Shown: positions 1 through 64,000 of the stretch, piece after piece
How the letters are laid out: each line of letters begins with the position of its first letter
Numbering within the stretch: the first letter of the stretch is position 1
From: Saprospirales bacterium
Lineage (GTDB): Bacteria; Bacteroidota; Bacteroidia; Chitinophagales; Saprospiraceae
Direction: 5' to 3'
Assembly: GCA_007695145.1 (NCBI GenBank)
Contig: REEI01000059.1
Coordinates: 1-64,000, forward strand
DNA length: 64,000 bases
The notes under the pieces: generated by a model
Seen by the model: only the letters and a program-made list of their open reading frames with translations
Told to the model about the DNA's origin: nothing
Databases searched by the model: none
Program-made: the position numbers and the translations under genes

Positions 1-423
1 CTTAACGCCAAATCCTTGAAGGCCGGGAAAGGGCTATTGAAATTCGAAAATGTTATGTCTCTTAAACTTTGCTTCCATTATTCAATTGATTGCTTTGATA
101 ACCATCATCATTCAAGCTTATTATTTATTAGCCTAATTCGATATTTTTTTAAATTTGGCTATTAAATACCAAAGCTCATTTAGTCCTTGTTAATTTCACT
201 CGAGACAAGTCAATGAGGGCAAATCTTAAAAAGTTAAAACAGGTCAATGACTTGTGCACATTTTTTGCTTCTCATCAATCATGTCCTTTTTGCTATTGAA
301 TAGTTATCTCAAGTTTTCCTTTACATTTTTCTTGATGCTTCAATAAACTCAGCACAAGTTTAAAAGGTAACAAAAAAACCAAGGCTGTCAAGTATTTGGC
401 TAATTCGATAAATATTTCCAATC
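1..423. other. Intergenic region, no gene seen
   Basis: This AT-rich stretch lies downstream of the minus-strand smpB stop. I see no convincing reading frame, tRNA or strong terminator hairpin. An 11-nt sequence (CTAATTCGATA) occurs at 133-143 and again at 400-410, which is weak and may be chance. Confidence 0.5.
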
Positions 424-885
424 CTACTCCCTTCCCCTTCTCTCCATGTCCCTCTTTTGGTCTTTGGCTTTGATGCTATCTCTTTTATCAAAGGATTTCT
501 TTCCCCTTGCGAGTGCAATTTCCAATTTGGCCAGCCCCCTTCCCTCTCCTATAATTATTCGGTAGGGAATAATTGAATAGCCCTTTTCCCTGACTTTCCG
601 TTCCAGCTTCTTCAATTCACTTTTTTTGAGCAGTAATTTACGGGGCCTTCTGGTTTCGTGATTTTGCATAGCTGCAAATTTGTATTCGGCTATGTACATA
701 CTTTTGACGTACAACTCTCCATTGTGGAAGTAACAATAAGCATCATTTAGATTGGCCGCTCCCCTTCTGATAGACTTGATCTCAGAGCCCATTAGTTGCA
801 TCCCCGCCTCATAAAACTCATCTAAAAAATATTGAAAATGGGCCTTTCGATTGATTATTTCAACCAGTAATTTTTCTTCCTTCAT
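424..885 (-). CDS. smpB: SsrA-binding protein SmpB
   Basis: SmpB binds tmRNA and delivers it to stalled ribosomes for trans-translation in the cytoplasm. The 153-residue product has the family length. The core reads GMQLMGSEIKSIRRG followed by NLNDAYC, the conserved OB-fold signature, and LLLKKSELKKL in the middle. The tail is strongly basic (KKSFDKRDSIKAKDQKRD), as expected for the part that inserts into the ribosomal channel. The start codon lies one base after the stop of the dipeptidyl peptidase gene, so the two are probably co-transcribed and translationally coupled. tmRNA itself is not in this window. Identification is secure. Confidence 0.97.
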   Translation of the reverse strand: MKEEKLLVEIINRKAHFQYFLDEFYEAGMQLMGSEIKSIRRGAANLNDAYCYFHNGELYVKSMYIAEYKFAAMQNHETRRPRKLLLKKSELKKLERKVREKGYSIIPYRIIIGEGRGLAKLEIALARGKKSFDKRDSIKAKDQKRDMERRGRE

Positions 886-886
886 C

Positions 887-3067
887 TTATTTGTTTTGAA
901 GTGATTTTCTCAGAAAATCAGTCATTTTGGTATATAAATGGTATCGTGCATTGCGATGAAAAATACTGTGGTTATTATTGGGGTAAATGTAGAGGTCATA
1001 ATGTTTGTCCTCCAAATTTAAAGCTCTGACCATTTCAGCAGTGTGTTGAAAATGCACATTGTCATCTGCCAATCCGTGCACTATCAAAAAGTCTCCCTCC
1101 AGCTTGTGAGCAAAATTGACCGGAGAATTATTGAAGTATCCCTCAGGATTCTCTTCGCGGGTCCTCATGTACCTTTCCGTATATATGGTATCGTACCACC
1201 TCCAGTCCGTGACCGGAGCCACCGCAATGGCTGAAGCAAAAACATCTGCACCTTTTAGTAGAGCTAATGTGGAGATATATCCTCCATAACTCCATCCAAA
1301 AATCCCAATGGCATCTTCATTCACATAGTCTTTTGAAGCCAGGTATTTGGCTGCTTCAATCTGATCAATTGTTTCATATAGACCCAATTCAAGGTAGGTC
1401 ATTTTCCTGAACTCCTCACCCCTTGCACCAGTGCCTCTGCCATCCACACATACTATTATAAAACCTTCCTGGGCAAGCTTTTGAAACCACCAAAAATTTA
1501 ATCCCCTCCAGTTGTTGAGGACCTGTTGTGAGTTCGGGCCGGAATATTGGTACATCAGTACAGGATAACGCTCTTCGGGATCAAAGTCTCGAGGGTAAAT
1601 CTTGTACCCGTTCAACTCAACTTCTTCTGAGGTAGTAAAAGAAAAAAAATGCATCTCCGGTATTTGCAGGTGCTCTATGAGCTCAATAAGGTCCCTATTG
1701 TCTTCAATCACTCGAAGCCCATCGGTTTCGCCATTCTTGTAAACTGTATGGATGGCAGGGCGGGTTGCAGTGGAGTGATCCAAGATGTAATAATCAAAAG
1801 TGCTAGAAAATCCGGCAGTATTCACACCGGCCTCCCCTGCAATCAACTTTTTATCTCCACCCTCAATAGAAACAGCGTAAATCTCCCGGTTCATAGGATC
1901 AACTGCTGCAGCTTGAAAAAAAATCTGTTCCCTCTCAGGATCATATCCATAAAATGCTGTTACATCAAATTCACCTTTGGTCAATTGCCTGATCAAATTT
2001 CCATTAAAATCATACAAGTAGATATGGTTAAACCCATCTTTTTCACTGGTCCATATAAATTGCTCCCGTCCGTAAACGAAAGTGAGATTATCGTGCATGT
2101 TGATGTAGTAAGGATTGGTTTCCTGTAATAAAACTCTTTTCTCTCCGGATTCCGGCTCAATCAACCAAACGCTTAGATCATTCTGGTGGCGATTCATCGT
2201 AAAAATCACCAGTTCTCCCATGGGTGACCAATAAATTCGTGGTATGTAAATATCTTCAAATTCAAAAGGGACTTCCATCTTTTCATCCTTCTCTACATCG
2301 TATATCCAGACGGTAATTACAGAGTTTTCCTCTCCTACTTTAGGATATTTAAAGGTGGTGTATTCCGGGTAAGTGCCCTCATTGTAGTCCGTCATAGTAA
2401 ACTCTTTTACATGGCTTTCATCAAATCTCAAATAACCCAGGTAACGAGAGTCCGGAGACCAGTCAAAGGTCCGCGTGATATAGAATTCTTCCTCATACAC
2501 CCAATCTGAAGCGCCATTGATAATGTGATTTTTCTTACCATCATCCGTGACTCTGGTAAGTTGCCCACTGCTAATCTCGCGAAAATAGAGGTCATTGTTG
2601 AAAACGAAGCCTACACGTTTTCCAACAGGACAGAGATAACCATTCATCTGCCCTTGTTCAAATCCTACTTCAGACAGGCTGTCAGTTTGTCGGTTCCAGA
2701 TAAAATAGTCCGCAAAAAAGGAGCGCCGGTATTGCTGTTTTCGATTGGTATAAAAAAGAATCAAATTTTCATCTTCACTAAATTGATACCCTCTAATTGA
2801 CATATTTTCGCCCAACTGCTCATCAGACAATATATCTTCGACCACCTCCCCTGATTCAATATCATACATCCTTATAGCTCCACCTTCCAATCTGGTAAAG
2901 TGACGGCCATCTTTCATGAAGCGAAAGCCTTCAACCGAACGTGTATCGAAGAGCCTGTGCTTCCAAATACCCTCTACAGTGATCTCAGCCTGGGCAGAAC
3001 AAAGCACTGGAACCAATAGAAAAGCAATAATTAATACTAAGCTCGGGTGGAAAAAGGAATTTGACAT
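887..3067 (-). CDS. Dipeptidyl peptidase IV (S9B family prolyl peptidase)
   Basis: This is a secreted or periplasmic serine peptidase that removes X-Pro or X-Ala dipeptides from peptide N-termini. A signal peptide (about residues 1-25, ending CSAQA) precedes an eight-bladed propeller domain and a C-terminal alpha/beta hydrolase domain. The double-Glu substrate anchor of true DPP IV is visible in DWVYEEEFY. The nucleophile is Ser593 in GWSYGGY, the acid is Asp668 or Asp669 in HGLADDNVHF, and the base is His700 in NNNHSIFH. At 726 residues it is full length. It has its own promoter inside the end of the upstream methyltransferase gene and leads into smpB. Its likely role is peptide utilisation. 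Confidence 0.95.
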   Translation of the reverse strand: MSNSFFHPSLVLIIAFLLVPVLCSAQAEITVEGIWKHRLFDTRSVEGFRFMKDGRHFTRLEGGAIRMYDIESGEVVEDILSDEQLGENMSIRGYQFSEDENLILFYTNRKQQYRRSFFADYFIWNRQTDSLSEVGFEQGQMNGYLCPVGKRVGFVFNNDLYFREISSGQLTRVTDDGKKNHIINGASDWVYEEEFYITRTFDWSPDSRYLGYLRFDESHVKEFTMTDYNEGTYPEYTTFKYPKVGEENSVITVWIYDVEKDEKMEVPFEFEDIYIPRIYWSPMGELVIFTMNRHQNDLSVWLIEPESGEKRVLLQETNPYYINMHDNLTFVYGREQFIWTSEKDGFNHIYLYDFNGNLIRQLTKGEFDVTAFYGYDPEREQIFFQAAAVDPMNREIYAVSIEGGDKKLIAGEAGVNTAGFSSTFDYYILDHSTATRPAIHTVYKNGETDGLRVIEDNRDLIELIEHLQIPEMHFFSFTTSEEVELNGYKIYPRDFDPEERYPVLMYQYSGPNSQQVLNNWRGLNFWWFQKLAQEGFIIVCVDGRGTGARGEEFRKMTYLELGLYETIDQIEAAKYLASKDYVNEDAIGIFGWSYGGYISTLALLKGADVFASAIAVAPVTDWRWYDTIYTERYMRTREENPEGYFNNSPVNFAHKLEGDFLIVHGLADDNVHFQHTAEMVRALNLEDKHYDLYIYPNNNHSIFHRNARYHLYTKMTDFLRKSLQNK

Positions 3068-3087
3068 AATACAATGGTTTATAAAGG

Positions 3088-3116
3088 CAAAGGTAAAAAA
3101 TTCAGGTTTGAAGCAA
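3088..3116 (-). promoter_or_regulatory. Bacteroidota-type promoter for the DPP IV-smpB operon
   Basis: On the minus strand a TTG (3116-3114) is followed after 18 nt by TACCTTTG (3095-3088), a match to the Bacteroidota TTG-N17-23-TAnnTTTG consensus. It lies about 20 nt before the DPP IV start and overlaps the last codons of the methyltransferase gene. Confidence 0.6.
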
Positions 3117-4271
3117 GAAGCCTTTCAGATAGTGCCCCTCACGGTGGAAGATATTGACTGGATGATCTGGTCCGGGCCCAAGATGCTTTAAAATCTTTAG
3201 TGGCCTTTTACTTTCAATAGCGGCTGCCCTAATAGTATCTTCAAACAATTTTTTATCTATAACTTGAGAACAGCTGAAAGTAAGTAGAAGTCCCCCTTCC
3301 CTCAATCGATTTAGGCCCATCATATTAAGTCTTTTATAAGCCTGAACAGCATTGTGGGACTTAGCCCTGCTCTTGGCAAAAGCAGGTGGGTCCAATACAA
3401 TTAGATCGTACAATTGGTCTGACGACGACAAAAACTGATAAACATCTTCCTTTTGGATTCGGTGACGCTCCTCATCAAGTCCATTCATGATGGTATGCTC
3501 CCGACAAAGATCTGCAGCATAGGAAGAAACATCCACACTATCTACATGAATTGCACCACCCTTCAAAGCCGAGATAGAAAATCCACCTGTGTATGAAAAA
3601 GCATTCAATACCTTTTTTCCCTTACTCAACTGGGCAATTAACATTCGATTGTCTCTCTGATCGAGGAAAAACCCGGTTTTCTGTCCCTTAGCTGGATCAA
3701 TAATATACTTAATACCATTTTCGACGACCTCAAATTCTATCCTCTCTCCATACACCAATCCTGGAGTCAAGTCTGAAGCACCAGATCTCAAACCGGGAAA
3801 ACTAAAGTAAACAGATTGAACCATGGCACTATTGACAGAGAGAAAAGCTTTGAGCAGACACTCTCTCTGCAGGCACATCCCATCTGAGTGAAACTGAACT
3901 ACTAAAAGTCCATTGTAATAGTCAGCAATCAATCCAGGCAAGTCATCACCTTCCCCATTTACCCATCTGAAACAATTGAGGTCACCGGAATTATTCAAAA
4001 GCAATTCAGCTCTTCGGTCAAATGCTTTTTGCAGGCGTTTTATATAAAATTGCTCATCTACCTTTTCATCCTCAAAGCTGAGAATGCGAATTGCAATAGA
4101 GGAGGATTGATAATGGCCAATGGCCAGAAAGTCATCTTTTTCACTTATCAGCCTGACCAACTCCCCATTTTGCGGTACAGTTTTCTGGACCTTTATAGCG
4201 CCGGAGAATATCCAGGGATGAAAGGTATTCAAGGTTTTTAATCGGCTGTTTTTTAATATGATTTCTGTCAT
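3102..4271 (-). CDS. Class I SAM-dependent rRNA methyltransferase (RlmI-like, PUA domain)
   Basis: This is probably a 23S rRNA cytosine-C5 methyltransferase of the RlmI/YccW family. Residues 1-75 form a PUA-like RNA-binding domain (HPWIFSGAI near the N-terminus), followed by the RlmI-type linker and a Rossmann methyltransferase domain. Visible motifs are GQKTGFFLDQRDNR, VLNAFSYTGGFSI (SAM binding), LIVLDPPAFAKSRA and the SCS catalytic cysteine region LLTFSCSQVI. The length (389 residues) matches the family. It lies 23 bases downstream of the patatin gene and is probably in its operon. The target base is inferred from the family only. Confidence 0.9.
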   Translation of the reverse strand: MTEIILKNSRLKTLNTFHPWIFSGAIKVQKTVPQNGELVRLISEKDDFLAIGHYQSSSIAIRILSFEDEKVDEQFYIKRLQKAFDRRAELLLNNSGDLNCFRWVNGEGDDLPGLIADYYNGLLVVQFHSDGMCLQRECLLKAFLSVNSAMVQSVYFSFPGLRSGASDLTPGLVYGERIEFEVVENGIKYIIDPAKGQKTGFFLDQRDNRMLIAQLSKGKKVLNAFSYTGGFSISALKGGAIHVDSVDVSSYAADLCREHTIMNGLDEERHRIQKEDVYQFLSSSDQLYDLIVLDPPAFAKSRAKSHNAVQAYKRLNMMGLNRLREGGLLLTFSCSQVIDKKLFEDTIRAAAIESKRPLKILKHLGPGPDHPVNIFHREGHYLKGFLLQT

Positions 4272-4294
4272 CTTATAATTTGGTGTGAAAGGGG

Positions 4295-5068
4295 TTATTC
4301 CACAGTTGCATTCTTTATTTCTTCAATATGTTTCCGCGCTTCGGAATAGCCTATTTCAAACATCTCATCCATCTTGTTGAACGAGAATATACCAAAAGAA
4401 CTCAACTCACCGGGTTCAATAAAAAGGTCGCATTGCTCTTTAGAAGCCTTGACATTGGCTAGCACAGACAGTTCAAAAGTTCTAAAGCCAATATTAGTAA
4501 GTCGATCATATTCCTGATCAGATTGTTCCAGAACAGGAGTAATACTAAATCCCACCACAAAATCACATTCTTCACACAATGGTTCGACGGGTAAATTCAT
4601 CAACAGACCACCATCAATCAAAAAGTCTGAGTTAATTTTGACAGGAGGGAAGACTATTGGAATGCTAGAAGATGCAATAACAGAAGGGATAATTTCTCCA
4701 CTTTCGAATACTTTTATTCTACCTGTATTCAGACTGGAGGCAATCACCTTTACCGGAATTTTTAAATCTTCAAAGTTCTCACAATCCAGGAGTTTTGTGA
4801 GTAGTTTTTCAATCTTTTTTAAACTGCTCAGTCCTGACAATGAATAGCTAAAATTTACAAGGTGGAAAAGAGATAGTGACTTGATTTCTTTTAAAATCAA
4901 TTCTGGATCTACTTTATTGGCAGCTAAAACAGCTACCATTGCACCTGCACTGGTTCCTGCTAGCCAGTCGAATTTTATTTCAGCCTCATTGAAGGCCTTA
5001 ATTGCACCGAGATGGGCGGCTGCACGACTACCTCCACCAGATAAGGCAAGGCCAATTTTCTTACTCAT
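4295..5068 (-). CDS. Patatin-like phospholipase (RssA-type)
   Basis: This is a predicted serine acyl hydrolase of the patatin family, acting on phospholipids or related esters. The oxyanion glycine loop GGGSR is at the N-terminus, the nucleophile elbow is GTSAGAMV, and the catalytic Asp is in the DGGL motif. There is no signal peptide, so it is probably cytoplasmic or membrane-associated like RssA. The length (257 residues) is that of a bare patatin domain. It is the first gene of a pair with the downstream rRNA methyltransferase and has a good promoter just upstream. The substrate is unknown. Confidence 0.9.
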   Translation of the reverse strand: MSKKIGLALSGGGSRAAAHLGAIKAFNEAEIKFDWLAGTSAGAMVAVLAANKVDPELILKEIKSLSLFHLVNFSYSLSGLSSLKKIEKLLTKLLDCENFEDLKIPVKVIASSLNTGRIKVFESGEIIPSVIASSSIPIVFPPVKINSDFLIDGGLLMNLPVEPLCEECDFVVGFSITPVLEQSDQEYDRLTNIGFRTFELSVLANVKASKEQCDLFIEPGELSSFGIFSFNKMDEMFEIGYSEARKHIEEIKNATVE

Positions 5069-5107
5069 TCTTAGTTGGTTAACAGAAGTTCTTTAGAAAA
5101 TAGACCT

Positions 5108-5137
5108 CAAAAGTAAGTATTTATGGCATTTCATCAA
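5108..5137 (-). promoter_or_regulatory. Promoter of the patatin-methyltransferase operon
   Basis: On the minus strand TTG (5137-5135) is followed after 19 nt by TACTTTTG (5115-5108). This is a close match to the Bacteroidota -33/-7 consensus, ending 39 nt before the patatin start codon. Confidence 0.65.
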
Positions 5138-7587
5138 TAAATTACAATTGGCACTACTCCACTCTCTGTCTCAGTTTTTATCATCAACAGATATTGGCCG
5201 GACCTTTCGTTGCTAATATCTAGAGATTTTATACCGTTGATATTTTCGTGCTGCAGCACCATTTTGCCACTCAGATCAAATAGAATCACTTCCACAACAG
5301 GAGAATTAGATTCAAAATGAAGTAGATCAGCAGCGGGATTGGGCCAAACAGAAATTTTTAACCCTGAAGAGAAATCAATGGTATTGCTAACCATTTCAAT
5401 ATCTTCTGTATACCGGGGAACAATCTGATAGCCATCATTTGCAGGCACTGCAGTCGTAAATTGAGTACCAATACCGGTTATATTCAACAGACCCTCTGGG
5501 GCCTCATTGCCCAATCTACTTTCTCTCTGAATTCTTAGCACAAAAGTTTCACCGTTTCTCTCAAGAGTTACATTGCCCTCTGAACCTTCACTAACCCATT
5601 GAGATGAATTTTGAATATTAACTCCTTCAAGCCTAACCAGTCTGGATTCAGTAGATTCGTTCAGCTCGTTTACAACCCTCGGTTCCACAAGTGGTTGGTC
5701 AGCTTCAATAAATTCAATTTCTTCAGCATTTATTTGCGATAGCCCCCTAAATTCTGAAACCACCCCTTTCAGGGTAATTAAATCTCCCTCATTCACTTCA
5801 TAATCTAAACTTCCGGAAGCTCGAAATACTCCAATACCGACATTGTTAGCGTCGATAAGGGTAAATTGAAGTCCCTGGGGCCGATAATTGATTCCATAAA
5901 CTACGGCAGTTACTGAAACCGGTTGGCCCAATAGAACAGGTCTGCCATCCTGATCATTTTCTCTCAATTCAGGCATAGTAACCTGCATGTAGGGATCTGA
6001 TATATCAAGTCCCATATCTTCAGCGTATCTCGGAACCACTCTATAGCCATCATTTGGAGGAATATTGGTTGTGAATTGACTGCCAATACCTGTAAGATCG
6101 AAATGTCCGGCCGGAGGATTAAAACCCAAAATAACAGCAGCAGGAACCCTAACTTCAAAGATACCATCTATATTTTCAACTTGAAGGTTTGCAGCTGTAC
6201 CGGGAGCAGGCCAGTCCTCAGGATTCAAGAGTGTTACCTCAGGAATGCGTACAAGAGAGGATTCAGTCGCCTCATCCAAAATATTAACCGTTATAGCAGG
6301 GATGAGAGAATTGTCACTCGAGACCAAATCAATTTCATCAGCTGTAATTTGAGTAAGACCCCGGAATTGGCCAACAGTACCCCTTACAGTAATTCTATCC
6401 CCCTCCTTTACTTCATAGTCGAGATTACCCGTGGCCCTAAATACCCCGACTCCATTATTTTCTGAATCGATAATAGTGAACTCCAAGCCCTGGGGTCTGA
6501 GATTGATTCCGTATACAACAGCCGTTGTCTGAACTTTCTCACCCAGCAGAACCGGTTCAAAATCAATGTTGTTTTGTCTTAGGGCCGGGATGTCAACAAC
6601 AGAGTATTCAATTTCTTCTATACCAATATCGGAAGCATACCGTGGGAGTAACTGATAACCATCATCCGCCGGAATATTGGTAGTGAATTGGCCTCCGATG
6701 CCAATTAAATCAAAAGGTCCATTTGGTGGGGTATTTCCCAGGTCGACCTCGCTTGGTATTCTCATCAGAAAAGTACCGTGGGTATTTTCAACAAAAATAT
6801 TTGCAGCCTGACCGGGATTGGGCCAGTCTTCAGGGTTCGTAATTGTAACCTCCTCAAGCATGATCAATGAGGACTCAGTTTCCTCGCCTAGATCGGTAAC
6901 AATTTCAGGATCTACCAGGGGATTTTCATCTGATACCCATTCAATGCTGTCCGGTTCAATTTGTGTGAGTCCGTTAAAGAAGGACACCTGACCCCAAACT
7001 CTTATCAGGTCACCCTCGGTAGGTTCGTAGGAAAGATTGCCTGAAGCATTGAATATTCCCACTCCTTTATTATTCCCGTCAATTATAGTAAACTGAAGGC
7101 CTTGAGGTCTTAGGTTTGTCCCGTAAACTGTACCCAAAACTTCAACTAATGCTTCATTCAAAACAGGTACTCCATCAGCATCGTTTTCCCGTAATTGGCT
7201 CATATTGACCAACATATAAGTTGGGTTGTTCACAACTGTAATATTTCCAATCATACCCAATGTGAAGTGATCGTCACAGTGATAAGTATATGATCCTAAG
7301 GTATTAAATGTATGCTCAAATTCCCAGTTTCCACTTTCAGTCGGTCCGCTGAAGAAGTGTTCTGGATTATCCGGATAGGCATCCAGACTACCATTTACAT
7401 TGTGCGTACCTGCAATATTTACCCATCGAACTGTCTCACCAAGTTGAATAATAATATCCTCCGGGTCGTAAAAATTGTTTTTCACTTCTATGATATGATC
7501 GGCATTGCTACTTTGGGCCAAAATTCCAAGAGGCATAAAAAAGACAATACATGCCACAAGAAAATGGGATGTGAAAATTTTTTTCAT
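5134..7587 (-). CDS. Secreted cupredoxin protein with three tandem ~205-residue repeats and T9SS sorting domain
   Basis: The 817-residue product starts with a signal peptide (residues 1-25). Residues 30-120 form a plastocyanin-like cupredoxin domain with a full set of type 1 copper ligands: His62, Cys104, His107 and Met112. Three homologous repeats follow, beginning near residues 124, 328 and 533. Each opens with a (PA)LR(E/Q)N motif and carries RPQGLxFTIID, GVGxFxAxGxLxYE and FTTNIPxxDGYxxxPRY; they resemble DUF5689-like or OB-fold-like domains. Residues from about 745 to 817 match the type IX secretion sorting domain (ISVWPNPA, LFDLSGKMV). It should be exported and attached to the cell surface. 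It lies 17 nt after the glycerophosphodiesterase gene. Function is unknown; copper-dependent electron transfer is an inference. Confidence 0.85.
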   Translation of the reverse strand: MKKIFTSHFLVACIVFFMPLGILAQSSNADHIIEVKNNFYDPEDIIIQLGETVRWVNIAGTHNVNGSLDAYPDNPEHFFSGPTESGNWEFEHTFNTLGSYTYHCDDHFTLGMIGNITVVNNPTYMLVNMSQLRENDADGVPVLNEALVEVLGTVYGTNLRPQGLQFTIIDGNNKGVGIFNASGNLSYEPTEGDLIRVWGQVSFFNGLTQIEPDSIEWVSDENPLVDPEIVTDLGEETESSLIMLEEVTITNPEDWPNPGQAANIFVENTHGTFLMRIPSEVDLGNTPPNGPFDLIGIGGQFTTNIPADDGYQLLPRYASDIGIEEIEYSVVDIPALRQNNIDFEPVLLGEKVQTTAVVYGINLRPQGLEFTIIDSENNGVGVFRATGNLDYEVKEGDRITVRGTVGQFRGLTQITADEIDLVSSDNSLIPAITVNILDEATESSLVRIPEVTLLNPEDWPAPGTAANLQVENIDGIFEVRVPAAVILGFNPPAGHFDLTGIGSQFTTNIPPNDGYRVVPRYAEDMGLDISDPYMQVTMPELRENDQDGRPVLLGQPVSVTAVVYGINYRPQGLQFTLIDANNVGIGVFRASGSLDYEVNEGDLITLKGVVSEFRGLSQINAEEIEFIEADQPLVEPRVVNELNESTESRLVRLEGVNIQNSSQWVSEGSEGNVTLERNGETFVLRIQRESRLGNEAPEGLLNITGIGTQFTTAVPANDGYQIVPRYTEDIEMVSNTIDFSSGLKISVWPNPAADLLHFESNSPVVEVILFDLSGKMVLQHENINGIKSLDISNERSGQYLLMIKTETESGVVPIVIY

Positions 7588-7604
7588 GATTTAATTTTTT
7601 AGGT

Positions 7605-8555
7605 TCAATTACTCAACTCATTAAAAAGCTCAACCGGGTAATCAGTGGCAATCATTCCTGCTCCAAGTTCAAAGAATTCAGCAATCGTATTAAATCCTTT
7701 CGCTTTAGCTCTTTGATCGAGATTTCCTATGGTACCCTGGATTGCAATAATACCATTTTTATTCAATTCTTCATAAATTTTTTGGTCTGTTTTTTGGGTT
7801 CCTGTGAAAGCAACAACTCTTTCATTTGGCAAACGGGATTCCAAAAGTAGATCCAACTCCTGAAAATTCCTGACGGGTAAAGAAATCATAATCTCCGGGG
7901 CCAGACTATTAAATGCTATAGCTGCATTGAGGCTGTATACAATAACCAAAACACGGTTAACAGCATTTTCAGTTCTTATCTGCCGGACCACCCTTTCAAA
8001 AGGTACATTTCTCTTGATGTCTAATTTCAGAATGGCCTTCCCTCTTGACCATTTCAGCACATCCTGAAGTGAAGAAGGATTAAAATTGGTGGTATCGCCA
8101 TAGTGATCCAGAAGCTGAAGGTGCTTTATTTCGTTCCACACTAATTGGTCTGCTCTTCCTTGTCCTGTGGTTGTCCTATCCAGGGTTTCATCGTGAAGAA
8201 GGAAGATTATAGAGTCTTTACTCATTCTCAGGTCCATTTCAAGGACAGCGGGTAGCTCCCCTATTATATATTCAAATGACTCAATACAATTCTCAGGCCA
8301 TCCCGGGTAAAATCTCGACCCTCTATGTGCACTGATCATTCGTTCAGGTGCAGAACCGGGAGTAAAAAATGAGTAAATATCTTCAGTAAAATAGTAATAG
8401 GGGGATACCTCCGGCCAATTGAAAGGGGCGGAAGAGCCTTCAATTGACTTCAGACCATTAGGTATTCTCGATTGGTTATCAGGGGAATGGTTGCATGATA
8501 AAAGTATACAGCTAAGAATGAGTGATTTTAGCACAATTCTGACCAAATAGAACAT
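7605..8555 (-). CDS. Lipoprotein glycerophosphodiester phosphodiesterase
   Basis: It hydrolyses glycerophosphodiesters to glycerol 3-phosphate and an alcohol. The N-terminus is a lipoprotein signal (lipobox ILLSC around residues 17-21), placing it in the periplasm on a membrane. GDPD motifs are present: SAHRGS (catalytic His and Arg), PENCIESF (Glu), the acidic EMDLRMSKD, and HDETLDRTTTG (second catalytic His). The C-terminus has GAGMIATDYPVELF, typical of the end of the TIM barrel. Length (316 residues) is normal. It is upstream of the cupredoxin gene with a 17-nt gap and is probably in the same operon. Confidence 0.93.
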   Translation of the reverse strand: MFYLVRIVLKSLILSCILLSCNHSPDNQSRIPNGLKSIEGSSAPFNWPEVSPYYYFTEDIYSFFTPGSAPERMISAHRGSRFYPGWPENCIESFEYIIGELPAVLEMDLRMSKDSIIFLLHDETLDRTTTGQGRADQLVWNEIKHLQLLDHYGDTTNFNPSSLQDVLKWSRGKAILKLDIKRNVPFERVVRQIRTENAVNRVLVIVYSLNAAIAFNSLAPEIMISLPVRNFQELDLLLESRLPNERVVAFTGTQKTDQKIYEELNKNGIIAIQGTIGNLDQRAKAKGFNTIAEFFELGAGMIATDYPVELFNELSN

Positions 8556-8695
8556 CGAGTAGTGAATTATTTACGAATGTACCAAAATACTTTGATTCGA
8601 AGAAAATATACCTTGCATAAAAAATGGGCCTGCACATCTGACAGGCCCATTGAGCTTAATAAAATATAAAAATCAGTTTTGTATTCTGCTATCAA

Positions 8696-11600
8696 TTAGC
8701 TTCCAAAAATGTACCTTACCCCAACCTGCATCCTCCAGGTATTGGCAAGAATACTTGTCGTGGTGGGTCTGAAAGTTTCAGTTGGAAATTCATTGGTACC
8801 GGAAATGGTGTTAAGACGATAAACTGGTACACCCTCATCCGTAATTCTTCTTAAGTTGAGAAGGTTCCTTTGGTACTCTAATTGTGGCACACCCCAATCG
8901 CTGTTGAGCATATTACCCACGTTGGTAAAGTCCAATGACAATTGTAACCTGTGTTGACCATCACCTGCGAGATTTATGTCCTGTAAAATTCTCAAATCAA
9001 AGCGATGAACCCATGGTCTAACCGCGCCATTTCTCTCAGCGATTTTTCCTCTGTTTGAACTTAGGTAATCGTCCTGATCAATATAGGCATCAAATAGTTC
9101 TTGCTGCCTTTGTGCAGTAATGGTCTCGCCAGCTAGTGTAAATTCTTCGAACACCAACTCACTGGCATTGTTGGGAATGTAGATAAGGCGATTCGATCCA
9201 TCACCGAAGTTACCACTGTATGTGTAACTGAATCTACCTGCATTTCCGGCATCGTAAAATAGACCAATTGTAGTATTACCAGCGCGATAAGACAAAGCAC
9301 CCATTAATCTATTAGGCTGATCGTGACCAGCAAATCCAAGCTCAGGATTGTTTCTATTCCTCTGGACTGTCTGAGGCCAAAGTGAAATAGCCTGTGAGCC
9401 ACCGGCTGCATCCAAATCTCTTGACTGAGAGTAAGTATAGGCAGCCATCAAATCAAAGCCAGAGTCAAATGACTTTCTAAGCTGAATAGTGGCAGAAAAA
9501 TAGTCAGCCTTTTCCTCAGCATTGGTCAGAAGAAAAACATTCCTAAAATCAGGATCATTGGAATAAGCGGTCAATCCTTCTTGAGCAACCCAATATCCTC
9601 TTTGGTCAGGACCGGAAAGGGTTCTATCTGGATTTCTCAATACGGGATTGTAGGCAACTGGTGTATGGACATCTCTATTATAGATGAAGTCAACTGTTGC
9701 CATAAGGCCAAGAGGCAACTGGTAGTCAGCACCAATACTGGTTCTCCAAACTTGAGGAAGTTTGAAATCTTCATCTGTCAGATTGATCTCATTGGATAAT
9801 TCAATTTCAGGATTTTCAGGCAAATAAGCATTGACATCCGGATTGAAAATAATGCCTGCATCGACAACCTCCTGACCTTCAAATCCAATTCCACCTCGAA
9901 CTACACCGGAACCATTCACCTGGTTTGACAACCAAACAAAAGGGATTCGACCTGAGAATAAGCCACTTCCACCTCTCAGCTGAAGACTTCTGTCACCAAA
10001 CACATCCCAGTTAAAGCCTAACCTTGGAGAAAATAGTGGATTGACTTTGGGAAAAGTACTCACATCCGGTGTAAATGTGCCGTTGGGACCTGTAAAAGTC
10101 TTATTTTTCTCGTCCAATAATTCATTTCTTGGCAGATCGATTGGATAGAAAGGCATATCGACCCTCAGACCAGCAGTAACACTTAAATCAGGATTGACTT
10201 GATATTGGTCCTGGATAAATACACCTACCTGACCGAAAGAGGTTTCATCAAGAGGAGGAGTTGTAGACCCATCCAATGCAAAGGATCTGGCATAGGCATC
10301 AGGATGCACATTGGGATTCTGGTTAAGGACCGCTTCCTCAAACTTATCAAAACCTATGTATCTGTACCATCCGTGAAAGGTAGGGTTGAATGCATTATTA
10401 AAGGTCATGTATTCAAAGTTAACACCAGCTGTTATAGTATGGCGTCCCGCATAATGAGTAAGAGTATTGGTAATGTTGAATACGTCGTTTTCAAGTAGAT
10501 TAAAAACTGAGAACAATTCATTACCCATGGTCATATAATAGAGTAATTCTCCTGCATCGTTAGGTTCAAGAACCTCAATCATAGGAAAGTTTTGACCACC
10601 GGGGATGCCTCTGCGCTGAGGAACGGAAGAAGTAAATCCGACATTCAGTTGATTGGATAAGTTGTCGCCAAGCACAGAATTGAGTTCGGCTACTATAGAG
10701 GTAACTTCCCTTTCTTGAGTGTAGTTATTGTTGCGGAAGTTGATATTTTCAATTCCCTGTCGACTAGTGTTAAAATACCTTGTAGACACAAACCTTATGG
10801 AGTTACCATTGGTAGGAACATCTCTAAAGGCGGTAAAGTGGTTGAACCTCAAGGACACTTTATGATTCCGATTGATGTTATAATCGAATCTGAGATTAAA
10901 ACGCTCAGCTTCTTCAGCAAAAGGATAACTGTCAGGTGCTCCAGTTTCGTATCCGTAGAGTTCTCTCATTCTTTCACGTACTCTATTAGCTTCAGATAGA
11001 GGCACTCTGGAGATATTGATGCCATCCGGAGTTTCACCTTCCCTTGCAGCTCTTTTAGTAAATGAAGGAACTGCTTGATCTTCTTTCTCGTAAGATGCAA
11101 AAAAGAACAATCTGTCCTTAATAATCGGCCCGCCTATCCTAAACCCATAAGTGGTAATCTCAGAATCATTAACATTTGCAGAAATGTCACCTACTTTGTT
11201 ACCGATCATTTGATCATTTCTAAGGAAATAATACGCTGAGCCTTCAAAGCGATTGGTACCTGAACGAGTTACCGCATCCACAGATGCACCGGTAAATCCC
11301 GAATACCTGACGTCATAAGGAGCAAGATTGACACTCACTTGCTCAATAGCATCCAGAGATACTGGATTTCCACCTGCAAATTGGTCTGCTCCAAGACCGA
11401 AGTTGTTGTTGTAGATATTGCCATCAATGGTGTAATTATTAAACCTTGAGCTGGTTCCGGCAAAAGAATTACCAACCGATTGTGGGGTCATACGAGTAAA
11501 ATCATTAATGCTTCTGCTAATGGTAGGTAGAGAATTAATGGTCTCATTGTTGAGATTGGTACTGGCGCCCGTTCTGGAAGAATTAATTACCGGATCCTGA

Positions 11601-11962
11601 GCACCGGAAACAACAATCTCGTCTAGTATGGTACCCGCTTCAGCCAAGGCCACATCCACATTGGCACCGGAACCGAGGGCAAGGTAAATCCCTTCTACGG
11701 TTTCAGTCTCGTAACCAATGTAAGAGATCGTCACCTTGTATGGACCACCGCTTCTCATGTTAACGATATTGAACACACCGTTAACATTCGTAATAGCACC
11801 ATACTCTGAACCTGTAGGAACATGAGTAGCAACGACAGTTGCCCCAATTAATTCCTCACCTGTGGTTGAGGTAATTTTCCCGGACATGGTGGAGGTGGTT
11901 ACCTGCCCCCATAATCCGGCACTGATAAACAAACAACAAACAATTAAGTAAAGTTTTTTCAT
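8696..11962 (-). CDS. Oar-like TonB-dependent outer-membrane receptor
   Basis: This is a large outer-membrane TonB-dependent receptor of 1088 residues. I chose the ATG at 11962 because it begins a proper signal peptide (MKKLYLIVCC to GLWGQ); a start 45 bases upstream would place 15 extra residues before it. A carboxypeptidase-regulatory-like domain (GKITSTTGEELIGATV) comes first, then the plug domain (SGAQDPVINSSRTGAS, YTIDGNIYNNNFG) and a 22-strand-type barrel. The product resembles Oar-type receptors. There is no SusD partner next to it, so it is not a classical glycan-utilisation pair. The ligand is unknown. Confidence 0.9.
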   Translation of the reverse strand: MKKLYLIVCCLFISAGLWGQVTTSTMSGKITSTTGEELIGATVVATHVPTGSEYGAITNVNGVFNIVNMRSGGPYKVTISYIGYETETVEGIYLALGSGANVDVALAEAGTILDEIVVSGAQDPVINSSRTGASTNLNNETINSLPTISRSINDFTRMTPQSVGNSFAGTSSRFNNYTIDGNIYNNNFGLGADQFAGGNPVSLDAIEQVSVNLAPYDVRYSGFTGASVDAVTRSGTNRFEGSAYYFLRNDQMIGNKVGDISANVNDSEITTYGFRIGGPIIKDRLFFFASYEKEDQAVPSFTKRAAREGETPDGINISRVPLSEANRVRERMRELYGYETGAPDSYPFAEEAERFNLRFDYNINRNHKVSLRFNHFTAFRDVPTNGNSIRFVSTRYFNTSRQGIENINFRNNNYTQEREVTSIVAELNSVLGDNLSNQLNVGFTSSVPQRRGIPGGQNFPMIEVLEPNDAGELLYYMTMGNELFSVFNLLENDVFNITNTLTHYAGRHTITAGVNFEYMTFNNAFNPTFHGWYRYIGFDKFEEAVLNQNPNVHPDAYARSFALDGSTTPPLDETSFGQVGVFIQDQYQVNPDLSVTAGLRVDMPFYPIDLPRNELLDEKNKTFTGPNGTFTPDVSTFPKVNPLFSPRLGFNWDVFGDRSLQLRGGSGLFSGRIPFVWLSNQVNGSGVVRGGIGFEGQEVVDAGIIFNPDVNAYLPENPEIELSNEINLTDEDFKLPQVWRTSIGADYQLPLGLMATVDFIYNRDVHTPVAYNPVLRNPDRTLSGPDQRGYWVAQEGLTAYSNDPDFRNVFLLTNAEEKADYFSATIQLRKSFDSGFDLMAAYTYSQSRDLDAAGGSQAISLWPQTVQRNRNNPELGFAGHDQPNRLMGALSYRAGNTTIGLFYDAGNAGRFSYTYSGNFGDGSNRLIYIPNNASELVFEEFTLAGETITAQRQQELFDAYIDQDDYLSSNRGKIAERNGAVRPWVHRFDLRILQDINLAGDGQHRLQLSLDFTNVGNMLNSDWGVPQLEYQRNLLNLRRITDEGVPVYRLNTISGTNEFPTETFRPTTTSILANTWRMQVGVRYIFGS

Positions 11963-11991
11963 GATAGTGAATATTGGTTTATAATTTCCTG

Positions 11992-11999
11992 CAAAACTA
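11992..11999 (-). promoter_or_regulatory. Candidate -7 box of the Oar-like receptor gene
   Basis: TAGTTTTG on the minus strand ends 30 nt before the receptor start and matches the Bacteroidota -7 consensus TAnnTTTG. A TTG triplet lies about 22 nt upstream at 12024-12022. Confidence 0.45.
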
Positions 12000-12044
12000 A
12001 TTACCAAAATCCATTTTTCACCAATCCAATATTAATAAAATATT

Positions 12045-12082
12045 AAGTTGAATTTAAGTTTTTTTCTGGTGCGATTCAACTT
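12045..12082 (-). terminator. Hairpin downstream of ctlX
   Basis: A perfect 9-bp inverted repeat, AAGTTGAAT (12045-12053) and ATTCAACTT (12074-12082), has a 20-nt loop. On the minus strand it lies about 50 nt past the ctlX stop and is followed by AT-rich sequence. It may act as a weak terminator between ctlX and the receptor gene. Confidence 0.35.
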
Positions 12083-12107
12083 ATTACATATACATGCATT
12101 ACATATA
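12083..12107. repeat. Direct repeat ATTACATATA x2
   Basis: Two exact copies of a 10-bp sequence lie at 12083-12092 and 12098-12107, a 15-bp period. They lie 120-145 bp upstream of the receptor start codon, upstream of its candidate promoter, so a regulator binding site is possible. No regulator is identified. Confidence 0.35.
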
Positions 12108-12132
12108 AGTTAAACTATCAATATATTAATAA

Positions 12133-13068
12133 TTACCTTTCTGACTCGGGTAAGAAGACCTCGGCTATCATGCAGCGGACACTTCCCCCTCCATATTTCT
12201 CAACAGTGGAAATATCTGAGTGTACTAATTTGGTGTACTTCTCTAGTGATTTTTTTTGAGCTGTATTAAGGGAGTTGAATGCAGCCGTAGACATGGCCAA
12301 TATACGCTTACCTTTCCGACTTTTTAACTGAAGCATATTCCCGGCAAAATGTAGAACCTGTTCAAAACTAATAGGAATGACTTCCAAACCGGTTTTTGCA
12401 AAATGGTTTTCAAGCTTTTTTTCTTCTTTCTTATCGGGTATACATTCTAGACAAATAACTACAAATCCGTCTCCAAGCGCCATAATAACATTTGTGTGAT
12501 AAATAGGCATCCCCTGTGGGTCAACTGCAGTAAAGGTTACAGGCGTGTAGTTAAATTTTTCGCAAAAAGCCTTCAGTAATACCTCATCTGTTCTCTGGCT
12601 TAAGCAAGCATAAACAAGCTTATTCGCTCTATCTATAATCATCGATCCTGTACCTTCAAGAAAGACATTTTGTGCTTCAAAACCCTCCAGTCCTACAATA
12701 TCTAAAATATCATGTGAGCTGCTTAGAAATTTAATGATCTCCGGATCTCTTTCGTTTCGCCTGACCGGAGAAAACATGGGATAAGTAACCAATCTGCCGT
12801 CTTCATGGGTAGTGAACCAATTGTTGGGGAAAACTGCATCAGGTTTGGCCGGTATTGGACGATCTTCAAAAACCAATACCTCAACACCTTCACCTTTGAG
12901 TGTTTCCACCAAACGGTCAAATTCACCTAGAGCATTCTTTCTAATCTCCTCAGCATTTTCTGCGCCTTCTTGATTTTGAAAGGCATTATTGGCAGCAGTT
13001 TCAGCATTGAATCCGAAATTGGCCGGCCTGACCATCAACACTTTGTGAGTAAAATTATCGCAGTTCAT
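12133..13068 (-). CDS. ctlX: CtlX-type citrulline hydrolase / amidinotransferase-fold protein
   Basis: This belongs to the guanidine-modifying (arginine deiminase / DDAH) fold family and best matches the CtlX citrulline-utilisation hydrolases. The N-terminal VLMVRPANFGFN, the FPNNWFTTHEDGRLVTYPMFSP block and the C-terminal GGGSVRCMIAEVFLP (with the catalytic Cys) are visible. The ATG at 13068 was chosen because homologues begin close to VLMVRP; an upstream ATG would add 14 hydrophobic residues. The product would be 311 residues, cytoplasmic. It stands alone, separated from the receptor gene by a hairpin. Substrate assignment comes from family resemblance. Confidence 0.8.
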   Translation of the reverse strand: MNCDNFTHKVLMVRPANFGFNAETAANNAFQNQEGAENAEEIRKNALGEFDRLVETLKGEGVEVLVFEDRPIPAKPDAVFPNNWFTTHEDGRLVTYPMFSPVRRNERDPEIIKFLSSSHDILDIVGLEGFEAQNVFLEGTGSMIIDRANKLVYACLSQRTDEVLLKAFCEKFNYTPVTFTAVDPQGMPIYHTNVIMALGDGFVVICLECIPDKKEEKKLENHFAKTGLEVIPISFEQVLHFAGNMLQLKSRKGKRILAMSTAAFNSLNTAQKKSLEKYTKLVHSDISTVEKYGGGSVRCMIAEVFLPESER

Positions 13069-13213
13069 AATATAATTCTTTATGAGTACAAGTATGGAAT
13101 TATTCAACAATTATTGGCGATCCTACAAGTTTATATGCTCATGGAGGTATTTCATTGGGCGAGAAATCATTCAAAATTGTCCACCTAATTTTTAATAAAC
13201 CTTACATATACAC

Positions 13214-13235
13214 TAACTTTGAGTTTCAAACTCAA
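13214..13235 (+). promoter_or_regulatory. Promoter -7 box overlapped by a 17-bp perfect palindrome
   Basis: TAACTTTG (13214-13221) matches the Bacteroidota -7 box. It overlaps a perfect inverted repeat at 13219-13235: TTGAGTTT, one central C, AAACTCAA. The geometry is that of a repressor operator in the promoter of the SUI1 gene, whose start is about 110 nt downstream. It could also serve the divergent ctlX. Confidence 0.45.
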
Positions 13236-13346
13236 TCATTGAATTACTTTTTTACCTATATCTCCTACTGAAACAAAAATTTCTGCACTTGTTATTGTGC
13301 CGAATACTAAAATCATCGCAAAAGTAAGTACTAAATTCATTTAAAA

Positions 13347-13715
13347 ATGAGCAAGAAGAAAAAGCTTCAAAAAAGTGGACCCGAAAAAATACTCAGTTAT
13401 ACTACGGATCCCTCAGGCTATAATCCATTTAAGGATCTAGCAGTAGGTCCGCAAAAATCTACCAACTCAAAAGATGAACCCATAAGAGTCAAATATGAGA
13501 AAAAAGGCAGAGGGGGCAAAACCGTTTCGATTATTTCGGGAATTAAATCCCACCCAGATGGCCTGGCAGAACTCGCTACCTTGATTAAAAATAAATGCGG
13601 CACCGGAGGGAGTGCAAAAGATGGTGATATAATTATTCAGGGAGATCACCGGGACAAAATAATGGACATCCTAAAGTCGAAGGGATACTCAAATGTCAAG
13701 AAAAGTGGTGGATAA
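13347..13715 (+). CDS. Bacterial SUI1/eIF1-family translation factor (YciH-like)
   Basis: The 122-residue product has a flexible basic N-terminus and a C-terminal SUI1 domain. Typical motifs are RGGKTVSIISGI, then LAELATLIKNKCGTGGSAKDGDI and IIQGDHRDKIMDIL, matching eIF1/YciH. In bacteria YciH influences start-codon selection and inhibits translation under stress; that role is known for the family and inferred here. The gene stands alone with a roughly 110-nt leader whose promoter carries a palindrome. It is followed by the convergent rbfA. Confidence 0.9.
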   Translation: MSKKKKLQKSGPEKILSYTTDPSGYNPFKDLAVGPQKSTNSKDEPIRVKYEKKGRGGKTVSIISGIKSHPDGLAELATLIKNKCGTGGSAKDGDIIIQGDHRDKIMDILKSKGYSNVKKSGG

Positions 13716-13872
13716 CATCCAAATGGCCAATGAAAATTAAGAAAGGTGCTGCCCAGTAAAAACCTGAGCTAACCTTTAGTTCTAATTCCGAGCCATTGAA
13801 CCCTAAGAGACTAGTAAATGCATCATTTTTAAACCATGGGCCAAATGCCAATCCCCACCCTATTGCGAATAT
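13696..13872 (-). pseudogene. Possible gene remnant after rbfA (58 open codons, no ATG)
   Basis: Immediately after the rbfA TAA the same frame stays open for 58 codons and ends at TGA (13696-13698), overlapping the end of the SUI1 gene on the other strand. The translation is rich in Gly, Phe and Trp (GWGLAFGPWFKNDAF) and ends in a hydrophobic stretch (FYWAAPFLIFIG). There is no ATG; a TTG lies at 13851-13849. It could be the 3' end of a lost membrane-protein gene, or chance. I recognise no family. Confidence 0.2.
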
Positions 13873-14250
13873 TTACTCCTCTTCAGAGCCCATTTGATTT
13901 TCTGAGTATAGACGGTCGAATAGGTTATCGACCTTTTCCATTTCATCAAGTAGGCCATCCAGATGGAATTCAAGATGGGGAGTACGTCTGATATGTTTCC
14001 GCACTCTCTGAGCTAGTAGTTGGCGAAGCCTTGTAGCACTTTGGTCCATAAGTCCAATAATGTGCTCTTTAGCCGCGACATTATATACGCTTAAATAAAC
14101 TCTGGCCTGACTGAGGTCAGGAGATACATCGACATTAGTTACAGTTACAAAAGGTTCATTTCCATATATGAGGTATCCTTCCCTCTGAAGCAGTTCGCTG
14201 AAGTGCCTTTTTATGGTTTCTGCGACTTGAAGTTGTCTCTTACTGGCCAT
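13873..14250 (-). CDS. rbfA: Ribosome-binding factor A
   Basis: RbfA is a KH-fold factor that binds pre-30S subunits and assists 16S rRNA 5'-end maturation in the cytoplasm. The 125-residue product has the family signature: the N-terminal RQLQVAETIKRHFSELLQREG, VTVTNVDVSPDLSQARVYLSVY, and the C-terminal RKHIRRTPHLEFHLDGLLDEMEKVDNLF. Length is typical. It is transcribed divergently from recG, with a 133-nt intergenic region that must carry both promoters. Confidence 0.96.
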   Translation of the reverse strand: MASKRQLQVAETIKRHFSELLQREGYLIYGNEPFVTVTNVDVSPDLSQARVYLSVYNVAAKEHIIGLMDQSATRLRQLLAQRVRKHIRRTPHLEFHLDGLLDEMEKVDNLFDRLYSENQMGSEEE

Positions 14251-14383
14251 AAATCAATGTTTTTTTTGAAAAGGTAGCCCAATAAATCTTTGCTGAAGCT
14301 TCTGCATATTATCTTAGCACCTAAATTTAGCACAAAATTAGCCATTAAATTGTTGCAAACCCAATATTAACAGCAGCGAATTC

Positions 14384-16504
14384 ATGCACATCAGTGAAAT
14401 AGGCAGATTGGCCAATTCCATCACCTATGTCAAAGGAGTGGGACCCGCCAAAAGCGAGCTTTTGGAAAAGGAAAAAGGCATTGTCAATCAATGGGATATG
14501 TTGATGGAATTCCCATTCAGGTATATAGACAGGAGGTCTTTTAATCTGATTCAGGAACCGGTAGAAGAGGGTCAAATAGTGCAGTACAAGGGAAAAATTT
14601 TAAATGTAATAGTCCAGGGTGAATCTCGAAAAAGAAGGTTGACCGCCGAATTTACTGACGGGACCGGAACCATTACATTGATATGGTTTCAGGGTGTAAG
14701 CAGGCTAGAAAAGCTCATTCGTAATGGAGAAAGAATAATTGTTTTCGGGAGGTTATCTATTTACAACAGGAAGAGAACGATTGCTCACCCTGAAATAGAA
14801 ATTCTAGACGATCAATCAGGGGAGAGAAAGTCAAAAGGACTGCAACCAGTTTACAGCAGTACGGAAAAACTCAATTCAAAGGGGCTGGATACGAAGGGAA
14901 TCCGCCGAATCACCTACAACCTTATTGCGGACCTTCGCGAACACGATGTTTATGAATCACTGCCCAACTACCTTTTACAAAAACTAAAACTGATCAGCCG
15001 CTACAAGGCATTTAAATGGATCCACTTTCCACCTGACCACGCTGAATTAAAACAGGCCCAGACCAGACTAATTTTTGAAGAACTTTTTACCCTTCAACTT
15101 CAGATGCTATTCAGAATGAAGTCCCGAAAGGCTAAGTTTAAGGGCCTAAGTTTTGAAAAGGTTGGAAATTACTTTCTCCAGTTTTACAATCAGGAATTAC
15201 CATTCGAACTGACCGGAGCCCAAAAGAAAGTTCTGAGAGAGATACGAGCAGACACAAAATCCGGAGTACAGATGAATCGACTCGTTCAGGGAGATGTAGG
15301 TAGCGGAAAAACCATAGTGGCGGTAATGGCCATTCTGCTTGCCATCGACAATGGATATCAAGCATGCTTGATGGCACCAACAGAAATACTTGCCACTCAA
15401 CACTACTTGAAAATTGAGCAGCAACTCAAAAACATAGGGCTTAAGGCTGCTTATCTCAGCGGATCTGTCAAGGGTAAAAAACGCAAGTTGATATTAGAGG
15501 AATTGGAGCGGGGCGAAATCCACTTGCTAATAGGTACACATGCAATTATAGAGGAATGGGTGAAATTCAAAAGCCTGGGACTTTCCATTACTGATGAACA
15601 GCACCGATTTGGGGTAGAACAAAGGGCTAAACTCTGGAAGAAATCCGGGGATACTCCTCCCCATGTCATGGTCATGACAGCTACTCCTATTCCGAGGACT
15701 CTTGCAATGACTCTCTACGGAGATTTAGATATTTCTGTTATCGATGAGTTGCCCCCCGGTCGAAAGGCAGTCAAAACTACAACCACCTATGACAAATACC
15801 GCGGAAGACTCAATCAATTTCTGAAAAGTGAAATTGCCAAAGGAAGACAGATTTATGTAGTGTATCCTCTTATTGAGGAATCATCCAAGCTTGATTTGGC
15901 AAATCTTCAGGAGGGTTATGAGCGACTTTTAGAACAGTTTCCAAGACCGGATTATCAGATTGGGGTGGTCCATGGAAAAATGAAACCGGAAGATAAAGAA
16001 ATGGAGATGCAAAAGTTTGCTCAGGGACGAACCAATATCCTGGTTTCCACCACTGTTATTGAGGTTGGTGTTAATGTTCCCAACGCATCTGTAATGGTAA
16101 TTGAAAATGCAGAGCGCTTTGGTCTATCCCAACTCCATCAATTGAGAGGTCGAGTTGGTCGTGGTGCTGAACAAAGTCACTGCATTTTGCTCACAGGATA
16201 CAAATTGACTAAAGTCGCCAGGAAGCGTATGGAAATCATGTGCAGCACCAATAATGGTTTTGTTATTGCAGAGGAAGATTTAAAATTGAGAGGTCCGGGA
16301 GAAATTGAAGGGACCAAACAGAGCGGTGATCTGAATCTGCGAATGGCCAATCTCGCCAGAGATGGACACATTTTAAAAACAGCCCGAGATCTGGCGAGGG
16401 CGATCCTGGATAAAGATCCTGAATTGCAACATCCTGAAAATTTGCTATTGCGAAAATTAATTGAAAGACAAAGTGGAAACAACTTGCTCAACCGAATAGG
16501 ATGA
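14384..16504 (+). CDS. recG: ATP-dependent DNA helicase RecG
   Basis: RecG remodels stalled replication forks and branch-migrates Holliday junctions. The 706-residue protein has the N-terminal wedge OB domain (residues about 60-170), then a DEAH-type superfamily 2 core. Visible motifs are I (GDVGSGKT), Ia (MAPTEILATQHY), II in the form DEQH (SITDEQHRFGV), III (VMTATPIPRTLA), V (VSTTVIEVGVNVPNAS) and VI (QLHQLRGRVGRG). The TRG-type tail with LRGPGEIEGTKQSG is also present. The start ATG at 14384 leads directly into the conserved domain. All key motifs are intact. Confidence 0.97.
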   Translation: MHISEIGRLANSITYVKGVGPAKSELLEKEKGIVNQWDMLMEFPFRYIDRRSFNLIQEPVEEGQIVQYKGKILNVIVQGESRKRRLTAEFTDGTGTITLIWFQGVSRLEKLIRNGERIIVFGRLSIYNRKRTIAHPEIEILDDQSGERKSKGLQPVYSSTEKLNSKGLDTKGIRRITYNLIADLREHDVYESLPNYLLQKLKLISRYKAFKWIHFPPDHAELKQAQTRLIFEELFTLQLQMLFRMKSRKAKFKGLSFEKVGNYFLQFYNQELPFELTGAQKKVLREIRADTKSGVQMNRLVQGDVGSGKTIVAVMAILLAIDNGYQACLMAPTEILATQHYLKIEQQLKNIGLKAAYLSGSVKGKKRKLILEELERGEIHLLIGTHAIIEEWVKFKSLGLSITDEQHRFGVEQRAKLWKKSGDTPPHVMVMTATPIPRTLAMTLYGDLDISVIDELPPGRKAVKTTTTYDKYRGRLNQFLKSEIAKGRQIYVVYPLIEESSKLDLANLQEGYERLLEQFPRPDYQIGVVHGKMKPEDKEMEMQKFAQGRTNILVSTTVIEVGVNVPNASVMVIENAERFGLSQLHQLRGRVGRGAEQSHCILLTGYKLTKVARKRMEIMCSTNNGFVIAEEDLKLRGPGEIEGTKQSGDLNLRMANLARDGHILKTARDLARAILDKDPELQHPENLLLRKLIERQSGNNLLNRIG

Positions 16505-16853
16505 AAAAGTTACAGGCTTCCCTCTACTAATCCTCCAGGCGAATATTCCCTTGACAGACAAATTCTATATTCAATCCACCAGACCTTTTCAAATCAAAGC
16601 CTGGAGGCAATCTCTTTAATTCCAATAATCCCAAATAATAATTTAGAATCAATCACCACTCTCCTATTCAAATAAAGCGAAAGAAGCATGAATGAATTAT
16701 TTTAGCAACACTCAGAACTCCATTAATGGGCTATAAATGTTTACTTTCTTACAATTTTTGTCTGAAAAATAAGCAATTTGATCGATGCAATTGTTCTAGT
16801 TAGGTTTTTAAGCTTATTTTTGAGATGAATTACGTTAAGTTAAAGTGATTGTT
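16505..16853. other. Intergenic region after recG with a 9-bp inverted repeat
   Basis: No gene is seen. A perfect 9-bp inverted repeat, CCTCCAGGC (16532-16540) and GCCTGGAGG (16599-16607), encloses 58 nt and is followed by T-rich sequence; it may end recG transcription, although the loop is long. A nine-codon ATG frame overlapping the recG stop is probably meaningless. Confidence 0.4.
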
Positions 16854-17225
16854 ATGAGACGAAAATATAAACTCACAGGATGCGCAAGGTTTTTAATCTT
16901 CCTGGTCGTTGCCGTGCCGGTGATTTTTTTTACAGCCCAATTTATAACAGGAGAAAATCCGCTCAATGAATTGAAAAATGCGATTGGATGGGGAAGTGAG
17001 GAAGTTGAATGGGTTGAAAATAGTGGGGCTACTGTGGATACTTCCGATCAGATAAAAACTCAGCCTCCTTTATCAAATAAGGAAGAGGAAATAACTCCTA
17101 TATCCGAGCCTCAGAAAACGGACCTTAGCCAGTATCATAATTTAATTCAAGACCTCAAGCAACAGATTTCAGAGCTGGAGAAGAGAATAGAAAAATTGGA
17201 AATGGTGATTGAGGAGAGGGAGTAG
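16854..17225 (+). CDS. Small membrane-anchored protein with C-terminal coiled coil
   Basis: I do not recognise a family. The product (123 residues from the ATG at 16854; a GTG three codons earlier is possible) has one membrane helix at about residues 11-29 (ARFLIFLVVAVPVIFFTAQF), a polar acidic middle, and a heptad-rich tail (DLKQQISELEKRIEKLE) that should form a coiled coil. The short basic N-terminus suggests the tail faces the periplasm. It stands between recG and the convergent porin-like gene. Function unknown. Confidence 0.65.
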   Translation: MRRKYKLTGCARFLIFLVVAVPVIFFTAQFITGENPLNELKNAIGWGSEEVEWVENSGATVDTSDQIKTQPPLSNKEEEITPISEPQKTDLSQYHNLIQDLKQQISELEKRIEKLEMVIEERE

Positions 17226-17266
17226 AGCGAACCATTGCCTACTCTAAGATTCCTCCACCTTTAGGA

Positions 17267-18541
17267 TTAATTGATTATTATTGTCGCCTGCAAAACCAAT
17301 TGCAAGCGCTCTTCAGTAGGTAGGCTGTGTTCATAATCCTTTCTAATTAATGTAAATCCACCTTGAAATTGGATTTCCGGTTCTTCAAATTTGTAATAGC
17401 CTATCAAACTGAATTCCCTGATAGTTGGTACTAGGACATCATTGCTAAGAGTTCCATTTCTCAAGTCGGCAGTTGCTCTGCTAACAGCAAATTCGATCCC
17501 TCCGGCCCAATATTCATCGATCGCATAGTTTACCTGCCCCATTGCACCTTTTCCCTCTCTGATATACTTAACTGCAGAGGAGCCTGGATTTGGGTCAAAA
17601 CTTAACAAATCATTGGAATATCTGGAAATAAAGTCAAACATAAGGGTAAAACCAGAGTATTTGGCCATAACATCAAGGGCGAAAGCATTCAGTTGACGAT
17701 CAATGCCGTCTTCAAATAACAAATCTCCGGTTTGACCACCTTCGCGCTTTAGATTGGGATTATAGTGATAACCGACACCCAGGCGCAGGCGCCAATCGCG
17801 TAGCCTCATCCAATCGGCCTCTGTTCGATAATCATCCGCTGAAAAGTTGGTAAGGGGAAAAATGTCAGCCCGCATAGTGAGCGCAGGCTGGAGGGAGGCA
17901 AATCGAATGTTTCTCCCATTTCCGGAAGTCAATGCTCCAGATAAAACAATTGGAAGATCAATGGAATTTAGGTCAATACTTCCAAATAGACCGAGATCAA
18001 AATCATGACCGTAATGAGAATTGACGATTGACCGGTCAAACATAAATACATTGGCAAAAGGAGTAGGTCTTTGTCTCGAAAAAGGAAGCTTGGTCTGTCC
18101 AATGGTAATCTCAGCCGATTCGCTAATCTTGTAGCTTGCCATCAAATCAAAGAGCATTCTGGGAAAAAATAGTTGGTCATCATAAGAATCCAATCCCAAA
18201 TCGCGGTCACCCGGGCTGAGACCTAATTGGAGAAAAAAGGTCCATCTTTCTGAGGGTTGGTAAAAAAAACGGGGCCGAATCCGTCTAAAAAAAAGGCGGG
18301 TTCCCTCCTTATCCAACCCATTGTCGAACAGGTAATCTCTCTGAAGATTGGGTTGAACGATCAATTCAGCCCTAAACTTTGGAATACTGTCCAGTCCTGA
18401 AGCCATGCATGACAAAGGGCTAAGATTGAGAATAAAAACTCCAAATAGACTAAAGAAGTACGCAAATTGAATGCCTTTAACAGGTGCCAAAGTTAAATAT
18501 TCGAAATTAGGGTTCCGATTATCCCGGTATTTACCTATCAT
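17267..18541 (-). CDS. Porin-like outer-membrane barrel protein
   Basis: The 424-residue product starts with an N-terminal segment and a hydrophobic export helix (AYFFSLFGVFILNLSPLSC), followed by beta-barrel sequence resembling phosphate-selective porins O/P (FRAELIVQPNLQRDYLF, RIRPRFFYQPSERWTFFLQLGLSPGD, SAEITIGQTKLPFSRQR). I chose the ATG at 18541 because an earlier start would overlap the LptF/G gene; the exact start is uncertain. The C-terminus is strand-rich. It follows the LptF/G-family gene on the same strand at 61 nt. Substrate unknown. Confidence 0.7.
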   Translation of the reverse strand: MIGKYRDNRNPNFEYLTLAPVKGIQFAYFFSLFGVFILNLSPLSCMASGLDSIPKFRAELIVQPNLQRDYLFDNGLDKEGTRLFFRRIRPRFFYQPSERWTFFLQLGLSPGDRDLGLDSYDDQLFFPRMLFDLMASYKISESAEITIGQTKLPFSRQRPTPFANVFMFDRSIVNSHYGHDFDLGLFGSIDLNSIDLPIVLSGALTSGNGRNIRFASLQPALTMRADIFPLTNFSADDYRTEADWMRLRDWRLRLGVGYHYNPNLKREGGQTGDLLFEDGIDRQLNAFALDVMAKYSGFTLMFDFISRYSNDLLSFDPNPGSSAVKYIREGKGAMGQVNYAIDEYWAGGIEFAVSRATADLRNGTLSNDVLVPTIREFSLIGYYKFEEPEIQFQGGFTLIRKDYEHSLPTEERLQLVLQATIIIN

Positions 18542-18602
18542 TTTTAAATAATTATAAGCGAAATTCTTCAGCCAGTGGGAATAATGGAGAAAAGTATTCC
18601 GT

Positions 18603-20141
18603 TTAAAGGCGTAGAACTCCAGAAAAATAGCCGGAAACATCCAGGATTTTCCGGTCTTTCATGGCTTGCAAAGTTAGGAACAATCCAACTGGGAATAAAA
18701 TTATTTCAGCCAGCCACCCCGAAAGCGAGGCATTAATGGATCCTGCATCATTCATCTCTTTAAAAACTGTGAACAAAATAACATAAGCTGTAAAGAATAG
18801 AATGGCAACAAGCAATGGGTACCCGAATCCACCTTTTTTAATAATAGAACCCATAGGGGCACCAATAAACAAAAAAATGATGCAAACTGCAGCAAAAGCA
18901 AATTTTCTGTGCTTTTCATAAATTTGTTTACGAACCTCAATCTCAGTGGATATCAAACTCTGGGAGTTGGAATTAACCTGTAGACCATGAGTTTGTAGAA
19001 AACCTGTTGCCCGCGAGTAAAGAGTACGCCACTGCCCCTGATCAAAAGTTTCTATAAAAAAACTGGCAGAATCAGGCGGAACACCATCTTGTTTCATAAC
19101 TCTCGTATCCACTCTATCCTGTCCGCGCGCAATCCGGTCTTCCGAAATGGTTCGAGAACGGTCTTCGTCAGGCTCCTCTAATCTAACTCTTTCGCCATGT
19201 TCTTCCAGTTGACTTCTATATGGAATATCTGAAGTTTTATTGGAGGTAATTACGGGAGAAGTGGGATTAAGTAGTGGCCTTTTCAAGTTCATTCTCATTT
19301 CATCCATGCCCTTTGATAACGAGTCCACTGAAGCCCTCAATTGCCCAACTGTAAGCATTCTTCGATGTGATTTAAATCGTTCTTCATCAGTTCTCTGCAA
19401 TTCAAAGCCGGACATATCAAATACCATTTGATACTCTCTAAAACTCGTCTTCAAAAAGGGTTTAAAAGATTTTCCGTCCTCCTGCATATCCTGATATTGA
19501 TTGCCGTGAAAAAGCCTCATGATAAGGTTCTGCCGGTCACCTGACATAAACATCTCACCTGAATCTGCCCTTACCAGTTTCATTATACCTGATCTGGTCT
19601 CTGAATTGTCGTAGATCATCACATCCTTTATCCCTCTCCCATCCTGCATTCGCTCTCCAATTCTGACGGTATATCCACTGAAGTCATAATTAAAAACCCC
19701 CGGTTCTAAAGCAAGCGTGGGCTGATGCTGTCGAATGTCATACAATCTGGACTGAAATTTCAGATTACTGACAGGTATCAGATTGTTTGAGCAATAAAAA
19801 GAAAAGCCGGTGAGAAATATGCTAAAAATAATGAGGGGATACATTATCCTCATCAAGGACATACCAGAGGACTTCATGCTCGCCAATTCATATTTTTCAG
19901 CAAGATTACCAAACAACATGACTGATGCCAGTAGCACCCCGATAGGGAGAGCCATCGGGATTAAAGAGACAGACATATAGGCAACCATTTCAACTATAAT
20001 GATGGTGCCGACACCCTTCCCCATTATTTCATCGATGTACAACCACAATGTCTGCATGACCAGTACAAACAACGCGATCAGGAATGCAGCGAAAAATGGT
20101 GGCATGAATTGCCTGATGATATACCAGTCAAGCTTTTTCAA
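18603..20141 (-). CDS. LptF/LptG-family permease
   Basis: This inner-membrane protein belongs to the YjgP/YjgQ family, which with LptB extracts lipopolysaccharide and passes it to the Lpt bridge. The N-terminus (LDWYIIRQFMPPFFAAFLIALFVLVMQTLW) is the family signature. Three helices lie in the first 120 residues, then a large periplasmic domain (about 120-390), then three helices at the C-terminus including the FIGAPMGSIIKKGGFGYPLL motif. At 512 residues it is longer than the enterobacterial proteins because of a polar, Arg/Glu-rich insertion around residues 250-350, as is common in Bacteroidota. Whether it is F or G cannot be told. Confidence 0.9.
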   Translation of the reverse strand: MKKLDWYIIRQFMPPFFAAFLIALFVLVMQTLWLYIDEIMGKGVGTIIIVEMVAYMSVSLIPMALPIGVLLASVMLFGNLAEKYELASMKSSGMSLMRIMYPLIIFSIFLTGFSFYCSNNLIPVSNLKFQSRLYDIRQHQPTLALEPGVFNYDFSGYTVRIGERMQDGRGIKDVMIYDNSETRSGIMKLVRADSGEMFMSGDRQNLIMRLFHGNQYQDMQEDGKSFKPFLKTSFREYQMVFDMSGFELQRTDEERFKSHRRMLTVGQLRASVDSLSKGMDEMRMNLKRPLLNPTSPVITSNKTSDIPYRSQLEEHGERVRLEEPDEDRSRTISEDRIARGQDRVDTRVMKQDGVPPDSASFFIETFDQGQWRTLYSRATGFLQTHGLQVNSNSQSLISTEIEVRKQIYEKHRKFAFAAVCIIFLFIGAPMGSIIKKGGFGYPLLVAILFFTAYVILFTVFKEMNDAGSINASLSGWLAEIILFPVGLFLTLQAMKDRKILDVSGYFSGVLRL

Positions 20142-20206
20142 ATTACTTTTGTTTGGAAATTGAAGTCATCACAAAATGGCACGGCTTTTCACTTCAAAAG
20201 CTGCTT

Positions 20207-21673
20207 CTACTCTCCTTGTGTTTGATCGAGAGGGTCTTCTTCCAACATCTCCATTCCATCCTGTCCGTTCCTCTTCATCAACATAGGCACCACATCAAAG
20301 AGCTGCTCAGCTGATAGTCTTTTGGAAAGAATTTCCTTATCCGCATCCAATACAAAGAGCAATGGTGTTGAGCGAACATTGTACAATACACTAAATCTGG
20401 AGCGATGAAAGGGATCTACTAAATTGAGGAACAGATCGGTTCCATCCGTATCGTCTATGTATTTCCAGCAAGTCTCCACCTCATCGGTAAATTTGGTACA
20501 GATGGTTACCAATCCTATATTTTCATCCTCGAATTCTCTCATGAATCTCACAATTTGCGGTGTATATCTTCTGCAGTGTCCACAATCCGGCCTCCAGAAA
20601 TACAAGATGGTATAGTCGTATTCTAACTCGTGCAGTCGCACCCTTTGACCATCACGATCCTGTAAAACGATATCAGGAGCAGTTTTTCCAATAAGGGTCG
20701 GCCTCATTCGATCTGCATTTTCAACAATGCTTTTAAGCTGTTCTTCTGAAGCCCAGGTAGCTTTTCCAGTCTTGTAGTAAGTGTCGATTAGATGAACATA
20801 TACAGCATCCATACCGATTATGTTGCTGCGGGCATACTTGTTGACGAAATGAGGAAGAAAAAACCTAAAAATCTGTTCATTCTCCATCATCCGGTCCAAA
20901 ATCTTTGTGAGTTCTATGGAAATACTATCGGGATGACGCGGAATCAAATTGTCCACATAGTGATTTACCCTTGAAGCAAGTACAGGCGATCTCATCAATC
21001 TGGAATCTGTTACGTCCAAATGGTCAAAGAAGTGGTTTCGAACATATTGAAAACGCTGTCTTCTAATTTCAGAATCAGAACCCTCAAATTCAGGTGGTTG
21101 TGGATCTCTGTTAGCTTTCAGAAAAACGCCCAAAAACTGCCCTTCAAACTCCACCGTTAATTTGTTCTGGAATTCTATTACCTCCTCATCTATGTTTAAA
21201 AGCTTTTTTCTCAAGGCTTCTTTTTCTTCCTCATCCATATCCTCCTCATCGCCCTCTCTCAACCCATCTGCTTTTTTTCTCTGATTTTCTAAAAAATTAA
21301 GGTAGTTGAAAAAAGCGGTATTCTGTGGCGCATTCTCAAATAGAATACTTCCTGAAATGCTCTCAGCATCGGCTTCAAGGGATAAGTCTTGCTCATTATC
21401 ATCCACAATGAGTTGAAAAAAGCGCATATCTGGCTTCATCACTACCAGATACATTCCTGGATCTAAAGGTTCCTCCCTGCTTATAAAAAATTGATTTGAT
21501 TCATGGTCTCTGAAAAGCGTATCTTTGATTAACTGCCGCTCACCGTGATAATAAGCAAGCAATAAGGTGTCATTTTCGTAATTGTGGAGTTGTACTTTTA
21601 ATGAAAACCCCTCATGAGCTAGCAGGCTAAAAGGAAGTAATGCTATCAGAAATGATATAATGTACTTAACCAT
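20207..21673 (-). CDS. Thioredoxin-domain periplasmic protein (DUF4369/DUF5106-like)
   Basis: The 488-residue product has a signal peptide (residues 1-19, ending LLAHEG). An N-terminal beta-rich domain like DUF4369 follows (LHNYENDTLLLAYYHG), then a helical middle like DUF5106, then a C-terminal thioredoxin/TlpA domain with the active-site motif CGHC (YFWRPDCGHCRRYTPQIV). It should act as a periplasmic thiol-disulfide oxidoreductase. The middle contains an acidic EGDEEDMDEEEKEAL stretch. It lies 65 nt upstream of the LptF/G gene on the same strand. Redox partner unknown. Confidence 0.85.
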   Translation of the reverse strand: MVKYIISFLIALLPFSLLAHEGFSLKVQLHNYENDTLLLAYYHGERQLIKDTLFRDHESNQFFISREEPLDPGMYLVVMKPDMRFFQLIVDDNEQDLSLEADAESISGSILFENAPQNTAFFNYLNFLENQRKKADGLREGDEEDMDEEEKEALRKKLLNIDEEVIEFQNKLTVEFEGQFLGVFLKANRDPQPPEFEGSDSEIRRQRFQYVRNHFFDHLDVTDSRLMRSPVLASRVNHYVDNLIPRHPDSISIELTKILDRMMENEQIFRFFLPHFVNKYARSNIIGMDAVYVHLIDTYYKTGKATWASEEQLKSIVENADRMRPTLIGKTAPDIVLQDRDGQRVRLHELEYDYTILYFWRPDCGHCRRYTPQIVRFMREFEDENIGLVTICTKFTDEVETCWKYIDDTDGTDLFLNLVDPFHRSRFSVLYNVRSTPLLFVLDADKEILSKRLSAEQLFDVVPMLMKRNGQDGMEMLEEDPLDQTQGE

Positions 21674-21992
21674 ATTGTGTAAAAGTTTTTTTTCTATAAG
21701 TAATGTACTTCAGGGCAGAGTATCACTTTGGAAAACAATTCAAAATACCCAACCAAAAACAATGTTTCAATCAAAAGAAACTCAAAAGTAGTAAACGATC
21801 CTAATTTAAGGATGTTTTCTTACTCGATTCGCTTTAGGATGTGAAATTTATTCCTTCGTTTAAAATACCCCCCTTCTTAATACCTAAAAAAATGTTGGGT
21901 TACCCTAAGAAATCAGCGGGAATCAAATTTCATTCTTAGCTTGTCACCGAGTTCACAGGGGTATTTCTTCAATCAGATAACATTTTTTTTCT

Positions 21993-22000
21993 TATCTTCG
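21993..22000 (+). promoter_or_regulatory. Candidate -7 box of icmF
   Basis: TATCTTCG is close to the Bacteroidota TAnnTTTG box and lies 21 nt before the chosen ATG at 22022. Its position would put transcription start about 15 nt before the ATG. This supports the ATG at 22022 over any earlier start. Confidence 0.4.
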
Positions 22001-22021
22001 ACCATCGAAAAACGACCAAAT

Positions 22022-25000
22022 ATGACAGTAAAAAATAACGGCTTGTACAAACCTCAAAATCATGTTCGTATCGTTACTGCGGCATCACTGTTTGATGGGC
22101 ACGACGCTGCAATAAATATAATGCGGAGAATTATGCAGTCCTCTGGGGCTGAAATCATTCACCTGGGACACAACCGTTCCGTCAGGGAGATAGTAAATAC
22201 AGCCATACAAGAAGATGCCAATGGCATTGCCATCACCTCTTACCAGGGAGGCCATAACGAATATTTTAAATACATGTATGACCTATTGAGGGAGGCCGGT
22301 TGTGGTCATATTAAAATATTTGGTGGAGGTGGAGGCACCATTCTACCTTCAGAGATTGAGGACTTACACGCCTATGGAATAACTAGAATATACAGCCCGG
22401 ACGATGGTCGAAAGTTGGGGCTTCAGGGCATGATTAGCGACCTGGTCAAGCAGTGTGATTATCCCCTTGGAAATCATTTAAATGGTGAACTTGATTTACT
22501 CAATAAGGGCGACTTTAAATCCATTGCCAGGACCATATCAGCCATCGAGAACTTTCCAGAAAAGCATCCTGATCTAATAGATAAGGTAAACTCCAAAGCA
22601 AAGAATTCAACAACACCGGTCATAGGAATAACCGGTACAGGTGGGGCTGGAAAATCCAGCCTTGTGGATGAAATAATCAGGAGGTTCCTTATTGAGTATC
22701 CCCAAAAGTCTATTGGAATTATCTCAGTAGACCCCTCCAAAAGAAAGTCAGGAGGGGCGCTTTTGGGAGACCGCATCAGGATGAACAGCATCAATCACAG
22801 TGACAGGGTGTATATGAGATCCCTTGCGACCCGACAATCCAATTTGGCGCTATCAAAATATGTAAGAGGTGCTGTAAACACCTTAAAATCATCTGGCTTT
22901 GATTTGATAATTCTTGAAACTTCGGGCATTGGTCAATCCGATACTGAGATCGTTGACCACTCTGATCTTTCAATGTACGTAATGACTCCGGAATACGGAG
23001 CAGCGACTCAATTGGAAAAAATCGACATGTTGGATTTTGCAGATATAATTGCCATTAACAAGTTCGACAAAAGAGGGGCTCAAGATGCCATCCGGGATGT
23101 CAAAAAGCAATATCAACGCAATCACATGCTTTTCACCCAAGATGCGGAGGAAATGCCTGTATATGGAACCATCGCCTCACAATTTAACGATCCGGGCACA
23201 AACAAACTCTTCATTGAATTGATGAAAAAACTGGTAGAAAAAACCGGGGCCGACTTTGACCTTAATTTCTCCTTACAGGAGGGGTTTTCAGAAAAGATAT
23301 TCATCATTCCACCTGCAAGAGTTCGCTACCTCTCAGAAATATCAGAAAACAACAGAAAGTATGATCAATGGGTAGAGAAACAATCCAACATCGCGAGCAG
23401 AATTTACGCTGTGCAAAAAACCAGAGAAGAGTTTGTGAACAGTGGTAGAAAAGATGATAGTGGTGATTTTATTGCTCAGCTTAATCAACTACTGGAACAA
23501 CTAAAGCTTGATTTGGATGGTGATTGCTGGAGAACCATTGAGGGCTGGGCAGAAAAAGTCCAACATTATAAGTCTGATGAATTTGTTTATCGGGTTAGAA
23601 ACCGTGAAATCAGAGTGCCAACCTATACCAGGTCACTTTCCCACTCAAAAATACCGAGAGTCATTCTACCAAAATACAAAGATTGGGGTGAATTGCTCAA
23701 GTGGTCACTTCAAGAAAATGTGCCTGGAGAATTTCCATATACCGCAGGTGTTTTTCCCTTTAAACGCCAGGGTGAAGACCCCACAAGAATGTTTGCAGGA
23801 GAAGGAGGTCCAGAGCGCACCAATAAACGATTCCATTATCTTTCCCTGGATATGCCTGCCAATCGATTGTCAACTGCTTTCGATTCGGTAACTCTTTACG
23901 GTGAAGACCCCGACTACAGACCTGATATTTATGGAAAAATCGGTAACAGTGGTGTGAGTATTTGCAGTTTAAATGATGCCAAAAAGCTTTACTCAGGTTT
24001 TGATCTATGTGATCCTAAGACTTCAGTTTCTATGACTATCAATGGACCTGCTGCTACCATTTGTGCATTTTTCATGAATGCAGCCATTGATCAGGTTTGT
24101 GAAAAATACATTCGGGAGAATAACTTATTAGACAAAGTAGAGGCCAAACTCAAGGAAAAGTACGACAACAGGGGCTTGCCCAGACCTCAATATGCAGGTG
24201 AAACACCAGTGGGAAATGATAGGCTGGGATTACTTTTACTCGGAATTACCGGCGATGAGGTGCTGTCTCAGGAGATTTACCAGCCGCTCAAAGAAAAGGC
24301 GCTACAATCTGTTCGAGGCACGGTACAAGCTGATATTTTAAAAGAAGATCAGGCTCAAAATACCTGTATTTTCTCCACAGAGTTTTCCCTAAAATTGATG
24401 GGCGATGTGCAGCAGTATTTCATCGATCACCAAGTGAGAAACTTTTATTCCGTTTCCATTTCTGGTTATCACATTGCGGAGGCCGGAGCCAATCCCATCA
24501 CCCAATTGGCATTTACACTTTCCAATGGCTTCACTTTTGTAGAGTACTATTTGAGCAGAGGAATGCATATTGATGATTTTGCGCCCAACCTGTCCTTTTT
24601 CTTCAGCAATGGAATTGACCCGGAATACGCCGTCATCGGTCGCGTGGCCAGAAGGTTGTGGGCAAAGGCACTCAAGTATAAATACGGTGCTAACGAGCGA
24701 TCTCAAAAATTGAAGTATCACATTCAAACTTCAGGTCGCTCTTTACATGCTCAGGAAATCAGCTTTAACGACATCAGAACCACTCTTCAGGCACTTTATG
24801 CAGTTTATGACAACTGCAATAGCCTCCATACTAACGCCTACGATGAGGCCATAACCACGCCTACCGAGGAGAGCGTAAGAAGGGCTGTAGCCATTCAAAT
24901 GATCATCAACCACGAGTTGGGACTGGCAAAAAATGAAAATCCTCTGCAGGGCTCTTTCATCATAGAAGAATTGACAGATTTAGTCGAAGAAGCTGTGCTG

Positions 25001-25414
25001 GCAGAATTTGACCGAATTACAGAAAGAGGCGGTGTACTGGGGGCAATGGAAACCATGTATCAACGTGGTAAAATTCAAGAAGAAAGTCTTTATTATGAAT
25101 CCTTGAAGCACAGTGGAGAATATCCAATTATCGGTGTAAATACCTTCCTAAATAAAGATGGCTCCCCCACTATTTTGCCGGGGGAAGTAATCAGAGCAAC
25201 GGAAGATGAAAAAAAGCTCCAAATATCTAATCTCGAAGAACTTAAAAAGGCCAATGAAAGAGTAGCAGAAGAGGCACTAAAAAAGCTTCAAGACAAAGCT
25301 CTGGTGAATCAGAATGTTTTCGAAGAGTTAATGGAGTGTTCAAAGGTTTGCTCCCTCGGTCAGATAACACAAGCACTTTACCAGGTCGGTGGTCAGTACC
25401 GCAGAAACATGTAA
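22022..25414 (+). CDS. icmF: Fused isobutyryl-CoA mutase (IcmF) with built-in G-protein chaperone
   Basis: This is an adenosylcobalamin enzyme that interconverts isobutyryl-CoA and n-butyryl-CoA (some act on pivalyl- or isovaleryl-CoA), joining branched-chain and short-chain acyl-CoA metabolism. The 1130 residues contain, in order, a B12-binding domain with His27 in DGHD and a GGGGG loop near 101-105, a MeaB-like GTPase with P-loop GTGGAGKS at 205-212, a linker, and the mutase TIM barrel. The active-site stretch has [10 protein letters not shown] followed by [18 protein letters not shown], as in IcmF, rather than the YTFRPWT pattern of methylmalonyl-CoA mutase. No domain is broken. It is monocistronic, with Omp28 convergent one base after its stop. 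Confidence 0.95.
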
Positions 25415-25415
25415 A

Positions 25416-26249
25416 TTATTCAACCACAGAAATCTCTATGGCTTGAATTACTTCCATATCACCACTTACAGAACCGTGGTTGGTGACAAAACCTATTACA
25501 CTCATGTTATCAACAACCCACCATCCATCCTCTTGCGGAATAGTAAATTGATAATTTAAGGTGACCCCTTCACCGGGCAAGAGTTGATTTGTCATAGGGT
25601 CTCCATTAATAGAGGAAAGTACCTTGCGCAACACAAAGTTATGCTCGTATTCCTCGATAACTCCTGTCTGGCTCAACTGCGGGTCAATGATGCCACTTTC
25701 TGTGAGATAAACGGTAAATGAAAAGTCCCCATCTATTGACTCCCTCGACTCAATTGTAAACCGGACATTTAATTCCCGATTTTCATTATTGAATGTTCTA
25801 TCGGCACCAATAGTAATCAGAGCAGGGCTTTCTAACTGAGAGGCTACCAATCCTGCCCACGCCCCAATATTGGCAATAGGACGAAATTGTTCGCCAGCAA
25901 AATTAAGGCGGTTAAAGGTTGCAGCAGGCTTGCCGAGATAAGGCCCTAACATTTGGTCTATCTGATCTGCCTCTATCATTCTGAAATCGTACTTGCTATT
26001 ACTTCTCGGAGTCGCAAGAAAGGAAGAGTGGATACCTACAATAGCAATATTGTTACCAAATCGCTGTTTTAAACTTCTCAATTCAGATCCTCCTGCAGGA
26101 CAGTTAGGACAACTCGCCCCGGTGAATTCCTCAACAAGAACGACCCGGTCACTATCAGGGGGAATATAGTCGGGGATTAAAACCTCCTGTTCCTCACAGG
26201 AAACAAATAAAAGAACCATCAAGGGCACAAATAAGAGTAATCTTCTCAT
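25416..26249 (-). CDS. Omp28-related lipoprotein with thioredoxin-like CxxC
   Basis: The 277-residue product has a lipoprotein signal (LLFVSCEEQ, Cys18), so it is anchored in a membrane facing the periplasm or the surface. An Omp28-like N-terminal domain contains LVEEFTGASCPNCPAGG, a thioredoxin-like CPNC motif, and is followed by a beta-rich C-terminal half. Omp28 of Porphyromonas is a surface protein of unclear function. The gene lies two bases after the DUF6029 gene on the same strand, so they form an operon. Confidence 0.87.
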   Translation of the reverse strand: MRRLLLFVPLMVLLFVSCEEQEVLIPDYIPPDSDRVVLVEEFTGASCPNCPAGGSELRSLKQRFGNNIAIVGIHSSFLATPRSNSKYDFRMIEADQIDQMLGPYLGKPAATFNRLNFAGEQFRPIANIGAWAGLVASQLESPALITIGADRTFNNENRELNVRFTIESRESIDGDFSFTVYLTESGIIDPQLSQTGVIEEYEHNFVLRKVLSSINGDPMTNQLLPGEGVTLNYQFTIPQEDGWWVVDNMSVIGFVTNHGSVSGDMEVIQAIEISVVE

Positions 26250-26251
26250 TT

Positions 26252-27901
26252 CTAAAAATTAGAGTTAACGGTAAATCTCATTCCACTAAAGGCTGGCTCC
26301 AATCTACAAATACCTCCTGTACAAACGACGCCTTCTACCTGCTTCACATAACTGAGTGAAAACCTGGAAGTTCCCGCATTATATGCAACTGAAACAGTGG
26401 GGTAAAGCAGGTTATCTGTCATGGTAGGATCTACATTGTACATAGCTGAAGCAGAAATAATCCACCTTGGCGCAGTACTGTATTCTGCGCCAAAAAATAT
26501 CCAGGATCCAAAATCTTCATCGGTTTGCATGTATTGAGCCTCTAATTTCAAGGCATTCCTTCTGGTGAACCGGTAAAGGAATTCAGCATAAGGGGTAATG
26601 GTTTCAACCATCGGAACCAAAGGCTTTCCTTCAAATAAATCTTGATCGTACTCCTGTCGCTGGATACCAAAGGTTGCAGTCCATGTTCTCTGATATCTAT
26701 ATTTAGCTTCAAGTAAAAACTCCCGGTATAACAAATCTCCGCCCAAATTGGTAATATTGCTAAAGTTTCCAAGAAAACTCCATGTGCGGTTTGGTGAATA
26801 GCGCACATCTACCTGAAAAGCATACTCTCCCAATTCTTGTGTTGCAGGAACGTAGCGGGAAGTGAGCCTATAGGTATTCTGTCTGCTCATTGGAGGCAGA
26901 AAGTTAATTTGACCAAAGTTTAATTCGAGCTGAGGATCCGTTCTAAATGAAAAATTCTCTGTTCTTTTTCCCTCAAGGGTTATACCCCAACCTCCCTGAG
27001 AAAATGAAAGTGATGAGTAGAAAACTGTACCTGATGCTTTCTTTAAACTCCCCTGGATATTTCCACCCAATCCATCTGACCTAAGCTTAAAAGGATCAAA
27101 AATTATTTCAGGACTCTTGTAGGCGCCCTCTATGTACCAACTAATTGGGCCAAACGTCAAAGTATTGTATAGGGATATTGCATACGTATTAAAAACAGGA
27201 TCCAATCCTTCCCTATCCAGTGGTGTGTAAAATCTAATGGTATTAATCAGTCTGTCCATACTTCCATCATCAAGCGTCCTTGCTACAACCCCAAATCCAG
27301 GAGCTAGTGAGATCGGATTGTCATCACTCCCTGTGCTAATAAATCCGTCCAAAGCCAATCCTCTGATTACAGATTCATAGTTGGAAAACTGCCTTTTTTG
27401 CTTCCCGGCAAACGCACGAACTCTCCAGTTTTCATCTAGGTCGTAGGCCAATCGAACTCCTATAAGGGCATTGTCGATTAAGAGTGGCCGCTCTTCATAT
27501 GCTCGAAAAATAATACCGGTACCAATTTGATCGTAAATGTATCCTCCTGTTATCGTCAACTGATCAATCCTCCTTTGGATAAACCATCTCCCAATCCCGA
27601 GGTCATTGTACGAACTGGTTGGATTGAGTAGCTGAGAATTATTGAACATGTCAAAGCGAATGCCAAAATCAAATCCCCAATTGGAATAATTAAGGGTTAG
27701 CCAGGTATCTGCACCAAAGAGCTGATTGTCGTACTGGGGAATATTGGCAGCACCGATGGCGGAATCTCGCATATAAAAATTAGCATTGGCTTCCAAATTT
27801 CCAAATAACCGCCCACCGTCACTTTGGGCACTAAGAGAAATAAAGCAGGAACAGGAAATCCAAAGGATACCTGCAGTAATCAGGGAGTAAATTTCTTTCA
27901 T
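26252..27901 (-). CDS. DUF6029-type outer-membrane beta-barrel protein
   Basis: The 549-residue product has a signal peptide (to about residue 26, SLSAQSDGG) and is strand-rich throughout, with repeated alternating patterns (YRLTSRYVPATQELGEYAFQ, KLEAQYMQTDEDFGSWIFF) and a C-terminal Phe, as expected of an outer-membrane barrel. The N-terminal LFGNLEANANFYMRDS segment resembles DUF6029 proteins. It is the first gene of a pair with the Omp28-like lipoprotein, and the pair suggests a shared outer-membrane complex. Function unknown. Confidence 0.75.
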   Translation of the reverse strand: MKEIYSLITAGILWISCSCFISLSAQSDGGRLFGNLEANANFYMRDSAIGAANIPQYDNQLFGADTWLTLNYSNWGFDFGIRFDMFNNSQLLNPTSSYNDLGIGRWFIQRRIDQLTITGGYIYDQIGTGIIFRAYEERPLLIDNALIGVRLAYDLDENWRVRAFAGKQKRQFSNYESVIRGLALDGFISTGSDDNPISLAPGFGVVARTLDDGSMDRLINTIRFYTPLDREGLDPVFNTYAISLYNTLTFGPISWYIEGAYKSPEIIFDPFKLRSDGLGGNIQGSLKKASGTVFYSSLSFSQGGWGITLEGKRTENFSFRTDPQLELNFGQINFLPPMSRQNTYRLTSRYVPATQELGEYAFQVDVRYSPNRTWSFLGNFSNITNLGGDLLYREFLLEAKYRYQRTWTATFGIQRQEYDQDLFEGKPLVPMVETITPYAEFLYRFTRRNALKLEAQYMQTDEDFGSWIFFGAEYSTAPRWIISASAMYNVDPTMTDNLLYPTVSVAYNAGTSRFSLSYVKQVEGVVCTGGICRLEPAFSGMRFTVNSNF

Positions 27902-28053
27902 TCCACTTAATTAACCTTGTTATAATCTAAAGTGAAGGTATATAATCTTAGGATTTAAGACATAAGCACCCTTAATTTTTTTAAAAAAATTTTTATTATT
28001 GTACAATCAGACATAGCTTTACAGCAGTTTAATCGATTAATAAAATATATAAA

Positions 28054-28551
28054 ATGAATCCAGTAAAACTTTTCCCGCTCACATTCCTCTTTATGATAGT
28101 CGCCACTGCAAGCTTTGCACAGCGGACTCTTCCAGAAGTTAATGTCAGGACTCTAGAAGGGCAAAGCATCAATATTCAAACACATGCTGAGAATGATAAA
28201 ATCACCTTCATCACCTTTTGGGCCACCTGGTGTGTTCCATGCCGAAGAGAGTTGGATGCACTCGCCGACTTATATGAAGAGTGGAAAGAGGAATTTGATA
28301 TGGAAATAGTAGCCATCTCCATTGATGACACCCGCGGTCTGGCTCGCGTCAGACCAATGGTTCAGCAGAACGGCTGGGACTTTACTATATATACAGACAC
28401 CAATCAGGACTTAAAGAATGCCCTGAATTTTCAAACCATTCCCCAGAGTTTCCTTCTGGATAAAAAGGGTAATATAGTGTACTCTCATTCTGGATATGCT
28501 CCAGGGGATGAAGTCGAAATAGAGGACAAAATGCGTGAACTAGTCCGATGA
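28054..28551 (+). CDS. TlpA-family periplasmic thioredoxin
   Basis: The 165-residue protein has a signal peptide (residues 1-22, ending ASFAQ) and one thioredoxin fold with the motif CVPC in FWATWCVPCRREL. The cis-proline loop IPQSFLLDKKG is present. It should act in the periplasm, reducing or oxidising exported proteins; cytochrome maturation and Omp28-like CxxC partners are possible clients. It is divergent from the DUF6029-Omp28 operon, which also encodes a CxxC protein, so a functional link is plausible but only inferred. Confidence 0.9.
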   Translation: MNPVKLFPLTFLFMIVATASFAQRTLPEVNVRTLEGQSINIQTHAENDKITFITFWATWCVPCRRELDALADLYEEWKEEFDMEIVAISIDDTRGLARVRPMVQQNGWDFTIYTDTNQDLKNALNFQTIPQSFLLDKKGNIVYSHSGYAPGDEVEIEDKMRELVR

Positions 28552-29034
28552 TTGGTTGGATTACATCTGGAGATAATTTCAAATAGGCTAAGCGCTCAAA
28601 GCAAATCCCGGTAGAACCCAATATTTTCATGTGGCAGGTGAAATCAAAACCCTTCACTTTCCTAAAAAAGTAGTCGAGTTCACAGATTAATTACTTTGGG
28701 ATTGTTAGCAATTATTGGTTTCACTGGTGAAGAAATGCCTGTTATCATAGGCAAGCACTTATACCAGTTCACAGATGGTTACCATACTGGCCGCCAAACC
28801 CATTTTGATTTATAGAGTCCTTTAAAAAACTTTCACTCAATTGATTCAGGTGTAAGGATCATTTATTTCCCTTCACTGCTATGCTTTATTGGCCCACATT
28901 TTATTATCTCCTTGGAATATTTATGTAACTTCGCGCTGTGCATATAAGGGTTCATAATTTTGACCATGAAAAGCATATAGAGATTGCTTTACAGCAAAAA
29001 ATTCAATGGATAAGTAATATCAATAAACCAACGT
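28552..29034. other. Intergenic region before the hexosephosphate mutase
   Basis: No gene is convincing. TAACTTCG at 28926-28933 is a possible -7 box about 100 nt before the mutase start. An in-frame stop at 29011-29013 blocks any upstream extension of the mutase and so supports its TTG start. Confidence 0.4.
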
Positions 29035-30426
29035 TTGACATTAATAACATCAGTATCGGGAATCAGGGGCACAATAGGAGGGGCACAGGGCCATAATTTA
29101 ACGCCTCCTGATGTGGTGAAGTTCATTTCTGCATATTCTAAAATCCTCCTGGAGAAGAAATCCAACCATAGGCCGGTGGTAGTTATCGGTCGGGATGGCA
29201 GAATTTCAGGAGCAGCCCTTTCTCATCTTGTTAGCTCTACCCTTTCTTTTTGTGGTATAGACGTCATAAATTGCGGACTCAGCACTACTCCATCCGTTGA
29301 GATGGCCGTAATAAGAAAAAAGGCGAATGGGGGAATTATTTGTACTGCAAGTCACAACCCAAAGCATTGGAATGCTCTAAAATTTCTCGACAATAAAGGG
29401 GAATTCATCTCGGCGGAAATGGGTAGGCGCATAGTTGAAATAGCAGAAAAAGGGGTTTTTTCTTATGCCCATATTGAGAACCTGGGATCCATGCAAGAGT
29501 ACACGTCCTCAATAGAAGACCACATTGAAGATGTCCTATCGATGAAAATGGTAAGCAAGGAGCTTGTAGCCAGTAGAAAGTTCAAGCTTTGCATCGATGC
29601 GATTAACTCCACCGGGGCTATTGCGGTTCCTATGTTACTAGACAAAATGGGTGTAGAATATCATTTGCTTTTTGGTGATAATTTTGGCAATTTCGCTCAC
29701 GAGGCAGAGCCCCTTCCAAAAAATCTTTCCGCTCTATCCAGGTCCGTAGTTGAGCATAGTGCAGACTTGGGGGTTGCTGTTGACCCCGATGTTGATCGCC
29801 TTGTACTCCTGGCAGAGGATGGAAGTCACTTTGGAGAAGAGTATACCCTTGTAGCCATAGCAGATTATTACCTCTCCCATTTCGGAACTGGGGATACAGT
29901 TTCCAATCTCTCTTCTTCGGCTGCTCTAACCGAGGTGACCAACAAATATGGGGGAGAGCACTTCCAGTCAGCTGTTGGAGAAAGACATGTAGTCGATTTG
30001 ATGAAGAAGAAAAATGCACTGATCGGAGGAGAGGGCAACGGCGGTATTATTTGCCCCGAATTGCATTACGGGCGCGATGCCATAGCGGGAATTGCGCTTT
30101 TTTTGACCCATTTGGCCAAATCAGGTAAAAAGGTTTCGGAACTAAGAGCTAGCTATCCAAACTATTTCATGTCTAAAGAAAAGGTTGACATCAAGTCAAA
30201 TGACATGGCTAATACCTTATTAGATGAATTGAAAAATCACTTCAGTGAGCATCAAAGCGACCAAACCGATGGCTTGAAAGTTTATTTTGAAAATTCGTGG
30301 GCTCATATTCGCCCCTCTAATACTGAACCTATTCTAAGAATATACACTGAGGCTAAAAATTTTGAATCTGCCCAAGTGTTGGCCGATTTGATAAAGAACT
30401 TAATTCTTCAATTACAAAGCAAGTGA
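29035..30426 (+). CDS. glmM: Phosphoglucosamine mutase / phosphohexomutase
   Basis: This alpha-D-phosphohexomutase most likely converts glucosamine 6-phosphate to the 1-phosphate for peptidoglycan and lipid A precursors. The phosphoserine loop is TASHNP in GGIICTASHNPKHWNALKF, the metal site is DPDVDRLVLL, the sugar-binding loop is GGEGNGG, and the phosphate loop is RPSNTEPILRIY. The 463-residue protein starts at TTG 29035 (SVSGIRGTIGG follows at once). No ATG is available because a stop lies 22 nt upstream. The start ISGIRGT fits GlmM or the archaeal-type PMM, so phosphomannomutase activity cannot be excluded. The cysteine desulfurase gene follows after 1 nt. Confidence 0.85.
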   Translation: MTLITSVSGIRGTIGGAQGHNLTPPDVVKFISAYSKILLEKKSNHRPVVVIGRDGRISGAALSHLVSSTLSFCGIDVINCGLSTTPSVEMAVIRKKANGGIICTASHNPKHWNALKFLDNKGEFISAEMGRRIVEIAEKGVFSYAHIENLGSMQEYTSSIEDHIEDVLSMKMVSKELVASRKFKLCIDAINSTGAIAVPMLLDKMGVEYHLLFGDNFGNFAHEAEPLPKNLSALSRSVVEHSADLGVAVDPDVDRLVLLAEDGSHFGEEYTLVAIADYYLSHFGTGDTVSNLSSSAALTEVTNKYGGEHFQSAVGERHVVDLMKKKNALIGGEGNGGIICPELHYGRDAIAGIALFLTHLAKSGKKVSELRASYPNYFMSKEKVDIKSNDMANTLLDELKNHFSEHQSDQTDGLKVYFENSWAHIRPSNTEPILRIYTEAKNFESAQVLADLIKNLILQLQSK

Positions 30427-30427
30427 A

Positions 30428-31564
30428 ATGAGAGTGTATTTTGACAATGCTGCAACTACCCCATTAGATCCCAGGGTTTTGAACTTGATGATCGAAAAAT
30501 TGAGAGAGATTCACGGAAACCCTTCTTCCATTCATCATCTTGGGAGGAGTAGCCGCAATGAAATTGAAATGGCGAGAAAAACTGTTGCCCAGGCAATTGG
30601 TGCCTCAACAGGAGAGATATTTTTTACCTCAGGTGGTACCGAATCCAATAATTTTGCGCTAAAGTGCGCCGTACGCGATCTGGGTGTAAACACTATAATT
30701 ACAAGCCCCATCGAGCACCATTGTATCCTCCATACCGCAGAATGCCTTCAAAAATACAATGGCATTGATCTCCAACTGGTAAAAATTGATCCCCTGGGCA
30801 GGGTAATTATGGATGATCTCATAAGTAAACTCCAAAAGGCTAAAGGGAAGACATTGGTCTCACTCATGCACGCAAATAATGAAATAGGCACTATTGCAAA
30901 CATCACCCAAATTGGTGAAATATGCAGAGAACACGGTGCTTACTTCCACTCCGACACCATTCAAACTATTGGCCATTTCCCAATCAATGTCAATAATCTT
31001 AACATTAGTTTTCTAAGCGGGTCTGCTCACAAATTCCACGGACCCAAAGGTGTTGGATTTATTTATATCAATTCCGATAATTTACTCAAACCCTTTATTG
31101 ACGGTGGTGGGCAGGAACGCAATATGAGGGGTGGCACAGAAAACCTGCATGGAATTATTGCACTTGGCAAAGCCCTTGAAATTGCCATAAATGAGTTGGA
31201 GGAACGAAAGGCAAAAATTCTTTCTGTAAGAGAGTATATGAAATCCAAACTGGTGGAAACCATTCCTGATGTTAAATTCAACGGTGTTCAGGAAGACCCA
31301 TTTTTATATACTGTGCTGTCGGTATCTTTTCCGCCTGGACCCAAGACAGAATTGATGCCACTGGCTCTTGATATAGCCGGCATATGCGCATCCGGGGGCT
31401 CAGCTTGCAGTTCAGGATCAGAAAAAGGATCTCATGTAATCAATACAATTGGCGAATTAAAGGGCCATAAAACAATTCGCTTCTCCTTTTCTCATTTCAA
31501 CACCAAAGAGGAGGTTGATTTTGCAATGGAGAAAATTGCCGAAATGTTTGAGCTGGTTAGTTAG
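30428..31564 (+). CDS. Cysteine desulfurase (NifS/IscS-type)
   Basis: This is a pyridoxal-phosphate enzyme that takes sulfur from cysteine for Fe-S clusters or thiolation. The 378-residue product shows VYFDNAATTPLDPRV at the N-terminus, the PLP lysine in SGSAHKFHGPKGVGF, HANNEIGT, and the mobile-loop cysteine in ASGGSACSSGS. The short loop and sequence place it in the NifS/IscS group rather than SufS. It begins 1 nt after the mutase stop, indicating co-transcription. No iscU or other Fe-S scaffold is nearby. Confidence 0.94.
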   Translation: MRVYFDNAATTPLDPRVLNLMIEKLREIHGNPSSIHHLGRSSRNEIEMARKTVAQAIGASTGEIFFTSGGTESNNFALKCAVRDLGVNTIITSPIEHHCILHTAECLQKYNGIDLQLVKIDPLGRVIMDDLISKLQKAKGKTLVSLMHANNEIGTIANITQIGEICREHGAYFHSDTIQTIGHFPINVNNLNISFLSGSAHKFHGPKGVGFIYINSDNLLKPFIDGGGQERNMRGGTENLHGIIALGKALEIAINELEERKAKILSVREYMKSKLVETIPDVKFNGVQEDPFLYTVLSVSFPPGPKTELMPLALDIAGICASGGSACSSGSEKGSHVINTIGELKGHKTIRFSFSHFNTKEEVDFAMEKIAEMFELVS

Positions 31565-31733
31565 TTGATGTAAAGTGTATTGAATACAAAGAAAACTGAC
31601 CTTAATATAAAATATCACATTGGAAATTTAAGGGGCTTTGATGGGATAAGCGATAGAACTAAAAAATCCTACTAGACCTTCTGGAAAAAAGCAATTTTTG
31701 AAAATATGACAAAATGGGTCAATTCAATTGAAA

Positions 31734-31741
31734 TAAATTTG
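31734..31741 (+). promoter_or_regulatory. -7 box abutting the start codon (leaderless candidate)
   Basis: TAAATTTG matches TAnnTTTG exactly and is separated by only 5 nt from the ATG at 31747. Transcription from this box would begin at or next to the start codon. Confidence 0.5.
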
Positions 31742-31746
31742 AGTGT

Positions 31747-33174
31747 ATGAATAGATATATTTTATTGGTGGCTATTGGCGCTGTCCTGTTGTTGCAGCCG
31801 GGTATAAATTTTGGGCAAATTACCGGAGATGAAATACCTGGAGCAACCCGTGATTTGATAATTAGAAATATTCAGCTAAAATCTGCACCGGGAGAAGCAA
31901 GTATTAGAACCGATATTTATTTACGAAATGGCCTTATCACCAAAATCGGGGATACCATCCTACCACAGGCCGGTGCCAGAGAGTTAAAGGGTGATTCACT
32001 TTTTGCTTACGCAGCATTTATTAGTCCACTCAGCTACACAGGACAACCTGATGAGGAGGATGACGTCAGACGCAGTGCATGGAGAGGTGCACCGGGAGCC
32101 ACGCCACCTGAACAAGCCGGAATAACACCCCACAATCAGGGATACCATCACTTTAACATCTCCCAAAAGGACATTGAAAAATTGCACAGGCAAGGATTCG
32201 GGATCATTCACAGTGTTCCCAAGGGGTTTGTGATGAGCGGAAAGGGATGTCTCATGTTACTTTATCCGGAAACCAGTAAGGACCTCCTTATACTGAAAAA
32301 AGAGACAGGTCTCTATGCACAATTCAGGAACAAAATGCGCCTTTATCCGGCTACCCCATTGGCGACAATGTCTGTTTGGAGGGAAATCATGGTAGATACA
32401 AGGAATCAATACAGCTACTATCAAAGTTGGAAATTGGAACCGGAGGGCAAAACTCCTCCTTCTCTGAGTGATATAAATCGGGCTCTCTTCCCGGTAATAG
32501 ATGGGAACCAGCCTGTATTTTTTAATGCCTCTGAGAATCGACAAATTCTCCGGGCAGCCAGACTTTCTAAAGAACTGGATTTTCCTCTTGTACTTTCTAA
32601 TGTATCCAAATTGAGCACCGATTTGTTCCATCTGCTGGATGGAGAGATTCCCATTATTTTTGATTTGAATTTACCTGAAAAACCGGAAGATTTAATGAGG
32701 GAAGAAGAAAAAGAACCTGAGAAGCAAAGGCGATCTGCCAGAGACCGAAGGAGTGATCAGTCAGAGAGTTCAGAAGAAAAGGAACTGGAACTACCTGCCG
32801 GAATGACCAAAGAAGAATACTCTCGACTTACAGAAAGTAGAAAAAAAGCCTATGAGAAAAATATGGAATTACCGGCATTGATCATCGAGAAAAATTTATT
32901 ATCAGGGTTTTCCATTCTTGACATGGATGAAAAGGACATCCTGCCAAATCTTAGAAAATTAATGAATTACGGAATGAAGGAGGACGATTTGCTGGCAGCA
33001 CTCACTACCCTGCCTGCCAGATTGTTTGGACTTGAATCTAAACTGGGAGAGTTGAGACCTGGTATGCAGGCACATTTGGTTTTGTTTGACAAACCATTTA
33101 CAGAAGAAAAGGCAAGTGTACAGTACATAATTATCAATGGTCAGCTAATCGACTACAAAAAAGAAGGACAATGA
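31747..33174 (+). CDS. Amidohydrolase-family protein, metal site degenerate
   Basis: The 475-residue exported protein has a signal peptide (residues 1-24, ending NFGQ). An N-terminal composite domain (IRNIQLKSAPGE, YLRNGLITKIGDTI) and a C-terminal GLESKLGELRPGMQAHLVLFDKPF are typical of amidohydrolases. The usual HxH after the first strand is absent: the segment reads FAYAAFISPLSYTGQPD. A charged, Lys/Glu/Arg-rich stretch interrupts it near residues 315-345 (EEKEPEKQRRSARDRR). The stop overlaps the next gene's ATG in ATGA, so translation is coupled. It may be a non-catalytic partner subunit. Confidence 0.75.
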   Translation: MNRYILLVAIGAVLLLQPGINFGQITGDEIPGATRDLIIRNIQLKSAPGEASIRTDIYLRNGLITKIGDTILPQAGARELKGDSLFAYAAFISPLSYTGQPDEEDDVRRSAWRGAPGATPPEQAGITPHNQGYHHFNISQKDIEKLHRQGFGIIHSVPKGFVMSGKGCLMLLYPETSKDLLILKKETGLYAQFRNKMRLYPATPLATMSVWREIMVDTRNQYSYYQSWKLEPEGKTPPSLSDINRALFPVIDGNQPVFFNASENRQILRAARLSKELDFPLVLSNVSKLSTDLFHLLDGEIPIIFDLNLPEKPEDLMREEEKEPEKQRRSARDRRSDQSESSEEKELELPAGMTKEEYSRLTESRKKAYEKNMELPALIIEKNLLSGFSILDMDEKDILPNLRKLMNYGMKEDDLLAALTTLPARLFGLESKLGELRPGMQAHLVLFDKPFTEEKASVQYIIINGQLIDYKKEGQ

Positions 33175-34520
33175 ATTGTTATTTCATCTCCATAATCACA
33201 ACTACTGCCCTGCTGTTCTCTGCCCTGATTACTTTGGCTCAGGGAGATTTCCATTCAGGAAGTGTTCTCATTAAAAACGGCAATTTGCTTACCATAACAG
33301 GCGGAAATTTGCAAGAAACGGATTTACTTATACTAGATGGTAAGATCAGTAAAATAGGGCCCAACCTCACTGCACCGGAAGGGGTTCCCTCACTGGATGT
33401 GTCCGGCAGGTACGTTATGCCTGGAATAGTGGATGCCCACTCTCATGTAGGTTTGGATGCGGTTAATGAAGCCACCAATCCCATTACTGCTGAAGTTGAA
33501 ATAGCAGATGTTATCAACCCCTATGACATAGCACTTTATCATGCGCTGGCTGGAGGGGTTACCGTTTCACACGCCATGCACGGAAGCGCAAATGTGATTG
33601 GGGGCCAAAACCAGACAATAAAACACCGGTACGGTGCCATGGATCCTCGGGACCTCATCATGGAGGATGCGCCCAGGACCATAAAATTTGCACTTGGAGA
33701 AAATCCCATACGGGTTCATGGTGAAGGATACAATACTGTGCCAAATACCAGAATGGGTGTAGAGGCAGTGATTAGGCAGGCTTTTGATGAAGCACTGAAT
33801 TACAAAAAGCAATGGGAGGAATACCATGAGAGTAAAGAAAACAGTACGGCCGGCAAGCCTCCTTCTTACAACAGGAGACATGAAGCAATACTTGATGTAA
33901 TTGATGGCAAAATATTGATTCACTGTCACTCATATAGATCAGATGAAATTTACATGTTGATGAATATTTGTAGAGATTATGGAATCAATCAATTGATTTT
34001 TCAACATGTAAATGAGGGATTTAAGGTAGCACCGGAACTAGCTAATTTTGGTGCCATGGCTTCAGTATTTTCAGACTGGTGGGCCTACAAGTTTGAAGTG
34101 TACTACTCCACTGCTTATAATACGACTATACTGGCTCAGAATGGTGTAATCACTTCAGTCAATTCTGATTCCAGGGAATTGATTCGTCATCTCTTCCTGG
34201 AAGCAGCAAAAGCTCAGCGATATGGCGAGCTGGACGACAATGAAACTTTAAAATTGATCACCCTCAATCCGGCCATCCAGCTAGGCATCGACCACCGTGT
34301 AGGCTCTCTTGAGGTCGGTAAAGATGGAGACCTTGCCATATTTAACAATCATCCCCTTTCAATATACACCATACCTGAATATACCTTTGTAGATGGCAAA
34401 ATGTTTTTCAACCGGTTTGAAGATCCCGAGGATATGCGAATTATAGTTGATGCTGAGGAGGAATTTGAAAGCTTTATGGAACTGAAATCCGGACGTGGGG
34501 ATCACGATTGCCTACATTAA
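33171..34520 (+). CDS. Exported amidohydrolase (metal-dependent, imidazolonepropionase-like)
   Basis: Of the three adjacent family members this is the one with a recognisable metal site. A signal peptide (residues 1-23, ending TLAQG) precedes GRYVMPGIVDAHSHVG (HxH), LIHCHSYRSDEI and FQHVNEGFK (further His ligands) and TSVNSDSRELIRH (metal or catalytic Asp). The C-terminus DHRVGSLEVGKDGDLAIFNNHPL matches the family. The product has 449 residues. Its ATG overlaps the preceding stop by 4 nt. It probably hydrolyses a cyclic amide or dipeptide in the periplasm; the substrate is unknown. Confidence 0.87.
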   Translation: MNCYFISIITTTALLFSALITLAQGDFHSGSVLIKNGNLLTITGGNLQETDLLILDGKISKIGPNLTAPEGVPSLDVSGRYVMPGIVDAHSHVGLDAVNEATNPITAEVEIADVINPYDIALYHALAGGVTVSHAMHGSANVIGGQNQTIKHRYGAMDPRDLIMEDAPRTIKFALGENPIRVHGEGYNTVPNTRMGVEAVIRQAFDEALNYKKQWEEYHESKENSTAGKPPSYNRRHEAILDVIDGKILIHCHSYRSDEIYMLMNICRDYGINQLIFQHVNEGFKVAPELANFGAMASVFSDWWAYKFEVYYSTAYNTTILAQNGVITSVNSDSRELIRHLFLEAAKAQRYGELDDNETLKLITLNPAIQLGIDHRVGSLEVGKDGDLAIFNNHPLSIYTIPEYTFVDGKMFFNRFEDPEDMRIIVDAEEEFESFMELKSGRGDHDCLH

Positions 34521-34544
34521 ACCCCTTTGAGTATTTTTAAAATC

Positions 34545-35846
34545 ATGGAAATGAAGTCGATATTTATATTTAGCACCCTATTTTTCTGTCTGTTAGGTTT
34601 TTCAAATAATAGTTTTTGTCAGCTCTTTCGGGAACCTGTATACGGAAATTTTCTCATACAAAATGCTGAAATACATACCGTAACAAATGGGATTCTAAAG
34701 GCAGATCTGTTGATTAGAGATGGGAGAATTGCAGCTATTGGTAAAGATCTTGAATATGGTGACGCAATAACGATAGATGCAAGTGGAAAAAGGGTTTATC
34801 CCGGATTTATCGATGCAGGCACTCGACTGGGATTGAGCGAGATCAGCTCTATCAGCCTTACTAATGACTTTAATGAAAGAGGCAACCTCACACCCTACGC
34901 CAGGGCCATTACCGCAATTAATCCAAATGCCGTACCCATTCCGGTGACCCGGATTGAGGGAGTCACTACCGTAGTAGCAGCTCCAAGGGGAGGTACCATT
35001 CCCGGTACTGCAGCTACCATACATCTCATTGGATACACCCCCGATCAAATGTTTGCAGGAGTCGAAATGCTAATACTGGATTTCCCTTCTTCAGTGCAAA
35101 GAGGAAGATGGGACAGAAGACCTTTGGAAAAGAGATTAGAGGAATACGAAGACCAGGTGAAAAAATTAAATGAATTTTGGTCGGAGGCTGCTCTTTATCA
35201 CAAGCTGAAATCAGCGGATAACGCAGACCGGGTCATTCCCACATATGAAGCCATGCTTCCGGTATTCAATAAAGAGCGGCAGGTTTTTGTAGAGGTCAAT
35301 AGAGCCCAGGATATTTTAAATGCATTGGATTGGCTCAAGGACAAAGATTTGAATGTTGTACTCACAGGAGTCGCTGAAGGCTGGAGAGTTACCGAGCAGA
35401 TTAAAGCTTCTGGTTTCCCTGTAATTACTGGACCTGTTTTGCAGACCCCCTCCAGGTCCTACGACAGATACGATAGGCCCTACACCAATCCATCTGCCAT
35501 GCGAGATGCCGGAATAACAGTAGCCATTAGAACAGCTGAAATGGAGAATGTTAGGAATTTACCTTTCAATGCCGGATATGCAGCAACATACGGCATGGGG
35601 ATTGAGGCAGCACTAGAAGCCATAACCATAGTACCTGCTACCATACTGGGGCTAGAGGATCAAATTGGATCTATTGAAGTCGGCAAATTGGCCAATCTCT
35701 TCATAGCAAATGGCGATCCATTTGAACCGCGAACTCAAATAGAGAACGTTTTTATCAAAGGGTGGAATATTCCAATGGAAAGTAGACACACACAATTGTA
35801 TGATCAGTTTATAGAAAGGAAACCGGGATTGCAACTCATCGATTAA
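34545..35846 (+). CDS. Exported amidohydrolase-family protein lacking the HxH motif
   Basis: The product (433 residues from the ATG at 34545; a TTG six codons earlier is less likely) has a signal peptide ending NNSFCQ. The family frame is clear: IQNAEIHTVTNGILKADLLIRDGRI, KRVYPGFIDAGTRLGLSEI, and ILGLEDQIGSIEVGKLANLFIANGDP. The expected DxHxH is replaced by DAGTR, so the binuclear metal site is probably lost. It follows the intact paralogue by 24 nt. Together with the first gene it may form a complex with that enzyme. Confidence 0.78.
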   Translation: MEMKSIFIFSTLFFCLLGFSNNSFCQLFREPVYGNFLIQNAEIHTVTNGILKADLLIRDGRIAAIGKDLEYGDAITIDASGKRVYPGFIDAGTRLGLSEISSISLTNDFNERGNLTPYARAITAINPNAVPIPVTRIEGVTTVVAAPRGGTIPGTAATIHLIGYTPDQMFAGVEMLILDFPSSVQRGRWDRRPLEKRLEEYEDQVKKLNEFWSEAALYHKLKSADNADRVIPTYEAMLPVFNKERQVFVEVNRAQDILNALDWLKDKDLNVVLTGVAEGWRVTEQIKASGFPVITGPVLQTPSRSYDRYDRPYTNPSAMRDAGITVAIRTAEMENVRNLPFNAGYAATYGMGIEAALEAITIVPATILGLEDQIGSIEVGKLANLFIANGDPFEPRTQIENVFIKGWNIPMESRHTQLYDQFIERKPGLQLID

Positions 35847-35860
35847 TCAGCTCTGAATAT

Positions 35861-36910
35861 ATGAGGGAGGAGATTTACATGCAAAGGTGTTTGGATCTTG
35901 CTGTCAGAGCAAAAGGAAAAACGCATCTAAATCCTCTAGTGGGTGCCTTATTGGTCTGCGACAACAAAATAATTGGCGAGGGATGGCACATGCATTACGG
36001 TGGGCCTCATGCAGAGGTCCGTGCCCTGGATTCTGTAAAAAAAGAGGACCGAAACCTGATTGAAAAAAGTAGTCTTTACGTCTCTCTTGAACCATGCTCA
36101 CATTTTGGAAAAACTCCACCATGTACAGAGCTAATACTGCAACATAATATTCCCAGGGTGGTGGTGGGAATGACAGACCCGAATCCTTTAGTTTCAGGAA
36201 GAGGTATTCGTCGTCTTAGAGATTCCGGGGTAGAAGTTATTACAGATGTCAGCCGCGAGCAAGCACAATGCATTAACAGAGGATTTGTTGTCAATCAACT
36301 ACTAAAAAGACCATATATCACCATCAAGTACGCCCAATCCAGGGATGGGTTTTTGGGAAAAAAGGATAGCCGAATTTCAATATCCAATTCCATCGTCAAT
36401 CAATGGGTGCATCAGTTGAGATCGGAATACCATGCCATTGGAATAGGAAGAAATACTGCCAAGATCGACAATCCGCAACTAACTACTAGATTGATTCCAG
36501 GTAAAAATCCTATCCGTTTGATCTTTAGTAAAAGTGGGAAAATCAATCCCAATTGGAATGTTTTTGATCGGACGGCTCCAACTTGTCTCATAGGAAATGA
36601 GCAACCTGGTCATCTTCCATACGGAACTACGTTTTTTCAAAAAGGTGAAAATTGGGGGGACACCTTCCAAAACCTCTATTCCAAACTTAAAATAGGATCC
36701 CTTCTCATCGAGGGGGGATCAAACCTGATCAAATCCGTACTTTCTGAGAACATATGGGATGAGATCATTCAGATTACCGGAGATATTAATTTATACGATG
36801 GTGTCCCCGCACCTGATTTAACTGCTCTATCAATTCAGGAAACCCATTCATTTACGATAAAAAAGGACATGGTTAGGATTTTCCGAAAGCAGCTCGACCC
36901 AAAATATTGA
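35861..36910 (+). CDS. ribD: Bifunctional riboflavin biosynthesis protein RibD
   Basis: RibD deaminates the GTP-derived diaminopyrimidine and then reduces its ribosyl group, two steps of riboflavin synthesis. The N-terminal deaminase has the zinc motif HAEVRAL with PCSHFGKTPPC; the C-terminal reductase has IKYAQSRDGF and the loop LIEGGSNL. The length (349 residues) is that of the fused enzyme. It lies 14 nt after the third amidohydrolase gene, so it may be read from the same transcript, although no functional link is evident. No other rib genes are in the window. Confidence 0.95.
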   Translation: MREEIYMQRCLDLAVRAKGKTHLNPLVGALLVCDNKIIGEGWHMHYGGPHAEVRALDSVKKEDRNLIEKSSLYVSLEPCSHFGKTPPCTELILQHNIPRVVVGMTDPNPLVSGRGIRRLRDSGVEVITDVSREQAQCINRGFVVNQLLKRPYITIKYAQSRDGFLGKKDSRISISNSIVNQWVHQLRSEYHAIGIGRNTAKIDNPQLTTRLIPGKNPIRLIFSKSGKINPNWNVFDRTAPTCLIGNEQPGHLPYGTTFFQKGENWGDTFQNLYSKLKIGSLLIEGGSNLIKSVLSENIWDEIIQITGDINLYDGVPAPDLTALSIQETHSFTIKKDMVRIFRKQLDPKY

Positions 36911-36933
36911 ATCAGATGTAACTCACAGTACAT

Positions 36934-37218
36934 TTAAAGTACCTCCAATTTACCCCCGAACCCTGTGCTATCATCCCCCTCAAACCATTTGATTTCAATT
37001 TCTAAACTGTGTTGCAGTCCTTTGCTCTTCCTGGTCTCTTCCTCCACCTGAATCTCTAAAACCACTCTATCCGGTATCTCCAATTGAATATCAGTCGATC
37101 CGGACTTTAAGTGAACAATTCCCTGTTCCAGTTTATCCGCAATGGATCTCAACATATCCACCATCTCATTGCGAGTCATTCTATCCTCAGATTTAAACAA
37201 CTTAACCTCTTTCCCCAT
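36934..37218 (-). CDS. amphi-Trp domain protein
   Basis: The 94-residue protein matches the small amphi-Trp domain family. It has an N-terminal helix-rich part (LFKSEDRMTRNEMVDMLRSIADKLE) followed by alternating strands (VHLKSGSTDIQLEIPDRVVL) and a C-terminal IEIKWFEGD containing the Trp. Function of the family is unknown. It is convergent with ribD, 23 nt away, and stands 71 nt after prmC on the same strand. Confidence 0.8.
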   Translation of the reverse strand: MGKEVKLFKSEDRMTRNEMVDMLRSIADKLEQGIVHLKSGSTDIQLEIPDRVVLEIQVEEETRKSKGLQHSLEIEIKWFEGDDSTGFGGKLEVL

Positions 37219-37289
37219 AATGATATTTTTTAAGGTAAATACTAAAAATTTTAACCTGCCAAATCAGAGAAAGTTCAGCTTCTCCTCTT

Positions 37290-38135
37290 CTAAATTTCCC
37301 CTCTCAAGCCTGTTGCAATTAAAACTCTGCACTTGCCCTGCAGATCCTTTTTTATAACTACAGATTGAAAAAATGGTCTGAAAATTTGTGCTGTTTCTTC
37401 TGCTCGGTATTCATTTATCTCAGCCATCACTACCCCATTGTGATTGAGGACAAGACTAGATATTTCACACAGTCTTCTGTAAAAACTTAGGGGATCCTCT
37501 CCTTTGGGAAAAAGTGCTGTAGAGGGTTCGTGAAGCAAAGTTGAGTCAGACATTCTAGTCTTTTCGCTAACACACACATAGGGAGGATTGCTGATCAGCA
37601 TATCAAATCTCATTCCTTCTGAAGGACTCTCCCTGAGAAAATCGTGTTGTAAAAAGTGTACATTTTTAACCTTTAGAACCAAGGCATTTTCACTGGCAAC
37701 TTCCAAGGCAAGCTTGGAAATATCTGATGCCAAGATGTAGGAATGGGGTTTTTGTTCACCAATTATCAGAGAAATGCAACCACTTCCGGTACCAATGTCC
37801 CACAATCGGAAATCAACATTGGAAGGGATAAATTTTAAGGCTTCAAACACGAGTTCTTCTGTTTCAGGCCTGGGAATCAAAACATTGGGATTCACCTTAA
37901 AAGCCTTTCCATAAAAGTGGGCCTTCCCGGTTATATATTGAACAGGCTCACCAAGAAGAACCCTTTTGACTGCAGCCTCTAATTGAAGATCATTCTCTTC
38001 AAAATTCCTGATGGGCTCCAAATCCTCAGTTAGAGCCCTCATAATTGACAAAGCTTCACGATTTGGAAATATTTCAACCAAAGCTTCTAACGCCATCTTT
38101 TTCGCGTAGGGTGAATATCTGGATTGATGTCTCAT
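37290..38135 (-). CDS. prmC: Peptide chain release factor N5-glutamine methyltransferase PrmC
   Basis: PrmC methylates the GGQ glutamine of release factors RF1 and RF2. The product has an N-terminal helical domain, then GTGSGCISL for SAM binding and the diagnostic NPPYV motif, with LIPRPETEELV between. I prefer the ATG at 38135 because it overlaps the stop of the upstream gene in ATGA; another ATG lies two codons earlier. The length (281 residues) is normal. It forms an operon with the flippase-like gene. Confidence 0.95.
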   Translation of the reverse strand: MRHQSRYSPYAKKMALEALVEIFPNREALSIMRALTEDLEPIRNFEENDLQLEAAVKRVLLGEPVQYITGKAHFYGKAFKVNPNVLIPRPETEELVFEALKFIPSNVDFRLWDIGTGSGCISLIIGEQKPHSYILASDISKLALEVASENALVLKVKNVHFLQHDFLRESPSEGMRFDMLISNPPYVCVSEKTRMSDSTLLHEPSTALFPKGEDPLSFYRRLCEISSLVLNHNGVVMAEINEYRAEETAQIFRPFFQSVVIKKDLQGKCRVLIATGLRGEI

Positions 38136-39445
38136 AACCATACAGTATATAGGGTTGAAATAAGATAGGCAAGAAGAAGCAAAGCAACATAGCCTAAATA
38201 ATAGGCGGGAATCAAAAGTTCCCGGATACTGACTACAGAATTTCTTTTCACATGAATAAGCATTACTACTTTTCCACCTAGATACGCAAAAACAGACGCC
38301 CAGGCGATCCCATAAATCCCAAAGTATTGATAAAGCAAAATACTCAACACTAAATTGATAATTATTTCCATAAGTGCAGCCCCTATAAGGGCTTTATTTC
38401 GCTTATCAGCATATAAAAAGGTCTGCGGCAATAGCACCCTACTTATGACCAATAGCAAGTAAATATTAAACACTCCAGCGGCAGCAGCAAAATCAGGAGT
38501 GAAGACAAGCGGGAAGAGGATCGGGCTAACCAAAATCAAAATAATGCTGAGTGGAAAAACCTGATGATAGAGGGTTCTAAGCTCTTTTTTAAGCCTAATC
38601 TTGCCTTCCTCCTTGCTCTGAACTAAGGACGGTATTAGCGCTGCCGTAAGCCCTCCAGCTAGAATGACTGACAGTGGAAGTTCCCGCGCGCCATATCTAA
38701 AAATAGCAAACTCCTCAGCTGACTCTGTAAGAAATAGCACCAGATAACCATCAATAAAAACTGCAAGTCCTCCAAGTAAGGCGAATAAACTCAAAGGGAG
38801 AAAAGAGTCCTTTAGGAAAGGTCCGAAAGGAAATCTCAGTACAGTATTTAGTCCGGGGATACCCATTAATATCGCAGCCAGCATTGGGAGAGACATAACT
38901 GCGATAAGGCTCAAAAATAGTTGCGCTAATTCTTGATGGATAAAGGCATACCAGCAAACCATCAGCAACATGAGCAGGTTGACCACGATAGATTGATAAA
39001 CAATCATTCGATATTTTTTCTTCAACAAGAGGAAAAAATCCAGGGTTGCCCCGGAGATCAAAACCACAATAAACAATGCAGGCAAATGCAAATAATCAAG
39101 GCCGGAAAAATCAACCGGAAAGTCCACCAATATCCCAGCTGCCATAAGGAAAAGCGTTCCCATCATTAAACCGCTTGCCAAAAAACAGATTAGAGAACCA
39201 CTGATCAAAGAATCGATACTGATATTTCCCCCAACAAAATTGAGTATGGCATTCTTTCCCCCATTGATAAAGGCAAAGGCAAATAAATTAGCCGTAAACA
39301 GAAAGAGTTCAAAATCAGCTATATCAGCCATTCCCACACCTGACCAGGCCAACACCATATAAATACACCACATCATTCCAAACCGAATGATGGAGGATAA
39401 TTGCAGTGAGTTTATATCTGATTTGGCGGATAGAAGTTGAAACAT
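38132..39445 (-). CDS. Oligosaccharide flippase-like integral membrane protein (MVF/MATE superfamily)
   Basis: The 437-residue protein is almost wholly hydrophobic, with about 12 predicted helices (for example LYLVLFLTESAEEFAIFRYG, PLSIILILVSPILFPLVF). Weak features of Wzx-type polysaccharide flippases are visible: RYGARELPLSVILAGGLTAALIPSLVQSKEEGK in the middle and ADKRNKALIGAALMEIIINLVLS near the end. Such proteins flip lipid-linked sugars across the inner membrane. No glycosyltransferases are adjacent. It is coupled to prmC by a 4-nt overlap. Confidence 0.65.
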   Translation of the reverse strand: MFQLLSAKSDINSLQLSSIIRFGMMWCIYMVLAWSGVGMADIADFELFLFTANLFAFAFINGGKNAILNFVGGNISIDSLISGSLICFLASGLMMGTLFLMAAGILVDFPVDFSGLDYLHLPALFIVVLISGATLDFFLLLKKKYRMIVYQSIVVNLLMLLMVCWYAFIHQELAQLFLSLIAVMSLPMLAAILMGIPGLNTVLRFPFGPFLKDSFLPLSLFALLGGLAVFIDGYLVLFLTESAEEFAIFRYGARELPLSVILAGGLTAALIPSLVQSKEEGKIRLKKELRTLYHQVFPLSIILILVSPILFPLVFTPDFAAAAGVFNIYLLLVISRVLLPQTFLYADKRNKALIGAALMEIIINLVLSILLYQYFGIYGIAWASVFAYLGGKVVMLIHVKRNSVVSIRELLIPAYYLGYVALLLLAYLISTLYTVWL

Positions 39446-39594
39446 AATCCTTTACGGAATCCTAGTCTAGAACAATTGAATTGGTAAGGTAATTACAAAA
39501 GATATTGCACAACTATTTAAAAACTATTGGATCATTGATTGAATTTTAGTGCAAATCTAATCAATAGGGTGCGGGTAAAAAAGCAACTGGACGA

Positions 39595-40935
39595 TTAAAC
39601 TAATTCCCTTATCTTTTCCTGAAAAACAACTCCGTGTTTTTCCAATTCCCTCAATACAGGTTGATAGACCTCCCGGATTACAGGCCTGGTTTCATCAGTT
39701 CTAAAGTCAACTCCCTTCAGCATCAAACTTACAAAAATGGCTACTGGCAAACCTACAAGTTTGCTCATAGCAGTATTATTTGCATTCTCTCCTTTAAGAG
39801 TCATGGTTGATACGAGTTCTTCCTTTTTTCCATTCAAAGTGTATACAAATTCATGCTGCATAATGATCATATCCTTATCATGTGGTTGCAGTTTCCATTT
39901 TTCAAGCAATAGTTTTTCCAGGATTTGGGCAGGTGTAGCATTCGGAAGGTCTATCTTTTCATTGCTAAACAGACCTGTCCATTCAATTTTCTTCAATGCA
40001 TCGGAATCAGGATGCAAACCGGTGAAGCTGGCAATTCGGTCAAAAAGGCTATTTTCTTGATCCTCCTCCCTCAAATAAGACTCAACCAATTCTTTATAGG
40101 TGAGGTGTTCACTGTTGACAATGGGATAAGAATCATCTGTCAGTCCTAATTTAACAAAAACGTCCCAGGCTTCACAAAACCCCAGGTGCCGAAGGGTTCC
40201 TCTTACGATAGTGGGGATATCTTCTATCTTGTATGCATATCGATACAGTAGTGAATCTCGATTTGGATACATTTCATATTTTCCAAGTCCCTGAATTTCA
40301 ACCTCTTTTTTTCTTGAAAACAGTCGGTGATATGGAATGTATTTATACCTTCCTTCCTTCAAATACTGGGCGGTTCCCATACCGGCCAACACTACATTTC
40401 TGGGATTCCATGTAAATTTATAATGCCAGGGATTGTCATCTGATTCAGGGGCAACCAGTCCACCGGTGTAAGATCTAAACGAATGAATAGTGCCACCGGA
40501 TTCCTTTATCTCATCTATTTTCTCCATAGCAGACATATGGTCAATTCCCGGATCAAGGCCCATTTCACCCATAAAAACGAGACCTTTACTCCTCGCCTTC
40601 TCTGCCAGGTCATGCATTTCACTCGACACATATGAGGCTGTGATCAGATGTTTGTTCAATTCAAGACAGTCACTTGCAACTATGTTATGAAAAAATGCAG
40701 GCAACAGAGAAACCACTATATCCGCACTTCCAATGGTTTTCCTGCGCTCTACAGGATCATTGATGTCCAGCTCCAGGGCCATACCGGTCACACTTTCCCC
40801 CACGGCTGAACTTGCAGCAGAAATATCTCTATCTGCTACTGCTATTGTCCAGTTGTGAACCTCCCCTTCTCTGAGCAAATAATTTATCAATGCTGAGGAA
40901 GATCTTCCCGCACCCAGTATCAATACTTTATTCAT
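39595..40935 (-). CDS. Saccharopine dehydrogenase family oxidoreductase
   Basis: The 446-residue protein has an N-terminal NAD(P) fold (VLILGAGRSSSALINYLL) and the saccharopine dehydrogenase C-terminal domain, with GEMGLDPGIDHMSAMEKIDEI, FRSYTGGLVAPESDDNPWHYKFTW and LTLKGENANN-like segments visible. Related enzymes form or split saccharopine in lysine metabolism. The ATG at 40935 starts directly at the Rossmann strand; another ATG lies three codons earlier. It has a long upstream leader (promoter near 41210-41237). No lysine-pathway partner is adjacent. Confidence 0.88.
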   Translation of the reverse strand: MNKVLILGAGRSSSALINYLLREGEVHNWTIAVADRDISAASSAVGESVTGMALELDINDPVERRKTIGSADIVVSLLPAFFHNIVASDCLELNKHLITASYVSSEMHDLAEKARSKGLVFMGEMGLDPGIDHMSAMEKIDEIKESGGTIHSFRSYTGGLVAPESDDNPWHYKFTWNPRNVVLAGMGTAQYLKEGRYKYIPYHRLFSRKKEVEIQGLGKYEMYPNRDSLLYRYAYKIEDIPTIVRGTLRHLGFCEAWDVFVKLGLTDDSYPIVNSEHLTYKELVESYLREEDQENSLFDRIASFTGLHPDSDALKKIEWTGLFSNEKIDLPNATPAQILEKLLLEKWKLQPHDKDMIIMQHEFVYTLNGKKEELVSTMTLKGENANNTAMSKLVGLPVAIFVSLMLKGVDFRTDETRPVIREVYQPVLRELEKHGVVFQEKIRELV

Positions 40936-40944
40936 TCTTTTCAT

Positions 40945-41284
40945 TTATTTCAGTTTACTTCTGATTTCTTTAAAATCACCCATTTCTCTACTACTAATTG
41001 TACTTGATGGGTTTTAAGGTCAAAAAATTCTGTATTTCAACTCCATACCTTAGCAGGTGCACGCGGAAATTTCACTTTCATACATTCAACTGACTCCATC
41101 TCCGACAAACCCAATACTACCATCCGAACAATCAAATAAGTCACTAATCAAAGAGGGCCTCATACCTTCCTTAGAATTTGTCAACCAATTGTTATTTTCT
41201 AACGGGCGGCAAATATAGGATTTCACAATTAACGCAAGCAATAAATGAATCATAATTGATCATTACCGGGATCAATGTTTTTAC
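40945..41284. other. Long 5' leader of the saccharopine dehydrogenase gene, with a short open frame
   Basis: If transcription starts at the promoter at 41210-41237, about 265 nt of untranslated leader precede the gene. On the minus strand a 35-codon frame runs from GTG (41144) or ATG (41123) to TGA (41039-41037), ending in KVKFPRAPAKVWS. It may be a leader peptide or chance. No known riboswitch motif, including the lysine type, was recognised. Confidence 0.35.
41210..41237 (-). promoter_or_regulatory. Promoter upstream of the saccharopine dehydrogenase leader
   Basis: On the minus strand TTG (41237-41235) is followed after 17 nt by TATATTTG (41217-41210), an exact Bacteroidota -7 box with acceptable spacing. 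It lies about 275 nt before the dehydrogenase start and 68 nt past the end of the epimerase gene. Confidence 0.55.
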
Positions 41285-42181
41285 CTAAATCAACACTTCT
41301 TTCATTCTAGCCAAATGATCCACAAATGTCTTTTTGTGTTCATCTAAAAGGCCGTAAGCCAGAAAATGTTGAGAGGGAAAAATCTGGTTTCTATTCAGGT
41401 AGGTGAATTCAGTTTCAGGACAATGGGTAAGTAACATCTCCTTCACTTGATTGAGAGATGCGCAAAACAATATTGATAGTTCAATACCATGAGAATTAGT
41501 GAGTGATAAATGCCTTACCAGGCTTTCTGTCAACTGACCAATAGGCACAAATGCCCTAAATTGATCGCCACTGCCGTATATATTAAATTTACCTTCAATT
41601 AAGGCGTCTAAAACCCAGGAGTTCAATACACTATCAGTCCTGAGGCAGGGGTTATAACCAAATACATTTGCAGCGCGGTGAATAAGGGTTTCACAATGAT
41701 TGTGCAATGTTTCAAAATACTGCTCTCCATGAAATTTACTCTCCCCGTATGCATTGTCTGGACTAGGGGGAGCACCGGTATCAGCGATTTCACCAAAACC
41801 ATACACTGCAGTCGAACTTAGGTAAATAGCTTTTTTAACAGTTTTACTCTCACGAATGATTCTGCACAGATTCAAAGTTCCCCAGCGATTGATTTGTTCG
41901 TACTGCAAATTCTGCAAGTGGTTGTAGGGCTGGCTGACAAAAGCTGCAAGATGATACACTATATCAACTCCTCTAAGGGCATTATGTAAGCTATAGGTAT
42001 CCAATATGTCACCTTTTACAAATTTTACTTTAGGAAGCTTTCCACCGCCTGTAAAAAAAAGATGCCCGGTTCTGGATAAATTGTCGTATACTATAATTTC
42101 CTTTAACTCATCTTCTTTATGAATAGATCTAACCAAATCATATCCTATATATCCGGCTCCCCCGGTGACAAGTACTTTCAT
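41285..42181 (-). CDS. NAD-dependent sugar epimerase/dehydratase (extended SDR)
   Basis: The 298-residue protein has the Rossmann motif VTGGAGYIGYDLV, DIVYHLAA, and the catalytic Ser/Tyr-Lys in YLSSTAVYGFGEI and NAYGESKFHGE. These mark an extended short-chain dehydrogenase that acts on a nucleotide sugar, for example UDP-glucose 4-epimerase-like. It lies 49 nt after cysH on the same strand, so it is probably in the leftward transcript. The substrate and any link to sulfated glycans are unknown. Confidence 0.85.
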   Translation of the reverse strand: MKVLVTGGAGYIGYDLVRSIHKEDELKEIIVYDNLSRTGHLFFTGGGKLPKVKFVKGDILDTYSLHNALRGVDIVYHLAAFVSQPYNHLQNLQYEQINRWGTLNLCRIIRESKTVKKAIYLSSTAVYGFGEIADTGAPPSPDNAYGESKFHGEQYFETLHNHCETLIHRAANVFGYNPCLRTDSVLNSWVLDALIEGKFNIYGSGDQFRAFVPIGQLTESLVRHLSLTNSHGIELSILFCASLNQVKEMLLTHCPETEFTYLNRNQIFPSQHFLAYGLLDEHKKTFVDHLARMKEVLI

Positions 42182-42230
42182 GTAGATAATTTAAACAGCA
42201 TAAGAATTTTTCAACAATTACACTACTTTT

Positions 42231-42908
42231 TTAACGATTCTCAGTGTGAAGCCCACATTCCGTTTTCCGACTACCCTCCCATCTTCCTGAGCGTTCATCT
42301 GCACATGCATGCGTACATGGTACACAACCAATACTTTCATAACCTGCCAAATCAAGGGGATGCTTAGGCAAATTGTTCTCGTTGATGTAGTTGTAAATGT
42401 CCCGCGAAGTCCAATCTAGCATCGGGTGAATTCTGGTGATTCCGCGTTTGTCCATCTCGACCGGAGCCATTGCAGCCCTATTCGCAGTTTGATCTTTCCT
42501 CACCCCGCTTATCCAAAAATCAGATGATTTCAAATAGTCATTCAGAGGATCCACCTTGTTAATTCGACAACATTTGTCAGTATCATGAGCGTATAGGAAT
42601 AAACCATCGCGAGACAATTGTTCAAGGTACCCCTTGGAAGACCGCAACTCTTTAAGCTTAAACCCCATTAACTTTTGCAGTTGGTCCTTGAATCGATAGG
42701 TTTCTGCAAAGAGAAACCCAGTATCAATAAAAAGCACTTCTGTATCAGGAAAGTGAAGGCTTACGAGATGAAGTAGAGGCACGGACTGCGTCTGAAAAGA
42801 ACTGGTCATCAACACTCTTGAGTTTTTCTCCTCGGCCAATTTTACTTGATCCCTTAAAAAGTCCACGCTCACTACAACCCTTTTGCGCAAATCCGCAATT
42901 GAATCCAT
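42231..42908 (-). CDS. cysH: Assimilatory adenylyl-sulfate reductase (CysH, 4Fe-4S type)
   Basis: The enzyme reduces APS (or PAPS) to sulfite using thioredoxin. The 225-residue product has the substrate loop TSSFQTQSV and the catalytic Cys218 in ECGLH. It also carries Cys113-Cys114 (DKCCRINK) and Cys195-x-x-Cys198 (GCVPCTHA), the CC...CxxC set that binds a 4Fe-4S cluster in APS reductases and is absent from classical PAPS reductases. It should therefore use APS directly. It is transcribed divergently from cysQ. Downstream sulfite reductase is not in the window. Confidence 0.92.
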   Translation of the reverse strand: MDSIADLRKRVVVSVDFLRDQVKLAEEKNSRVLMTSSFQTQSVPLLHLVSLHFPDTEVLFIDTGFLFAETYRFKDQLQKLMGFKLKELRSSKGYLEQLSRDGLFLYAHDTDKCCRINKVDPLNDYLKSSDFWISGVRKDQTANRAAMAPVEMDKRGITRIHPMLDWTSRDIYNYINENNLPKHPLDLAGYESIGCVPCTHACADERSGRWEGSRKTECGLHTENR

Positions 42909-42923
42909 TGTTTATCTTTGTTG

Positions 42924-42931
42924 CAAATGTA
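42924..42931 (-). promoter_or_regulatory. -7 box of cysH
   Basis: TACATTTG on the minus strand ends 16 nt before the cysH start codon and matches TAnnTTTG, giving a leader of roughly 10 nt. It is divergent from the cysQ box. Confidence 0.5.
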
Positions 42932-43007
42932 TGGAATTTGGTAAATGTTATATCCATAGTATAATTGAAATCCCACTAATGTCAATCAAATTGATGCCCG
43001 GAGAAAC

Positions 43008-43015
43008 TATATTTG
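43008..43015 (+). promoter_or_regulatory. -7 box of the cysQ operon, abutting the start codon
   Basis: TATATTTG matches TAnnTTTG and is separated by 4 nt from the ATG at 43020, so the transcript is probably leaderless. A TTG lies 14 nt upstream at 42991-42993. The 111-nt region between cysH and cysQ carries both divergent promoters. Confidence 0.55.
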
Positions 43016-43019
43016 CAAT

Positions 43020-43838
43020 ATGAAATACTCAGATTTTCCATTGAAAACCTTACTTGAGGATGCCAGTACCGCAGCAATTACGGCAGGAGCGAAAATCATG
43101 GAAGTGTACCAAAGGGATTTTGATGTATATCATAAAACTGACCTATCCCCTCTCACAGAAGCTGACAAAGAGGCGCATCTAATAATATGCGATTTACTTG
43201 CTGGTCACCGAATCGAAATAATCAGTGAAGAGGGGGATTCATTCCCATTTCAACAAAGAGAGAAATTGAGCCGGATATGGATGATTGATCCTCTCGATGG
43301 CACAAAAGAATTTATCAATCGAAATGGCGAGTTCACCGTCAATATAGGCTTAATTGAATTCGGTACTCCCATATTAGGTGTTGTCTATGTGCCGGAGAAA
43401 AAATGGCTTTACATTGGAGCAAGAGGCTTTCACTCAGAAAAGATGGTCCTTAAAGATCACCGCTCGCCCCTTTGGCATACTGTGGGTAGAAGATTGCCTG
43501 TTGAGAAATCAGCTAATCAGTTGAGGGTGATAGGAAGTAGGTCGCACCTCAATGAAGAAACGAAAAACTATATCAGTCAGCTTCAAGATATTCATGGAGA
43601 AGTTGAATTTCTCAGCGCAGGAAGTTCACTCAAACTTTGCCTGGTAGCTGAGGGCAAGGCCGATTTGTATCCAAGACTTGCACCTACTATGGAATGGGAT
43701 ACGGCTGCCGGTGATGCCATTTGCAGGTATGCCGGATGTAGGGTTATCAATTTTGAAACTGGAGAACCCATGAAGTACAATAAGGAATGTCTATTAAATC
43801 CATGGTTTAAAGTTGTCGCTCATGGCAGAGAATTTTGA
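43020..43838 (+). CDS. cysQ: 3'(2'),5'-bisphosphate nucleotidase CysQ
   Basis: CysQ dephosphorylates PAP and PAPS, removing the inhibitory by-product of sulfotransfer and PAPS reduction. The 272-residue protein has metal-site motifs of the inositol-monophosphatase superfamily: DLSPLTEADKEAH, ISEEGD, WMIDPLDGTKEF and MEWDTAAGDA. All are intact. It is the first gene of the rightward sulfate operon; the transporter gene starts inside its last codons. Confidence 0.95.
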   Translation: MKYSDFPLKTLLEDASTAAITAGAKIMEVYQRDFDVYHKTDLSPLTEADKEAHLIICDLLAGHRIEIISEEGDSFPFQQREKLSRIWMIDPLDGTKEFINRNGEFTVNIGLIEFGTPILGVVYVPEKKWLYIGARGFHSEKMVLKDHRSPLWHTVGRRLPVEKSANQLRVIGSRSHLNEETKNYISQLQDIHGEVEFLSAGSSLKLCLVAEGKADLYPRLAPTMEWDTAAGDAICRYAGCRVINFETGEPMKYNKECLLNPWFKVVAHGREF

Positions 43839-45603
43839 AGCCTGGTTTTGCCTTTTTGTTTTGCTGTTGGTAGTTGTATTCCTCCTTCTGGATCGCTACA
43901 AGCCATCCTCCGTATTTTTCACTGCTATTTTAATATTTTTAATCACAGGCATACTTAGTATAGAAAGCCTGCTATTGGGTTTTTCAAATAAGAGCATTAT
44001 TACCATTTTTCTACTTATACTTGTCACTGCCCTTTTGAGCAAAACCTTTGGATTGGTGCTCTACCTGGACAAAATTTTTGGTTCTGCGCGAAGCCTTAGA
44101 ACTATGATTCTAAGAATGTCTGCATCTGTAGGATCTGTTTCTGCTTTGATGAATAACACCCCCATTGTAGCCCTTATGATACCCTATGTATACCGATGGA
44201 GCAAAAACAACAAAAAACCTCCCTCAAGACTACTTATTCCACTTTCCTTTTCAGCTATAGTAGGAGGTATGATGACTCCAATTGGCACGAGCACCAATCT
44301 CATATTGATCGGATTCATTTTAACAACCGGTCACCCTGAACTCACATTTGGACACTTTTTACTGCCTGGTATTATTGTTTTTGCAGTAGCAATTATATTC
44401 CTTACTTTGGCTTCGGGATATCTTCTTCCCGATTATCGGGACATTATGGATGAAACAAAGGAAAATATCCGGGAGTATCTTACTGAAACTTATGTAAAAG
44501 ACGACTCAGAGCAGATCGGAAAGACCATTCAAGAAGCAGAGTTGAGAAATCTTGAGGGAATTTTTTTAGCCGAAATTCACAGAGAAGATAAAACGATAAT
44601 AAAACCGGTTAAACCTGAAGAGCGCATCCAAAAAAATGATCGATTGTATTTTGCCGGAGATACCAGAGGTGTGATCAAACTAGTAAAAGATAACCAAAAT
44701 TTAGAATGGGTAGAATCAGGCAAGTTTGCTGAGGACTATGAACCCGAACTCGTTGAAGTAGTTATTCCCTTCAATTCAGGACTTTCCGGTAAGACCCTTA
44801 AACAAACTTTGTTTAGAGAAACCTACGATGCAGCCGTTATAGGCATCCACAGAAAAGGCGCTAAACTCGGTGGGAAACTAGGAGAGATACTTTTGATGCC
44901 GGGGGATTTATTGCTATTGACTACAGGCCCGGACTTTGAGCGACTCAGTTCTAAAAACCAGGATTTTTACACTATCTCAGTCATAGAAGATCAGGAAAAG
45001 ATTCCCACCTGGAAAAAAATCTCACTCGGAATGCTTACCGTTGGATCCATTGCCATGGTGTTCACGGGAGTAATTGACCTCTTCGTGGCATTAATAACCA
45101 TATTTACCGGGGGACTGCTGCTCAGCCTCCTCTCTGAAGAGGAAACCAAGAAGAACCTCAGTTTAGACTTATTTGTAATCCTTGGAAGTGCCCTTACCCT
45201 GGGAATGGTCTTTATCCAGACAGGAGGTGCCTCATTGATCACTCAACCACTTGTCAGCATACTATCTGGTGCACCTGGTCTTATAATTTTAGTTTGTATT
45301 TTTTTGGCCACCTTGTTTTTCACCTCTTTTATTACCAATGCCGCAGCTATCAGTATTATGTTTCCTCTGGTTTACCAACTTATTGAAGACCTTGGCCTCA
45401 ATCCAACCCCGGCTTACCTTACTTTGGCCTTCAGTGCCTCTGCTGCCTTCCTCACAGCGGTCAGCTACCAAACTAACCTAATGGTGCTTGGTCCGGGCAA
45501 CTATAAGGCTTTAGATTTCCTAAAAATAGGAATCCCTTTTACCTTTGTGTATACAACTGTAATTATTGCATTTATTTATGTGTACTATCCGATATATGTC
45601 TGA
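43822..45603 (+). CDS. SLC13-type sulfate transporter with two TrkA-C domains
   Basis: The protein (593 residues from the ATG at 43822) has hydrophobic halves like SLC13/ArsB-type anion transporters. These include MNNTPIVALMIPYVYRW and GGMMTPIGTSTNLILIGF in the first half and FITNAAAISIMFPLVYQL in the second. Between them (about residues 220-385) are two RCK-C/TrkA-C regulatory domains (LEGIFLAEIHREDKTIIKPV; IGIHRKGAKLGGKLGEILLMPGD). Position between cysQ and cysC makes sulfate uptake likely. Its start overlaps cysQ by 17 nt and its stop overlaps cysC by 8 nt. Confidence 0.9.
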   Translation: MAENFEAWFCLFVLLLVVVFLLLDRYKPSSVFFTAILIFLITGILSIESLLLGFSNKSIITIFLLILVTALLSKTFGLVLYLDKIFGSARSLRTMILRMSASVGSVSALMNNTPIVALMIPYVYRWSKNNKKPPSRLLIPLSFSAIVGGMMTPIGTSTNLILIGFILTTGHPELTFGHFLLPGIIVFAVAIIFLTLASGYLLPDYRDIMDETKENIREYLTETYVKDDSEQIGKTIQEAELRNLEGIFLAEIHREDKTIIKPVKPEERIQKNDRLYFAGDTRGVIKLVKDNQNLEWVESGKFAEDYEPELVEVVIPFNSGLSGKTLKQTLFRETYDAAVIGIHRKGAKLGGKLGEILLMPGDLLLLTTGPDFERLSSKNQDFYTISVIEDQEKIPTWKKISLGMLTVGSIAMVFTGVIDLFVALITIFTGGLLLSLLSEEETKKNLSLDLFVILGSALTLGMVFIQTGGASLITQPLVSILSGAPGLIILVCIFLATLFFTSFITNAAAISIMFPLVYQLIEDLGLNPTPAYLTLAFSASAAFLTAVSYQTNLMVLGPGNYKALDFLKIGIPFTFVYTTVIIAFIYVYYPIYV

Positions 45604-46198
45604 AAAAAAATTACATCTCCACCCTCACCATCATTTAATTGACCGGTCACAGCGCGAGCGCATGTCAGGCCACCATTCTATGGTAGTTTGGCTTACTGGT
45701 CTGTCTGGTTCAGGCAAAAGCACTATTGCAAGCCTTGTGGAGCAAATGCTTTTCGCGAAGAGGAGGAGAACCTATTTATTGGATGGTGATAATATCCGCT
45801 CAGGGCTCAATTCAGATCTGGATTTTTCAGAAAAAGGTAGAAATGAAAACATCCGGAGAATAGCAGAAGTTTCAAAACTATTCACAGATGCCGGAATTAT
45901 TGTCCTCACGGCCTTTGTTTCACCATTTATTGAAGACCGCAAAAAAGCGAGGGAAATAATTGGAGAAGATGACTTTTTAGAAATCTACATTGAAGCATCG
46001 CTGACCAAATGCGAAGAAAGGGATGTAAAAGGGCTTTACAAAAAGGCAAGAGCAGGTATCATAAGTGATTTCACTGGAATCCAATCACCGTATGAGGCTC
46101 CGGAAAATCCAGATTTACGGCTGAACACTGAAAGGGAAACTGCCTTGATTTGCGCAGAAAGATTAGTTCATTTGATAGAAGAAAAAATAAGCTCGTGA
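45596..46198 (+). CDS. cysC: Adenylyl-sulfate kinase CysC
   Basis: CysC phosphorylates APS to PAPS. The P-loop GLSGSGKST, the APS-binding DGDNIRSGLN and the DVKGLYKKARAGII segment are intact. I chose ATG 45596, which gives 200 residues; earlier starts would run deeper into the transporter gene. The N-terminus is His-rich (KLHLHPHHHLID). It is a stand-alone enzyme, not fused to CysN. Its presence implies that PAPS is made, either for sulfotransferases or for reduction. Confidence 0.95.
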   Translation: MSEKKLHLHPHHHLIDRSQRERMSGHHSMVVWLTGLSGSGKSTIASLVEQMLFAKRRRTYLLDGDNIRSGLNSDLDFSEKGRNENIRRIAEVSKLFTDAGIIVLTAFVSPFIEDRKKAREIIGEDDFLEIYIEASLTKCEERDVKGLYKKARAGIISDFTGIQSPYEAPENPDLRLNTERETALICAERLVHLIEEKISS

Positions 46199-46285
46199 AT
46201 CGAATCCCAATACAATTTCAATATTACTCGATAAAAATTTCTGGATTTTTGGCGGTCCACCTATAGAAAAATTGATAGAATTTAT

Positions 46286-47188
46286 ATGAAGTACAGTTTA
46301 AAACACCTTGAAGAATTAGAGGCTGAGGCAATTTATGTTTTGAGGGAAGTCTATGCCCAATTTGAAAACCCTGTAATACTATTTTCAGGAGGGAAGGATT
46401 CCATTACTATTACTCACCTGGCCAAAAAGGCTTTTTTTCCCGCCAGGATTCCATTTGCACTACTCCATGTAGATACAGGCCACAACTTTCCGGAAACAAT
46501 TGAATTCAGAGATCAATTGGTTGAATCACTCGGGGTAAGGTTAATTGTAGGCTCAGTGCAACAATCAATAGACGAAGGCCGGGTGCTTGAAGAACAAGGA
46601 TTAAATGCAAGTCGAAATATGCTGCAGACGACTACCCTACTGGATGCAATAGAAGAACATCAAATTGACTGCGCTATTGGGGGAGGCAGACGAGATGAGG
46701 AAAAAGCGAGAGCAAAGGAACGCTTTTTTTCGCACCGAGATGAATTTGGTCAATGGGATCCAAAAAATCAAAGACCAGAACTCTGGAACCTATTCAATGG
46801 AAAAAAGAACATGGGAGAACACTTTAGGGTATTCCCAATTTCAAACTGGACCGAAATGGATGTCTGGCAATATATAACAGACCAGGAAATACAAATTCCA
46901 TCCATATACTTCGCTCATGAGAGAAAAGTAGTGAAAAGGCAAAATTCATGGCTGCCATTCTCCGACTTCCTTCAAATCAGACCCGGAGAGGAAGTCCTAA
47001 TTAAAACTGTCCGATTTAGAACCCTGGGAGACATTACTATTACTGGAGGCATTGAGTCAGATGCAACCACCCTTGAACAAGTAGTGGCCGAAGTAGCCGC
47101 CGCCCGGGAAACCGAAAGAGGCAATCGGGCTGACGACAAGAGATCCGAAACGGCTATGGAAGACAGGAAAAAGGAGGGCTATTTCTAA
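46286..47188 (+). CDS. cysD: Sulfate adenylyltransferase small subunit CysD
   Basis: CysD is the catalytic subunit of heterodimeric ATP sulfurylase and forms APS from sulfate and ATP. The PP-loop motif is FSGGKDSI, followed by LHVDTGHNFPET and GGGRRDEEKARAKER, and a C-terminal RKKEGYF. The length (300 residues) is standard. It lies 87 nt after cysC and 42 nt before cysN. Confidence 0.97.
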   Translation: MKYSLKHLEELEAEAIYVLREVYAQFENPVILFSGGKDSITITHLAKKAFFPARIPFALLHVDTGHNFPETIEFRDQLVESLGVRLIVGSVQQSIDEGRVLEEQGLNASRNMLQTTTLLDAIEEHQIDCAIGGGRRDEEKARAKERFFSHRDEFGQWDPKNQRPELWNLFNGKKNMGEHFRVFPISNWTEMDVWQYITDQEIQIPSIYFAHERKVVKRQNSWLPFSDFLQIRPGEEVLIKTVRFRTLGDITITGGIESDATTLEQVVAEVAAARETERGNRADDKRSETAMEDRKKEGYF

Positions 47189-47230
47189 GCTCCCAACAAT
47201 CAAACAAACTATTTAGACTAATCTTTTACA

Positions 47231-48490
47231 ATGAGTGATCAACAGGAAACAGAACTACTGCGATTTACTACAGCTGGGAGTGTGGATGATGGTAAATCCA
47301 CCCTTATAGGACGTTTACTATACGATTCCAAATCTATCTTTGAAGATCAATTAGAGGCGGTAAGGCTTTCAAGCAGTAAAAAGGGCCTGGAGCATGTAGA
47401 ATTGGCTTTGCTGACCGATGGGCTCCGAGATGAGCGAGAACAAGGCATCACCATTGACGTGGCCTACCGATATTTCGCTACTCCGAAACGAAAATTCATC
47501 ATCGCGGATACTCCAGGGCATATCCAGTACACCAGGAATATGGTAACTGGTGCCAGTACAGCTAATTTGGCCCTGATATTGGTAGATGCAAGACATGGAG
47601 TGATAGAGCAAACCTGTCGACACTCCATTATTGCCTCACTTTTGCAAATTCCACACCTGGTTCTCTGTGTAAATAAAATGGACCTGGTAGATTACTCAGA
47701 GGAGGCCTACAACCAAGTGGTAAAGAAATTCAGGTCTTTTGCGTCTAAACTCGACATCAAAGACTTGAGATTTATTCCCATCAGTGCACTTCACGGTGAC
47801 AATGTGGTCAGCAAGTCTGAAAAAATGCCCTGGTATGAAGGTCCTTCTCTACTCTACACCCTTGAAACCATCCATATAGGTTCTGATCAAAATTTTATTG
47901 ACTGTCGCTTTCCGGTCCAAACGGTAATCAGACCTCATTCATCAGATTATCCCGATTACAGAGCATATGCGGGAAGGGTTGCCGGCGGAATTTTTAAACC
48001 CGGGGATGAGGTTATGGTACTTCCCTCAGGCTTTCAATCCAAGATACAATCAATCGACACCTACAATGGCCCCATAACCGAAGCTTTCCCACCCATGTCT
48101 GTTGCAATTCGCCTCGAAGACGATATTGATGTAAGCAGGGGCGATATGATAGTAAGGATCAATAATAAACCTGAACCCACACAGGATATTGACTTCATGA
48201 TGTGTTGGCTACACCATCATCCACCGAGATCAAGAGCCAAATACCTTGTACGCCACACAACCAACGAGGTAAGAGCCATCATAAAGGAGGTTCAGTACAA
48301 AATGGACATCAGTACACTTCACAGAAATACAGACGATAAAATCATAAGTATGAACGATATCGCCAGGGTAAGAATGAGAACAACTCACCCACTTTTGGTA
48401 GACTCCTATCGGAAAAACCGGAATACAGGTTCAATTATTCTAATTGATGAAGTAACCAACGAAACCGTAGCTGCAGGGATGATCATCTAA
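47231..48490 (+). CDS. cysN: Sulfate adenylyltransferase large subunit CysN (GTPase)
   Basis: CysN is the EF-Tu-like GTPase that drives APS formation by CysD. G1 is GSVDDGKST, the switch segment reads EREQGITIDVAYRYF, G3 is DTPGH, G4 is NKMD and G5 contains SALHGDNV. Beta-barrel domains follow. The 419-residue length shows that it lacks the C-terminal APS-kinase domain present in some CysN-CysC fusions, which agrees with the separate cysC gene. It is the last gene of the operon. Confidence 0.97.
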   Translation: MSDQQETELLRFTTAGSVDDGKSTLIGRLLYDSKSIFEDQLEAVRLSSSKKGLEHVELALLTDGLRDEREQGITIDVAYRYFATPKRKFIIADTPGHIQYTRNMVTGASTANLALILVDARHGVIEQTCRHSIIASLLQIPHLVLCVNKMDLVDYSEEAYNQVVKKFRSFASKLDIKDLRFIPISALHGDNVVSKSEKMPWYEGPSLLYTLETIHIGSDQNFIDCRFPVQTVIRPHSSDYPDYRAYAGRVAGGIFKPGDEVMVLPSGFQSKIQSIDTYNGPITEAFPPMSVAIRLEDDIDVSRGDMIVRINNKPEPTQDIDFMMCWLHHHPPRSRAKYLVRHTTNEVRAIIKEVQYKMDISTLHRNTDDKIISMNDIARVRMRTTHPLLVDSYRKNRNTGSIILIDEVTNETVAAGMII

Positions 48491-48901
48491 TTAAATCAGC
48501 CCGTGAGGATAGGAGTTCCCCCACCCTACCAAATACTATCGATCAGAACCCTAAATTAAACATCTGCAATCAACTGATGCAGTACGATCTAAAGAAGTAG
48601 CGGATCTAAAGATTGAATTGGGGAATTTTCAGCTACAATTCTCAATTGGAAGAATGCAATAAACATGCTGCCCAATGATGGAATTTAAAAAGTTGCCAAT
48701 AAAAGGTGTCCATTTTGTTGCAGTGTATAAAGCAAAAAGGGGGGTCTCTGGTTCAAATGCAGGCGTTTGAAGGGAAAACTATAATTCTGCTTTAGACCAG
48801 AGCCCCCTGCGGGTCATGCTTTCAGCCCGCATTAGACTATAAACCAATTTACCACAATTTGAAGCCTATTCTTATAATACCCTTTGTATTGATTGAGGTT
48901 T
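48491..48901. other. Intergenic region between convergent cysN and the lipoprotein gene
   Basis: No gene was found. The right half contains the inverted-repeat element described at 48734-48826; the left half (48491-48733) shows only short weak repeats. Confidence 0.5.
48734..48826 (-). terminator. Nested inverted repeats; likely terminator or structured RNA
   Basis: The arm at 48739-48752 (six G, then TCTCTGGT) pairs with ACCAGAGCCCCC at 48796-48807, giving a 12-bp stem with one bulge. Inside lies TTCAAA (48752-48757) with TTTGAA (48766-48771). Next to it TGCGGG (48808-48813) pairs with CCCGCA (48826-48831) around a 12-nt loop. On the minus strand the long stem is followed by TTTTT (complement of 48734-48738), as in an intrinsic terminator of the operon ending at 48902. 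It could also be a structured RNA. Confidence 0.5.
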
Positions 48902-50710
48902 TTAATCAAAGTGAAATCGGAATTCAAATAACCCTATCAATTCCGATCCGGTAGTTTTATCTCTCATGTGAAATACATTGGCCTCAAACTCAATATCTCC
49001 CCCGGTATAAGTGCTTAAATCCTCAAAATTGAATGAAATCTCAGCATCCGCCCAATCAATATCCGTTTGAGAACACTTCAGATCGATTACCTCTTTTACA
49101 ATTTGCACTGGAATTTGGAAATCTATATCCAAATCAAGGAGGAAGCAGTCACTATCCGCTCCAAATGCCACTCGGGTAACTTCAAAATTCTGGTCAATCG
49201 AAATATTAACGAAAATTCCATCATCAGGATTTTCAAGGAATAGGGAATCCCTTTCAACTAATTCCCCGGTATCGTTATCAAATAGTTGGAACTTTAGGTC
49301 TACCCTTAATCTTGGGTCGAAACATCCAAAAACATCATTTACTATCGGAATAGATGCTCCGAGATTCACCTTTCGAGCTTTCGAGATTTTGTTTCCATCA
49401 ATATCTATGATTTCGAAATCTGCCGTCTGCCAGCCACTGCAAACACTGAAAAAATATTGCTGTATATCTGGGGAGAATTCTCTTAGAAGGGTATTCCCGT
49501 TATTCAGTTCTAGCTTGATTATTCCATAACCAGGCATATCCTGAGGCCTGCAAAATCCGAAATCTAGAAATATATCTTTTCCCGGGGCTGCAGAAGTGGT
49601 AGTAATGGCGCCAAGATTTTCATTGGAGTGGAAAGTCCCGAGATTTTTGCTCAATAACAAACTTCCGCACAAGTCCCTAATTTCCATTTCTATTGGAAAT
49701 CCAGAGGGTAGCCCTCCGGCTTTAAACAAACCCTTGAAACCGGTTTCTAAATGAAATTCGTACCCAAAAAACTCCGGAGACCTCAAAATAATTTTCCCTT
49801 CAGACAATCCCTCCTCAATACCTGGAAATTTCAAATTTCCTTTAATGTCAATGGGATTGTTGCACAATACAGCTAGAGTCCAATAACCTGGTTCTTTAAG
49901 GATAAAGTCAAAATGTGCTCCACTCTGGTCAATATTTCGCATATTAACCCATTTGTATCCATCTTCGAAATAGCGATAAAGAGACAGTTCTCCAGAGGGA
50001 ACTGAACTCAATTCGGGTGTGGCAGGGAAGGAAATCTCAATATCTTCTGATGGTTGGAGTTCATTTCCATAAATATCTGAAAATTTCACCACCAAAACTC
50101 CCAACGGATAAATACCGGTTGACTTCCCTCCCTGATTAAGAGCGGTTCGACCTCCTGATTCAAGTTCAAAAAAGTAATCCTGGCCAGTATGAGTGTGTCT
50201 CAAAAATAGATCAACCGGCCCATTGTAGTTTCCAAATGAGCCTGGAGGGATAGTCACAGACAATCCTTCAGTAGTCTCTATCTTGGCTCCGTCTGAGGCA
50301 TGAAACGTCCTCAAGTTTTTCTTGGCAAGGGGTTGAATAGTTGTATTGCTAATTTCATTACTTTGAAGATGCACTTCTTTGTAGGCAGTAAAAGCCCCGT
50401 CTGCCTTTACCCTGACAACTGCAATCTCCCCTTTGTTTTTAAACCTTGGAAAAATAAAACTCCCATTTTCTGTAATGTTTATCCTTTTGAGATTGGTAGA
50501 GGAGACAATTTCAACTTCGGCATTGCTAAGCGGCTCTCCATTTTCGGCTATGATCTTTCCCATAAGACCAGACTCAACAATTTCAACCGGGTCCGGGAAC
50601 CCAGGTTCCTCCCCTTCAGTAAAAGTCTCCTTGATGCAGGAACTAAAGGTGAGTAGCAGAATTATAAAAATTACTGCTGATTGAAATGAATGCTTAATGC
50701 TAGCTCTCAT
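48902..50710 (-). CDS. Lipoprotein with carboxypeptidase-regulatory and ZU5-like domains
   Basis: The 602-residue product has a lipoprotein signal (LLLTFSSCIKE). A carboxypeptidase-regulatory-like domain follows (GLMGKIIAENGEPLSNAEVEI), then a region like ZU5 (TIPPGSFGNYNGPVDLFLRHTHTG) and further beta-rich sequence. It lies 65 nt after the barrel/anti-sigma gene, in the same minus-strand operon as an ECF sigma factor. It may be a surface partner that relays or receives the signal. Function unknown. Confidence 0.75.
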   Translation of the reverse strand: MRASIKHSFQSAVIFIILLLTFSSCIKETFTEGEEPGFPDPVEIVESGLMGKIIAENGEPLSNAEVEIVSSTNLKRINITENGSFIFPRFKNKGEIAVVRVKADGAFTAYKEVHLQSNEISNTTIQPLAKKNLRTFHASDGAKIETTEGLSVTIPPGSFGNYNGPVDLFLRHTHTGQDYFFELESGGRTALNQGGKSTGIYPLGVLVVKFSDIYGNELQPSEDIEISFPATPELSSVPSGELSLYRYFEDGYKWVNMRNIDQSGAHFDFILKEPGYWTLAVLCNNPIDIKGNLKFPGIEEGLSEGKIILRSPEFFGYEFHLETGFKGLFKAGGLPSGFPIEMEIRDLCGSLLLSKNLGTFHSNENLGAITTTSAAPGKDIFLDFGFCRPQDMPGYGIIKLELNNGNTLLREFSPDIQQYFFSVCSGWQTADFEIIDIDGNKISKARKVNLGASIPIVNDVFGCFDPRLRVDLKFQLFDNDTGELVERDSLFLENPDDGIFVNISIDQNFEVTRVAFGADSDCFLLDLDIDFQIPVQIVKEVIDLKCSQTDIDWADAEISFNFEDLSTYTGGDIEFEANVFHMRDKTTGSELIGLFEFRFHFD

Positions 50711-50775
50711 AATTGTTGAATTACATAAGATAAAAACCCCGGATTAGAAAAATGTGACAACCATAGCAAAAAAAA

Positions 50776-52455
50776 TTAAAAATTCTTTCTCATAACTACC
50801 GAAATTGCAGTTGTATTAAGGCTCTTTTCCAATCCTGATTCGTACTCTACTCGATTTTCCAAATCGATCATTTTCTCTCCTCTTATCAGAAGCTCAATTG
50901 TCTCGGTGAGACGATAACCCAATACAAGTCCAATAGACCATTCAGGAATCAATCCATTTTGATAATCACCATTGGTAATTTCACGGTATCCACTGCTTTC
51001 TAATGGCACGTATCCACTGTGACTTCGAACTATATTTAAGGTCAGACCAGAACTAAGCCCAAAACGAAACTTTCCTACAGGATACAAAAACTCAACCCTC
51101 AGAGGAATCCTAATAAAGTGGTGTGTATTGGGGGCAGTCAACCTACTATTTTGTCGAACAGATGCCAATACAGTGTCGCTTATCCACACAGGACCCGAAG
51201 ATCCTTCGTGATATAAGTAGGCCTGTTCGTTATAGAGCATTTTATAGTCAATTCGCGTCTCATCATAATCAAACTTATTGAGAATTCTTCGGTATTCCAA
51301 ACCAGTACTTATATTGAAATAGTCATTTACCCTCTTTCCTGCTGAAATTCCGGCTGAAAAACTGAAATAGGGGTTAATGGTTGCATTCCACTTGTCAACA
51401 AATCTATCATGAAATCTCGTGTGTGTAAATTGATGCCTGTTAAATTCCTGTCTATAGTATATATCCAGAAACCATTTACTCTGTTCTTTCACTTCATTAA
51501 CGACCGTTTTATTAAATTCTGAAATGGGCCTCAATTTAATGTTTGACAGAGAGAGAAAGCTCATAGCCCTACTTTCGAACCAATCCAGCATTAAAACATC
51601 CTTTAAAGGTTCCACAAGCAGCGATTCAGTGATGTTACTTTCTCGATTGCTTTTAAATTCAGCCAACCGTTTCTGCCAGCCTACTGGCCTATCCCTGTAT
51701 TCCTTTAGAAGGCTCAATCCATTTGATTTTGCGAGTAATTCCAAATTCCTCAATGGCAAACCAATCACTGCTCCCGTAGGATGGAGTTGGCTGGAAACTT
51801 CACCATCAATATTCTCAGGTAATGCAGAGACGTCCTGAGACTCCTGGCCCATAATCTCAGCTAATTCAGCATATTCATTTACTAAGTCATTACCATTATC
51901 CGTATGAGAAGTTCTCTCTAATGCACCAGACTCTTCACCTATTGTAAATGAGGGATTTATTGGGGGAATCCCAGCCTGAAGTTCAGTTTGGCTGATAGTT
52001 TCTAAATTACTGTATTCCAAACCTCTAACTTCATCTTCTAAAAGTGAAGAATGGCCATCAATTGTAAGCTGATCAGGTGATTCATGAGTCTGGTAAATCA
52101 ACCGATCTTGGTCAATTTCAATTTCCTGAACAGTCTGCTCAGCTCTTTCAGGAGCAGAGATGGTGGATTCAACTTCAGCAGGAATGTATTCTTCCTTCAT
52201 TGTTATTGGGTCGGCACTGCTGAGTTGGGTTTGATTAAAATCCTCCTGATAGTGGGAGACTACATAAAAAATGGCACCGATAAGCAAAATGGCTGAACCA
52301 GCTGAAGTCCAATACCAAAAAAGAGGAGCTCTTCTTCGGGTTTGAATATTTTGCCAAATTAAATCTTTTTCATCATCCGACAACCTAAACTGAAAAGCCC
52401 TTGCTGCTTTTTTAAAGAGCTGATCAGATTCACCATTAAAACCGGGCATATTCAT
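50776..52455 (-). CDS. Anti-sigma-like protein with inner-membrane helix and C-terminal outer-membrane barrel
   Basis: The 559-residue protein has an N-terminal cytoplasmic part (residues 1-44) with LFKKAARAFQFRLSDDEKDLIW, one transmembrane helix at about 45-67 (FWYWTSAGSAILLIGAIFYVV), and a polar acidic linker (about 70-325). The last 234 residues (from about 326) are strand-rich (YFSFSAGISAGKRVNDYFNISTG) and end in Phe, as outer-membrane barrels do. There is no N-terminal signal peptide. It follows the ECF sigma gene by 32 nt, so a role in holding that sigma factor is inferred. A start at 52455 or two codons later is possible. Confidence 0.75.
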   Translation of the reverse strand: MNMPGFNGESDQLFKKAARAFQFRLSDDEKDLIWQNIQTRRRAPLFWYWTSAGSAILLIGAIFYVVSHYQEDFNQTQLSSADPITMKEEYIPAEVESTISAPERAEQTVQEIEIDQDRLIYQTHESPDQLTIDGHSSLLEDEVRGLEYSNLETISQTELQAGIPPINPSFTIGEESGALERTSHTDNGNDLVNEYAELAEIMGQESQDVSALPENIDGEVSSQLHPTGAVIGLPLRNLELLAKSNGLSLLKEYRDRPVGWQKRLAEFKSNRESNITESLLVEPLKDVLMLDWFESRAMSFLSLSNIKLRPISEFNKTVVNEVKEQSKWFLDIYYRQEFNRHQFTHTRFHDRFVDKWNATINPYFSFSAGISAGKRVNDYFNISTGLEYRRILNKFDYDETRIDYKMLYNEQAYLYHEGSSGPVWISDTVLASVRQNSRLTAPNTHHFIRIPLRVEFLYPVGKFRFGLSSGLTLNIVRSHSGYVPLESSGYREITNGDYQNGLIPEWSIGLVLGYRLTETIELLIRGEKMIDLENRVEYESGLEKSLNTTAISVVMRKNF

Positions 52456-52487
52456 ATAAATGTATTTTAGCTTTATTTTTAGACAAC

Positions 52488-53033
52488 TTATCCTCCTTTA
52501 CTGATCTCAATTTTCCGATTGATCAACTTCTGTAATTTTTTTCTCGCTCGCGACAGATAAGATCGGGTATTAATTTCACTGATGCCGGTAATTTCCATAA
52601 TCTCTTTATGGGAATAACCCTCTACAACATATAAATTAAACACAATACGGTGCGATTCGGGTAACTTGCTGAGATGAATCAGCAGGTCATCCTGAAATAG
52701 GAACTCGGGTGTTTTTTTAACTCCATTGGAAGAAACTGAATGAAAGTCATCTGTCAGGAAATATTTTTTGTTTCTCCTCATCCACCTCAAAGCTTCCCGA
52801 CTAACAATGAGATGCAACCATCCCCAGAACTGTTCTTCCTCCCGGAATTCAAAGTCATTAATACTTCTAAAAATTCTGATATATGCTTCCTGAAGGACGT
52901 CCTTCGATGCATTCATGTCATTGGTGTATCTTAGAGCAGTTCCCATAAGTATATCTGAAGAGTATTCGAAAAACTCTTTCTGGGCCTTTCTGTTGCCCTT
53001 CTTGAGTTCCGGAAATATTGTCTTCAGATCCAC
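52488..53033 (-). CDS. ECF-type RNA polymerase sigma factor
   Basis: The 181-residue protein has sigma region 2 (LGTALRYTNDMNASKDVLQEAYIRIFRSI-type segment near residues 30-60, with FWGWLHLIVSREALRWMRR) and region 4 (LPESHRIVFNLYVVEGYSHKEIMEITG, SYLSRARKKLQKL). It is the first gene of the operon with the anti-sigma/barrel protein and the lipoprotein. It probably transcribes its own operon in response to an envelope signal. No -7 box of the usual type was seen immediately upstream. Confidence 0.93.
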   Translation of the reverse strand: MDLKTIFPELKKGNRKAQKEFFEYSSDILMGTALRYTNDMNASKDVLQEAYIRIFRSINDFEFREEEQFWGWLHLIVSREALRWMRRNKKYFLTDDFHSVSSNGVKKTPEFLFQDDLLIHLSKLPESHRIVFNLYVVEGYSHKEIMEITGISEINTRSYLSRARKKLQKLINRKIEISKGG

Positions 53034-53378
53034 AGTTCTAAGTTGATTTTATCCTTAAAAATAACCGCGGCCGACAAATTATCACCCTCACAGAAACATC
53101 ATAAGATTTACTCCTGGTGGTGAGCTGATTTTTTCCCAAAAATTATTGCCCGCAGTATATAACTATAGTACGATTGAACATATATTTAATTCAACCTGCA
53201 TTACATTAAAAGATTTTATGAGTAAAATGTGACAGTTGGGTGAAAATTTATTTATGAATAAACAATTTTTGCATTTGCCAATGTGCCACATGGATCGAAT
53301 AAAAGAATCAAATGAATAAGGTTTTCAATAAAGCTGCAGAGGATACCTTAAATTATTCAACCAGGCTCTTCTTTGACG
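53034..53378. other. Intergenic region upstream of the ECF operon
   Basis: No gene, RNA or clear hairpin was recognised. It should carry the promoter of the sigma-factor operon on the minus strand and the end of the DUF368 transcript. Confidence 0.4.
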
Positions 53379-54347
53379 TCATTTTGCTTTAAATCGCCTT
53401 ACATCAATCCGGTCTAAAACTAATATCAATACAAAACCAAGGATGGCGAAAAGGATGGTCAAACCGATAAAGGGATCACCAGATATGTAGTCTATCGGCA
53501 GTTTATTGGTTTCTGCAATTACACGCCAATCGCCGGAGAGTGGCAAGGTAGACTGAATGACCTCACCGCTTCTGTCCATAAAAAGGTAAGGATCTCTCCA
53601 TGGCCATATTTTATTGAGGGAACCAATCATGAATCCACACAGCAATCCAAAAACAGGTCCTTTGTATTGTTTCAACAGCCATGAGACCACCCTGACAAAG
53701 ACGAGCAAACCCATCAGAGCACCTACCCCAAAAACAATAATAACTACAAGAGATTCAAATTCTCGGGTTTCAATAAAGTTTCGGGTCTCTCCCAGGATAA
53801 TGGTATACATTCCCATTAAAAGAAGGATAAAACTACCGGAAATGCCGGGCAAAATTAGTGCGCAAACAGCAATGGATCCTGCGATGAACACGGAGGTGTA
53901 AGCGGAAGAACCTTCGGCTGGAGTAATTACAGTAATGTAATAGGCGACCACTGAACCGGCTATTAGCATTCCAAGGACCTTGTAGTCAATGGAGTCGATT
54001 CGCTTCAGAATGTACCAAACCGATGCAGTTATCAATCCAAAAAAGAAACCCCAAACTACTGGAGGATGGCTTTCAAGTAAACTGGAAATCACCAAGACCC
54101 CAATGACCAATCCGGATACCATTCCAATCAGAAGTGAAATTAAGAATGGCCCATCTACAGAATTCCAGGCTGATTGAATTTGACCATTCACAACGTTTTT
54201 GGCCAAAGGCAAATTAAATGCTTTTATGGTCTCAATAAGCTTTTCATAAATTCCGGTAATAAACGCTATTGTTCCGCCTGATACACCGGGAATAACTTCA
54301 GCGATACCTATGGCCATACCGCGGAGAAGATTCGCAATTTTTTCCAT
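53379..54347 (-). CDS. DUF368 family inner-membrane protein
   Basis: The 322-residue polytopic membrane protein starts with the family signature GMAIGIAEVIPGVSGGTIAFITGIYEKL. A second signature, ALILPGISGSFILLLMGMY, lies in the middle. About 8-9 helices are predicted. DUF368 (PopT) proteins have been linked to undecaprenyl-phosphate translocation in other bacteria; that role is known for the family and inferred here. The gene is monocistronic. Confidence 0.92.
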   Translation of the reverse strand: MEKIANLLRGMAIGIAEVIPGVSGGTIAFITGIYEKLIETIKAFNLPLAKNVVNGQIQSAWNSVDGPFLISLLIGMVSGLVIGVLVISSLLESHPPVVWGFFFGLITASVWYILKRIDSIDYKVLGMLIAGSVVAYYITVITPAEGSSAYTSVFIAGSIAVCALILPGISGSFILLLMGMYTIILGETRNFIETREFESLVVIIVFGVGALMGLLVFVRVVSWLLKQYKGPVFGLLCGFMIGSLNKIWPWRDPYLFMDRSGEVIQSTLPLSGDWRVIAETNKLPIDYISGDPFIGLTILFAILGFVLILVLDRIDVRRFKAK

Positions 54348-54365
54348 CGTATAGATTTAAAAAAT

Positions 54366-54373
54366 CAAAGATA
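54366..54373 (-). promoter_or_regulatory. Candidate -7 box of the DUF368 gene
   Basis: TATCTTTG on the minus strand lies 19 nt before the start codon and matches TAnnTTTG. No clear TTG is found at the expected upstream distance. Confidence 0.4.
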
Positions 54374-54489
54374 CAATCATTGCGGAAAAAAGTATATTAT
54401 ATTGATATTCAATATGGTGTCAAAAGATATCGAGAGAAAATCTTATGCGAGCTGATTTTGAATGAATTTTCCATTCCTGCTGTGAATTA

Positions 54490-55830
54490 CTACAGCACTC
54501 CCTGATTTGTCATAGCCCTGTAAAGTCTCACAAAGCCAGCTGTATTAGCTCCTTTTACAAAGTTTGTATGACCATTGATTTTACCACCGTAATTGCTGCA
54601 TTCGCTGTAAATGTATTTCATAGTTTTCCGCAATCTACTATCCACCTTCTCTTTGGTCCATTTGTATCCCAATCTGTTTTGCGTCATTTCAAAAGCAGAT
54701 ACGCTTACTCCGCCTGCATTGGAAGCTTTGCCTGGAACATAAGCTACTCCATTTTCTAAAAAGTATTGGACAGCATCGTTTGTACAGGGCATATTAGCAC
54801 CTTCCAGCAAAGCAAAGCAATCATTCTCTACCAGTGTTACAGCATCCGATCTTTCAAGTTCATTTTGAGTGGCACAGGGTATGGCAAGCTTACAGGAGTA
54901 GTCCCAAGGCTTTTTATCCTCTGAAAATTCAAGGTCAAATCTTTTTGCAAATTCCTCAATTCTTCCCCGATTTTTCAACTTATGCTCTTTAACAAATTTA
55001 AACATTTTCTTGGTAAAACCACCCTCGCAATAAACCACCCCACCACTGTCAGAGAGGGTTTGCACTTTCATACCTAACTCCATTGCCTTCTCACAGGCAA
55101 AAATGGCTACATTTCCAGAGCCGGAGATATTAACCTTAGCTCCCTCTGCATCATAACCTACATCTTTCAATAGTTGTTCAGCGAAATAAAGACAACCATA
55201 GCCGGTAGATTCAGGTCTGAGCCTGCTTCCACCGGAGTAGAAATTTTTTCCTGTGTAAGATCCGTCAAACTGCCTTTTCAGCATATTGGTAAAACCGAAA
55301 ATATATCCAATTTCTCGCTCCCCAACACCAATATCTCCGGCAGGAACATCAGAATCAATATCAGAATAGTGAAAAAATTGGGCGGCAAAAGCCTGACAAA
55401 ACCTCATTACATCCTCCTCTGAATATTCGGAAGGATTAAAGTCTGAACCTCCTTTCCCAGCACCTAGCTGAAGACCAGTTAGACTATTTTTAAGAGATTG
55501 TTCAAAGCCCAAAAATTTTAAAACACTCAAATTCACTGAAGGGTGAAAGCGAAACCCACCTTTATATGGACCGAGGGACCGATTGAATTGCACCCTGTAA
55601 CCCCTGTGAAGCTCTTCTTTGCCCTCTCCATTTAACCAGCTGATTCTAAAGTCGATAATGCGATCCGGCTCCAGCATCCTCCGGATTATTGCAACATTCT
55701 GAAACTCGCTGTTCTTCTGCACGAAATCATCGATTTTGTCCAAAAAGGATTCCACCACCTGTAGATATTCCCTCTGATCCGGATATTTTCCGTGGGCTTC
55801 ATCACGTATTTTTCTAAGGTCTACCTTCAT
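54490..55830 (-). CDS. gdhA: NADP-specific glutamate dehydrogenase
   Basis: GdhA makes glutamate from 2-oxoglutarate and ammonium. I chose the ATG at 55830, which gives 446 residues, the usual length of hexameric GdhA; an upstream ATG would add 33 residues rich in hydrophobics without family similarity. Key segments are PYKGGFRFHPSVN, LQLGAGKGGSDFNP, PAGDIGVGEREIGY (substrate binding) and the cofactor fold NISGSGNVAIF. It is divergent from lpdA with a 475-nt intergenic region. Confidence 0.95.
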   Translation of the reverse strand: MKVDLRKIRDEAHGKYPDQREYLQVVESFLDKIDDFVQKNSEFQNVAIIRRMLEPDRIIDFRISWLNGEGKEELHRGYRVQFNRSLGPYKGGFRFHPSVNLSVLKFLGFEQSLKNSLTGLQLGAGKGGSDFNPSEYSEEDVMRFCQAFAAQFFHYSDIDSDVPAGDIGVGEREIGYIFGFTNMLKRQFDGSYTGKNFYSGGSRLRPESTGYGCLYFAEQLLKDVGYDAEGAKVNISGSGNVAIFACEKAMELGMKVQTLSDSGGVVYCEGGFTKKMFKFVKEHKLKNRGRIEEFAKRFDLEFSEDKKPWDYSCKLAIPCATQNELERSDAVTLVENDCFALLEGANMPCTNDAVQYFLENGVAYVPGKASNAGGVSVSAFEMTQNRLGYKWTKEKVDSRLRKTMKYIYSECSNYGGKINGHTNFVKGANTAGFVRLYRAMTNQGVL

Positions 55831-55995
55831 TGAGAAATTTTTGATTACTAAAAAGTAAGAAGAAAAGCACCGATTTAGTTCAAGGATAAGATTCTTCCAG
55901 TGAAAAGTTTTTACATCCTGTTGCTTCACTATCTCAATGATACCAATGCGGATAACAAAGATTAAAAACCATTGAAGAAAGTATAAATACCATAA

Positions 55996-56229
55996 GTTCT
56001 CAAAAACTTAATATTGCCAGTATTTGACTATTGGTCTGCCTACTGGCTAAACCATTTCAATATCCCTGAATCATTACTTTTCCAAAAATATCAATAGGAC
56101 ATTAGACAGTGGCTTCAAATTGAACCGGAAGGTCGGCAAAAACATTACTACAGCGTAGCCCAATGGATATTCTTTCTACTGGCATTTTATATAGAAAATG
56201 GGTATGGATTTACCACCAGGAGTATTTGA
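55996..56229 (+). pseudogene. Possible decayed small gene with one in-frame TAG
   Basis: A plus-strand frame is open from 55996 to the TGA at 56227-56229 except for a TAG at 56095-56097. The first part reads FDYWSAYWLNHFNIPESL and the second QWIFFLLAFYIENGYGF, which look like protein. No ATG is present (TTG at 56014). It lies in the gdhA-lpdA intergenic region. It could be a pseudogene or chance; I recognise no family. Confidence 0.18.
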
Positions 56230-56270
56230 TTGAACATATAATTCCGTAGTAAATTACCCTAAAAATATCC

Positions 56271-56278
56271 TATATTTG
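56271..56278 (+). promoter_or_regulatory. -7 box of lpdA
   Basis: TATATTTG matches TAnnTTTG and lies 27 nt before the lpdA ATG, giving a leader of about 20 nt. No good TTG was seen at the -33 position. Confidence 0.5.
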
Positions 56279-56305
56279 CGCTGTTTTTCAACTAAAAAAT
56301 GAATT

Positions 56306-57703
56306 ATGGATTTTGATATTATTGTAGTAGGTAGTGGACCCGGAGGATATGTCGCCGCAATCAGGGCATCACAGTTAGGAATGAAAACAGCAGTGGTTGA
56401 GAGAGAGTCCCTGGGAGGCATTTGTCTCAATTGGGGTTGTATCCCAACAAAGGCACTTCTAAAGAGTGCACAGGTTTTCAACTATATCAATCATGCTGAG
56501 GATTATGGCATCAGCATTTCAGAGGCAAAAGCTGACTTTGGCAAAATGATAAAAAGAAGCCGCGATGTTGCCAACGGAATGAGCAAAGGCATTCAGTTTC
56601 TTTTCAGAAAGAATAAAATACAGGTTCTTGACGGTCATGGAAAACTGGTAAGGGGTAAAAAGGTAGAAGTTAAAGATAAGGATGGGAACACTAAAACCTA
56701 TTCGGCTAAACATATAATTGTGGCCACCGGTGCCAGAGCCAGAGAGCTTCCCAACATACCCATTGATGGCAAAAAAATAATTGAATACAGAAAGGCAATG
56801 AGCCTTGAAAGTCAACCTAAAACCATGGCAGTGGTCGGTGCAGGAGCCATAGGTAGTGAATTTGCATATTTTTACAACTCTATCGGCACAAAAGTCACCA
56901 TAATTGAATATATGGAGCAAGGACTTGTCCCGAGAGAGGATGCTGATGTGTCGAAAGAATTAGGGAAGGTATTTAAAAAACAGGGAATGGAGGTGATGGC
57001 CAATAGCGCTGTCCAGTCAGTAGAGGTAGGCAAGGACAAATGCACCCTTCTTGTAAAAAACAACAAGACCGGAAAGGAAGCAAAAGTAGAAGTGGACGTG
57101 GTTTTATCTGCTGCAGGAATTACTCCAAATACTGAAAATGTAGGTCTGGAAACACTGGGAATCAAAATGGACAAAGGTTATGTACTTGTTGATGAATTTT
57201 ACAACACAAACGTGCCAGGAATTTATGCCATTGGAGATATTGTTCCGGGACCTGCTCTTGCCCACGTAGCCAGTGCCGAGGGTATTATTTGTGTGGAAAA
57301 AATTGCAGGCATGAATCCCGAACCCATTGATTACAATAATATACCGTCCTGCACATACTGCATACCTGAAGTGGCCTCGGTTGGAATGACAGAAGCTCAG
57401 GCAAAAGAGGCCGGATATGAACTAAAAGTCGGCAAATTCCCTTTTTCGGCCTCCGGAAAGGCCAGTGCTGCAGGAGCCAAAGAGGGATTTGTAAAGCTCA
57501 TCTTCGATGCTAAATACGGTGAGTTGCTTGGTGGGCATATGATAGGCTACAATGTTACCGAAATGGTAGCTGAACTGGTGGCAGTGAGAAAACTGGAAAC
57601 CACTGGTCATGAACTCATCAAGACCATTCACCCTCACCCCACCATGAGTGAGGCTATTATGGAGGCAGCAGCAGCAGCCTACGATGAGGTTATCCATTTG
57701 TAA
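56306..57703 (+). CDS. lpdA: Dihydrolipoyl dehydrogenase (E3)
   Basis: E3 reoxidises dihydrolipoyl groups of the pyruvate, 2-oxoglutarate or branched-chain dehydrogenase complexes. The 465-residue flavoprotein has the FAD motif VVGSGPGGYVAA, the redox disulfide in GGICLNWGCIPTKALL, the NAD motif VVGAGAIGSEFAYF, YAIGDIVPGPALAH, and the active-site HPHPTMSEAI. It is transcribed alone and ends in a strong terminator. A link with IcmF through branched-chain acyl-CoA supply is possible but inferred. Confidence 0.96.
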   Translation: MDFDIIVVGSGPGGYVAAIRASQLGMKTAVVERESLGGICLNWGCIPTKALLKSAQVFNYINHAEDYGISISEAKADFGKMIKRSRDVANGMSKGIQFLFRKNKIQVLDGHGKLVRGKKVEVKDKDGNTKTYSAKHIIVATGARARELPNIPIDGKKIIEYRKAMSLESQPKTMAVVGAGAIGSEFAYFYNSIGTKVTIIEYMEQGLVPREDADVSKELGKVFKKQGMEVMANSAVQSVEVGKDKCTLLVKNNKTGKEAKVEVDVVLSAAGITPNTENVGLETLGIKMDKGYVLVDEFYNTNVPGIYAIGDIVPGPALAHVASAEGIICVEKIAGMNPEPIDYNNIPSCTYCIPEVASVGMTEAQAKEAGYELKVGKFPFSASGKASAAGAKEGFVKLIFDAKYGELLGGHMIGYNVTEMVAELVAVRKLETTGHELIKTIHPHPTMSEAIMEAAAAAYDEVIHL

Positions 57704-57732
57704 CTTCAAATTGAAATACATTCTGACAACAT

Positions 57733-57774
57733 AGCCGAAGCACATTAATATTTTATTTTTGCTTCGGCTTTTTT
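57733..57774 (+). terminator. Intrinsic terminator of lpdA
   Basis: A perfect 9-bp stem, AGCCGAAGC (57733-57741) with GCTTCGGCT (57761-57769), is followed at once by a run of T (57769-57774). It starts 30 nt after the lpdA stop. Confidence 0.85.
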
Positions 57775-57885
57775 ACAGCACAAAATTCCTGGTGGCTCCT
57801 AAAGTTTATTGAATGGCCGGGAATGACTTCAAATTAAAGGAGCTAAAAATACAGCTGGGAACTCCTTATATTAGAATGCAATACA

Positions 57886-57893
57886 TATATTTG
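57886..57893 (+). promoter_or_regulatory. -7 box abutting the GTG start of the HhH/barrel gene
   Basis: TATATTTG matches TAnnTTTG and is separated by 5 nt from the GTG at 57899. A transcript from this box would be leaderless or nearly so, which supports the GTG start. Confidence 0.5.
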
Positions 57894-57898
57894 TCTTT

Positions 57899-59992
57899 GT
57901 GTTTAAAATTAACTTTGCACCGACCATTGTCACCATTTGCCTCCTTAGCTTTACCCCTTTGGCAGCACAGGTGGTCATTGACCTTGAGACCGAGGGTCTA
58001 CTTGAAAGTATTGTAGAGTCATTTGTAGAATCTACTGATGCAGAGTCATTTGATTTCAACACCCTTTACGACAGACTTGAACGTTACCTCAATAGCCCCT
58101 TGGACTTGAACAGGGCAGGAGAAGGGGATTTGACCGACATGCTCATTTTCTCAGATCTTCAAATAGTCAACCTCATCGCCTATCGCCAGGCATATGGAGA
58201 TTTGGTAGATGTGAGGGAACTTCAGGTAGTCCCTGGATTTGAACCAGACTTTATAAGAGCAATTCAGCCTTTTGTAAGAGTTGCAGGAGATGGGCAACGA
58301 TTTCACAGACCTTTGGGACAAATGGTGACGACAGGTCGTACGGAGCTATTCGGCAGTGTGGGGCGAACTCTAGAAGAAAAAAGAGGTTATACGCCAGGAG
58401 AAGAAGGGCAATCTCGATATCTCGGAAATCCCTGGCGGTATTACATGAGGTTCAGGCATCAGCACGACAATCGACTCAGTTATGGCCTGACTGCCGAAAA
58501 AGACCCCGGTGAACCTTTTTTTGACGACGTCAACAAATACGGCTTTGATTTTTATTCGGCCCACTTTCATTTGAGAGATCAGTCCCGCTTTTTGCGTGAC
58601 TTGATAGTTGGGGACTTTCATGTGAGCCTTGGTCAGGGATTGATCATGCATTCGGGCTTTGGCCGGGGCAAAAGCGCATTTGTTACCAATATATCAAGAG
58701 GGGGAAGGACCCTGCGACCACATACCTCCGTAGCCGAATTTGGATTCAACCGCGGATTGGCTGCCAATATGAATATCGGTGACTACAATATCACAGCATT
58801 TGCTTCATCTCTGAAGGTAGATGGTTCTGTACAAATCATTGAGGATGATCCTGCCGCAGGAGAAGACGATCTGACCCGATTTTTCACCTCCCTACAACAA
58901 TCCGGACTGCATAGGACTCCAACCGAAATCCGCAATAAAAATGCCATTCGCCACAGCAGTGCAGGTCTTGCCGTTAAAAGGAGATTCGACCGGCTCACCC
59001 TGGGTATTCACGCGGTTTATAATAATTTTGACATCCCCCAAAGCAGAAATATAAGGCCATACAACCAGTTCTATTTTGATGGAACTGACCTCTTCAATGC
59101 GGCTGTGGATTACAGATTCATCTACCGCAACTTCAATTTCTTTGGTGAAACTGCTATTTCTGACAATGGCGGGATAGCTACAGTCAATGGAATGTTGATA
59201 GGGCTGCACAGAACGGTTTCCCTTGCCCTACTCTATCGAAATCTTGGAATTAAGTACCAGGCAATTTACCCTAACGTCTTTGGCGAAAGTTCAGTTGGCA
59301 ATAATGAAAGTGGTTTTTATGCAGGCCTGGAGATAAGACCCACCAGAGGTATTACCATAAGTAGTTATATTGACCTCTGGCAGCACCCATGGCTGAGGTT
59401 TCGAACAGATGCAAGTTCGAGGGGAAATGAATTTTTTGTGCGATTCAATTACAGTATTCGAAGAAAATTGAACGTATACGCCCAGTACAGAGTCAAAACC
59501 AGAGAGCAAAACATCACTGAGGATGTCGCTATCAGGATTATGGAGGAAGAAGTCCGCGAAAATATTCGCCTTCATCTTTCATTGAATGTAACCCGTGAAC
59601 TTGAATTGAGAACCCGCTTTGATTATACCATTTACAACTTTCATGACGTATCTGAAACTGGTTTTATGGTATTTCAGGATGTGTTGTATCGTCCAATGGG
59701 AAGTCCGATAAGTTTCACCGGGAGGCTGAGTTTTTTTGATACTGAGAGTTTCAATTCAAGAATATACGCATTTGAGAATGACCTTCTTTACAGCTTCAGC
59801 GTACCACCATTTTCCGACCGTGGATACAGATACTACCTCAATCTCCGGTACCGACCGACCCGGGCCATCACTCTTGAGGCGAGAATTGCCCAGACAAAAT
59901 ACACCAATAGAGACCAAATAGGCAGTGGCCTTGAAACCATCGAAGGGAATACCCGAACAGATGTCAAATTTCAGATCAGATATTTGTTTTGA
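57899..59992 (+). CDS. Exported helix-hairpin-helix protein with outer-membrane beta-barrel
   Basis: The 697-residue protein starts at GTG and has a signal peptide (residues 1-25, ending TPLAAQ). Residues about 60-120 contain ComEA-like helix-hairpin-helix motifs (LDLNRAGEGDLTDMLIF, RQAYGDLVDVRELQVVPGF). The rest is strand-rich, with many alternating Tyr/Arg/Phe segments (FHVSLGQGLIMHSGFGRGKS, FNYSIRRKLNVYAQYRVKT), and ends FQIRYLF, an outer-membrane barrel signature. HhH motifs bind DNA non-specifically, so a role in DNA handling at the envelope is possible; function is unknown. Confidence 0.8.
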   Translation: MFKINFAPTIVTICLLSFTPLAAQVVIDLETEGLLESIVESFVESTDAESFDFNTLYDRLERYLNSPLDLNRAGEGDLTDMLIFSDLQIVNLIAYRQAYGDLVDVRELQVVPGFEPDFIRAIQPFVRVAGDGQRFHRPLGQMVTTGRTELFGSVGRTLEEKRGYTPGEEGQSRYLGNPWRYYMRFRHQHDNRLSYGLTAEKDPGEPFFDDVNKYGFDFYSAHFHLRDQSRFLRDLIVGDFHVSLGQGLIMHSGFGRGKSAFVTNISRGGRTLRPHTSVAEFGFNRGLAANMNIGDYNITAFASSLKVDGSVQIIEDDPAAGEDDLTRFFTSLQQSGLHRTPTEIRNKNAIRHSSAGLAVKRRFDRLTLGIHAVYNNFDIPQSRNIRPYNQFYFDGTDLFNAAVDYRFIYRNFNFFGETAISDNGGIATVNGMLIGLHRTVSLALLYRNLGIKYQAIYPNVFGESSVGNNESGFYAGLEIRPTRGITISSYIDLWQHPWLRFRTDASSRGNEFFVRFNYSIRRKLNVYAQYRVKTREQNITEDVAIRIMEEEVRENIRLHLSLNVTRELELRTRFDYTIYNFHDVSETGFMVFQDVLYRPMGSPISFTGRLSFFDTESFNSRIYAFENDLLYSFSVPPFSDRGYRYYLNLRYRPTRAITLEARIAQTKYTNRDQIGSGLETIEGNTRTDVKFQIRYLF

Positions 59993-60039
59993 ATGAAATT
60001 TAATTACCCACCAATTTTCCCCCTGACTGCATCAGTTTA

Positions 60040-60066
60040 TTGAGTGCATAAAAATTCTTAGTTTTG
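60040..60066 (+). promoter_or_regulatory. Promoter upstream of the second sigma-factor operon
   Basis: TTG (60040-60042) is followed after 16 nt by TAGTTTTG (60059-60066), a match to the -33/-7 consensus with slightly short spacing. It lies about 200 nt before the sigma start, leaving a leader that contains a hairpin. Confidence 0.45.
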
Positions 60067-60097
60067 GGTTCGGTATTTAATGGTTTGGTAAAGGTTG

Positions 60098-60122
60098 CAA
60101 AGGACGCTGCTTTAGTCCTTTG
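60098..60122 (+). promoter_or_regulatory. Hairpin in the leader of the second sigma-factor operon
   Basis: A perfect 8-bp inverted repeat, CAAAGGAC (60098-60105) and GTCCTTTG (60115-60122), has a 9-nt loop. It is not followed by a T run, so it is more likely a regulatory or RNA-stability element than a terminator. Confidence 0.35.
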
Positions 60123-60266
60123 GGAAGGAGCGATCTTAATGAGTCTTTATGGATTTAGACACAACAAGGAATTCTTATACCTACAGATACCTAATCAGTG
60201 CATTTTTCAAAATGCTTCTTGCTGGCAATGCTGGAGTATGCACTCAAAATCTTTAATCAATCTAAG

Positions 60267-60815
60267 ATGGAACAAGCAGACATCAAAAAACTTGTCGAAG
60301 CCTGTATTGCCGGAGAGGAACAGGCTCAAGAGCAGTTTTTTTATCAGTTTGGTCCGTATGTAAAAGGAGTGGTAAGGAAGTATTTTAAAAATAATTCCGG
60401 CGCAGAAGATGCATTTATGAAAGCCATGTACAAAATACTGACAAGACTGGATAGCTTAGACCAAATAGATAGCATCTTTGGCTGGATGAGGCGGATAGCC
60501 GCCAATGAGTCTCTCATGGAACTTAGGGGATCAAAAAATCTAATGGATGTGGAAGAAATCAACCAAAATATTCCGCAGTTGGAAACCTCCCAGAAGCAAG
60601 AGCTGGACATGGAGTTAATAATGCGAATGGTTGAGGAACTACCCGAAGGTTATCGAAATGTTTTTTGTCTCTATGAGATTGATGGATTTAAGCATCGGGA
60701 AATTGCAGAAATTCTCGGAATTTCAATCAACACATCAAAGTCGCAGTTGATTATGGCAAAAAAAAGATTGAGGAACTCTCTTGAAGCTCTGGGGTTTAAA
60801 TCCAGGGGGCAATAA
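60267..60815 (+). CDS. ECF-type RNA polymerase sigma factor (second)
   Basis: The 182-residue product from the ATG at 60267 has sigma region 2 (FYQFGPYVKGVVRKYFKNNSG, AFMKAMYKILTRLDSL, IFGWMRRIAANESLMEL) and region 4 (LPEGYRNVFCLYEIDGFKHR, ILGISINTSKSQLIMAKKRL). An upstream in-frame ATG would add 23 residues of non-conserved sequence. It is followed after 15 nt by a predicted anti-sigma gene. The signal is unknown. Confidence 0.92.
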   Translation: MEQADIKKLVEACIAGEEQAQEQFFYQFGPYVKGVVRKYFKNNSGAEDAFMKAMYKILTRLDSLDQIDSIFGWMRRIAANESLMELRGSKNLMDVEEINQNIPQLETSQKQELDMELIMRMVEELPEGYRNVFCLYEIDGFKHREIAEILGISINTSKSQLIMAKKRLRNSLEALGFKSRGQ

Positions 60816-60830
60816 CTAAATAATACTGAA

Positions 60831-61487
60831 ATGGATCAATTGGATAACTTCATAAAGCAATTAAAAAATCACAGACCTGCCGTCTCAAAAACGGAGTGGC
60901 TAAGACTCAAGGGAATTTTGCGACAACAGAAAACAAACAATTCACCCAGGCAGAAAATCAACAACATCCGAATTCCTCTTTCAATAGCTGCAGGGATGCT
61001 GCTGTTGATTGGAGTAGGCTTAACTCTCTTTCTTTCAGAGAGCAAAACAGAGCAAAACCTGGTTTCTTCGAAAGTTGAAAGTGAAAGGAATGCTATGGTA
61101 GCCTCCCTTCAGATGGACCGATTGCATCACCGCGGAGAATTGGTAACCTTTAGAGAAGGGGCACCCACGTCAGTAAGTTTGTCCCCTGAACTTGGTGATC
61201 CTTACCATGCGACGCTGCCTAATGGGGACAATTGGCTTATTCACCTCAAACTGGTTCGAGAAAGAGACCATTGCGAAGCCACTATAAAATCGATCAATGA
61301 CAAGGCAATGCAATTGCAGCTTGAAAAATTTGATGATGAGTGCAATGAATTTCGATCTGACAGCAAGAAAGCTGAGATGAAATGGGTGGAGAAAAACGGG
61401 GAAGAGCGCATTGTTCTGGTATTGGCTGATGGATTTTCAAGTCAAATTGAAGCACCTATCACCCTAGAACTTAAGAGGATTTATTAA
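60831..61487 (+). CDS. Single-helix membrane protein, probable anti-sigma factor
   Basis: The 218-residue protein has a short N-terminal cytoplasmic part (residues 1-45: LDNFIKQLKNHRPAVSKTEWLRL), one membrane helix at about 46-67 (IPLSIAAGMLLLIGVGLTLFL) and a periplasmic domain rich in charged residues. Its position directly after an ECF sigma gene and its topology fit an anti-sigma factor. No zinc-binding ASD motif is seen. Unlike its counterpart at 50776-52455 it has no barrel. Confidence 0.7.
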   Translation: MDQLDNFIKQLKNHRPAVSKTEWLRLKGILRQQKTNNSPRQKINNIRIPLSIAAGMLLLIGVGLTLFLSESKTEQNLVSSKVESERNAMVASLQMDRLHHRGELVTFREGAPTSVSLSPELGDPYHATLPNGDNWLIHLKLVRERDHCEATIKSINDKAMQLQLEKFDDECNEFRSDSKKAEMKWVEKNGEERIVLVLADGFSSQIEAPITLELKRIY

Positions 61488-61525
61488 TTATTGAAAACCG
61501 GTGAATCAGTTTACAATCTGAAATT

Positions 61526-62905
61526 TTATCTCTCTGGAATCTCCCTCGGTAAAGTCACTTTGAATTCAGTCCCTATACCCGTATTCGAACTTACCTCAAT
61601 ATTGCCATAGTGTAACTCGATGATTTTTTTTACCAGCGACAAGCCTATACCACTGCCTAATTTTTCATGTGAGGTTTTCCCTCGATAAAATGGTTGAAAG
61701 ATCATTGAAATCTCGGATTTATCTATACCGGGACCATGATCCGTAAATTGCATAGTTAATTTTTCAGCATCGCCCGACACTAAAATCTCACAGCTTTGAT
61801 CCTCTGAAAATTTAATGGCGTTTTCAATGATGTTGCAAAAGGCGACCCTGAGAAGGTATTCATTGCCAGATAAGCTCAATTCTAAACCCTCTTCACCTGC
61901 ACCATTAATATTCAATAAAACTTTAGCTGTAGAGTACTCATTGAGCAATTCAGCCCGGCAATTCATCAGCAATTCATCAATTCGAAGGGATTCAAAGGCA
62001 ATTTGATCAACATCGTAATTACTACGGGCCAGGTCTAAAAGACTGGCTGACAACTTTTTTATTCTTTTTGCATCCTCCATTACTCTGATCAATCGCTCCC
62101 TCTGTATTTCATCAATATCAGGACTGAGCAAGCCGAGTTCCAATTCTGCAATAGCTGCTGCAAGAGGGGTTCTTATTTCATGACTGATATTATTGACAAA
62201 CTCTCTTTGAGCTAAAAATGATTGCTCTAAGCGATCTAGCATTGCGTTAAAATGGTTGGTCAATAAAGCAACCTCATCTGAAGTCTTTCTTGGAGGTAAC
62301 CTTAGGTTCAGGTTGTTTGCAGTAATATTTTTAACACCTTCTGCTATATCGGATACCGGTTTAAGGATTCGATTGGATATATAAATTCCCATAAGAAAGA
62401 TGATGAAAAACCCAAGTCCTAGGGATAGGCCAATGGTATTCCTCAAAAGCTTTAAGTTGCGATACCCCTGAACATCCTGACCTGCAACGGTAATCACATA
62501 TTCATTTCCACCTATTGAACGATGAAGGCCTACAATTTCCCAACCATTTTGCTCAAAATAGATCATTCCGCTACTGATAATTTGCCGAATCATTTCTTCG
62601 GTTTCCTTGACTATATCAATATCTATAGCATCGTGATAAAGTAGCCTAAAATCAGGATCATAAATTGCGACTTCAAAGACAGATAATGTTTGTCGGTTTT
62701 CTCTATTTATAGCTTGAAGTACCTCGGGATCGATATTGGCCTCCAGCAGTAGATTAGCCGTGGTCAACGCCTCCCTCTGCATTTGCTCGACAAAAGCAGT
62801 CCGTCTTTCATTCTCTGAGGAAAAGTAGATCACCATTGCAAAAGCCACAAGTATGCCAGCACATATTGCAGCGAATAGCAAACTCAACTTTGTGCGCAAT
62901 TTCAT
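61526..62905 (-). CDS. Two-component sensor histidine kinase
   Basis: The 459-residue inner-membrane kinase has a membrane helix at the N-terminus, a periplasmic sensor of about 120 residues, a second helix (GLSLGLGFFIIFLMGIYI), and a HAMP domain (ISNRILKPVSDIAEGVKNI). The H box is FVNNISHEIRTPLAA, and the N and G boxes are FCNIIENAIKF, DHGPGIDKSEI and LGSGIGLSLVKKI. All catalytic boxes are intact. It is the downstream partner of the response regulator (75 nt). The signal is unknown. Confidence 0.94.
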   Translation of the reverse strand: MKLRTKLSLLFAAICAGILVAFAMVIYFSSENERRTAFVEQMQREALTTANLLLEANIDPEVLQAINRENRQTLSVFEVAIYDPDFRLLYHDAIDIDIVKETEEMIRQIISSGMIYFEQNGWEIVGLHRSIGGNEYVITVAGQDVQGYRNLKLLRNTIGLSLGLGFFIIFLMGIYISNRILKPVSDIAEGVKNITANNLNLRLPPRKTSDEVALLTNHFNAMLDRLEQSFLAQREFVNNISHEIRTPLAAAIAELELGLLSPDIDEIQRERLIRVMEDAKRIKKLSASLLDLARSNYDVDQIAFESLRIDELLMNCRAELLNEYSTAKVLLNINGAGEEGLELSLSGNEYLLRVAFCNIIENAIKFSEDQSCEILVSGDAEKLTMQFTDHGPGIDKSEISMIFQPFYRGKTSHEKLGSGIGLSLVKKIIELHYGNIEVSSNTGIGTEFKVTLPREIPER

Positions 62906-62980
62906 GGTTCAATCTTTAGGAATGCTTTTTGTCAATTCCCCCCTTTCCAGTAAGCATCTTCTACAGCAAATAAAGAGAAA

Positions 62981-63673
62981 TTATGATTTTTTCTTTCTCT
63001 TAAGTTGAAAACCCATTCCGGATTTGGTGTGTATCAATTTATGGGAAAAAGGTTTATCCACTTTTTTCCGAAGGTAATTGATGTATACATCTATAAAATT
63101 AGTCCCGGTATCAAAGTGGGTGTCCCAGACTTCAGCTGCAATTTCCTCCCTACTTAATACACGCTTAGGATTTTTAAGCATAAACTCGAGCAACTTATAC
63201 TCTTTAGGGGTTAGGCTGAGTTCCATACCTGCCCGATAGACCGTCTTTGAGTTCAAGTCCATTTTTATCTCGTCGTACTCCAGAATTACCTCTTTACTAT
63301 CCCCAACGGAATTCACTGACCTTTTCAAAAGTGCTTTAATTCTGGCAAAAAGCTCTCGAAACTCAAAGGGCTTAACCAGGTAATCATCAGCTCCAGCTTC
63401 AAACCCATATACTTTGTCATCCGTAGTACTCAGTGCAGTGAGCATAAGTATCGGAATGGATTCCTTTACTGCCCTTATTCGACTTACCACCTGAAGGCCG
63501 TCAATTCCAGGCAACATAAGGTCGGAGATTATGAGATCAAAATCACTATTAAGGGCCATTTTTAGGCCGGTTTCGCCATCATATGCAACGGTAACCTGAT
63601 AAGCATTTTGCTCTAAAGCACTTCGAATCAGCCCTGCAAGGCGAGAATCATCTTCTATGAGCAAAATATTCAT
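62981..63673 (-). CDS. OmpR-family response regulator
   Basis: The 230-residue regulator has a receiver domain with phosphoacceptor Asp51 (LIISDLMLPGIDG), acidic LIEDD at residues 5-9, and Lys in DDYLVKPFEF, followed by an OmpR/PhoB winged-helix DNA-binding domain (SLTPKEYKLLEFMLKNP, FIDVYINYLRKKVD). It precedes the histidine kinase gene in the operon. Target genes are unknown; CusR-like regulators share this arrangement. Confidence 0.95.
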   Translation of the reverse strand: MNILLIEDDSRLAGLIRSALEQNAYQVTVAYDGETGLKMALNSDFDLIISDLMLPGIDGLQVVSRIRAVKESIPILMLTALSTTDDKVYGFEAGADDYLVKPFEFRELFARIKALLKRSVNSVGDSKEVILEYDEIKMDLNSKTVYRAGMELSLTPKEYKLLEFMLKNPKRVLSREEIAAEVWDTHFDTGTNFIDVYINYLRKKVDKPFSHKLIHTKSGMGFQLKRKKKS

Positions 63674-63689
63674 TAGGACGGAAATTACC

Positions 63690-64000
63690 TCAGAATGGGG
63701 CGGTTAAAAATACTGTTATGAAGACAAAGGCCATTTTCATCTCAAAAGGAAAATCGCTATGCAAAGTGTCCACAACTACCCAGTCTCTAGGGTCTCCCGG
63801 ATTGAGAGTGTACATAGTAAAGTACCCATAATCGCGACTCGTAATTACCCATTCTTCATAATGATTGGCGTAACGCGACCTCCAAACTACCGACTTTCTG
63901 TTGTCGGTTACTCTCCATTCCCTGAGGTCATCACGCCACAATTGCCGAACAGTTGCAATATTTCCTGGACCTTGTACCTCCCACGCACTGAACACATTGC
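63690..64000 (-). CDS. Hypothetical repeat protein, N-terminus cut by the window end
   Basis: The frame is open to the window edge, so the true start is probably outside. The visible 101+ residues have Trp-rich segments at a period of 22-23 residues (EWRVTDNRKS, EWVITSRDYGYFTMYT, DWVVVDTLH), suggesting a small repeated beta structure, and end in a hydrophobic stretch (MAFVFITVFLTAPF). It lies 16 nt upstream of the response regulator gene and may belong to the same operon. Function unknown. Confidence 0.55.
   Translation of the reverse strand, partial: NVFSAWEVQGPGNIATVRQLWRDDLREWRVTDNRKSVVWRSRYANHYEEWVITSRDYGYFTMYTLNPGDPRDWVVVDTLHSDFPFEMKMAFVFITVFLTAPF

Follow-up and report, generated by a model that had tools for sequence, protein, structure and literature searches.

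In the FecI-FecR-FecA system, a signal at the outer membrane reaches an ECF sigma factor by way of an inner-membrane anti-sigma factor. A class of proteins called Dma ("dual membrane-spanning anti-sigma") is said to have been named in Bacteroides thetaiotaomicron in a founding PNAS paper of 2024. According to published reports, spanning anti-sigma factors with a C-terminal barrel occur in Phocaeicola (PMC9308784), and Reo is the name given to such an anti-sigma factor in PMC13114119. Disruption of the anti-sigma factor of the Phocaeicola pair frees the sigma factor, and the toxin BcpT raises the sigma transcript 33-fold (PMC9308784). Both BcpT and bacteroidetocin A, an inhibitor of BamA, induce the ecfO-reo pair, for which outer-membrane stress was proposed as the signal (PMC13114119). 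Dma2 acts through Das2, and an unknown glycan was hypothesised for Dma2 by Pardue et al. (PMC13088901). NigD lipoproteins belong to the published regulons of Dma1 (PMC13088901) and EcfO (PMC13114119). The signal sensed by Dma and Reo proteins is described as unknown or merely proposed (PMC13088901; PMC13114119).

The DNA analysed here, hereafter the window, is a stretch of 64,000 nucleotides from a Saprospirales bacterium. Three genes follow one another on its minus strand: an ECF sigma factor gene (52488-53033), a single open reading frame for a 559-residue protein (50776-52455, ATG start) and a lipoprotein gene (48902-50710), with gaps of 32 nt and 65 bases, respectively. The sigma factor, presumed to be cognate, has 181 residues and a GTG start and matches the Pfam sigma70_r2 and r4_2 domains (PF04542, 5.9e-11; PF08281, 5.1e-13). 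It is 57% identical to the sigma factor of a same-genus relative with the same layout (locus L031). Dma/Reo proteins are expected to pair with sigma factors of group ECF21; for the window's sigma factor, a scan of Pfam and the 25 best NCBIfam rows gave only general or other ECF models. No tandem DNA repeats were found in 48800-53400, and comparison by eye of the regions upstream of the sigma gene in five loci revealed no clear common motif.

An initial annotation, made from the letters alone, had proposed that the gene after the sigma factor encodes a protein without signal peptide that could tie an outer-membrane barrel to a cytoplasmic sigma factor. That interpretation was largely right, but the class had already been published as Dma/Reo. 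Sequence and hydropathy confirmed the absence of an N-terminal signal sequence, and the sole above-threshold hydropathy peak lies at residues 49-67. In an AlphaFold2 model built on a 31-row alignment, the presumed sigma-binding cytoplasmic module (residues 1-44; 52324-52455, minus strand) contains two short helices (9-20 and 27-40) and the conserved residues D11 and W34. It is followed by a single helix (45-77) that includes the predicted inner-membrane segment (residues 45-67; 52255-52323, minus strand). The pLDDT is below 50 across most of residues 77-321, which indicates a disordered tether. This periplasmic linker (residues 78-327; 51475-52224, minus strand) carries a net charge of -26 over residues 78-322.

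The long linker and the strand-rich C-terminus ending in Phe, both part of the initial description, were also borne out by the model, with boundaries that had been right to within a few residues. Residues 328-559 (50779-51474, minus strand) are predicted as an outer-membrane beta-barrel of the OmpA/NspA/OmpW type, with eight main strands, pLDDT values of mostly 90-98 and Phe559 as final residue. The top Foldseek match of the barrel model was OmpA (E 2.7e-7), and VIA-align over about residues 323-559 gave Z scores of 16.8 with OmpA, 16.7 with NspA, 16.0 with OprF and 15.8 with OmpW. A chain that links an inner-membrane helix to an outer-membrane barrel is thus supported by prediction. Since the barrel has an even number of strands and its N terminus would be periplasmic, loops 346-364, 408-428, 485-501 and 532-541 are expected to lie outside the cell.

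The sequence of the window protein is very divergent and matches no Pfam or NCBIfam family; within alignment A4, which includes Bacteroidales, it is 11-17% identical to each of the remaining 30 rows. Of 21 aligned spanning proteins, PF13568 and PF13505 match five and four, respectively, the window protein not being among them, and no match in a PDB sequence search with a 21-row profile rose above chance level (best E 0.14). A barrel HMM built from 27 loci, with Bacteroidales rows but without the window and its genome, matches the window protein at E 1e-21. The linker is poorly conserved and varies from 91 to 260 residues in 51 aligned rows (median 174), as measured from the strongest hydropathy peak among the first 120 residues; the shortest value belongs to a row with a doubtful helix call (L149), and two of the rows, L037 and L111, are almost identical. 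The window's linker falls within this range, and a linker of at least 91 residues is long enough for crossing a periplasm.

Homologues with the same layout downstream of ECF genes, for which the initial annotation had suggested a search, recur widely. Relatives of the window protein were found in 17 of 59 other genomes (18 of 60 if the window's own is counted), and an ECF sigma gene is also present in 19 of the 22 retrieved loci. In two of the three sigma-less loci (L033 and L049), the contig breaks off. The third (L028, 176-4633) encodes a same-genus spanning protein whose barrel is the closest found; upstream of it lies coding sequence resembling DNA polymerase I, and no sigma gene is adjacent. 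Either this is an orphan copy or the draft contig was misjoined. Fused members also occur outside Bacteroidales, e.g., in Saprospiraceae and Neolewinella records. The possibility that the window gene is an artefactual fusion was ruled out by single-ORF homologues in many loci.

Several fused members are present within the window's own genome. Sixteen sigma sites were examined there, leaving out two weak sigma matches on contigs 32 and 86. Four of these are followed by a barrel-supported protein, as judged with the HMM built without that genome: the window (1e-21), L081 (1.4e-5), L083 (7.3e-38) and L084 (9.3e-13). The protein at L090 has the right size and a membrane helix, with no clear barrel score, and the HMM detected no clear N-terminal module in L084. 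A different arrangement was seen on contig 118 (L086), where an ECF sigma gene is followed by a gene for a 324-residue membrane protein and then by an overlapping 381-residue ORF that matches a separate-barrel HMM at E 1.5e-39. The N terminus of the 324-residue protein is not matched by the module HMMs, and the pair is perhaps a second kind of anti-sigma factor with a separate barrel.

To compare gene order over a wider range, we surveyed the best 80 of 585 relatives obtained with one peptide pattern and a sigma profile; proportions among them are not population estimates. A first barrel HMM, built from 21 proteins (the window protein and relatives), was positive at E<1e-3 for the gene after the sigma gene in 35 of the 78 loci that have such a gene, one of the 35 being L111, whose sigma factor is identical to that of seed locus L037. 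None of the 728 other ORFs of at least 150 residues in those loci reached the same threshold. Refined HMMs divided these best 80 of 585 into 37 loci with the barrel fused to the anti-sigma factor, 24 split loci, and 19 that were other or cut. In the split loci, a short anti-sigma factor of 215-326 residues without barrel is followed by a separate gene that matches the separate-barrel HMM. The refined HMMs are partly self-seeded, as 30 of the 37 fused and 22 of the 24 split loci were seeds; the unseeded ones are L107, L124, L126, L127, L149, L150 and L165 (fused) and L098 and L100 (split).

Among loci of this best-80 set with at least 1 kb downstream, a separate barrel gene is present in 24 of 36 non-fused and in none of 35 fused loci (Fisher p 3e-10); left out of this test were L097 and L153 (no gene before the contig end), L121, L157, L173, L107 and L126 (cut), and L106 and L148 (less than 1 kb downstream). 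A few assignments call for comment. L127 was counted as fused although its barrel occupies an ORF of its own, which follows a 150-residue N-terminal ORF; a frameshift is likely, because its sigma factor and that of the single-ORF locus L164 are neighbours on the tree and are joined by very short branches. The third gene of the fused locus L143 has a borderline barrel score (E 0.0096, against a threshold of 1e-3), and two proteins classed as other, L106 (528 residues) and L160 (550 residues), may be fused proteins missed by the HMM. Of 22 separate barrels, 21 scored positive for a signal sequence, the exception being L108 (L098 and L100 are outside this set). In L108, L112, L114, L117 and L152, the short anti-sigma gene is followed by two barrel genes in succession.

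The N-terminal module is common to both kinds. An HMM from 27 fused proteins matches all 24 split anti-sigma factors, the HMM from the split ones matches 23 of the 27 fused proteins, and hhalign aligns the two with a probability of 99.3 (E 3.9e-20). The window protein itself is matched at E 2.7e-5 by the split HMM and only at E 0.027 by the fused one. Within the best 80 of 585, the module was found in 71 of the 78 genes that follow such sigma genes, by means of an HMM for which 46 of these genes were seeds. This distribution, with a gene order common across Bacteroidota loci, speaks against the possibility that the window protein is an inner-membrane-anchored barrel unrelated to the sigma factor and a mere neighbour of it. 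Although the pairing is read here from sequence, and the copy in L028 has no sigma neighbour, we regard such a chance association as very improbable.

In four of the 78 genes after a sigma gene, the module is present in two to four tandem copies before the membrane helix (L126, residues 3-169; L171, 8-116; L159, 7-67; L130, 1-66). It looks as if one such anti-sigma factor could hold several sigma molecules. Furthermore, a Treponema-labelled contig (L121) carries the N-terminal module and a sigma factor that groups among Bacteroidales ones, which reflects either a binning error or transfer.

The initial annotation had set the window protein in contrast to the short anti-sigma factor encoded at 60831-61487 of the window. 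One side of this contrast stands: the 218-residue protein lacks a barrel match, and none of the Pfam and NCBIfam families passed its cut-off. On the other hand, the N-terminal module of the window protein is present in it as well (HMM E 1.1e-8), which makes the two proteins kin and not opposites. The barrels of fused and split loci also appear to be related. In hhalign, 164 columns of their profiles could be aligned (probability 90.3, E 1.5e-6; sigma-profile control, 0.03), and PF13568 matches 15 of 22 separate barrels, compared with the five of 21 spanning proteins given above. Only a minority of the separate barrels are matched by the fused-barrel HMM below E 0.01, and the profile comparison establishes relatedness, not that the two are each other's nearest relatives.

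On the sigma tree, fused and split kinds cluster, yet at least three changes between them are needed. This is a quick tree in which 39 of 94 inner branches are open and some relatives were labelled fused by homology to the window protein; an AU test against a single origin of the split loci was marginal (p 0.038). Division into two genes in relatives had been named beforehand as an outcome that would count against a spanning chain. It was indeed found, in 24 of the best 80 of 585 loci, without overturning the topology, since the window and almost all of the 37 fused loci encode the fused form as a single intact ORF. The split loci instead suggest how the spanning protein arose. Dma would seem to be a three-gene system in fused form, the split kind of which was not found in the papers searched.

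That two separate genes can encode the same parts raises the question of whether the window protein is processed, i.e., whether its inner-membrane anti-sigma part and its barrel part come apart after export and act as two proteins. The 24 split loci among the best 80 of 585 are what favours such processing. The linkers, however, measure about 91 residues or more in all 51 aligned rows, which suggests that their length matters, and the published reports describe or predict a spanning protein (PMC13088901; PMC9308784; PMC13114119). We therefore consider processing unlikely.

The reading we prefer, and hold to be very probable, is that the window protein is a Dma/Reo-type anti-sigma factor that represses its sigma factor by tethering and is relieved by disturbance of the barrel or the outer membrane. 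The N-terminal 44 residues would hold the ECF sigma factor at the inner membrane, one helix would cross this membrane, and the flexible acidic linker would cross the periplasm. The chain would end as an eight-stranded barrel in the outer membrane, with both N and C termini toward the periplasm. A change in the barrel or the outer membrane, such as failed assembly, damage or binding at the outer loops, would then cause the anti-sigma factor to let go of the sigma factor, which, once free, would transcribe its own operon, perhaps including the neighbouring lipoprotein gene. For a relative, this view of repression by tethering draws on the toxin induction of the Phocaeicola pair. Gene order, the common N-terminal module and the family-wide layout are established here, as are, by prediction, the topology and the barrel fold. 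Anti-sigma activity is assigned to the window protein from its published relatives and the conserved gene order, and by the same analogy we infer sigma binding, membrane tethering in vivo, the signal and the release step.

In the window's own subfamily, conservation within the barrel peaks at the predicted extracellular loop L2 (residues 408-428; 51172-51234, minus strand), with the motif AY.Y....G..VW..D. Among nine proteins, a set picked after the loop motif had been noticed, mean pairwise identity is 0.42 in L2 versus 0.23-0.31 in the strands; L2 is among the top 5 of 212 overlapping windows, and A412, Y413 and W424 are invariant. In the wider set of 21 proteins, L2 is unremarkable (148th of 212), and conservation is highest in the strands, not in the loops. 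The loop is therefore a candidate sensing or partner site, as far as conservation can tell, and its subfamily-specific conservation is more readily explained by a specific ligand or partner than by a general sensing of damage. These properties give some weight to the idea that the barrel is a surface receptor, whose outer loops, chiefly L2, would recognise a particular glycan or, should the neighbouring lipoprotein sit on the surface, be plugged by it, and would pass the signal to the sigma factor as in cell-surface signalling. The glycan hypothesis of Pardue et al. for Dma2 points in the same direction (PMC13088901).

The lipoprotein encoded next to the window protein could be the partner in such a receptor. 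The initial annotation had called the third gene a lipoprotein that could complete the signalling unit. The first half of this statement stands: the 602-residue product, a chain of predicted beta-domains, has a signal sequence and a lipobox (...LTFSSC, Cys25). It has no NigD match in Pfam. Its model, from seven rows, has a mean pLDDT of 65, with residues 466-602 below 50, and no function was drawn from the structure, for which all matches had low TM scores (pilins, Cna-B-type adhesins, ankyrin ZU5). Support for the second half is weaker. Within the best 80 of 585, seven of the 37 fused loci and none of the 24 split ones have homologues (Fisher p 0.036), a test that ignores phylogeny while the cases are lineage-clustered, and the HMM was built with five of the seven loci found.

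Homologues with strong E-values are also present in eight further relatives' loci. The order sigma factor, spanning protein, lipoprotein recurs in four same-genus relatives (L029, L030, L031 and L032), whereas in L034, L037, L038 and L044 the lipoprotein gene is instead upstream of the sigma gene. A crude lipobox rule, which misses known cases such as L118 and L170, finds a lipoprotein neighbour for 10 of the 37 fused loci and 2 of the 24 split ones (best 80 of 585), which leaves most fused loci with none by this rule. Three of seven Bacteroidales third genes scanned are NigD_N-like (L118, L132 and L135; Tannerella, Tannerellaceae and Parabacteroides), in agreement with the NigD lipoproteins published for the Dma1 and EcfO regulons. 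A lipoprotein neighbour thus recurs, not everywhere, and its family changes between lineages. In L083 (6979-7947) and L048 (7626-8579), the third gene after the spanning anti-sigma gene encodes a putative lipoprotein of about 320 residues; the two look alike by eye and have no Pfam match.

For a surface receptor, the restriction of the window's lipoprotein family to fused loci in the survey is favourable, but the family is also found beside fused loci outside the subfamily (L037, L038, L044, L170 and others) and was not seen downstream of subfamily member L033, whose upstream side is cut. L2 and the lipoprotein therefore do not map one to one. The variation of lipoprotein families by lineage and the choice of the subfamily after its motif had been noticed weaken the case further, and published induction was by envelope-damaging toxins (PMC9308784; PMC13114119). 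On balance, we give ligand reception at the surface clearly less than an even chance.

Induction of the Phocaeicola pair by both BcpT and bacteroidetocin A (PMC9308784; PMC13114119) accords with the barrel acting as a test substrate of the barrel-assembly machinery, whose failed insertion would lead to proteolysis that frees the sigma factor. The concentration of conserved positions in the strands of the wider family is in line with such a role. No protease or cleavage site was identified, however, the conserved L2 would be left unexplained, and term searches of two papers on the Bacteroidota assembly machinery found no mention of sigma factors or stress responses. To this sensing of assembly we assign a little less than an even chance. 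It differs from ligand reception over the last step, not over the class of the protein.

Returning to tethering by a Dma/Reo-type anti-sigma factor, the survey allows a broader proposal, which we put forward as a possibility with clearly less than an even chance: a modular device that exists as one chain or as two genes, with more than one evolutionary switch between them, in which the barrel is necessary in both forms and L2, possibly with the lipoprotein, is the input site. The split version provides a natural two-gene control. If the separate barrel controls the anti-sigma factor, the covalent tether is not essential and the barrel can be tested in trans. The conserved L2 likewise offers a concrete site for mutation.

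Compared with FecI-FecR-FecA, in which the receptor is a separate TonB-dependent protein, the barrel of the window protein is small and part of the anti-sigma chain itself. The split triad of ECF sigma factor, short anti-sigma factor and separate barrel resembles the window in its homologous N-terminal module and related barrel profile, and differs from it by a barrel with its own gene and, as a rule, its own signal sequence, and by an anti-sigma factor of 215-326 residues. This three-gene counterpart and the conserved L2 of the window's subfamily were not found in the papers searched; the split form, or anti-sigma factors in Saprospiraceae, were not recognised in the titles and abstract beginnings of the papers listed, with many subscription papers outside this coverage.

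As in EcfO-Reo of Phocaeicola vulgatus and Bacteroides fragilis, the window combines an ECF sigma factor with a large periplasm-spanning anti-sigma factor that has an outer-membrane barrel (PMC9308784; PMC13114119); unlike the EcfO regulon with its NigD lipoproteins, its third gene has no NigD match. There is a close correspondence also with Dma1/Das1 and Dma2/Das2 of Bacteroides thetaiotaomicron, which share the one helix, the disordered tether, the C-terminal barrel and the adjacent ECF sigma factor, and whose operons also contain a further gene (PMC13088901); their N-terminal sigma-binding segment has its presumed counterpart in residues 1-44 of the window protein. In the window, this neighbour is an unrelated lipoprotein of about 600 residues. 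The comparison with Dma1-Dma3 is by their descriptions, and sequence homology rests on other Bacteroidales rows. The four-part description of the class fits the window protein, with the N-terminal module as the putative sigma-binding part, making it an additional member of the published Dma/Reo anti-sigma factors.
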